This document shows positions 1 to 33,000 of a DNA stretch of 33,000 nt, one piece after another. Under the pieces are notes generated by a model. That model did no database searches. It was given only the letters and a program-made list of their open reading frames with translations, and was not told where the DNA came from. Numbering within the stretch: position 1 is the stretch's first letter; each line of letters opens with the position of its first letter. The DNA is taken from positions 1 to 33,000 of the forward strand of contig NZ_FQZP01000028.1 of NCBI RefSeq assembly GCF_900142095.1, given 5' to 3'. The translations under genes were made by a program, and so were the position numbers. Source of the stretch: Thermoclostridium caenicola (GTDB lineage Bacteria > Bacillota > Clostridia > DSM-8532).

Positions 1-90
1 CTTTTTCTTCCGGTGTAAAATTTCTTCTCTTTTCCATAGTTCCATACTAACTTATTTTGGCCGTTTTGTCTGTCTTAATTTCTGGTATCA
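1..90 (-). mobile_element. End of an IS3-like insertion sequence, with the start of transposase OrfA
   Basis: On the minus strand an ATG at 37-35 opens a frame reading MEKRRNFTPEEK before the window ends. This matches the usual start of IS3-family OrfA proteins, which are DNA-binding HTH subunits of the transposase. Only 12 codons are visible, so the family call rests on that short motif. The AT-rich DNA between the ATG and about position 90 would be the untranslated end of the element. A minus-strand TG at 90-89 is a plausible terminus, as IS3 elements usually start with TG, but I cannot confirm it without the other end. The element points away from the integrase and appears to have landed at or near the 5' end of that gene. 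Confidence 0.45.
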
Positions 91-96
91 TTATAA

Positions 97-192
97 AGAG
101 GGGAAAATTCATATCAGATAATCGTCTCCTGTGGCTACGATATAACCGGCAAAAAACTAACCAAGACCCAGACTATAAAGCGACCTCCAGGC
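97..192 (+). other. In-frame coding for the integrase arm-binding domain upstream of its first ATG
   Basis: The frame of the integrase stays open upstream of ATG 193, back to a TAA at 94-96. It encodes RGENSYQIIVSCGYD, then GKKLTKTQTIKRPPG, joined directly to MTDKQWEKEL. This is the classic N-terminal arm-type DNA-binding domain of ICE and phage tyrosine integrases, which normally begins a few residues earlier at an ATG. No ATG, GTG or TTG precedes it after the stop. The first handful of codons therefore seem lost, by IS insertion or by a nonsense mutation at 94. Either the gene is damaged, or it starts at 193 without its arm domain. Confidence 0.6.
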
Positions 193-1494
193 ATGACGGA
201 CAAGCAGTGGGAGAAAGAATTACGGAAGATAGCCCTGGAATTTGAACGGCAGGTTGAAACAGGACAGTGCCTGGACGGTTCAAAAATGACATTTGCAGAA
301 TTTGTTGAGAAGTGGATCAAGGATTATGCATCCTCAGAATTAGCACCAAAAACATTCCATCGGTATCAGCAATTGCTGTCAAGAATATTGCCAGCATTAG
401 GTCATATACGGCTTGATAAAATACAGCCAACTCATCTACTTGAATTTTATGCAAATCTTAAAGAGAGAGGGATCCGCGAAGATACAACCTATATCGCAAA
501 AGCTAACGAACTGCGAAAGGTTATCAAGGAGAAAGCAATCACAGATAAAGAATTAGCAGAAAAAGCTGACCTTCAAATCCGAACGGTCCGAAAAGTATTG
601 AATGGTAAATCAGTTAAGTATACAACCGCCGTTGCTATAAGCAACGTGTTAGAAGTGCCTATTGACAGTATATTTACAACTAGTGGTGAACCCGCTCCGC
701 TCTCAGATCAGACCATTAAACATCATCATAGGCTGATATCCTCTATTCTTCAAACTGCTGTTCATTGGCAGCTAATATTGAGCAATCCGGCAGCAAGAAT
801 TAAACCGCCAAAGGTAGAGAAAAAAGAGGCTCCCCATTACGATGAGGATACTGTGGAACTGGTACTGAATTTATTAGACAAAGAACCAATAAAGTACCGT
901 ACAATGATGTATTTGACCATTTTTAGTGGTGTACGCCTTGGGGAATTAGATGGTATTGATTGGCCTGATATCGATTTAGATAACAAACTATTAACTATCA
1001 ATAAGGCATCACAATATATTCCTGGCATTGGTACGTTTACAAAAAGCCCCAAAAATGAAAGTAGCATAAGAGTTATTGCATTGCCTGATATAGTAGTAGA
1101 TCAGGTTAAAGAATACAGAAAGTGGTGGAATGAACAGAAGCTCAAAGTTGGCGATTTATGGTATAAAGATAGCGATGGTCGTGAAAGCAACAGGGTATTT
1201 GTACAATGGAATGGAAAGCCTATTCATCCGTCAACGCCTTCAAAATGGTGGAAAAAGTTCAGAGAGAAGTATAATCTTCCTGAACTCACTTTCCATGGGC
1301 TCCGGCATACAAACGCCAGCCTACTGATAGCAGAAGGTGTGGATGTTCAGACAGTAGCCAAAAGGCTGGGCCATAGTAAAGCAACTACAACTACCAGTAT
1401 ATACTCACACTTCTTGAAAAAACCCGATAGGGAAGCAGCTGCAAAGCTCGAAAACTTGTTTAAAAAGAAAAAAGAGTTACCCAAGCAGGCATAA
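193..1494 (+). CDS. Tyrosine-type site-specific integrase with an embedded XRE-like HTH; 5' end probably damaged
   Basis: This is the recombinase of an integrative element, cutting and joining DNA through a tyrosine nucleophile. Numbering from ATG 193, residues 33-95 are a SAM-like core-binding segment. Residues about 99-165 are an inserted Cro/XRE-type helix-turn-helix (DKELAEKADLQIRTVRKVLN and the IDSIF ending). The catalytic domain follows, with R248, K284, H368, R371 and H394, and the nucleophile Y404 in TSIYSHF. All catalytic residues are present. The arm-binding domain lies upstream in the same frame but behind a stop, so the start at 193 is simply the first available ATG and may not be the ancestral one. 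The gene reads toward the tRNA-Trp fragment at 1646-1690, the expected place for an integrase. It is more AT-rich than the chromosome to its right. Whether it is still active is uncertain. Confidence 0.85.
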   Translation: MTDKQWEKELRKIALEFERQVETGQCLDGSKMTFAEFVEKWIKDYASSELAPKTFHRYQQLLSRILPALGHIRLDKIQPTHLLEFYANLKERGIREDTTYIAKANELRKVIKEKAITDKELAEKADLQIRTVRKVLNGKSVKYTTAVAISNVLEVPIDSIFTTSGEPAPLSDQTIKHHHRLISSILQTAVHWQLILSNPAARIKPPKVEKKEAPHYDEDTVELVLNLLDKEPIKYRTMMYLTIFSGVRLGELDGIDWPDIDLDNKLLTINKASQYIPGIGTFTKSPKNESSIRVIALPDIVVDQVKEYRKWWNEQKLKVGDLWYKDSDGRESNRVFVQWNGKPIHPSTPSKWWKKFREKYNLPELTFHGLRHTNASLLIAEGVDVQTVAKRLGHSKATTTTSIYSHFLKKPDREAAAKLENLFKKKKELPKQA

Positions 1495-1509
1495 GCGCCT
1501 GCTTTTTTT
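1483..1509 (+). terminator. Rho-independent terminator of the integrase
   Basis: AAGCAGGC (1483-1490) pairs perfectly with GCCTGCTT (1497-1504) around a six-base loop and runs into seven Ts ending at 1509. The stop codon TAA lies inside the loop region, so the terminator overlaps the end of the integrase gene. Confidence 0.85.
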
Positions 1510-1550
1510 GACTACTATTTGACTACTACAAGTACCGAATAGTAGTCAAA
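1507..1550. repeat. Direct and inverted repeats, probable integrase arm-binding sites
   Basis: TTTGACTACTATT (1507-1519) is followed by an overlapping direct copy TTTGACTACTAC (1518-1529) and a perfect inverted copy AATAGTAGTCAAA (1538-1550). A second looser pair, CTACAAAAAGTA (1572-1583) and CTACGAAAAGTA (1624-1635), lies closer to the tRNA fragment. Paired repeats between an integrase gene and the attachment core are where arm-type binding sites usually lie. The protein-binding role is inferred. Confidence 0.5.
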
Positions 1551-1645
1551 AATACGGGAATATAAAGAAAGCTACAAAAAGTAAAACCCTTTAATATAGC
1601 GAGTTCCAGAAAGTCAGGAACAACTACGAAAAGTACAATAACGCA

Positions 1646-1690
1646 CTCCAAAACCGCGTGCCGCGGGTTCAAGTCCTGTCTCCCCTGCCA
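1646..1690 (+). other. Attachment-site core: 3' half of a tRNA-Trp(CCA) gene
   Basis: The segment runs from the anticodon loop CTCCAAA through ACCGC, a T-arm with GGTTCAAGTCC, the acceptor strand CTCCCCT, a G discriminator and encoded CCA. The anticodon would be CCA. Upstream DNA does not supply the matching acceptor strand AGGGGAG or anticodon strand GCGGT, so this is not a whole tRNA gene. A 3' tRNA fragment immediately downstream of an integrase is the hallmark of an att junction. The intact tRNA-Trp should sit at the other end of the element, beyond the left edge. Confidence 0.8.
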
Positions 1691-1696
1691 CTGTTT

Positions 1697-1740
1697 AAAA
1701 TCCTATTCAGGAGTTTTGAACTCATGAATAGGATTTTTTT
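1697..1740 (+). terminator. Rho-independent terminator after the tRNA-Trp fragment
   Basis: AAAATCCTATTCA (1697-1709) pairs with TGAATAGGATTTT (1725-1737). An inner GAGTT/AACTC stem caps it and the T-tract runs to 1740. It was probably the terminator of the original tRNA-Trp transcription unit, now separated from its promoter by the inserted element. Confidence 0.8.
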
Positions 1741-1772
1741 CATTTCAAGCTGCATGTGCGGCATCCGGGTAC

Positions 1773-2006
1773 CTATTTCTTTTCGCTTTCCCGATGGCTC
1801 TCCTTCTGCCATCCTTTTTCGGTGCAAACCGTCTCGGTACCGTCCCGGTTCATGATTTTTGAGCCCACCGCATGCCTTTGATTGGCCATGATGCAGAAGG
1901 GTTCCGAATCGGCATAGCCCTTTGGTTCCCTGGAAGCCTTTTTCACTTCATTGGGCGTATTTATCTGGTTGACGAACAGTTTGTCCCGCTTCTGGTTGTT
2001 TTTCAT
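1773..2006 (-). CDS. Small hypothetical protein (77 aa)
   Basis: I do not recognise a named family. The protein is 77 residues, hydrophilic and lysine-rich at both ends, with a central stretch containing GYADSEPFCIMANQRHAVGS, DGTETVCTE and two cysteines. There is no signal peptide or membrane segment. I chose the ATG at 2006 because a good ribosome site (GGAAAGGATG) lies just upstream; a longer frame reaching 2057 lacks one. It sits between the element junction and the HAAS-type membrane protein, on the same strand as the latter and 136 bases downstream of it. It is probably real given its start site and ordered sequence, but its function is unknown. Confidence 0.5.
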   Translation of the reverse strand: MKNNQKRDKLFVNQINTPNEVKKASREPKGYADSEPFCIMANQRHAVGSKIMNRDGTETVCTEKGWQKESHRESEKK

Positions 2007-2142
2007 GCAATCATCCTTTCCGATCATCAGGCATGGAGCATGTCCCATCGCTATCAATATGCGCCGATATGCTCCTGTTCATACCCGATGCGGTACGATT
2101 GCATGAAGCAAATACTGGAACCTTTTAATCGACAGACCGGAT

Positions 2143-3159
2143 TCAGCCGGCCCGCTCCCTGTATTTGGCAAGACAGCGCGTGAACTTCAGCGTGTTTCCG
2201 ACCAGATCTGCGGCCAGAGCAACCCCGGAGACCAGGAGAATCCCCCTGTAAAGCATGGATATCACGTCCATGAGACGGGTCAGTTCCGCCATGTCCACGG
2301 CCCCCAGGTTCTGTGAAGGAACCTCCACAATTGCAGGTCCCAGCAACAGCTGAACCAGAATGATCAGCGAACCCAAATCGCCGATGATTTCCATCGTCAG
2401 GGTATAAAGCCTGTACCGGCCATCCTTCAGCAGCAGGAAAAATTTCAGGAAGGCCAGGACGAAAAGGATATTGATATAGACCATGTATGGTTTTATGACG
2501 CCCAGATCCACCAGGGAGACCAGTTTTGCGACCTCCGGATCATCGGTCTGGAAGTAGTTCCGGACAAGGAGCGGGTAGAAGTTCAGGAAGATAAAGAGCA
2601 GCAGCGTAAAGATCAGGCCGAAGACGACGTCCGATACCCTGATGGCTTCACCGGGGCCGGGAACTTCGGGGAGGCTTTCGGGATCCCAATCCGCATCGTC
2701 CCGTCCTGTTTCCGGTTCCGAGCCGGGGCTCAACCGTTCAGCCAATATAAAAACCACTGTAACGGCTCCTATGGCGGCAAATATTCCAGTACACATCCGC
2801 CAGACCAGGCCGGGAATATCCCCCGCGCCGAAGCCGTTCTGCAGCCTCTCAAGGGCAAAACTTGTGAAAACGTAGACCAGAACGCACAGCGAGGCCAGTT
2901 TCACCAACAGGAAGTATAGATCATAAAGCTCGGGACCGATGACGTAGAGCCATTTGCCGGCATATTGGCGGGCAACCTTGTCCGGCGGTCCGAATCGGCG
3001 CAGAACATCCACAATCTCTTTTTCACCGGGAGTCCCGTCGGGGATGCGTGCTTCCAGCTCATGCATGATTGATGACCGAAGCTGCTTTTCGGCATCTTTT
3101 CTGAGCCTGGAAGGCATTTTTCTGCATACCGCGTACAGGTATCTTTCGATGAGTTCCAT
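2143..3159 (-). CDS. HAAS domain-containing multipass membrane protein
   Basis: The 338-residue protein starts with a cytoplasmic helical domain of the HAAS type (residues 1-72). This has MELIERYLYAVCRKMP, then a DVLRRFGPPDKVARQY stretch typical of these alpha-helical sensor domains. About six hydrophobic spans follow (near 83-103, 119-141, 177-198, 224-244, 255-275 and 302-320), with a charged Pro/Glu-rich loop at 143-172. The ATG at 3159 is chosen because GGGGAGGG lies six bases upstream; an ATG two codons earlier overlaps that site. HAAS proteins are often paired with a PadR-type repressor, and none is adjacent here. A TATAAT at 3183-3178 (minus strand) could be its -10 box but would leave a very short leader. 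The role, perhaps envelope-stress or metabolite sensing, is not shown by the sequence. Confidence 0.7.
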   Translation of the reverse strand: MELIERYLYAVCRKMPSRLRKDAEKQLRSSIMHELEARIPDGTPGEKEIVDVLRRFGPPDKVARQYAGKWLYVIGPELYDLYFLLVKLASLCVLVYVFTSFALERLQNGFGAGDIPGLVWRMCTGIFAAIGAVTVVFILAERLSPGSEPETGRDDADWDPESLPEVPGPGEAIRVSDVVFGLIFTLLLFIFLNFYPLLVRNYFQTDDPEVAKLVSLVDLGVIKPYMVYINILFVLAFLKFFLLLKDGRYRLYTLTMEIIGDLGSLIILVQLLLGPAIVEVPSQNLGAVDMAELTRLMDVISMLYRGILLVSGVALAADLVGNTLKFTRCLAKYRERAG

Positions 3160-3244
3160 CGCCATCCCTCCCCGTCCATTATACCACCGTTGAGAAAAAA
3201 CATTTCCCATCATTCCGTAAGGCCTTACCTTCCTTTCCGGCACC

Positions 3245-3273
3245 TTGCCACAGGTTGCCCTATCAAGTAAAAT
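3245..3273 (+). promoter_or_regulatory. SigA-type promoter for the nuclease-helicase gene
   Basis: TTGCCA (3245-3250) and TAAAAT (3268-3273) are separated by 17 bases and lie 40 bases upstream of the TTG start at 3313. It occupies the spacer shared with the divergent HAAS protein gene. Confidence 0.5.
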
Positions 3274-3312
3274 AAAGGTGAACATATGTTCTCAGAGAGG
3301 AAGTAAACCGGA

Positions 3313-5808
3313 TTGGCGAGAAAGAAAAAAGGCAAGACAACTGAACCGGCGATCATCGAAACAGAGGAGAAGTCTTTTGCCGACGAGAGTACCGGCAATT
3401 TCGTCCGGGCTGACGACGCAGAACAGGAACAGCCATATCCGGTTTTTAAGGTCTCGGTTCGAAACCTGGTAGCTTTTTCAATCCCTGAAGACACCACCTG
3501 GTCTTTCACCTCCTACGCCCAGCTCCAGGAAGGTTCACAGGCCCATGCGGAAATCCAGAACCGCCACAAGGCCCTGGGCACCTACCGTCCGGAAGTCTAT
3601 CTCACCTATTCCTGCAGGACAAAAAACTGCATCGTGGAGATCAGCGGGCGGGCAGACGGTATCTGGGAACTGGAGAACGAGGCCATCATCCATGAGATCA
3701 AAACCACATCCACTCAACTTTCAGAGATACACGAAGACTTCAGCGAGGCCCACTGGGCCCAGGGCAAGTGCTATGCCTTCATCTATGCCGCCCACAAAAA
3801 CCTGCAAAGGATCACCGTACGCCTCACCTATCTCCATCGTGCCAGCGGGAAGGAAAAAAGCTTTGAGCGGACTTTCAGTCGGGATGCTCTTGAAAAATTC
3901 ATGAAGAGCCTGGTCCATCCTTTCGCGGGATGGGCCCTGTCCCAGGCCAAATGGCGCCAGGTGCGGGATCTGTCCATCCAGGCCCTGGAATTCCCCTATC
4001 CGGCCTACCGGACCGGTCAAAAGCTTCTGGCCTATAACACCTACAGATGTATCCAGGACGGCAAGCGGCTCTTTGCCCAGGCGCCTACCGGTACCGGCAA
4101 GACCATGGGCGTCCTTTATCCAGCCATCAAAGCCCTTGCCGAAGGCAGCATCCAGCGCATCTTTTATCTGACCGCCAAAACCACCACACAGCACGTTGCG
4201 GAAAACGCCCTGAAGCTTCTGGCGGACCAGGGCCTGCGCCTCAGGGTTTTGACTCTGACTGCCAAGGACAAGATCTGCCCCCATCTCATACGGGAATGCT
4301 ATTCCGAGAAATGCATCTATCTCCAGGGCTATGCCTCCCGTTCCAGGAAGGCGATAAAGGAACTCATCCGGAAGACGGATACCTACCACAGGGACAATAT
4401 CGCCGAGACAGCCATGAAACACACCCTGTGCCCATTTGAATTCAGCCTGGATCTGGCGCTCCAGTGCGATGTGATCATATGTGACTACAACTATGTATTC
4501 GATCCCAGGGTCAGCCTTAAGAGGTTCTTCCAGCAGAAATCCCGCGAAGACTGCGTACTTCTCATCGACGAAGCCCACAACCTGTTCGACCGCGCCCGCG
4601 AGATTTATTCAGCCTCCATCAGCAAAAAGGAAGTCCTGGAGATGGCCAGACGCATCAGGGAGGATCTGCCGGCTGTGGCCAAATCGCTCCGCGGCATCAG
4701 CCGAACCCTTGCTTCCCTGGAAAAGCAAACGGCACAGGACAGGAACGAGGCGGCAGGCGTAAGTTACCATGCCTCACCCGTCCTTCCGGATGCCCTTTTG
4801 GCTCCGGTTGAGGCTTTCATCAGCGAGACCGAGCTCTGGATGCTGACCCGCGGCGATGAGGAAAAGGAATATACCGAGGATTTGGTCACCCTATTTTTCG
4901 ACCTGCTGCATTTCAAGAACATAGCGGAGCTTTACTCCTCCGAATATCGTACGATGATAACCGGAACAGGAAGCCATCTCAGGCTGACCCTGCTGTGCCT
5001 GGATCCGGGCGGCATGCTGGACAAGATCATGGATACGGCCCGTTCAGCCATCCTTTTTTCGGCCACCCTTTCACCGCTGTCCTACTTCCGGGATATCCTG
5101 GGGGGACGCCGCGAGGATGCCACCCTCAGGCTGCCTTCGCCCTTTCCCCGGGAGAACCTGCTCGTGGTCAACGAAGACTGCGTGGAGACCCGTTTCCGGT
5201 ACAGGGAAAAATACCTGGAACGCGTCGCCCTCGCCATACATCAGTGGGTGAAATGCCGCACCGGCAACTATATGGTCTTTTTCCCCTCCTACCAGTACAT
5301 GACCGACGTTCTGGAGATTTTCAGGGAGCTTGGGGGTACTTTCAGAGTCCTTTGCCAGGAACGGGAAATGGATGAAGCTTCACGAAGCGCTTTTCTGAAA
5401 GAGTTTGACAATTTCGGAGACGTCACGCGGATTGGTTTTTGCGTCATGGGCGGAATCTTTGGCGAGGGTATTGATCTTGTGGGCGACCGGCTCACCGGCG
5501 TGGTCATCGTAGGCATCGGCTTGCCCCAAGTCTGCCCGGAACTGGAGATCATGCGCCGCTATTATGATGAAAAGCTGGGCAGCGGGTTCTCCTATGCCTA
5601 TACCTATCCCGGCATCAACCGTGTGCTCCAGGCCTCAGGGCGGCTGATACGGACGGAAAATGACCGGGGAGCTCTGCTGCTGATCGATTCCCGCTTCGCT
5701 CAGCCGGACTGCATCAGGCTCCTTCCAGATGAATGGTGCCCCATTCCCCGGACTTCCATGGGCGTCGACATTGAGGCATGCGTCAGGCAATTCTGGGAGA
5801 AGAGCTGA
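3313..5808 (+). CDS. PD-(D/E)XK nuclease-XPD/DinG-type ATP-dependent DNA helicase fusion
   Basis: An 831-residue DNA repair-type protein. Residues about 85-175 hold a RecB-like PD-(D/E)XK nuclease signature: D115 in GRADG, E128 and K130 in HEIK, then Q150 in WAQGKCYAF. The superfamily 2 helicase follows: a Q-like motif near YPAYRTGQ (229-236), Walker A APTGTGKT (257-264) and a DEAH box (419-422). Cysteines 322, 329, 334 and 373 are placed as in Fe-S XPD/Rad3 helicases. C-terminal motifs include FGEGIDLVGDRL and QASGRLIRT. The TTG start follows GAGAGGAAG by nine bases. The family is expected to unwind 5'-to-3' with an iron-sulfur cluster; nuclease activity is inferred from the motif only. It stands alone with its own promoter and converges on the next gene with 23 bases between stops. 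Substrate and pathway are not evident. Confidence 0.85.
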   Translation: MARKKKGKTTEPAIIETEEKSFADESTGNFVRADDAEQEQPYPVFKVSVRNLVAFSIPEDTTWSFTSYAQLQEGSQAHAEIQNRHKALGTYRPEVYLTYSCRTKNCIVEISGRADGIWELENEAIIHEIKTTSTQLSEIHEDFSEAHWAQGKCYAFIYAAHKNLQRITVRLTYLHRASGKEKSFERTFSRDALEKFMKSLVHPFAGWALSQAKWRQVRDLSIQALEFPYPAYRTGQKLLAYNTYRCIQDGKRLFAQAPTGTGKTMGVLYPAIKALAEGSIQRIFYLTAKTTTQHVAENALKLLADQGLRLRVLTLTAKDKICPHLIRECYSEKCIYLQGYASRSRKAIKELIRKTDTYHRDNIAETAMKHTLCPFEFSLDLALQCDVIICDYNYVFDPRVSLKRFFQQKSREDCVLLIDEAHNLFDRAREIYSASISKKEVLEMARRIREDLPAVAKSLRGISRTLASLEKQTAQDRNEAAGVSYHASPVLPDALLAPVEAFISETELWMLTRGDEEKEYTEDLVTLFFDLLHFKNIAELYSSEYRTMITGTGSHLRLTLLCLDPGGMLDKIMDTARSAILFSATLSPLSYFRDILGGRREDATLRLPSPFPRENLLVVNEDCVETRFRYREKYLERVALAIHQWVKCRTGNYMVFFPSYQYMTDVLEIFRELGGTFRVLCQEREMDEASRSAFLKEFDNFGDVTRIGFCVMGGIFGEGIDLVGDRLTGVVIVGIGLPQVCPELEIMRRYYDEKLGSGFSYAYTYPGINRVLQASGRLIRTENDRGALLLIDSRFAQPDCIRLLPDEWCPIPRTSMGVDIEACVRQFWEKS

Positions 5809-5831
5809 CAAAATCATCCGGGCTGTCTTTT

Positions 5832-7064
5832 CTAGAAAATACCCAGGAACTTCTTTGGAACATTCACACGAACCGCCACCAGCTTCCCGCCGCTGGCCAC
5901 ATAGGCCAGGCTTTCGCTGGCAAGACAGATGCTGTCGACTTTGGATAATGAGGTATAGACATCTATCACCTCACCGCTGTCATTCAGAAAGTATACCTCG
6001 GATCCTGCCGCACAGGCAATGGTTCGGCCGCTGGTCTTAATCTGGGTGATTTCCGCATCGAACACCAGCCATTCCCTGGTCGTTCCGCTGCTGTCGATGG
6101 CTTTGAGCGAAGTCTGCATGCGTTTTTCCCTGCTGAGTATCTCGCCGTCCAAAACAGCGGCCACGGTGATGCCATTCTGTGCATTTGCACAGGCAGTCAG
6201 GTAATCGCTTTCCAAATCCAACCGCCAGATCATGCCCATGTCCTTGCCGATGCATATCAGGTCCTTCTCGCCGTACAGCAGCAGTCTTGCATCCGCAAGG
6301 GGCAGGGCGCCTACAAACAGATCCTCCCGGCCTGCGCTGTCGCGGATGCTGCCTCTCTGATTCATGGACAAATCCAGGAATTCAAAAAGGGATGTGGCCT
6401 CAAGGCTTTGGGTATCCACACCGCAGACAATGAAGGCGGTATGGTCAAACTGGGGATAATGGAAAATGGCAAAGGGATAATACTCGGATATATTCCGCAA
6501 AACAATTTCCTGGCCTTCCCGGGAATATGCCCGAAGAATCCTTTTATATCCGACCTGATCGCTCTTGGTGATCACAAGGATCCAGTTTTCAAAAATGCCC
6601 GCATTGACGATGTCCACATCTAGGGTTTTATCCCACAGGATCTGGCCATCCCTGACAACCCCCAGATATCTTCCGCCCAAATCGGCAACCAGTACATCAT
6701 TGCCCTGGGTCCGGATCAGAGGTTTTTTCAGGCTGACAGGGACATACCAGAGCTGGTTGCCTGCACTGTCGAAACACTTTACCGTGCTGATGGAGCCCAC
6801 AATGATATTCCCCGTCAAGGTGTCCAGTCCGGATTGGGTCAAAGTGCCGTCAAGTGGAATCTCAACAACTTTCTGGGCAGACGCTTCCATCACATCAACC
6901 ATTTGCCTGTACGTGCCGTCCAGGCCTGTCCTGAAGATATCCAGCGGGTTGATGCTAAAGAAAGAGTACAAGGCGACAAGGATCACCGCCAGTACCAGCA
7001 GTATAAAAGCCAAGAATCTGCGCAAATGAAAACGGTATTGTACTTCATCCTTTGTTTCCTGCAT
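5832..7064 (-). CDS. Membrane-anchored beta-propeller-like protein (DUF5711 type)
   Basis: The 410-residue protein has a short cytoplasmic N-terminus, one membrane helix at about 17-38 (FLAFILLVLAVILVALYSFF), then a long extracytoplasmic part. The outer part is built of repeating beta-strand units such as VKCFDSAGNQLWYVPV, LRAYSREGQEI and VYFLNDSGEVIDVYT, like a PQQ/WD-type propeller. This matches what I know of DUF5711 proteins of Clostridia, whose function is unknown. AAAGGAG lies upstream of the ATG at 7064. It is the last gene of the minus-strand envelope cluster, 133 bases after the S41 protease. There is no obvious terminator before the convergent helicase gene. Confidence 0.65.
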   Translation of the reverse strand: MQETKDEVQYRFHLRRFLAFILLVLAVILVALYSFFSINPLDIFRTGLDGTYRQMVDVMEASAQKVVEIPLDGTLTQSGLDTLTGNIIVGSISTVKCFDSAGNQLWYVPVSLKKPLIRTQGNDVLVADLGGRYLGVVRDGQILWDKTLDVDIVNAGIFENWILVITKSDQVGYKRILRAYSREGQEIVLRNISEYYPFAIFHYPQFDHTAFIVCGVDTQSLEATSLFEFLDLSMNQRGSIRDSAGREDLFVGALPLADARLLLYGEKDLICIGKDMGMIWRLDLESDYLTACANAQNGITVAAVLDGEILSREKRMQTSLKAIDSSGTTREWLVFDAEITQIKTSGRTIACAAGSEVYFLNDSGEVIDVYTSLSKVDSICLASESLAYVASGGKLVAVRVNVPKKFLGIF

Positions 7065-7197
7065 GGATCACGCGTTCTCCTTTGTTACCCGGAAATGGCA
7101 ATCATCCAAAAGCTCAGAAAAAATCCCTGATCATCTGTCTTTTCTCTCTGTAATTCCGTCATGCCAAAAGTTAACCGAGGGTCGGCCAGAAACCTCA

Positions 7198-8658
7198 TCA
7201 GAAGGATTCCAACAGGTACAGTCCTCTCGTAAAGGCCGGATCGTGTTCAGCCCGCAATGTATTGAGGCATTCGTTGAACTTATCCCTTGTCTGGATATCA
7301 ATATTCCCGCTGACAGGAATCTGGTTTTCAGCCTGGAACCGCCTGACCGCTTCCTGCGTCTCCTGGTCCATCATCCTGTCGGGACTGCTTTCAAAATAAC
7401 CAGCCGCCCGGAGAATTTTCTCTGCCTGATAGACATCATGTCCGTATGCCCCCGGAGTCAGCGTTTCGGTATTGCCCAGAGGGGTCACAAGCGCCAGGTC
7501 GATGCCGTTGGGAAGATTTCTGGCTGCAATCTCGATATCGGGTGCCAGCCCGACCCCATGGATGGTCCTGCCGTTTCGCGTCAGATAATGACCGGTGGTA
7601 ATCTTGATGGTGCCCAGAAGTTCGTCGGGTTCCAGGAACAAGCCCTGATAGGCAAGCCATTCGACGGCTGTGATGTAATGCAGGCCGTATTTCTTGCTGT
7701 ATTTGGCGTATGCCTCGGGGGTGAGAACATAGAACATGTTCTGGACAACCCCTTTGCCATAGGTCTTCTGCCCTATCAGAACACCTTTTCCGGAGTCCTG
7801 GATGGCACCTGCAAGGATCTCGGCAGCGCTGGCCGTATGTTCATTGACCAGAACAGCCATGATGTAGGGAGAATTCCTGAGATCGGAATAATACGTTTTA
7901 TCGGTCAGCCTTTCGGATTTGAAATCAAGCCTGGTGATCAGGCCTTCCGGAACAATCCTTCTGGCGACAGCCACAGCTTCGTCAACAAACCCGCCGGCGT
8001 TGTCCCTCAAATCCAGCAGAATCCTGGTTACGCCCCTGCGTGCTATTTCATCTATCGCCTTGCCGAATTGAGCGCCCGTGCTGCCGGTGAAGGATTCTAT
8101 ATAGATGTATGCCACATCTCCCTCAATTCTCCACGAAACCGGGTTGAGCGTTACCTGATCTCTCCGGACGGTGATATCCAGTTTTTCGGATTGCCGCTGG
8201 ATGGTCAGGGTCACTCTGGTCCCTTTTTCACCCCGTATCTCGGATGCCACGGCGCTGGCTTCCTTGCCGAAGGTGGAAACACCGTCGACAGCCAGAATGA
8301 TATCCCCATCGCGCAGCCCCGCCTTTTCTGCCGGCGATTCCTCATATACCTTCACGATTCGTACCCCTTCGTCGCACTTTTCAAGGGATGCCCCAATCCC
8401 GACGAAGCTTCCCTGCAGGCTGTCATTGAGCTGCTGGGTTTCCTGATTGTCGAAGAAGCCGCTGTACGGATCCAGATTTCCAAACATGCCCTTCAAAGCC
8501 GCTTTAATCGTCTCTTCATCGTTCACATCCAGATAGTACATATCCTGCATGAACTCGAGGGCACTGTTGAGATAGTCCCCGTAATCCATCCCCATGGCCG
8601 GGATGGTCGATGTAAGGAGCAAGACGCAGAGAACCAGTATGGTTGCCAGTTTTTTCAT
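7198..8658 (-). CDS. S41-family carboxyl-terminal processing protease with PDZ and peptidoglycan-binding domains
   Basis: A 486-residue exported serine protease of the CtpA/CtpB class, which cleaves envelope proteins near their C-termini. Residues 1-23 are a signal peptide (MKKLATILVLCVLLL). A PDZ domain spans about 83-165 with LRDGDIILAVDG. The S41 catalytic domain covers about 170-375 with the Ser-Lys dyad intact: S277 in TASAAE and K302 in YGKGVVQ. Residues about 405-470 are a peptidoglycan-binding-1 repeat (MMDQETQEAVRRFQAEN), which probably tethers it to the wall. The ATG at 8658 follows a strong GGAGGTGGG; a longer in-frame start at 8724 has no such site. It sits between an SLH protein and a membrane propeller in the same orientation, so wall or S-layer maturation is plausible. 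Confidence 0.9.
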   Translation of the reverse strand: MKKLATILVLCVLLLTSTIPAMGMDYGDYLNSALEFMQDMYYLDVNDEETIKAALKGMFGNLDPYSGFFDNQETQQLNDSLQGSFVGIGASLEKCDEGVRIVKVYEESPAEKAGLRDGDIILAVDGVSTFGKEASAVASEIRGEKGTRVTLTIQRQSEKLDITVRRDQVTLNPVSWRIEGDVAYIYIESFTGSTGAQFGKAIDEIARRGVTRILLDLRDNAGGFVDEAVAVARRIVPEGLITRLDFKSERLTDKTYYSDLRNSPYIMAVLVNEHTASAAEILAGAIQDSGKGVLIGQKTYGKGVVQNMFYVLTPEAYAKYSKKYGLHYITAVEWLAYQGLFLEPDELLGTIKITTGHYLTRNGRTIHGVGLAPDIEIAARNLPNGIDLALVTPLGNTETLTPGAYGHDVYQAEKILRAAGYFESSPDRMMDQETQEAVRRFQAENQIPVSGNIDIQTRDKFNECLNTLRAEHDPAFTRGLYLLESF

Positions 8659-8786
8659 AAATCCCACCTCCAGGTGGCTATTCTCGCCTATATATGCAAG
8701 GAACCCTGACGGTCCGCTATCCAAACAGAAACCCCAGGGATCCTCAACAACATTGTATCATATCGGTACTGTAAAGAAAATCGGTA

Positions 8787-10325
8787 TCAGAAGGAGAGCA
8801 TTCTGTCCGCGTAATCCTTTACCAGTTCATCGCCCATATACCGGATCAGGTTATAGAACAGCTTGGCAGCCTGTTCATTGGTGATACGGCCCGAAGGGTT
8901 AAAGTATCCCCTTTCATCTCCCTGGAAGATGCCCAGGCTGTAAGCCACAGCGGCAGCGTTCCTGGCATAGGCCGGTATGCTGTCGTTATCCACATAAGGC
9001 GTATTGCTGTAGGGCGGCGCAAGGTTTTCCAATCCCAGAGCATTGACGATCATCTTTATGGCTTCCGCATAAGTGACGTAGGCGTCAGGCTGGAAATAGG
9101 AATTGCCCGTACCGGTGATTATCTTCTTTTCATAGGCGCGTTTGATCAAAGCGTAGTCGGGATCGTCCACAGAGACATCCAGGAACGGCGATACTTCCAC
9201 GGTTTTGCTCCTGTTTCTGTTGGTCGTGATCGTGGAGGTCTTCAACTTGGGAGCCTCGGGAATGTCCCTCACCGCCTGCATCAGCATGACAACAAACTCG
9301 CGGCGGGTAACGTATTTATTGATATTGTAATTCTCACCGGTGCCCGGAATGACCCCCAGGCCGAAAAGGATGCTGACGGGCTCCTGAGCCCAGTGACCGT
9401 CAAGCTGCCTGATATCGGGCACCATGAGCCGCTCCAGCACCGGCGGTACGGTGATATTGGTCCTGCTTTTATAATCCTTGATCACGGGGGTAGGCATATT
9501 GTTGCTGTCGAATTCAGGAAGCCTTGCGTGATAATCCAGGATAGCCTCCTCCCATGTTCGCCTCACATAGCCCCCGTCAAAGCTGATCTGCCAGGGTTCA
9601 TTTTCAGCATACTTGATCTGCTGGCGCCTGGTGGTGGACACGGTCACTTCGGCCGAGCCTCCCCACTGGTAGGGTGTGTTCCCATCCAAAATGCGCGTCT
9701 CCAGGGTGTACTGGATTTTCTGCGTCTGGGTGGAACTCCAGTACTGGTCATAGGCGTACAGCTTGCCGGAGATCCCCACCGTAACCGTATTATTGCTGTT
9801 GTTGTTGATCCGATAAACCTTTCTGCCGGCAAATTCCCCGGCATAGTAGTTGATGGCCGGCTTGGGGTCCGTCAGCAGCGACTTGGAAAAGCTGTATTCA
9901 CTCAGGATATATTGCGTACCACCAATGTCAATCTGCTCCCTGAACGGTCGGCTGGTGGTGGTGCTCAGCCGTGTGGATTCGGTGATTTGCCCGTTGGGCT
10001 TGGTCTCGGAAACGGTCTCATAGATAATGACCCGCTCCAGCGTCGCCTGCTCTTCCGCATTCGCCAGCATGTAGGTATAGGTAGCCGTTTCCACGTTATT
10101 CCTTACGCGTTTGTCAATGGTCAGCGTGCCTGTAAGATATATTGGTTTTCCGCTGACAAAGCACATCTCGGTATAGTAATAGCCGTTTTTCACATTGGTA
10201 TTGACGGCCGAGATGCCGCCCTCGTAGCCCAGGGTGCCCTCAACGGCCAGGACTTCCGTGGGCATCATGAGCATGATGATCGTCATTACGACAACGCTGA
10301 TCTTTTTCAGCAATCCTGCTTTCAT
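8787..10325 (-). CDS. S-layer homology (SLH) domain-containing exported protein
   Basis: A 512-residue secreted protein with a signal peptide at 1-28 (KKISVVVMTIIMLMMP, cleavage near VLA-VEG). Residues 30-300 are beta-rich and unassigned. Three SLH repeats close the protein: about 304-352 (DGHWAQEPVSILFGLGVIPG), 380-430 (FLDVSVDDPDY, then ITGTGNSYFQPDAYVTYAEA) and 443-497 (PYVDNDSIPAYARNAAAVAY). SLH repeats bind pyruvylated secondary cell-wall polymer, so it should be displayed on the surface. The ATG at 10325 is preceded by GAGGAGGGG. It begins 13 bases after the stop of the upstream repeat protein, so the two are surely co-transcribed. The function of the large N-terminal part is unknown. 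Confidence 0.85.
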   Translation of the reverse strand: MKAGLLKKISVVVMTIIMLMMPTEVLAVEGTLGYEGGISAVNTNVKNGYYYTEMCFVSGKPIYLTGTLTIDKRVRNNVETATYTYMLANAEEQATLERVIIYETVSETKPNGQITESTRLSTTTSRPFREQIDIGGTQYILSEYSFSKSLLTDPKPAINYYAGEFAGRKVYRINNNSNNTVTVGISGKLYAYDQYWSSTQTQKIQYTLETRILDGNTPYQWGGSAEVTVSTTRRQQIKYAENEPWQISFDGGYVRRTWEEAILDYHARLPEFDSNNMPTPVIKDYKSRTNITVPPVLERLMVPDIRQLDGHWAQEPVSILFGLGVIPGTGENYNINKYVTRREFVVMLMQAVRDIPEAPKLKTSTITTNRNRSKTVEVSPFLDVSVDDPDYALIKRAYEKKIITGTGNSYFQPDAYVTYAEAIKMIVNALGLENLAPPYSNTPYVDNDSIPAYARNAAAVAYSLGIFQGDERGYFNPSGRITNEQAAKLFYNLIRYMGDELVKDYADRMLSF

Positions 10326-10338
10326 TCCGGGCCCCTCC

Positions 10339-11958
10339 TCATGACTCAACAATGATGATAATGCCGTCCCGGTTCGCATTGTTGCTGACAATGCGGACAG
10401 AATCTCCCGGACGGATGGCTGACAGGTCGGCCGTTTTGCCGTCTTTTATGATGATGGCGTTTGCCGGTACATTGACATCCCTGTTAGGTGCACTCGTCCA
10501 GACCCGTTTGCTGCTGTTATACATCATGGCTTCCCTGAGCCTGAACCCGTTATCCGTCAGGCTCATCACCCTGCCCCTTTCCTGGACGTCCGCATAGGGA
10601 GCCGTGCTGACCAAAAGGGTCTTGCCGGTGTCTTCCACGATATATACGCTCTGGGTGACAAAGTTTTCATCGAAAGTCAGCATATTGCCTGTTCCTGAGT
10701 TCTCAAGGAGCCTTGTGGTGGAAAGATCGATGCCGAAGGTTTTCGGCGTATTACTGAACAGCCATTTTGAGCCGGAAAGCTCGGCGAAGGACTCAACAGT
10801 AAAGGATCTCAGCGGATCCACTGTCTTTATCCTGCCCCTGTATATGGCCAGGCTTCCCATGCCCTTGCTCGTATTGCTCACAACCACCTGGCTTACAAGG
10901 ATACTGGAACCGATGGGTTTATCCGCCGAAAGCTGCACATTGTCCATGGTATTCAACGACCCCATGTCCACCAGCCTGCCGTTCTTGACCGCAATGGTGC
11001 CGGCGTCAAAACCGATCACCTGGGATGTATTCTGAAGTTCCAGGCGGTTGAGGGTATTGGACAGGGCAAGTACATTATCCGTAAAGACCATTTCATTTTG
11101 GGGTTTGGATCTGAAAGCCGCCATGACGATACTGTCTTCCCCGTTAATATCTTCCTGAACGGCGATATAGGCCATACCGGAGATACGTCCGGACGGCCTG
11201 TCCTTATAGTCGCGGCTGTATGGGAAAGATCTGACGCCTATGAAGGAGGAGTATTCCCAACGGCCGTTGACAAATTCCTGAACACCTGACAAGGCCAGCG
11301 TATTGTTCAGTTCATCGTAGTATTCCACGTTTCCGCGATAAATGGCCGAAACCGGTTTGGGATCCTTCAGAAGCTCAATCCCCTGCACATGAACATTGGT
11401 ACCATCGATCTGGGCCAGAATTCTCACCCTGTCGCCTTCCTGGATCTGGTTGCGGGCTATCAACTGATCGTTTTGGTAGATGGGTACATTCACAGCAACC
11501 GATATACTGCGGTATATCCCATCATCCTGCTTAAGCACGGGGCTGGCCAGATTCACCCTGTAAATGGTGCCGTATATGGGTTTATAGTAACTTCGGGTGC
11601 TCAGCCAGGCCACATATCCTTCTTCATCCAGCTGGATAAAGGCATAATCGCCGGGCTGCACATCCTCAAGGGCAGCCTGGTGTTCGTCCCGTGTCACGGG
11701 AATGCTGTAGGCAAAACTGTAAGTCCTAAATCTTGTCAGGTTGTCCTGCGCTTCCGGGGACATGCCCGAACCGTCCCAGCGGTAGAGGGTAATATACCCC
11801 AGCGACGGATTGACTTCCCTGACCACTCCGCTGATATAGCCTTCCGCTTCCTCTCCGGCTGCTTCCGAAACAACGGCAGCCTGACCGCTGAAGACAAGGC
11901 ACAGCAGCATGGCGAAGACCATGGCAGATTTGATGAAACGCAATTTGAATGCCTCCAT
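10339..11958 (-). CDS. Exported protein built of repeated beta-barrel-like modules, function unknown
   Basis: The 539-residue protein has a signal peptide (about 1-33, SAMVFAMLLCLVFSGQAAV) and no membrane anchor or SLH repeats. The mature part repeats a module that starts with a G-x-V/I strand pair, near residues 43 (SGVVREVNPSLGYITL), 207 (YRGNVEYYDELNNTLAL), 374 (YRGRIKTVDPLRSFTV) and 461 (ERGRVMSLTDNGFRL). A second recurring motif closes modules with a GD turn (IQEGDRVRIL, IRPGDSVRIV). This resembles small OB-like domains of exported proteins, but I do not recognise a family. ATG 11958 is preferred over TTG 11964 by spacing to a weak GTGAAG site. It is coupled tightly to the SLH protein, so it may be partnered with it at the cell surface. 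Confidence 0.7.
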   Translation of the reverse strand: MEAFKLRFIKSAMVFAMLLCLVFSGQAAVVSEAAGEEAEGYISGVVREVNPSLGYITLYRWDGSGMSPEAQDNLTRFRTYSFAYSIPVTRDEHQAALEDVQPGDYAFIQLDEEGYVAWLSTRSYYKPIYGTIYRVNLASPVLKQDDGIYRSISVAVNVPIYQNDQLIARNQIQEGDRVRILAQIDGTNVHVQGIELLKDPKPVSAIYRGNVEYYDELNNTLALSGVQEFVNGRWEYSSFIGVRSFPYSRDYKDRPSGRISGMAYIAVQEDINGEDSIVMAAFRSKPQNEMVFTDNVLALSNTLNRLELQNTSQVIGFDAGTIAVKNGRLVDMGSLNTMDNVQLSADKPIGSSILVSQVVVSNTSKGMGSLAIYRGRIKTVDPLRSFTVESFAELSGSKWLFSNTPKTFGIDLSTTRLLENSGTGNMLTFDENFVTQSVYIVEDTGKTLLVSTAPYADVQERGRVMSLTDNGFRLREAMMYNSSKRVWTSAPNRDVNVPANAIIIKDGKTADLSAIRPGDSVRIVSNNANRDGIIIIVES

Positions 11959-12020
11959 TCCCAATACTTCACTCTTCTAAAATATCGGCATATGAAAGCG
12001 TCATATAAAGCCGGTCAGGA

Positions 12021-12950
12021 TTACCTTTTTGTTACATTATGGTGCGGTTTTCCGCCGGAAGATCCCTTGAGTTCCCGGAACCGGACCTCTGTGATGATCA
12101 TGCCGGCGAAAATCAGCAGACATCCCATGCCCGTATTCAGGGTGAGCCGCTCGGTCACTCCCCCGGCACCGGGTATGATGAGCGCAAAGAGTGCCCCGAA
12201 TACAGGCTCAAATGTTAAAAGCAGCGCTGTCCGGGTGGGAGTGGTATATTGCTGGGCGATGGTCTGAACCCCATAGGCAAATGCGGTACACAATGCCCCG
12301 GTATATAAAACGGTCAGAATAACCCGGGTATCGATGGTGACCGGCGTCCGCTCGCCCGAAAGCCCGTAAACCAGCCAGAGCATGCCGTACATCAGCGCGG
12401 CTGAAAGGATTTGCACAACGGCCAGGTGTCTGGCATCGGTTTGCTGGGCAAACTTGTCAATAAAGATGATCTGGAGCGCAAAGCATACAGCGCATAATAG
12501 CGTCAGCGTGTCGCCGATATTCCAGTCCCCCGAAAAACCTCCGCTTAAGAAAAACAAGCCGGCCGTTGCCAGCAGCACGCCAATCACAGCCCGGACAGGC
12601 GGTTTTTTCTTCAGGTAAACAGCTGAAATCACAGGCACCATGACGACATTCAGACCTGTGATAAAGGCCGAATGAGACGCGCTGGTATAATTAAGCCCGA
12701 TGTACTGCAGGGACATCCCCCCAAAAAGGGTCAAGCCAATCACGGTTCCCTGAAACAGGGCTTTTAAGCTGATTCTCCCGATTTCTCTGACAAAAATCAA
12801 AGCCAGGAGAATCCCGGCCACTGCGAATCTGAGAAACAGGTAGGCATAGAAAGGGATATTGCCTGTGATATTCTTCATGAGGATGAATGACGATCCCCAA
12901 ACCACAGTAATGCTGAGTATGGCAAGGTCAGCCTTGAGTTGTCGTGTCAT
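12021..12950 (-). CDS. DMT-superfamily (EamA-type) permease
   Basis: A 309-residue inner-membrane protein with about ten hydrophobic helices in two halves of about 135 residues. That is the duplicated EamA architecture of drug/metabolite transporters. The first half has ILSITVVWGSSFILMKN and RFAVAGILLAL. The second has FIDKFAQQTDARHL and a C-terminal TPTRTALLLTFEPVFGALFA, which is a conserved EamA stretch. Members export amino acids, nucleotides or other metabolites, and the substrate cannot be told from sequence. AAGGAAG stands nine bases before the ATG. It lies between CvpA and the exported repeat protein, 62 bases before the latter, and may simply share the transcript. Confidence 0.85.
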   Translation of the reverse strand: MTRQLKADLAILSITVVWGSSFILMKNITGNIPFYAYLFLRFAVAGILLALIFVREIGRISLKALFQGTVIGLTLFGGMSLQYIGLNYTSASHSAFITGLNVVMVPVISAVYLKKKPPVRAVIGVLLATAGLFFLSGGFSGDWNIGDTLTLLCAVCFALQIIFIDKFAQQTDARHLAVVQILSAALMYGMLWLVYGLSGERTPVTIDTRVILTVLYTGALCTAFAYGVQTIAQQYTTPTRTALLLTFEPVFGALFALIIPGAGGVTERLTLNTGMGCLLIFAGMIITEVRFRELKGSSGGKPHHNVTKR

Positions 12951-13064
12951 GGCAGCTAACTTCCTTGTACAATTGAGATTTCGGTCACGAAACGAACCGG
13001 CCGCGATGCTGAATAACCCCTGGCTTCCCGGCTTTCTTCAGGCCCGGTTTCCTTTTGGTCACTT

Positions 13065-13889
13065 CTAACCGTTCATGGCCATGATGAGATGGTTAAACCA
13101 TCCCATAACAACAGATTCCGAAAAAGCATCGGGTATTTGAATGATGCTCAGCGATCCGACAAACGGTATGATGATGGCAAAAACCAGGTAAGCGATGATG
13201 ATACCGACACCAAGTCCAAGGGCCAGGCCTCCGGTCCGGTTCGCCGTACCCATGATGGTGCTGCAGTTCAGGACAGTGGTCAGGATCTTCCCTATCACCA
13301 CGACCAGCAGCTTGACAGCGATAAAAATAACAACGACAGCCAGGACCTTCAGGATAGTGAAGGTCAGCATGTCATTCAATGTAACAACCGTATCCTCATA
13401 AAGGGATCCGATATCGGCAGCCGAATTGGTTATCACCAGGAGTTGCCTGAGGAAAGGGTTCCCGGATATGACCTGGTTGACTTCCGGGCTCTCTCCAAGC
13501 AATTTCAGGGATGATTCCGCCTCTTCGATGCTGATGGCGGGCAATTGGGAAATGGCCGGAAGAAGGCTGTCTATCCTTTCACCGATGCTTTTCCCCAGTC
13601 CGGTTTTCTGCATGGCCAGGAGCGCAAGCTTCGGTGAAAAAACCGAGGCACAGATGATGCCGAGTATGTAGCCTGCAAGGCTGAACACCGTATTGATGAG
13701 GCCGCGGAAATAGCCCTTCAGTCCAAACAATGCGATGATCCCGACAACGGCATAGTCAACCCCGTTGAAATCGAAACCGAACAGCAGGTCGGCAGCGATA
13801 AAGAGAACCACTGCCAAAAAGAGAATTGCAATCGGAAGCCTGCTTATGGAATCAACGATCGGTCGTTGTCTTCTGTAGCCATATCCCAA
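13065..13889 (-). CDS. CvpA-family membrane protein
   Basis: A 274-residue protein with four to five hydrophobic helices. The core is FNGVDYAVVGIIALFGLKGYFRGLINTVFSLAGYI, which is typical of CvpA (Pfam colicin V production family): a D near the first helix and the GxxxG-like GLKGYFRGL. A later pair of helices contains VVIFIAVKLLVVVIGKIL and TNRTGGLALGLGVGIIIAYL-like glycine packing. The family is widespread and linked to envelope integrity and purF regulation in other bacteria; its role here is unknown. The start is a TTG at 13889, five bases after GGGGGTG. It follows the 30-residue membrane peptide by 51 bases and probably shares its promoter. Confidence 0.8.
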   Translation of the reverse strand: MGYGYRRQRPIVDSISRLPIAILFLAVVLFIAADLLFGFDFNGVDYAVVGIIALFGLKGYFRGLINTVFSLAGYILGIICASVFSPKLALLAMQKTGLGKSIGERIDSLLPAISQLPAISIEEAESSLKLLGESPEVNQVISGNPFLRQLLVITNSAADIGSLYEDTVVTLNDMLTFTILKVLAVVVIFIAVKLLVVVIGKILTTVLNCSTIMGTANRTGGLALGLGVGIIIAYLVFAIIIPFVGSLSIIQIPDAFSESVVMGWFNHLIMAMNG

Positions 13890-13940
13890 AATAACACCCC
13901 CTGATCCTGTATGCTCAATAAACCCATTTCCGGGTAATAC

Positions 13941-14033
13941 TTACTTGATGAAGGTAGACAGGTTAATGCTGATCAGGAGCAGTATGGACATAATCAAAAC
14001 GCCTATCATAACTGATCTGCGTTTAAAGAGCAC
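13941..14033 (-). CDS. 30-residue single-pass membrane peptide heading the cvpA cluster
   Basis: A GTG at 14033 opens a 30-codon frame ending at TAA 13943-13941. It encodes a basic N-terminus (MLFKRRSVM) followed by one hydrophobic helix (IGVLIMSILLLISINLS) and TFIK. It is too short for routine gene callers. Support comes from a strong AGGAGGG ribosome site six bases before the start, and a near-consensus SigA promoter 43 bases further upstream. It also lies at the head of the CvpA gene. The layout (K/R-rich start, single helix) predicts insertion with its N-terminus inside. It could instead be a leader peptide that affects translation of the following gene. I do not recognise a family. Confidence 0.6.
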   Translation of the reverse strand: MLFKRRSVMIGVLIMSILLLISINLSTFIK

Positions 14034-14075
14034 CCTTATCCCTCCTATTGTTCAGGCTTTTGAAATTCTCGACCC

Positions 14076-14104
14076 ATTATATCATTTTGCATTTATTTTG
14101 TAAA
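14076..14104 (-). promoter_or_regulatory. Near-consensus SigA promoter of the cvpA/envelope cluster
   Basis: On the minus strand TTTACA (14104-14099) and TATAAT (14081-14076) are separated by exactly 17 bases. Transcription should start near 14069, about 36 bases before the GTG of the membrane peptide. This is the best promoter of the minus-strand cluster, and it lies back to back with the rqcH promoter region. Confidence 0.75.
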
Positions 14105-14134
14105 ATAATTTTAAGATTAGTGCAACATAAACTC

Positions 14135-14143
14135 TGCTAGAAT
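14135..14143 (+). promoter_or_regulatory. Possible extended -10 promoter of rqcH
   Basis: TAGAAT (14138-14143) is preceded by TG with one base between (CTGCTAGAAT), the extended -10 pattern. No convincing -35 is seen at 16-18 bases. It lies 28 bases before the rqcH ATG. Confidence 0.4.
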
Positions 14144-14171
14144 AGTGCTATTGGCTTATGGAGGTACAGAC

Positions 14172-15920
14172 ATGCCCTTCGACGGAATTCTGACCCATTT
14201 TATGGCACAGGAACTGAACACGAAGCTTTCGGGCGGAAGGATCGGAAAGATCTACCAGGTATCCAGGGATACGGTCATTCTCCATGTGCGGGCGGGCGGT
14301 GAGAATCACAGGCTTCTGGCATCCTGCAACGCTTCCTTTCCCCGCATCCACCTGACCGAAAACCAGTATGAGACCCCGGACAATCCACCCGTTTTCTGCA
14401 TGCTCCTTCGCAAACACCTTTCAGGCGCTATCATCAGGGGCTTTCAGACCAGCGGTTTCGAGCGGGTGATCACCATGGAAGCCGAAGCCACGGACGAGCT
14501 GGGGGACCGTGCCCATAAAAAACTGGTCGTGGAGATCATGGGAAAGCACAGCAACATCATCCTGCTCAACAGCGAGGACCGAATCATCGATGCCATGCGC
14601 CATGTGGACAGCGAGGTCAACCGTGTTCGTGAGCTGCTTCCGGCCAGGCCCTATATTGCTCCTCCGGCCCAGGGCAAGCTCGATCCCTCCCTTGAAAGCA
14701 CCCGGACCATCCTTGTCGAAGGCCTTTCGGAATCCGGTCGTTCGGTCGAGAATTACCTGCTGGACAAGCTCCAGGGGTTCAGCCCGGTATTATGCCGGGA
14801 ATTATGCGCCCGGGCATCACTGGATGAAAGAAGATCTGCCTCGGGCCTGACTTCCGAAGAAGCGGCACGCCTTGCTGAAACCTTGCGGAACATGATGGAC
14901 ACCCTGCTGAACCAGGGACCGGTCCCCGTTGTCGTGCATGACGCCGCATCCGGAAAGCCCGTTGATTATCATATAACCGACCTGGTCCAATATCCTTCCA
15001 GGAAGCATTACGATACCATCAGCCAGGCCGTCGACGCCTATTACCGGTCGCGCCTGATGAAGGAAGCCAATGCACAGAAGAGCCATGAGCTGGCCAAGAC
15101 CGTGGGCAAATACATAGAAAAATGCGAGAAGCGCTTGTCCGCCAATGTCCAGGTTTATGAGGAAAACATGGACTACGAGCGGTTCCGCCTGTTCGGGGAG
15201 CTTATCACTTCCAGCATCTATGCCCTGAAGAAGGGTATGAACAGCGCACGCCTGCGCAATTATTATGCCGAGGGCGAGGAGTATGTGGAGATCCCGCTGG
15301 ATCCCCAGAAAAGCCCGCAGGATAATGCCCAATACTATTTCAGGCGCTACGCCAAGGCCAAAAACGCCTGCAATTACGCAAAAAACCAGATTGAAAGCCT
15401 TAAGAAAGAGCTGTCATGGCTGGAGAGCGTCATGCTCGCCCTAGAAAACACGGAAGACAGCAGTCAGCTCCAGGATATCCGCCTTGAGCTTTATGAACAG
15501 GGCTACCTGAAATCCCTTCCCAGAAAGGGACGCAGGGAGACCGGGCTGAATTCCTCACCCATCCGGGTGGTTTCTTCCGACGGATTTGAAATCTTCATCG
15601 GCCGGAACAACAAGCAGAACGACAGATTGACCATGAAAACGGCAAGGCATGAGGATATCTGGCTGCATGTCAAGGACTTCCCCGGCTCCCATGTGATCAT
15701 CCGGACCGAAGGTCGCCAGGTCCCCGACAGTACCCTGGAGGAAGCAGCCGGATACGCCGCCTGGTTCAGCAAGGCCCGTTCAGCGCCCAAAGTGGAAGTG
15801 GACTACACACCGGTCCGTAACGTAAAAAAACCATCCGGGGCCAAGCCCGGGATGGTCATTTATGTAAACTATAAGACGATTGTGGCAACGCCGAAGGCGC
15901 CTGAAACAGGCGAAGCATGA
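14172..15920 (+). CDS. rqcH: RqcH (NFACT family), ribosome quality control protein
   Basis: A 582-residue homologue of Rqc2/NEMF. In bacteria it binds split 50S subunits carrying a stalled peptidyl-tRNA and adds a C-terminal alanine tail that marks the chain for degradation; it was formerly annotated as fibronectin-binding protein. NFACT-N spans about 1-180 (MPFDGILTHFMAQELN, PPVFCMLLRKHLSG, VEIMGKHSNIIL). HhH and coiled-coil parts follow to about 440, and NFACT-R spans about 465-570 (IFIGRNNKQNDRL, DIWLHVKDFPGSHV, KKPSGAKPGMVIYVNYKT). At the functional Asp-Arg site (97-98) this protein has Glu-Arg. GGAGGT stands six bases before the ATG at 14172; a longer frame starts at 14145. It converges on mtaD with 45 bases between stops. 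Confidence 0.9.
   Translation: MPFDGILTHFMAQELNTKLSGGRIGKIYQVSRDTVILHVRAGGENHRLLASCNASFPRIHLTENQYETPDNPPVFCMLLRKHLSGAIIRGFQTSGFERVITMEAEATDELGDRAHKKLVVEIMGKHSNIILLNSEDRIIDAMRHVDSEVNRVRELLPARPYIAPPAQGKLDPSLESTRTILVEGLSESGRSVENYLLDKLQGFSPVLCRELCARASLDERRSASGLTSEEAARLAETLRNMMDTLLNQGPVPVVVHDAASGKPVDYHITDLVQYPSRKHYDTISQAVDAYYRSRLMKEANAQKSHELAKTVGKYIEKCEKRLSANVQVYEENMDYERFRLFGELITSSIYALKKGMNSARLRNYYAEGEEYVEIPLDPQKSPQDNAQYYFRRYAKAKNACNYAKNQIESLKKELSWLESVMLALENTEDSSQLQDIRLELYEQGYLKSLPRKGRRETGLNSSPIRVVSSDGFEIFIGRNNKQNDRLTMKTARHEDIWLHVKDFPGSHVIIRTEGRQVPDSTLEEAAGYAAWFSKARSAPKVEVDYTPVRNVKKPSGAKPGMVIYVNYKTIVATPKAPETGEA
15824..15856 (-). terminator. Rho-independent terminator of the mtaD transcript, inside rqcH
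   Basis: On the minus strand ACCATCC (15856-15850) pairs with GGATGGT (15836-15830). A GGG/CCC inner stem caps it after one G-G mismatch, and seven Ts follow (15830-15824). It lies 110 bases past the mtaD stop and within the sense codons for the conserved KKPSGAKPGMVIY stretch of RqcH. Confidence 0.75.
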
Positions 15921-15965
15921 TGCCGCAAGGCAATAGCCGGCACTTGTTCCCCCTTCCGGGTCTTT

Positions 15966-17264
15966 TCAGCCAAACAGCCGGTTACAGACTTTCTCCAGGT
16001 GGTACCAGACCTTTTCTCGGTCGATGGTCCTGAATTCCCCGTCCTGATAAAGGATGCGCCCGTCGACCATGGTCATGCACACATCAGACCCCTGGGCCGA
16101 GTAGACCAGGGCCGAGCAGATATTATGCAAGGGCTTGATATGCGGCTTTTCCAGGCTCACCATGATTAAATCCGCCTTTTTGCCTTCCTCGACGGAACCC
16201 ACACAGGACATGCCAAGGGCCTTTGCCCCATTGACCGTTGCCATCCTCAGCGTCTCAACTGCCGTAATGACCTTGGGGTTCCGTGTGTTCCCTTTATGAA
16301 GGATGGAAGTCAGGTACATATCCTCCCACAGGTTCAGGTTATTATTGCTGGAGGCCCCGTCGGTCCCGATGCAGACATTGAGTCCCATGGAATGGGCCTG
16401 GGGAACGGGCGCAATACCGCTGGCCAGCTTCAGGTTGCTGGCCGGGCAATGGATGACCGACACATCCTTTTCCTTCAGCAGCGCCATATCGTCCCCGTTG
16501 ATCCAGACGCAGTGCGCTGCTATGGTCTTCAGGTCAAAAAGCCCCAGGTCAGAGAGATAGGCCGTGGGGGTCTTGCCATGGTTTTTCAGGCAGTCCTCAT
16601 GCTCGGTGGCCGTTTCGTCAAGGTGAACATGAATAGGCACTTCCAGCTTCTCAGCATGCCTGGCAATGGCCCGGATATAATCCGCCGAGCAGGTATAGAC
16701 AGCATGGGGCGCCATGGCGGCCGTAATCCTCCCCCCTGCAGCTCCGTTCCATTTTTTCACAAAATCCACACTCTCCTGCATGGCCCGGTTCCCGGAAAAA
16801 TCAGATCCCGTATCCATACAGGTCTGCCCTCTGGAAAGCTGGGCACGTATGCCGGAGGACTCAACGGCCGAAGCGATGCTATCCATATGATAGTACATGT
16901 CGGCAAAACAGGTGGTGCCGGTGGCGATCATCTCCATAATCCCCAGGAGGGAACCCCAGTAGACATCCTCATCATTCAGCCTGTCCTCGACGGGGAAGAT
17001 ATGATCGAAAAGCCAGGTCTGGAGATCCATATCATCGGCGTAATTGCGCAGCAGCGTCATGGGAACGTGGCAGTGCCCGTTGATCAGCCCGGGCATGACC
17101 AGCTTTCCGCTTCCGTCGATGATTTGTGCGCATTCTGCAGTTTCTGCCAGGTTCGGACCGATCTTTGCGATGACGTCATCCCTGATCAATATATCTGCAT
17201 GCTCCAGAATTTCATTGTGTGCATTCATGGTCAAGATGGTGGTATTTCGAATGATGGTGTCCAT
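15966..17264 (-). CDS. mtaD: 5-methylthioadenosine/S-adenosylhomocysteine deaminase (amidohydrolase)
   Basis: A 432-residue cytosolic metal-dependent amidohydrolase of the MtaD/TrzN class. It deaminates methylthioadenosine, S-adenosylhomocysteine or related adenosine derivatives to the inosine forms. Metal and catalytic residues are all visible: H64 and H66 in NGHCHVPM, H214 and E217 in HVHLDET, H251 in AAHCVW, and D302 in IGTDGASSNNNL. RNYADDMDLQTWL and HCPASNLKLASG are family stretches. Length matches the family (about 430). GGAGGT lies upstream of the ATG at 17264. It follows cdaR by 48 bases on the same strand and ends in a terminator placed inside rqcH. Exact substrate preference cannot be read from sequence; other adenosine-type deaminations are possible. 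Confidence 0.85.
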   Translation of the reverse strand: MDTIIRNTTILTMNAHNEILEHADILIRDDVIAKIGPNLAETAECAQIIDGSGKLVMPGLINGHCHVPMTLLRNYADDMDLQTWLFDHIFPVEDRLNDEDVYWGSLLGIMEMIATGTTCFADMYYHMDSIASAVESSGIRAQLSRGQTCMDTGSDFSGNRAMQESVDFVKKWNGAAGGRITAAMAPHAVYTCSADYIRAIARHAEKLEVPIHVHLDETATEHEDCLKNHGKTPTAYLSDLGLFDLKTIAAHCVWINGDDMALLKEKDVSVIHCPASNLKLASGIAPVPQAHSMGLNVCIGTDGASSNNNLNLWEDMYLTSILHKGNTRNPKVITAVETLRMATVNGAKALGMSCVGSVEEGKKADLIMVSLEKPHIKPLHNICSALVYSAQGSDVCMTMVDGRILYQDGEFRTIDREKVWYHLEKVCNRLFG

Positions 17265-17312
17265 ACCTGCTACCTCCGGAATATCTTGCAGAACTCAGCG
17301 GCCCATTCCCTG

Positions 17313-18593
17313 TCACCCTCCGGGTGTCGGAACCGGTGTTGCATCGGTGGAAGGTTTTGTCACGGTTTCCTGGGCCGTGGCATTTATGGTCACCGTGACC
17401 GTTGGCCTTTCCCTCAGGGAGATACCGGCGGGCAGGCTGACCGTAACCGGTACCTGGTGTTCGCCTTCTCTCAAATCCCTGACGCTGACACTGCACCTGA
17501 TATCATTGGCATCGAGCTCCTGAAGCAGCTCCGGTCGCCCTTCCACGGGGATGCTGATGCTGTGGGCGGCAATGGCGTATTCAAAAGCACCCGATGTATC
17601 GCTGTCGTAGATGGAAATCTGGCTGGTAGGAAAGCTGATGGTTCGGGTGGCCAACGGTTCTATATTGACCAGGACGCTGATGGTGCCATTATTATCGGCC
17701 AGTGTCGCTCCCTGGGGTACGTTCAGTTTCAGTTCAGTCCTGAAGCTTTCCGACTTGCCTTCGATGTCAACGGCCTCGGCTTCAATCCTGGAAATCGAAT
17801 CCAAAAGGTCTTTGCTCCCGACAACCAGAACGCTAGACGTATCCGGAATGATTTCCTTGAAATAATACCCGGCCTTGGGCTTGCCCCTGACCGTGGTGGT
17901 TACGGGCAGCTTCCGGGCCAGATCAAAGCTGACAATGGCAGGGTACTTCCCCTCAAATTGCGACATGGGCTTCCCCTCGGTATCATAAACCGTGACACGT
18001 ACAACCAGTTCCTTGGTCACGCTCAGGTCATTCAGATTGACCAGCGCCACCACCCTGTCGATCCTTGAAAGGGTCCCTTCTTTTTCCTGGATCAGAATGA
18101 TGCCGGGATCCACCCTCTGGTTGACAATTTGATATCCCTCCGGCAGGTTTCCGGTGAACTCGATGTTTACCGGATACTGTTTCCCGACGATTTTTTCAAA
18201 GTAGAGCCTGACTGTTGCGGGATTGGTGCCGAGAATGATGATGTCCTTGTCGCCGGTATATTCGGGAGGCTGTACCCGGATGACCTGGATGCCCGAGTTG
18301 TTCACGTCGGAAAGATCGAGAAAAACGCTGAAATCGGCACTGGATACACTGTCCACCCTTTTTTTCCGCCCCCTTATCCGGACATCCACAGTGGCCGGAA
18401 TGCTGGATCCGACGATCTGCAGATTCCTGGCCTCGAGCACCTCCACATTGCTGGACAGGGGAACAGTGATGGTTCTTTCCGTGAAAGGGTTTTCCTGATC
18501 CAGCACAAGGAACCAGATCAGGATGGCTATGAGCACAGAGAGGACCTTTGCAACCGCATCCCTCTCAAATAGTTTATCGATCAGCCTGTTCAC
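17313..18593 (-). CDS. cdaR: CdaR, YbbR-domain regulator of c-di-AMP synthase
   Basis: The 426-residue protein has one N-terminal membrane helix (about 15-31, VAKVLSVLIAILIWFLVL). Four extracytoplasmic YbbR repeats follow, with recurring strand patterns such as TITVPLSSNVEVLE, YPVNIEFTGNLPEGY, LPVTTTVRGKPKAGY and ISIPVEGRPE. The C-terminal tail is Thr/Pro-rich (TKPSTDATPVPTPGG). In known systems CdaR binds the membrane cyclase CdaA and tunes c-di-AMP output. The start is GTG 18593, with GGAAGGTG upstream; it overlaps the end of cdaA by 20 bases, so the two are translationally coupled. Downstream is mtaD rather than the usual glmM. Confidence 0.85.
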   Translation of the reverse strand: MNRLIDKLFERDAVAKVLSVLIAILIWFLVLDQENPFTERTITVPLSSNVEVLEARNLQIVGSSIPATVDVRIRGRKKRVDSVSSADFSVFLDLSDVNNSGIQVIRVQPPEYTGDKDIIILGTNPATVRLYFEKIVGKQYPVNIEFTGNLPEGYQIVNQRVDPGIILIQEKEGTLSRIDRVVALVNLNDLSVTKELVVRVTVYDTEGKPMSQFEGKYPAIVSFDLARKLPVTTTVRGKPKAGYYFKEIIPDTSSVLVVGSKDLLDSISRIEAEAVDIEGKSESFRTELKLNVPQGATLADNNGTISVLVNIEPLATRTISFPTSQISIYDSDTSGAFEYAIAAHSISIPVEGRPELLQELDANDIRCSVSVRDLREGEHQVPVTVSLPAGISLRERPTVTVTINATAQETVTKPSTDATPVPTPGG

Positions 18594-19458
18594 TGTTTTT
18601 CACCTTCCTGAACGTAAAGCGCCGCTTATCCTCCTGGTTGTCGAGAAGGAATCTGGACAAGGCCTTTCTCAGCATATCGGGTGTCAGATTCCTCGTCAGG
18701 CCGCCATTATGGGCGTAGGATATTTTGCCCGATTCCTCGGAGACAACAATGGCAATGGCGTCGGAAACCTCGGTGATGCCCAGGGCAGCACGGTGCCGCG
18801 TACCCAGATCCCTTGACAGACCGGCATTCTGGGTAAGGGGCAAATAGCAGGCGGCTGCTGAGATCATATTGTTCCTGATAATGACAGCCCCGTCGTGGAG
18901 GGGAGTTTTGGGCGTAAAGATATTCACCAGGAGTTCTTCGGACAGAGCCGCGTCCATTCTGGTGCCGGTGTTGACAATATCACCGATCTTCGTGTCCCTC
19001 TCGATGACGATCAAAGCGCCGATATAGTCCTGGGCGCAACGCGAGCAGGCCTTCACGATGGTTTCAATGGCAGCGATGGTCTTTAGCCGCTCCTCGCTGT
19101 CCCTTTTAAGCAATATATCCTGAAACCCGCTGCTTCCCAGCTTCTCAAGGGCACGCCTGAGCTCGGGCTGGAAAAGCACGATCATACCGAAACCCAGCAG
19201 CTGAATCATGCTCTGCAGCAGGTAGGCAACGGTTTTAAGACCTATGATCTCGGACAGTTTCGACAGAATGAGGATGAACAGGATACCTTTTACAAGCTGC
19301 ATGGCACGGGTTTCCCGTACCAGTTGGATAACCTTGTAGACCAGATAGGACACCAGAGCAAGCTCGACGATCATGCGGATGAGATCAAACACGCCGTTGA
19401 GATCCAGAAAGTTCATGATATAGGAAACGATATCTCTAAATAGGCCCTGTCCCGACAC
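18574..19458 (-). CDS. cdaA: CdaA, membrane diadenylate cyclase
   Basis: A 294-residue membrane enzyme that makes the second messenger c-di-AMP from two ATP, controlling potassium and osmotic balance and wall homeostasis. Three N-terminal helices lie at about 25-45, 56-72 and 78-97. The DAC domain follows (about 100-265) with both catalytic signatures: DGA at 189-191 in TPLHDGAVII, and RHR at 221-223 in GTRHRAALG. The VVSEESG stretch at 238-244 is also conserved. The start is GTG 19458, seven bases after GGAGGGG. It is the first gene of cdaA-cdaR-mtaD, and at least two promoter candidates lie 140-200 bases upstream. Confidence 0.92.
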   Translation of the reverse strand: MSGQGLFRDIVSYIMNFLDLNGVFDLIRMIVELALVSYLVYKVIQLVRETRAMQLVKGILFILILSKLSEIIGLKTVAYLLQSMIQLLGFGMIVLFQPELRRALEKLGSSGFQDILLKRDSEERLKTIAAIETIVKACSRCAQDYIGALIVIERDTKIGDIVNTGTRMDAALSEELLVNIFTPKTPLHDGAVIIRNNMISAAACYLPLTQNAGLSRDLGTRHRAALGITEVSDAIAIVVSEESGKISYAHNGGLTRNLTPDMLRKALSRFLLDNQEDKRRFTFRKVKNSEQADR

Positions 19459-19596
19459 TCCACTGCCCCTCCGTCAAAGCTTTCTGATCAGCGATCTGAT
19501 AGGGTGCCTCTCTGATTGAATGCCATAAAAAAGTGCCGCTCGTTCCATTGTCCCTTTGGAAAATCAGAGGGATTATGCAAGAAGCAACACAATAAG

Positions 19597-19656
19597 ATTA
19601 TACCCTCATGATACCTGCTTTTGTATATTTTACAGCCTATTGTAACAAAAATGCAA
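19597..19656 (-). promoter_or_regulatory. Promoter region of cdaA, in a 307-base gene-free stretch
   Basis: The gap 19459-19765 has no gene. On the minus strand two candidate promoters lie within it. TTGCAT (19656-19651) is followed after 18 bases by TAAAAT (19632-19627). TATAAT (19602-19597) has a weak TACAAA box (19625-19620) 17 bases before it. The leader to the cdaA GTG would be 130-160 bases, and I see no recognisable riboswitch in it. Confidence 0.45.
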
Positions 19657-19765
19657 TATGCAAAAGTGTTAGAAAGCTCCCGGTTTCAGGCATGATATTC
19701 GGTATCCTTTCAGCCTGACGGAAATGCACGAGAAAACCAAAGCATGGACAATGTATACAGATACT

Positions 19766-20536
19766 TCAGCCGAATCTGCCGGAAAGGTAGCGCCTGGTTC
19801 GCTCATCCTTCGGTTTGCTGAAGATGAGCCCGGTGGCGCCGTACTCAACAAGGTCCCCCAGGAGAAAGAAGGCTGTCCTGTCTGAAATGCGGCTTGCCTG
19901 CTGCATGTTATGGGTTACCATGACAATGGTGTAACGGTTCTTCAACTGGCAGCACAACTCCTCAATTCTCTGGGTGGATACGGGATCAAGGGCTGATGTG
20001 GGCTCGTCCATCAGGAGTACTTCCGGCCGGGTTGCCAGCGCCCGGGCGATGCACAGCCGCTGTTGCTGACCGCCGGAAATCCCCAATGCGTTTTTGTGCA
20101 GCCTGTCCTTCACTTCATCCCAAAGGGCGGCCAGCCTCAGGCTTTCTTCAACGATCTCATCCAGGACGGATTTCCGCCTTATGCCATGGATTCTTGGGCC
20201 AAAAGCCACATTGTCGTATATGGACATGGGAAAAGGATTTGGTTTCTGAAAGACCATCCCCACGCGCTTTCTCAGTTCGGCAACATCAATATCGCCAAGG
20301 ATTTCGCATCCATCCAGCCTGATGCTGCCGGTAACCCGGGCGTTCTCAACCAGATCGTTCATCCTGTTCAGGGTTTTCAGGAAGGTAGATTTGCCGCAAC
20401 CTGAAGGCCCAATCAATGCGGTTATCTCACCTGCAAAGATATCCATGCCGATGTTTTTCAGGGCATGAAACGAACCATAATGGACATTCAGTCTGCGTAC
20501 GGATATCTTGACGCTTGGTTTCACGCGCTCAGCCAT
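19766..20536 (-). CDS. pstB: PstB, phosphate ABC transporter ATPase
   Basis: A 256-residue ATPase that drives high-affinity phosphate import through PstC/PstA. Walker A is GPSGCGKST at 43-51, the Q-loop [12 protein letters not shown] is a PstB hallmark, the ABC signature is ISGGQQQRL (153-161), and Walker B is [12 protein letters not shown] (173-184). [13 protein letters not shown] and the C-terminal [11 protein letters not shown] are also PstB-specific. A weak GGGGGT site precedes the ATG. It lies 128 bases after holA on the minus strand. The rest of the transporter, pstS-pstC-pstA, is on the other strand beginning 3.8 kb away, and no phoU is seen. Expression may therefore depend on holA transcription or on an undetected promoter. 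Confidence 0.93.
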
Positions 20537-20664
20537 TTGGACCCCCGCACTCTCCGAATTGTTCTTTGCATGCAGGTCATACCGGATGTACCTTTTTTCG
20601 AAGACTTAGGATGCCCCACAGCTGTGATTGCGCAGCCAAAGCATTAACGGAAAGGGACAAGCCG

Positions 20665-21801
20665 CTACAGGCAGTTTAAAAGCATCTCCAGCGACAGCCG
20701 GGGGGACATTTTCCCGGTCTTCCACGCTTTGTCGGCCTCGGCGCATTTTTTCAGGAAACCGGTCAGGTAAGCCCTGTCCACCCGCTCCGCCTGTTCGGTC
20801 AGCTTTCTGAAAGCATAGGGGTGTTTTCCGGGGAAGTAACGGCTGATCCGGGAAGGCGGAAGATGCCGGTCCATCAGTGTTCTCAGTTTGAGCATCTCAC
20901 CGGTTTGCCTGGCGATCATGGCCAGTATTTTCTGTTCCGGCTCCTTCAGGGACAGCATGTCATCCAGAAAAGCCAGCGCTTTCGCCCTGTCCCTCGCGGC
21001 CACAGCATCCATCAGGTCGAAGATGACGCTCTTGATGGTAATGGTGGCCACCGCCCGGACGTCATCCAGGGTCACGGTTTCCCGATCCCCGGTGTACTGG
21101 ATAATCTTGAAGATCTCATTCCTGAGGGAATACATGTCCGGATCGCTGATGGATACAAGATATTCCGCCGCAGCGGGCTGGATGGTTTTGCGGCTCTGCC
21201 GGAACCCTTTCATCACCCAGCCGACCAGTTCCTCCTCGCTCAGGTGATCCAGATGCACATGGAGCCCAAGCTTCTGAATGGTCTTGTACAACCCCGTGCG
21301 CTTATCCACATTGTCTTCCAGCATGATAAGGCAAGTGCTTTCAGGAATTTGGGGAAGATACTGTTTTAATGCTTCCTGTGCCTTGCTGCCGATGTCGCCT
21401 TCATCCAAAGCAGGGCCAACGCCCTCCTCTGCACTGTCTTCCTCCGGTGCAAAATCCTCCGCTTCTTCCCTGGGGGCAGCTTTTTTTCTTGCTGCCAGCA
21501 GATTAGAGTTCTTTACCAGAACCACCTTGCGTTCCGAAAATATGGGAAAGGTATCGCAGGCATCAATCAGTCGGTCCACATCAAGCTTTCCCTCGAACCG
21601 GACCAGGTTGAGCCCGCTTTGATCATCCTTCAGCGCGACCCGCCTGATTTCGCCTACATAATAATCCACCAGGAAACGTTCGTTTCCCGAAAAGAGGTAG
21701 ACGCTTCCAAGTTCTCCGGTTTTCAGCTGTTGTTTGAGCCGGGCCAGTTCATCCTGTCCCGCGGGCTTTTTCCTCGCGCCGTAGCTGCCGGCTGATGGCA
21801 T
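20665..21801 (-). CDS. holA: DNA polymerase III delta subunit
   Basis: The 378-residue clamp-loader delta subunit, which opens the sliding clamp during replication. The N-terminal AAA+-like fold carries LGSVYLFSGNERFLVDYYV and FPIFSERKVVLVKN. The middle contains STCLIMLEDNVDKRTGLYKTIQKLG and the lid helix FRQSRKTIQPAAAEYL. The C-terminal collar has LLSLKEPEQKILAMIARQ-like and GKMSPRLSLEMLLNCL segments. An acidic low-complexity insert at about 108-140 (EEAEDFAPEEDSAEEG) follows KVVLVKNSNLLAARKK. It is longer than in most homologues I know. GGGAGGG precedes the ATG at 21801 by five bases. It is downstream of thrS but separated from it by a strong terminator, so it has its own promoter. Confidence 0.88.
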   Translation of the reverse strand: MPSAGSYGARKKPAGQDELARLKQQLKTGELGSVYLFSGNERFLVDYYVGEIRRVALKDDQSGLNLVRFEGKLDVDRLIDACDTFPIFSERKVVLVKNSNLLAARKKAAPREEAEDFAPEEDSAEEGVGPALDEGDIGSKAQEALKQYLPQIPESTCLIMLEDNVDKRTGLYKTIQKLGLHVHLDHLSEEELVGWVMKGFRQSRKTIQPAAAEYLVSISDPDMYSLRNEIFKIIQYTGDRETVTLDDVRAVATITIKSVIFDLMDAVAARDRAKALAFLDDMLSLKEPEQKILAMIARQTGEMLKLRTLMDRHLPPSRISRYFPGKHPYAFRKLTEQAERVDRAYLTGFLKKCAEADKAWKTGKMSPRLSLEMLLNCL

Positions 21802-21833
21802 ATCGACCCTCCCTGTTCATTGACAATATAGAT

Positions 21834-21842
21834 ATTATAGCA
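21834..21842 (-). promoter_or_regulatory. Extended -10 promoter of holA
   Basis: On the minus strand TGCTATAAT (21842-21834) is a perfect extended -10 element, 33 bases before the holA ATG. The -35 at 17 bases is poor (ATGTAT), which is usual for extended -10 promoters. Confidence 0.55.
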
Positions 21843-21927
21843 TGTTTGACACCCGTATACATGGCATCGGGTATTTCCCCGTCCTGAGGCGGGAGCTTTC
21901 CATCCACATGCTCCCCTTTTTCATCAT

Positions 21928-21952
21928 AAAAAGGCGGGGTCTTCACCCCGCC
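21928..21952 (-). terminator. Rho-independent terminator of thrS
   Basis: On the minus strand GGCGGGG (21952-21946) pairs with CCCCGCC (21939-21933) around a six-base loop and is followed by five Ts. It begins 10 bases after the thrS stop and separates thrS from holA. Confidence 0.9.
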
Positions 21953-21961
21953 TCAATACTC

Positions 21962-23863
21962 TTACATTGCCTTTGATTCGATTTCTCCCAGGATCCGCTC
22001 CAGGAACACATCCAGCGGCATGGAACCCAGATCGCCTTCCTTGCGGGATCTGACCGCCACATGGCCGTTTTCGGCTTCCTTGTCGCCGACCACCAGCATG
22101 TAGGGGATCTTTTCCATCTGGGCTTCACGGATCTTGAAACCGATCTTCTCATTGCGGCCGTCCAGTTCCACGCGGATTCCTTTTTCCTCAAGCTTTGCCT
22201 TGACCTGTTCCGCATAGGGAATGTGTTTCTCAACGATGGTCAGGATCTTTGCCTGGACAGGTGAGAGCCATACCGGGAAAGCACCTGCAAAGTGCTCGGT
22301 AAGGATGGCGATGAAGCGCTCAATGCTTCCGAACACCACGCGATGGATCATGACCGGCCTGTGCTTCTCGCCATCGGGACCGATATAATACAAATCGAAG
22401 CGCTCGGGCAGGTTCATATCCAACTGGATGGTTCCGCACTGCCAGGTACGGCCGATGGAATCCTCAAGGTGGAAGTCGATCTTGGGACCATAGAAGGCAC
22501 CGTCGCCCTCATTGACCTTGTACGCGATGCCCTGGTCTTCCAGCGCCTCACGCAGGGCCGCCGTGGACTTCTCCCACAGTTCGTCCGAACCGATGGACTT
22601 TTCAGGGCGCGTGGAGAGTTCCACATGGTATTTGAATCCGAAGGTTTTGTAGAAATCATCAATGAGCCGGATAACGCCTATGACCTCGTCCTTTATCTGG
22701 TCGGGGGTCATGAAGATATGGGCGTCATCCTGGGTAAAGCAGCGAACCCGCATCAGGCCATGGAGGGTACCTGAAAGCTCATGCCGGTGCACAAGCCCCA
22801 GTTCGCCCATTCTTTGCGGCAGATCGCGGTAGGAGTGGAGCTTCCGCTGGTACACCAGGATTCCACCGGGGCAGTTCATGGGCTTTATCGCAAACTCCGC
22901 CTCGTCAATATTCACGGTGTACATGTTGTCCTTGTAATTGTCCCAGTGGCCTGAACGGCACCAGAGATCCTTGGTCAGCATGATAGGGGTCTTGATCTCC
23001 TGGTAGCCCCTCTTCACATGTTCCTTGCGCCAATAATCCTCCAGCAGGTTTCTCAGAACCATGCCCTTTGGCATGAAGAACGGGAAGCCCGGTCCTTCTT
23101 CATAGATATCAAAGAGATCCAGCTCCCGACCCAGCTTGCGGTGATCACGCTTTCTGGCCTCTTCCAGCCGCTGCAGGTAGGTATCCAGATCGCTCTTCTT
23201 GGGGTAAGCCGTACCGTAAATCCTCTGGAGCATCTTGTTCTTTTCGTTTCCGCGCCAGTAAGCGCCTGCCAGCTGCATCAGCTTAAAGACCTTCACCTTT
23301 CCGGTGGAGGGCAGATGGGGTCCGGCGCACAGATCCACAAACTCACCCTGCCTGTAGAAGGATATTTCGGCATCCTCCGGCAGATCATTGATGAGTTCCA
23401 CCTTGTAGGGCTCATCCTTCATGAGTTCAAGGGCCTTATCCCTGGGCAGGGTAAAGCGCTCAACAGGATAGTCCTCCTTGATGATTTTCGCCATTTCCTC
23501 CTCGATGGCCTGCAGGTCTTCCGGCGTAAAGGTCTTCTCAGAATCAAAGTCATAATAGAACCCATTGTCGATGGCCGGGCCGATGGCCAGCTTGACATTG
23601 GGATAAAGGCGCTTGACGGCCTGGGCCATGATATGGGATGAGGTATGCCAGTAGGTATGCTTTCCGCCCTCGCTGTCAAAGGTGAGGATGTTCAGGCTGC
23701 AGTCCTCCGTAACGGGTGTCATCAAATCCTTTACCACACCGTTGATCTCACCGGCCACAGCCACCCTGGCGAGACCTTCGCTGATTTCCTTTGCGATATC
23801 CAGTATGGTCTTGCCGCTTTCAAAGGATCGCTTGCTTCCATCCTTCAATGTTACCTGAACCAT
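21962..23863 (-). CDS. thrS: Threonyl-tRNA synthetase
   Basis: A 633-residue class II synthetase that charges tRNA-Thr and hydrolyses mischarged Ser-tRNA-Thr. The TGS domain spans 1-61 (MVQVTLKDGSKRSFESGKT). The editing domain has H73 and H77 in YWHTSSHIMA and a later CAGPHLPSTG. The catalytic core has the zinc cysteine in MNCPGG and the motif 2 region RHELSGTLHGLMRVRCFTQDD. Motif 3 is PVMIHRVVFGSIERFIAIL. The C-terminal anticodon domain has VRVELDGRNEKIGFKIREAQ-like sequence. ATG 23863 is chosen because AAAGGA lies nine bases upstream; two in-frame ATGs up to 23881 have no proper site. Its transcript carries a T-box leader with a Thr specifier, so it is induced by uncharged tRNA-Thr. Confidence 0.95.
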   Translation of the reverse strand: MVQVTLKDGSKRSFESGKTILDIAKEISEGLARVAVAGEINGVVKDLMTPVTEDCSLNILTFDSEGGKHTYWHTSSHIMAQAVKRLYPNVKLAIGPAIDNGFYYDFDSEKTFTPEDLQAIEEEMAKIIKEDYPVERFTLPRDKALELMKDEPYKVELINDLPEDAEISFYRQGEFVDLCAGPHLPSTGKVKVFKLMQLAGAYWRGNEKNKMLQRIYGTAYPKKSDLDTYLQRLEEARKRDHRKLGRELDLFDIYEEGPGFPFFMPKGMVLRNLLEDYWRKEHVKRGYQEIKTPIMLTKDLWCRSGHWDNYKDNMYTVNIDEAEFAIKPMNCPGGILVYQRKLHSYRDLPQRMGELGLVHRHELSGTLHGLMRVRCFTQDDAHIFMTPDQIKDEVIGVIRLIDDFYKTFGFKYHVELSTRPEKSIGSDELWEKSTAALREALEDQGIAYKVNEGDGAFYGPKIDFHLEDSIGRTWQCGTIQLDMNLPERFDLYYIGPDGEKHRPVMIHRVVFGSIERFIAILTEHFAGAFPVWLSPVQAKILTIVEKHIPYAEQVKAKLEEKGIRVELDGRNEKIGFKIREAQMEKIPYMLVVGDKEAENGHVAVRSRKEGDLGSMPLDVFLERILGEIESKAM

Positions 23864-23904
23864 TCCGCTCATTCCTTTCATTTATGGTATCAATCTGTTG
23901 TTTA

Positions 23905-24175
23905 CAATAAAACAAGCTCCCATCCATCCAAGGATGAGAGCTTTATGCCCACACGGTTCCACCCTGGTTGCAGAGCAAAGCAAAGGCCTTGATCTGCCAC
24001 TCGAACGATTGTAACGTGATCAACGCGAAGGCTTACTCTTTACCATTTCAGCCCCCGGGCTCCGGGGTGGTATCAAAACCTGAACCACCGGGACAGCTTT
24101 CAGCCTGCGGCTGTCCCTCTCTGAAGGCGTCCGTACGGTCCTGACATGTCCCCTTCAATGCCTTTAACGATTATT
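23905..24175 (-). promoter_or_regulatory. T-box riboswitch leader of thrS
   Basis: The minus-strand leader shows the T-box order of conserved elements. GTACGGAC lies near 24132, AGAGAGGGACAG at 24122-24111, then a GGCTGAAAGC apical region. GATACCACCCCGGAGC then places an ACC (Thr) specifier at 24071-24069. The T-box itself, AGGGTGGAACCGTGTGG, spans 23965-23949. An intrinsic terminator follows. Uncharged tRNA-Thr should pair with ACC through its anticodon and with the T-box through its acceptor end, which favours read-through. The specifier is assigned by position relative to the conserved flanks. Confidence 0.85.
23906..23943 (-). terminator. Regulated terminator of the thrS T-box
   Basis: On the minus strand AAGCTCTCATCC (23943-23932) pairs with GGATGGGAGCTT (23925-23914), twelve pairs with one G-U, then GTTTTATTG. 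It lies directly after the T-box sequence, as expected of the terminator that competes with the antiterminator. Confidence 0.85.
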
Positions 24176-24179
24176 CCTC

Positions 24180-24208
24180 ATAATACCACAGGCCCGTGGC
24201 GCTGTCAA
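24180..24208 (-). promoter_or_regulatory. Consensus SigA promoter of thrS
   Basis: On the minus strand a perfect TTGACA (24208-24203) and TATTAT (24185-24180) are 17 bases apart. The start would be near 24173, giving a leader of about 310 bases that contains the whole T-box. Confidence 0.85.
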
Positions 24209-24349
24209 TGCGTATCCGAAATGAAAAACAGCCATCATAATTTGCCTCCCCTCTTTGTATGTAATAATAGGCAAGCTTGTTCACCCGTGCCGGTCTGTTC
24301 TGCCTCCGCGCATGGCAGCCTTTCCGCGCCGGATACGGAAGGAGCGCTG

Positions 24350-25162
24350 ATGAAAAATTCCAACAGGTATTTCCTCCCGGCCCTTTTAATGGCTGCATTC
24401 ATCCTCCTGGCTGCATGCAGCAAGGATTCAGCCGTCAAGCTTGCCATTGAAGGTTCCACGTCCATGCAGAAAATGATGCAGGAAATGGTGGATGCCTATA
24501 TGGCTTCCCATGCCCATGTAACAGCGGAATACACGGCCAGCGGCTCCAGCGCGGGCATCCGGGCTGTTATCGCCGATTCGGCCGACATCGGCGCCGTTTC
24601 CCGGGTGGTGATGGAGGAAGAACTCCACCAGGGTCTCCAGGCCATCCATATCGCATGGGATGCCATCGCGGTCATCGTACACCCGTCCAATACGGTAGAG
24701 AATCTGACCAGCGAGCAGGTAGCCCGGATTTACCGGAAGGAAATTACCAACTGGTCGGAGTTTGGCGGGCCTGATGCGGCCATCGTGGTGATCACCCGTG
24801 ACCCCGCTTCGGGGACGAGGGAGGCCTTTGAAGCGCTCTTTGGGATAAGGGACCAGGTCCGGGCTGACCAGGAAGCCGCAAAAACCGGTGAGACCCTGAT
24901 AGCCGTGGCCCAGAACCCCCACGCCATTGCTTACGTCTCGCTGAATTACGTCCGGAAGGGCGTCAAAGCCCTGCGCATCGACGGCCGGGAGCCGACCGTT
25001 GAAAACGTTCAGAGCGGCAGCTATGAAATCAGGCGCCCTCTGATGATCGTGACAAGGGGGGATCCGGATGCTGCGGAACAGGATTTCATCGATTTCATGT
25101 TTTCCCCGGAAGGACGGGCTATTATCAGCCGGGAAGCCATCCCCATCACCAGGGAACGATAG
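24350..25162 (+). CDS. pstS: PstS, phosphate-binding lipoprotein
   Basis: A 270-residue substrate-binding protein of the phosphate ABC transporter, anchored outside the membrane. The lipoprotein signal ends in LLAAC with C23 as the lipidated residue. Phosphate-binding family segments are visible: LAIEGSTSMQKMMQEM, YTASGSSAGIRAV, DIGAVSR, VHPSNTVENLTSEQVARIYR, TNWSEFGG and TRDPASGTREAFE. ATG 24350 follows GGAAGGAG; longer in-frame starts back to 24146 cover the thrS leader and are not credible. It heads pstS-pstC-pstA and is divergent from thrS. No clear Pho-type box is seen upstream. Confidence 0.9.
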   Translation: MKNSNRYFLPALLMAAFILLAACSKDSAVKLAIEGSTSMQKMMQEMVDAYMASHAHVTAEYTASGSSAGIRAVIADSADIGAVSRVVMEEELHQGLQAIHIAWDAIAVIVHPSNTVENLTSEQVARIYRKEITNWSEFGGPDAAIVVITRDPASGTREAFEALFGIRDQVRADQEAAKTGETLIAVAQNPHAIAYVSLNYVRKGVKALRIDGREPTVENVQSGSYEIRRPLMIVTRGDPDAAEQDFIDFMFSPEGRAIISREAIPITRER

Positions 25163-25269
25163 GCAGCCGGCTTTTGACGGACAACCGGCTTCACAGCCAT
25201 CCGTGTACGGGGATGCTTTGCCTGCGCGTATGATTTATCAATATGACGATGAGAAGGTCGTGAAACTCC

Positions 25270-26184
25270 ATGCATAAAAGTGGTTTTGGCACAACAAGGC
25301 TGGGTAATATCCGCCGTTTGGAAGGCCTGATGGAGACGGTGTTTGCGCTGTGCGGCTGGGCCTCCATCATCTCCGTGGTCCTGATTACGGCTTACATCTT
25401 TATGGCAGGGCTTCCGCCCATCCTGAAGACAGGTATATCCGAGTTCATTCTCGGAACCCAATGGAAGCCCACCGCCGAGGAACCCAAGTTCGGTATTTTC
25501 CCCATGATCCTGGCCTCCTTTCTGGGCATGGCGGGTGCCGCGGCAATCGGTGTTCCCGTGGGCCTCTTTACGGCGATTCTGCTGGCCTTGATGGCGCCAA
25601 AAAGGCTTGCTGCTTTCTTAAGAGGCTGTATCGAGCTTATGGCCGGTATTCCATCGGTTGTTTACGGATTCTTCGGCCTTACGGTCATTGTACCCTTCAT
25701 CAGGATAAACCTGGGAAGCCCGACCGGCACAAGCCTTCTGGCCATGATCATCATCCTGTCGGCCATGATTCTTCCCACCATTGTCAGCCTTTCCGAAACC
25801 GCCCTCCGGGCTGTGCCGAAGGAATACATGGAAGGAGCTTTGGCTTTGGGTGCATCCAGGATAGAAGCCATTTTCAAAGTAATGATCCCCGCCGCAGGAT
25901 CCGGAATCATGGCCTCGGCAGTTCTCGGGATGGGGCGGGCAGTGGGCGAGACCATGGCAGTCATCATGGTATGCGGCAATATCCCCCGCATCCCCCGTTC
26001 CCTGCTGGACACGGTCAGTCCCATGACGGCCACCATTGCCAAGGATATGTCCTATGCCGGTCCGTTCCACCAGGCCGCTCTCTTCGGAATCGGCGCCGTG
26101 CTCTTTCTCTTCATCGTTGCCCTGAACATGGTCCTGCACGTGGTGGTGCAAAGATCCATTGAAGGGAAGCGGGGTTCGCCATGA
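25270..26184 (+). CDS. pstC: PstC, phosphate ABC transporter permease
   Basis: A 304-residue inner-membrane permease with six main helices. The BPD_transp-1 core lies at about 85-295. The ABC-coupling loop is EYMEGALALGASRIEAIFKV, the EAA-like motif that contacts PstB, followed by GMGRAVGETMAVIMVCGN. GIPSVVYGFFGLTVIVPF is typical of Pst permeases. The ATG at 25270 follows GAGAAGGT by about eleven bases. The gap from pstS is 107 bases with no terminator. Its last four bases overlap the start of pstA (ATGA), so the two are translationally coupled. Confidence 0.92.
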   Translation: MHKSGFGTTRLGNIRRLEGLMETVFALCGWASIISVVLITAYIFMAGLPPILKTGISEFILGTQWKPTAEEPKFGIFPMILASFLGMAGAAAIGVPVGLFTAILLALMAPKRLAAFLRGCIELMAGIPSVVYGFFGLTVIVPFIRINLGSPTGTSLLAMIIILSAMILPTIVSLSETALRAVPKEYMEGALALGASRIEAIFKVMIPAAGSGIMASAVLGMGRAVGETMAVIMVCGNIPRIPRSLLDTVSPMTATIAKDMSYAGPFHQAALFGIGAVLFLFIVALNMVLHVVVQRSIEGKRGSP

Positions 26185-27020
26185 GCACAAAACGGAAGGC
26201 TAGGGATTTGATCCTGACCGCTCTTATCTGGACGTTTTCTCTTCTCTCAGCTGCTTTTTTGCTCTGGATGATCATAGCCGTCCTGTCCCATGGGCTGTCC
26301 GGCATCAGCCTGGACTTTCTGACCGACGAATATAACCTTTACAGGGGCAAGACCGGCATACTCCCCATGATAGCCGGAACCCTGCTCCTCATCTTCTTCA
26401 CCCTGTCCATAGCGCTTCCGGTGGGTGTCTGCGCAGCCATTTATCTCATCGAATATGCACGACAGGGCTTTGGCGTCCGGGTGATCCGGCTGGCCACCGA
26501 AAGCCTTGCCGGAATCCCCTCCATCATCTATGGCTTGTTCGGCTATATTTTCTTCAAGAATACGCTCCGGCTCGGTTTCTCCGTAATCTCCGGCGCGCTG
26601 ACACTCAGCATCATGGTTTTACCCCTGGTGGTCAGGGTAACGGAGGAAGCGCTTAAGTCGGTGGACAACAGTTATCGCGAGGCCAGCCTGGCTCTTGGCG
26701 CCACAAAGCTTTACACCATCTTCCGGGTAATTCTTCCCTGCGCCATCCCAGGCATCCTCTCCGCCGTCATCCTCAGCATGGGCAGGATAATCGGCGAAAC
26801 GGCGGCCGTCATCTTCACCGCCGGCACGGTGCCGAAAATACCACAGCTTGGTCGCGTTCTGAGTTCCAGTGTCAGGACCCTGTCGGTCCACCTTTACATG
26901 GTGGCGCTGGAGGAGGCAGATTTTACCAGCGCTTTTGCCACTGCCACCCTGTTGATTGGCATTATTGCCGTGCTTAACTGGGGGGCCAGGCGCATAGCCC
27001 GTCGCATAGTGAAAAGGTAA
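26181..27020 (+). CDS. pstA: PstA, phosphate ABC transporter permease
   Basis: The 279-residue second permease of the Pst channel, with six helices. Family marks are AGTLLLIFFTLSIALPVGVCAAIYLIEYA, GIPSIIYGLFG, the coupling loop SYREASLALGATKLYTIFRV and GRIIGETAAVIFTAGT. It starts within the pstC stop codon (ATGA overlap). Usually pstB and phoU follow directly; here the operon ends and only a palindromic repeat and a convergent gene come next. Confidence 0.93.
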   Translation: MSTKRKARDLILTALIWTFSLLSAAFLLWMIIAVLSHGLSGISLDFLTDEYNLYRGKTGILPMIAGTLLLIFFTLSIALPVGVCAAIYLIEYARQGFGVRVIRLATESLAGIPSIIYGLFGYIFFKNTLRLGFSVISGALTLSIMVLPLVVRVTEEALKSVDNSYREASLALGATKLYTIFRVILPCAIPGILSAVILSMGRIIGETAAVIFTAGTVPKIPQLGRVLSSSVRTLSVHLYMVALEEADFTSAFATATLLIGIIAVLNWGARRIARRIVKR

Positions 27021-27073
27021 GATTGCCGTGCGGCGTGGAGGCAGGCCTTTACGGGCTCCCCTGGATGAAGAAA

Positions 27074-27110
27074 GATTGCCACGCACCGCCTGCGCGGTGC
27101 TCGCAATGAC
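27074..27110. repeat. REP-like palindromic element between pstA and the ComEA-like gene
   Basis: ATTGC (27075-27079) and GCAAT (27103-27107) flank a perfect GCACCGC/GCGGTGC stem (27083-27089 with 27094-27100) around the loop CTGC. The motif pattern AGATTGCC...CTCGCAATGAC resembles dispersed intergenic palindromes found in many genomes. Only one clear copy lies in this window; a weaker GATTGCCGTGCGGCG occurs at about 27021. The rest of the 198-base gap shows nothing else. Confidence 0.5.
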
Positions 27111-27218
27111 AGCTCACGCTGGATCCCTCCACTTCGCGCGGTTCACCAATGACATTCCAGGAACGGTTTTGCAGCCCGAAATGTTTGCTCACCCGTTCCG
27201 CATTGGCGAGACCGCCTT

Positions 27219-27680
27219 TTACTCAAAAGTAATGTAATCCCTCAGGCGTTCCAGGGTTTTCGGGCCTATTCCTTTCACATTCAGGAGATCCTCGGGCACT
27301 TTGAACGGACCATGGGCTTCCCTGTATGCGATGATGGCCCTGGCCTTGACCTCGCCGATATAGGGCAGGCTCATCAGCTCCTCCATACTCGCCTTATTGA
27401 TATTGATCCTGAACGGCCCCTTCGGCTCATTCCCCGGCCTGGTTTCCTCATCGTCCGTGTCCGGCATGTCGTAACGCGTGTCGTCCTCATGTGCATCTTT
27501 TTCCTGCAGCGGCTTTTGAGAAGCGGCCGGAGTCTGTGTCGCTGTAATCCGTATGGTTTCCCCTTTCTCATAATCCAGTTTCCAGGCCAGCAGGATGACA
27601 AGGGCAAGCAGGATCAGCAAGAGGGCCGCGAGATACTCCCAGGGAATATGCCACTCCCTGTTTCTGATCCGAATACGCAT
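27219..27680 (-). CDS. ComEA-like helix-hairpin-helix DNA-binding membrane protein
   Basis: The 153-residue protein has one N-terminal membrane helix (about 13-33, WEYLAALLLILLALVILLAW). A charged, disordered linker follows (40-88), then a C-terminal pair of helix-hairpin-helix motifs: ININKASMEELMSLPYIGEV and VPEDLLNVKGIGPKTLERL. This is the ComEA layout. ComEA binds incoming DNA outside the membrane during transformation, and similar small proteins occur without a competence system. No other com genes are in view, so a competence role is only a possibility. It converges on pstA. Confidence 0.8.
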   Translation of the reverse strand: MRIRIRNREWHIPWEYLAALLLILLALVILLAWKLDYEKGETIRITATQTPAASQKPLQEKDAHEDDTRYDMPDTDDEETRPGNEPKGPFRININKASMEELMSLPYIGEVKARAIIAYREAHGPFKVPEDLLNVKGIGPKTLERLRDYITFE

Positions 27681-27790
27681 AACCTCTCCGCTTGTTCAAT
27701 TACTGTTCTGTCCTTACTTGCCTTATTATACCATTATTTGTGCGACATTCCAACTACGCAAGGAAAATCCTGGCTAGTTTTCATTATGCC

Positions 27791-27819
27791 TTGAGTATGT
27801 GGACAACCTAACCTATAAT
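27791..27819 (+). promoter_or_regulatory. SigA promoter of the D,D-carboxypeptidase gene
   Basis: TTGAGT (27791-27796) and a perfect TATAAT (27814-27819) are 17 bases apart, about 90 bases before the TTG start at 27911. Confidence 0.7.
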
Positions 27820-27910
27820 AAAGGTTAAGGAATCTCAAATTTCCTGCTTAATAATTTGAACAAATGCAAAAGATGCCACACCTTACGGAATGGCTCAGGA
27901 GTGATTCGTT

Positions 27911-29275
27911 TTGAGGAAGTTTTCGGCAGCATGCATTCTTTTCTCCCTATTATTGATTTTTCAAATCTGCCTTCCCGTTTTTGCGGAAGAAGTTCCTGAT
28001 CTTTCCGCGGAGGCATTCATCCTGATCGACATGGAATCCGGGCAGGTCCTCACCGAAAAAAACGCCGACCAGAAAAGGTCGCCTGCCAGCACCACCAAAA
28101 TCCTTACAGCCATGATCGCGCTGGAGCGCGCTTCTCTCGACACCGACATGATCGCATCCCAAACAGCCATCAACAGTGTCGATATCTACAACTATGTCAC
28201 CGCGGGAATAAAGCCCGGCGAAATTATCAAGCTGAAAAGCCTGATTGAGCTGATGATGGTGACCTCCGCCAACGAGGTGGGATATATCATTGCGGAAAAT
28301 GTCTCGCCTGACGGAACCATTTCGGGTTTTGTGAAACTGATGAACGATAAGGCTGCCGAGCTGGGACTGACGGGAAGCCACTTTACCAACCCATGCGGCG
28401 TGGAAGATTCCGACCATTACACCACCGCCAGGGATTTGGCCATTCTGGCACGGGAGGCCATGAAATACGACGCCTTCCGCGAGATCGTCGGGAAGACCGA
28501 GATCACCATGCCGGACACCAATTTCAGAAAAAGCGGGGACTGGAATGCCAGTTATCTGACATACACCAACAGGCTGCTCACATCCCGATCCAAGTATTAT
28601 TCCAAGGTCACGGGTATCAAGACGGGCTACACCGATCCCGCAGGTCGCTGCCTGGTCGCTTCCGCCGTCAATCCCGACGGCATGGAGCTGATCAGCGTGG
28701 TTCTGGGCGTGGATCCCCAGGATCAGAATCTCGTGTTTGAGGAATCCCAGAAGCTTCTGGAATATGGATTTGCCAATTACAGTATCCGTGATGTGGTGAA
28801 AGACGGCGAATACGTTGGACGCTCGGATGTTGCCGATGCCGTGGATGCCAAAAAGGTTGAGCTGATCACCCAGGGAAGCATCCGGCATATCCTTCCTGTG
28901 GACAGTGAACGGCTGAGCCAGGAGCTGACCCAGCAGAAAAAACTGCAGGAGCCCTTTAAAGCACCCATTGAAAAGGGGCAGGTCCTGGGCAGCATCGAAT
29001 ACTTTTATAAAGGAAAGTCCATCGGCTCCGTCAACATCATCGCCAACAACGCCATCGAGAAGACCACCATTGCCCAGATCCGTGACAAATACATGGAGAT
29101 CGTCAACGACGAACGGTTCATCCTGGGCCTGAAAATAGCCGGCGGGCTCGTGGTCTTCCTGATCATCCTGAGACTGGTGCTTCGGACCATCTCGCGGAAA
29201 AACAGCAGACGGCGGCGTTATGCCTCCTACTCCTCATCCAGAAGAAAAAACGCCCGCTTCAGGAATTTCAGATAA
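27911..29275 (+). CDS. D-alanyl-D-alanine carboxypeptidase (S11 family, DacF type)
   Basis: A 454-residue low-molecular-weight penicillin-binding protein that trims the terminal D-Ala from peptidoglycan stem peptides. The signal peptide ends near PVFA-EEV (25-26). Active-site motifs are complete: SxxK S60-T-T-K63, SxN S119-A-N121, and KTG 237-239. A C-terminal PBP5-type beta domain spans about 290-385. A membrane helix at about 406-427 (GLKIAGGLVVFLIILRLVL) and a very basic tail (SRRRRYASYSSSRRKNARFR) follow. The helix plus tail replaces the amphipathic anchor of PBP5. TTG 27911 is chosen because AGGAG lies about nine bases upstream and the signal peptide begins there. Confidence 0.9.
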   Translation: MRKFSAACILFSLLLIFQICLPVFAEEVPDLSAEAFILIDMESGQVLTEKNADQKRSPASTTKILTAMIALERASLDTDMIASQTAINSVDIYNYVTAGIKPGEIIKLKSLIELMMVTSANEVGYIIAENVSPDGTISGFVKLMNDKAAELGLTGSHFTNPCGVEDSDHYTTARDLAILAREAMKYDAFREIVGKTEITMPDTNFRKSGDWNASYLTYTNRLLTSRSKYYSKVTGIKTGYTDPAGRCLVASAVNPDGMELISVVLGVDPQDQNLVFEESQKLLEYGFANYSIRDVVKDGEYVGRSDVADAVDAKKVELITQGSIRHILPVDSERLSQELTQQKKLQEPFKAPIEKGQVLGSIEYFYKGKSIGSVNIIANNAIEKTTIAQIRDKYMEIVNDERFILGLKIAGGLVVFLIILRLVLRTISRKNSRRRRYASYSSSRRKNARFRNFR

Positions 29276-29320
29276 ATCGTCAAACCCCGGGTTTTCCGCC
29301 ATGTGCTTTTCGAAAGCAAG

Positions 29321-29358
29321 AACAAGAGGCTGCCTCGATCGGTATGGGCAGCCCCTTT
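29321..29358. terminator. Probable bidirectional terminator between convergent dacF-like and rnj genes
   Basis: GGCTGCC (29328-29334) pairs with GGCAGCC (29347-29353) across a 12-base loop. On the plus strand CCCTTTCA follows; on the minus strand TCTTGTTCTTGC follows. The T-tracts are weak, so strength is uncertain. A 12-base direct repeat, AATCGTCAAACC, flanks it at 29275 and 29364. Confidence 0.45.
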
Positions 29359-29408
29359 CACATAATCGTCAAACCATTTCAAAGCAATCCTTCAGTATCC
29401 CATTCTTC

Positions 29409-31130
29409 CTACATGGGCAGTTCGGGTGAACGAACGCTTTCCAGCCTCTGCATTCCCTGGGGCTGGACCTCCACGATGATGGGGATGATCATGGGCCTTC
29501 TCTTGGTCTTCTTGTACAGGAATGTATTCAGCTCATCCTTGATGGCATTGCGTATGGACGCCCAGTTGGTCCCCCTTCTGCTCACCGCCTTGACCAGCGC
29601 TTCCCTGGCCAGGTTCTTCACCTCTTCGATGAGCTCTTCGGATTCCTTCACATAGACAAAGCCTCTGGATATGATCTCCAGGTCGGCCATCTGGTTGCCG
29701 ACCGAATCGATGGTAGCCACCACGATGATCAGGCCGTCCTCGGAAAGGATCTTCCTGTCGCGGAGGACGATCTCGCCCACATCGCCTACACCCAGGCCGT
29801 CAACCAGCACGCTCCCTGACTGGACCGTGCCCGCTATCTTGGCGGAACGGGAAGTCAGCTCCAGCACCTTTCCGTTGGACATGGTGAAGATATTCTTTTC
29901 CGACATGCCCAGCGACGCTGCCAGCTTGGCATGCATCTTCAGGTGCCTGTACTCACCATGGGCGGGCACAAAGAACTTGGGCTTTGTCAGCCGGTGCATG
30001 AGCTTAAGCTCCTCCTGCCTGGCATGGCCGGAAACATGGATATCGGTCAGGGCATCATAAATAACTTCCGCGCCCTTTTTGAACAGTTCATTGATGACAT
30101 TGTAGACCATCTTCTCGTTTCCGGGAATGGGGCTGGCGGATATGATGACCAGGTCTCCCTCGTTGATTTCCACCTTTTTATGGGAGGAGCTGGCTATCCG
30201 TGACAAAGCCGACATGGGCTCTCCCTGGCTGCCCGTGGTGATGATCACCAGCTCTTCGGGCTTAAACCGCTTGATGCGGTCAATATCGATCAGGGTATCC
30301 TCAGGGAAGGACAGGTACCCAAGCCGTATGGCCGTTGTAACCACATTGATCATGCTGCGGCCGCACAGGGCTACCTTTCTTCCGTATTTGACAGCCGAGT
30401 TCAGCACCTGCTGAATACGGTGGATGTTGGATGCAAAGGTTGCCACGATAATCCTGGACTTTGCTCCCCTGAAAATGCTGTCAAAGGTATCCCCCACCAC
30501 GCGCTCGGACATGGTATAGCCCGGGCGCTCCACATTGGTGCTGTCAGACATGAGAAGCAGGATGCCTTTTTTGCCCAACTCCGCAATCCTGGCCAGATCC
30601 ATGGGCTCTCCCTCAATGGGTGTCTGGTCGATCTTGAAGTCGCCGGTATGGAAAACCATTCCTACCGGTGTATCAATAGCCAGGGACACCGCATCCGCAA
30701 TGCTGTGGGTGGCCCGGATGAACTCCACCTTGAAAGGCCCCAGCTGGATGGTTTGACCCTGCTTGACAATCCGGAGATCGGCCTTTCCTGCCATGTCATG
30801 CTCAACCAGCTTGTTTTCCACAAGGGCCAGCGTCAGCTCGGTTCCATAGACCGGTACCGGCAGGCGCTTGAGCACATAGGGCAGGGCGCCGATATGATCC
30901 TCGTGCCCGTGGGTCAATACGATCCCGCGCACCTTCTCCGCGTTCTTTTCCAGGTAGGTGACATCGGGAATGACCAAATCGATTCCCAGCATTTCATCTT
31001 CAGGGAAGGCCAGTCCGCAGTCCACCACGATGATGTTTTCACCATATTCAAAAACGGTCATGTTTTTTCCGATCTCTTCCATTCCCCCCAGGGGAATGAC
31101 TTTTAGCTTATTCTTCTTTTTTGTTGCCAC
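29409..31130 (-). CDS. rnj: Ribonuclease J
   Basis: A 573-residue metallo-beta-lactamase/beta-CASP ribonuclease that combines 5'-3' exonuclease and endonuclease activity in mRNA decay and rRNA processing. The MBL zinc motif HGHEDH is at 74-79; later marks are ATHSIADAVSLAI, VFHTGDFKID and LLMSDSTNVERPG. Beta-CASP features include IIVATFASNIHRIQQ, TTGSQGEPMSALSRI, ASPIPGNEK, and DIHVSGHA followed by PKFFVPAHGEYRH. A C-terminal dimerisation domain is present. Start GTG 31130 is preferred because GGAGGT lies five bases before it; a TTG four codons earlier overlaps that site. It is divergent from cca with 155 bases between, where I see no convincing promoter for it. Confidence 0.93.
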   Translation of the reverse strand: MATKKKNKLKVIPLGGMEEIGKNMTVFEYGENIIVVDCGLAFPEDEMLGIDLVIPDVTYLEKNAEKVRGIVLTHGHEDHIGALPYVLKRLPVPVYGTELTLALVENKLVEHDMAGKADLRIVKQGQTIQLGPFKVEFIRATHSIADAVSLAIDTPVGMVFHTGDFKIDQTPIEGEPMDLARIAELGKKGILLLMSDSTNVERPGYTMSERVVGDTFDSIFRGAKSRIIVATFASNIHRIQQVLNSAVKYGRKVALCGRSMINVVTTAIRLGYLSFPEDTLIDIDRIKRFKPEELVIITTGSQGEPMSALSRIASSSHKKVEINEGDLVIISASPIPGNEKMVYNVINELFKKGAEVIYDALTDIHVSGHARQEELKLMHRLTKPKFFVPAHGEYRHLKMHAKLAASLGMSEKNIFTMSNGKVLELTSRSAKIAGTVQSGSVLVDGLGVGDVGEIVLRDRKILSEDGLIIVVATIDSVGNQMADLEIISRGFVYVKESEELIEEVKNLAREALVKAVSRRGTNWASIRNAIKDELNTFLYKKTKRRPMIIPIIVEVQPQGMQRLESVRSPELPM

Positions 31131-31285
31131 AAAAACCTCCAAACTCTCTTTTTGTATTCTTCTATGCTTTCGGTATGATTCGATCTGATATTTATGGTTG
31201 CCTTTATTTGTAGCGTTCCATCAAGTATAATCTAGGTATATTATCATCACCCGGGCCAGATCCGCCCCAGGGATGGAGATTCCGT

Positions 31286-32506
31286 ATGCGCATTATTCTT
31301 CCCAAAAAAGTCAGCTCTATAATCTCTGTACTGAATCAGGCGGGCTTTTCAGCCCACGCAGTGGGAGGCTGCGTCCGCGATCTGATCATGGGAAAGGAAC
31401 CCCATGACTGGGATATCACGACCTCCGCAAGGCCGGAACAGGTAAAAGCCTTGTTTGAAGTCACCCTGGACACCGGCCTCAAGCATGGCACCGTTACGGT
31501 CAATCATGAAGGCCAGTGGTGTGAAATAACCACCTGGCGCACCGATTTGGGCTATATAAATCATCGGCATCCGGAACAGGTCAGGTTTACCGATTCGCTG
31601 GAAGCCGACCTGGCACGCAGGGACTTTACCATCAATGCCATGGCTTTTCACCCCGACGAAGGGATCATTGACCCCTTTGGCGGCATGGACGATATCCGAT
31701 CAAGGCTCATCCGTTCGGTCGGGGATCCGATGAAGCGCTTCGGAGAGGATGCCCTGCGCATGCTTCGGGCCATTCGTTTTTCCGCCCAGTTGGGGTTCGA
31801 GATAGAAAGCCGCACTTATCAGGCCATCCGCATGCTCCACGCGGATATCGCCTACATCAGTTTCGAAAGGATCCGCAGCGAACTGGATAAAATCATGGCA
31901 TCAGCCCACCCGGAAAGGCTTGGACTTATCTGGGACACGCGGCTGTCCGATCATATTTTCCCCGGCATTCCTGCCTTACCCGAACCCTTCCTGAGGACAT
32001 GCCATGAACCGTTTGCCCCGGGAACCCCGGTATATTTCCTCGGCAGCCTGTTTTACTGGGCATTCGCCCGGGACAGAACCGAACAGGCCGCAAGGATACT
32101 CTGGCGGCTGAAATACGATAATCGCACCATTTCGGATACCAGGAACCTTCTCCTGGCCGCCGAACTTATGAAAGCCCCAACGCCGCGCAACATCAGGCTT
32201 GCCTGTCGTCTGTACGGAAAGAAGATTGCGGAAATGGCCGCGAAGATTTCTGCTCAGCACGGGGATACGGCCAACCGTGAGAATTGCGGCCTTGATCCGT
32301 TGCTGATGGCAGATCCCCAACCCCTGGCCATAACTGGTGCCGATCTGATCCGTTCGGGTATCGGTGAAGGCCGGGAAATCGGCGCCATCCTCTCCCTGCT
32401 GAACCTGTGCCTTTGCGAAAATCCCCGGCTCAACACCCGGGAGACCCTGCTTCTCCTTTCCGGAGCTTTCCACAAAAAGCTTCTTGAAAACAACCTGCTC
32501 GGATAA
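31286..32506 (+). CDS. cca: CCA tRNA nucleotidyltransferase
   Basis: A 406-residue class II nucleotidyltransferase that adds or repairs the 3' CCA of tRNAs. The head domain carries GGCVRD (27-32) with the metal motif DWD at 41-43. The neck has RRDFTINAMAF (111-121) and the base-selecting RFGEDALRMLRAIRFSAQLGF (151-171). The C-terminal part (about 175-406) is helical, without an HD domain, and less conserved. GGAG is seven bases before the ATG. Sequence alone does not tell full CCA-adding from CC- or A-adding types; the complete head and neck make CCA-adding most likely. An imperfect GGGATTG/CAATCCC hairpin (32523-32547) lies after its stop but has no T-tract. Confidence 0.9.
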   Translation: MRIILPKKVSSIISVLNQAGFSAHAVGGCVRDLIMGKEPHDWDITTSARPEQVKALFEVTLDTGLKHGTVTVNHEGQWCEITTWRTDLGYINHRHPEQVRFTDSLEADLARRDFTINAMAFHPDEGIIDPFGGMDDIRSRLIRSVGDPMKRFGEDALRMLRAIRFSAQLGFEIESRTYQAIRMLHADIAYISFERIRSELDKIMASAHPERLGLIWDTRLSDHIFPGIPALPEPFLRTCHEPFAPGTPVYFLGSLFYWAFARDRTEQAARILWRLKYDNRTISDTRNLLLAAELMKAPTPRNIRLACRLYGKKIAEMAAKISAQHGDTANRENCGLDPLLMADPQPLAITGADLIRSGIGEGREIGAILSLLNLCLCENPRLNTRETLLLLSGAFHKKLLENNLLG

Positions 32507-32584
32507 ATGTTTTCAAAACAAAGGGATTGACTGAATAAGCCAATCCCCCTATCATCCGTTTATGAACAACCAGGGTTCTATAAT

Positions 32585-32636
32585 AAATGTTGGGGTGCCG
32601 AGGGACAGAACACTTCGGAACTCCAACATTTTTTTT
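32585..32636 (+). terminator. Hairpin with T-tract in the ISL3 left end
   Basis: AAATGTTGG (32585-32593) pairs with CCAACATTT (32623-32631). The pairing continues through GGT/ACT and CCGA/TCGG to about 32601/32615, and eight Ts follow. This would stop transcription entering the element from cca. Confidence 0.65.
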
Positions 32637-32713
32637 GCAAACAAAGAGAGCATGGAGTGAATTCTCTAGTAAAATGAAGTTACCCAATCCAACATTTTAA
32701 AGGAGAATCAACC

Positions 32714-33000
32714 ATGCTCTACAAAGATTATACGCGAGAATTTATTGGATTTGAAGATGTAATCGTTACCTTCGCAGAAAGAAAGGACAATCAGTTCCAC
32801 ATTCATATGAAAATGAAGCGAAAAGCCCATAAGTGTCCCCGCTGTGGTCGGATTACGGAAAAGATTCACGATTACAGAGAACAACGAATTAAGGATATAT
32901 CTTCATTTGGAAGCTATACTTTCATACATCTGAGGAAACGACGCTATGTATGTCCTTCATGCAATAAAAGGTTTTATGAAGAGGTACCTTTCCTGCCAAG
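32714..33000 (+). CDS. ISL3-family transposase, N-terminal part (continues beyond window)
   Basis: The frame opens at ATG 32714 after AAAGGAG and remains open to the window end (95 codons). It has the N-terminal zinc-ribbon arrangement of ISL3 transposases: CPRC (41-44) followed by YVCPSCNKRFYEE (C80, C83). The spacing and the sequence MLYKDYTREFIGFEDV, then DYREQRIKDISSFG, are typical. The catalytic DDE domain would lie beyond the edge, so completeness cannot be judged. Confidence 0.8.
   Translation, partial: MLYKDYTREFIGFEDVIVTFAERKDNQFHIHMKMKRKAHKCPRCGRITEKIHDYREQRIKDISSFGSYTFIHLRKRRYVCPSCNKRFYEEVPFLP

Follow-up and report, generated by a model that had tools for sequence, protein, structure and literature searches.

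A Cro/C1-type helix-turn-helix domain inside the core-binding domain of a truncated Tn916-type integrase from Thermoclostridium caenicola

The integrase at the left end of a 33,000-nucleotide stretch of DNA from Thermoclostridium caenicola (the window, which is the entire contig C28 of this genome, G000) is a variant of a Tn916-type tyrosine integrase with a helix-turn-helix (HTH) domain inside its core-binding domain. The anatomy is settled with respect to the fold of the domain, its place, its recurrence in related integrases, the catalytic residues that are kept, the attR site behind the gene and the truncation of the window copy. We propose, judging the whole of this reading about evenly balanced between right and wrong, that the gene is the remnant of the integrase of a prophage-like element in a tRNA-Trp gene, and that the HTH would be an extra operator-type head regulating recombination or int expression.

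The inserted domain and its place in the integrase

The ORF at 193-1494 encodes 433 amino acids; the frame is open from base 97, with ATG 193 as its earliest start codon. Residues are numbered here from base 97 (Table 1), except where counting from ATG 193 is indicated. In a Pfam search with the whole ORF the HTH is flanked by Phage_int_SAM_3 (33-89 from ATG 193) and Phage_integrase (217-407 from ATG 193), and is itself matched by HTH_26 (30.1 bits, cut-off 22; residues 107-162 from ATG 193) and HTH_3 (28.7 bits, cut-off 23; residues 107-158 from ATG 193). The excised insert by itself reaches 32.1 bits with HTH_3 (cut-off 23), and each of the two families is found in 21 of 27 aligned inserts at E <= 0.01. 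The AlphaFold model of the whole frame, built from 39 aligned sequences, has a mean pLDDT of 90.9 and a pTM of 0.75, and the model of the insert alone a pLDDT of 88.3. In the former the insert spans residues 131-195 and stands on stalk strands 131-134 and 193-195, with helices at 136-145, 150-156, 161-168, 175-185 and 189-192; the model and structure comparison both give the five-helix fold with the HTH in helices 2 and 3.

A sequence-only reading of this DNA had proposed a Cro/XRE-type HTH within a tyrosine integrase. Its presence is borne out by the two Pfam matches above cut-off and by the confidently modelled XRE fold, with Cro/C1 helices exactly at the claimed place; the coordinates proposed, 487-690, fit the modelled insert (bases 487-681) very well. 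The prediction gives a separate XRE-fold domain, and not a segment that folds merely as part of the core-binding domain. We therefore regard the insert as confirmed to be a genuine XRE-fold domain, beyond chance. Its model matches CylR2 (Z 9.7), P22 c2 with operator (Z 9.6), SinR with DNA (Z 9.2) and 434 Cro (Z 8.9). Ahead of all these come phosphonate dioxygenases, in which a similar domain is present (Z 10.1). Since an XRE-like domain thus also occurs inside enzymes, the fold alone is no proof of DNA binding. These enzymes (HEPD) were rejected as kin of the insert and are taken as a caution only.

The same reading had placed the HTH in the stretch that separates the core-binding from the catalytic domain. 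Alignment, Pfam and structure matches show instead that it interrupts the core-binding domain. In an alignment with 17 relatives the insert is located between 'HLLEFYANLKERGIRED' and 'LSDQTIKHHHRLISSILQTAVHW', both of which belong to the core-binding domain. Phage_int_SAM_3 covers residues 65-121 of the window frame, with model helices at 66-81, 84-101 and 111-121. The second half of Phage_int_SAM_5 is found behind the HTH in L026 (39.3 bits) and in L003 (21.4 bits, slightly below the cut-off of 22.3), and in the insert-less L004 Phage_int_M runs continuous and unbroken (24.5 bits, below the cut-off of 27). The core-binding domain of lambda Int (2oxo) aligns across the insert, over residues 64-233 of the model (92 residues, 1.6 A), as do the isolated core-binding domains 2kd1 (108 residues over 57-243) and 3lys (104 over 60-241). 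Because isolated core-binding structures align across the insert in this way, the HTH is an independent domain plugged between the third and fourth core-binding helices.

Around the insert the recombinase core is preserved. The catalytic-domain fold is present (Phage_integrase, 89 bits on the window ORF in Pfam), and the six catalytic residues listed in Table 1 are invariant in 39 aligned rows and are kept in every insert-bearing row that has a letter there. The best structural match of the rest of the integrase is the Int of Tn1549 (Z 24.8, 300 residues, 2.9 A). Strands 298-301, 304-308, 312-316 and 325-328 of the AlphaFold model are candidates for the beta-stranded insertion that the IntTn916 subgroup has between strands 2 and 3 of the catalytic domain.

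Table 1. Features at the left end of the window (residue numbers counted from base 97)
Feature	Position	Strand	Basis
End of IS3-type insertion sequence; its first ORF runs leftward, off the contig	1..95	-	Repeat copies; full copy in a relative
Integrase reading frame, 5'-truncated	97..1494	+	Translation; alignment to intact relatives
Arm-binding domain remnant, two strands and helix remaining	97..285	+	Model secondary structure, alignment
Core-binding domain, first part, three helices	286..459	+	Phage_int_SAM_3, model
Cro/C1-type HTH insert on two-strand stalk	487..681	+	Pfam, AlphaFold, structure matches
HTH third helix (161-168), recognition helix by position	577..600	+	AlphaFold model
Core-binding domain, second part, starting with the fourth helix	706..816	+	Helix 204-223; structure alignments
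Catalytic domain	844..1473	+	R280, K319, H400, R403, H426, Y436 kept
11-base repeats (candidate arm-type sites): direct 1507-1517 and 1518-1528, inverted 1540-1550	1507..1550	+	Read from sequence
attR: tRNA-Trp 3' half from the anticodon loop on	1646..1690	+	Intact tRNA-Trp in seven relatives

Distribution and evolution of the insert

The 110 loci with an integrase ORF of at least 150 aa (E <= 1e-20) are bimodal in the length of the segment at this place, which is 74-86 residues in 47 loci and 5-27 in 59; the remaining four comprise three loci without an aligned segment and one partial copy (39). Distinct sequences number 43 of the 47 with the insert and 57 of the 59 without. The architecture therefore recurs, with a long segment in 47 of 110 related loci, and is common among relatives; the sequence-only reading had named a lack of HTH similarity in all close integrases as a contrary outcome, and this did not occur. 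In the viral-scan loci (n=55) the insert is present in 30 and absent in 22, with three unclassified. Among the matches listed, with scoring limited to four candidates for each genome, a full-span match is found in at least 9 of 398 phylum genomes; the relatives search gives one in 4 of 99 genomes, the T. caenicola genome included. Phage records give 2171 matches, 34 of them with at least 80% coverage. Six phage records were examined: three unannotated metagenomic clones (L028, L029 and L030) carry the insert, and it is absent in a fourth clone (L032) and in the named phages L031 and L033. HTH_XRE matches are present mid-protein in some clostridial integrases in protein databases.

Two quick trees were used to follow the insert. 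One, of 90 rows (43 with and 47 without the insert, which was left out; 20 of the 110 rows were dropped as short, distant or duplicate), has 13 state changes, at least eight of them forced by well-supported branches. The other, of 79 rows after the removal of 11 long-branch rows (3 with and 8 without the insert), has ten, at least seven of them forced. Gains or losses of the insert, all at the same exact position, number at least seven, and this repetition implies that it is dispensable on evolutionary time. In the 90-row tree, for instance, L012 without the insert and L026 with it are sisters with full support. That the insert-bearing integrases form a single clade is rejected with the 79 rows (AU p 2e-149), and the 90-row tree does not unite them either.

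One old gain followed by several losses is possible, as are several gains. Distances between inserts correlate with those between catalytic domains with r 0.36 (37 of 40 inserts), a value reached in none of 2000 permutations; for core-binding and catalytic domains r is 0.72. In addition, 37 of 42 inserts are nearer to another insert than to any stand-alone XRE domain of these loci. The weak but clear correlation, together with the proximity of inserts to one another, makes an old module that was often lost, or was passed between integrases, more likely than many separate captures.

The HTH also diverges faster than the domains around it. Its mean pairwise difference over 37 rows is 0.76, compared with 0.56 for the core-binding, 0.59 for the catalytic and 0.54 for the arm domain, and in 11 of 13 close pairs it has the larger fraction of differences that change an amino acid. 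The dN/dS values of the HTH, computable for 10 pairs, are 0.02-0.41 and indicate purifying selection. The HTH is therefore a retained domain with a quickly changing surface. Conserved recognition-helix residues among homologues had been named beforehand as support for DNA binding, and the opposite is seen: across 40 inserts the scaffold positions T163, G170, A178, I181, L185 and F193 are conserved (3.0-4.2 bits), whereas the exposed third-helix positions 161, 162, 165, 166, 168 and 169 are among the most variable (0.7-1.4 bits). Position 161 is more hydrophobic in inserts than in stand-alone XRE domains, which is unusual for a position that reads bases and, with the high variability of the exposed recognition-helix positions, counts against a DNA-binding head. 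The net charge of 42 inserts is +2.8 versus +1.8 for 25 stand-alone XRE domains of the same loci (p 0.03, relatedness ignored).

The truncated gene and its tRNA-Trp site

The integrase had been read as otherwise intact around the HTH, but its 5' end is cut off by an insertion sequence. Bases 1-95 are present at seven places in G000, and among 12 copies examined in this genome and its relatives all ten that can be placed part from one another precisely behind base 95. In a relative (L042 1501-3095, G012) a complete copy encodes OrfA with HTH_Tnp_1 and OrfB with rve transposase domains, the ORF pair on which we take the element to belong to the IS3 family; the copy adjoins repeats that by eye resemble a CRISPR array. 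The element breaks the G000 assembly and, in the window, the integrase, from which it took away the start codon and the first residues. The opposite end of the element occurs in G000 at ten places, in two variants, and by eye none of them holds the missing front of int. The contig ends that the element terminates are seven, namely those of the window and of C20, C33, C49, C58, C69 and C85.

Intact relatives have a longer N-terminus, including a start codon, in alignment with the window integrase. The N-terminal arm domain of IntTn916 type (three strands and one helix) is incomplete here, two strands and the helix remaining in the frame. With this domain incomplete and the start codon lost, the window copy is what is left of an IntTn916 member, not an intact one. 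Within the family its nearest kin is L007 of G006, 70% identical over 317 residues and likewise interrupted by a stop; the insertion-sequence end, the lost start and this broken kin lead us to read the window gene as probably a remnant. It is extremely unlikely that the window copy still works as an integrase started at ATG 193: the frame is open from there and the catalytic residues are intact, but the arm-binding strands precede this codon in the AlphaFold model and the alignment, the insertion-sequence end occupies 1-95, window 1-400 contains no forward promoter-like match, and the 70% identical G006 copy is broken too. Decayed integrases of this kind seem common in the family. L007, L020 and L023 are broken or partial copies of the same kind of integrase in several family genomes.

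ARAGORN finds no tRNA in the window. The tRNA-Trp half motif, searched in 32 family genomes, occurs in eight, G000 and seven others; in each of the seven ARAGORN finds an intact tRNA-Trp at the motif, its corresponding half identical or almost identical to that of the window, where no intact gene is found. The DNA downstream is common to the window and three same-genus genomes of these, at 75-76% over 1.1-1.3 kb. The 5' half of the tRNA is replaced by element DNA in the window, so that 1646 marks attR, and the exchange point is in or beside the anticodon loop of tRNA-Trp. With the patterns used, G000 contains no second copy of the half apart from 1646-1690, and the intact tRNA-Trp gene is presumably hidden in a gap of the assembly, where the element has its far end. 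Farther downstream, behind attR, an 831-aa protein with DEAD_2 and Helicase_C_2 domains (DinG/Rad3-like) is encoded at 3313-5808.

The 11-base repeats between the integrase and attR may be arm-type sites, judging from their arrangement; the same layout with other letters is found in L122, which has the insert, and in L012, which lacks it. The insert-bearing L122, L125 and L126 likewise end beside a tRNA-Trp 3' half, as seen by eye. Tape-measure genes are located near L122 (G250) and L125 (G399), which makes at least these two elements prophages, and a DnaB-like helicase gene near L126 (G372). A small XRE-like gene with the start MISYKP is common to the prophages L158 (8221-8427) and L160 (3886-4098), both of which have HTH-bearing integrases.

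Possible roles of the HTH and known systems

We infer that the HTH binds DNA and that this binding has a regulatory use. The element, with its Tn916-type integrase, would have entered a tRNA-Trp gene and was probably a prophage. The HTH of intact relatives would most likely be an additional sequence-specific DNA-binding head, which may bind a site in the attachment or int-promoter region of the element and so regulate the recombination complex or int expression, and not the choice of chromosomal target. An insert that is dispensable, not tied to the target, basic and specificity-like in its evolution, in relatives whose catalysis is complete, is most simply accounted for by such a head, and a regulatory DNA-binding role is our best guess for the HTH. 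By eye, no operator for the HTH could be named in the int flanks of 36 loci (two of them without a downstream flank). A wider claim is doubtful at present: that in a broad class of phage integrases the core-binding domain bears a fast-evolving, exchangeable operator-reading head, with which the recombinase itself would sense or occupy the regulatory DNA of its element and, needing no separate factor, tie integration or excision to the control of genes.

The main rival to a DNA-binding head is an HTH that no longer binds DNA and instead touches another protein, be it the regulator of the element, a directionality factor or the protomer next to it, or else is a tolerated spacer, which we hold to be possible though somewhat unlikely. 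The variable and partly hydrophobic surface of the recognition helix would suit such a role, as would the standing of the insert as the fastest-diverging domain and the XRE-like folds inside HEPD and HppE; the purifying selection on the HTH, its kept scaffold residues and its basic charge argue against it. Nor is the similarity between insert and XRE protein higher within a locus (0.239, n=10) than between loci (0.227, n=1040). On the same identities, from 10 same-locus and 1040 other pairs, an operator common to the HTH and the element's own XRE protein finds no support.

It is less probable still that the HTH extends core-site recognition, reading DNA beside the core site and helping to pick the attachment site. 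The fourth core-binding helix would lie on DNA in this fold and the HTH is plugged in at its start, and insert-bearing integrases use several tRNA genes, as this reading would have it. However, tRNA genes are used by insert-less integrases as well. In particular, the insert-less L130 lies at a tRNA-Trp 3' half whose core agrees letter for letter with that of the window (by eye), and the insert-less L027 adjoins an intact tRNA-Trp. Since tRNA-Trp is used with and without the insert, the HTH is not needed for this target, and target choice by the HTH is disfavoured. That the integrase is its own repressor, with the HTH replacing the CI protein of the element, is very improbable: the insert is repressor-like in fold and the integrase-fold repressors YopR and SroF are among the structure matches, but the catalytic residues are kept, and in the prophage of G250, the element of the nearest intact relative, the reading frame of a CI-like HTH protein stops 8 bases short of int, with a small XRE gene in divergent orientation, so that the integrase HTH is not the sole repressor there. 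That this element has such a repressor of its own also counts against the regulatory head proposed above.

Tyrosine integrases normally depend on separate factors for their directionality and timing. With a regulator-like domain inside the domain that grips the DNA, the present family offers a natural experiment on the way in which control of integrases arises, and as tRNA-Trp is the target of members that have the HTH and of members that lack it, the role of this domain can be tested directly. The fold of the insert is like that of the Cro/C1 repressors P22 c2, SinR, CylR2 and 434 Cro (Z 8.9-9.7 over 59-65 residues); these are free dimers, whereas the insert is a domain of a recombinase and its DNA binding is putative. 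YopR and SroF are repressors with an integrase-like fold, and thus an integrase fold can serve regulation. Unlike these, the integrases described here show no signs of a loss of catalysis, with all six catalytic residues kept.

In the open-licence literature of PubMed Central we found no description of an HTH inserted in the core-binding domain. With the IntTn916 subgroup (the Int proteins of Tn916 and Tn1549) the family shares the arm-binding, core-binding and catalytic domains and the catalytic residues. According to the passages of PMC8138268 that deal with this subgroup, many of its members use tRNA genes; section 9 of that paper and the passages found in it do not mention an HTH in the core-binding domain, in which the present family differs. 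For the TnpA (Tn554) subgroup this paper describes an insertion as well, which consists of one alpha helix between the core-binding domain and the catalytic domain. Compared with that account of TnpA, the insertion in the integrases described here is a whole HTH domain, and it lies inside the core-binding domain.
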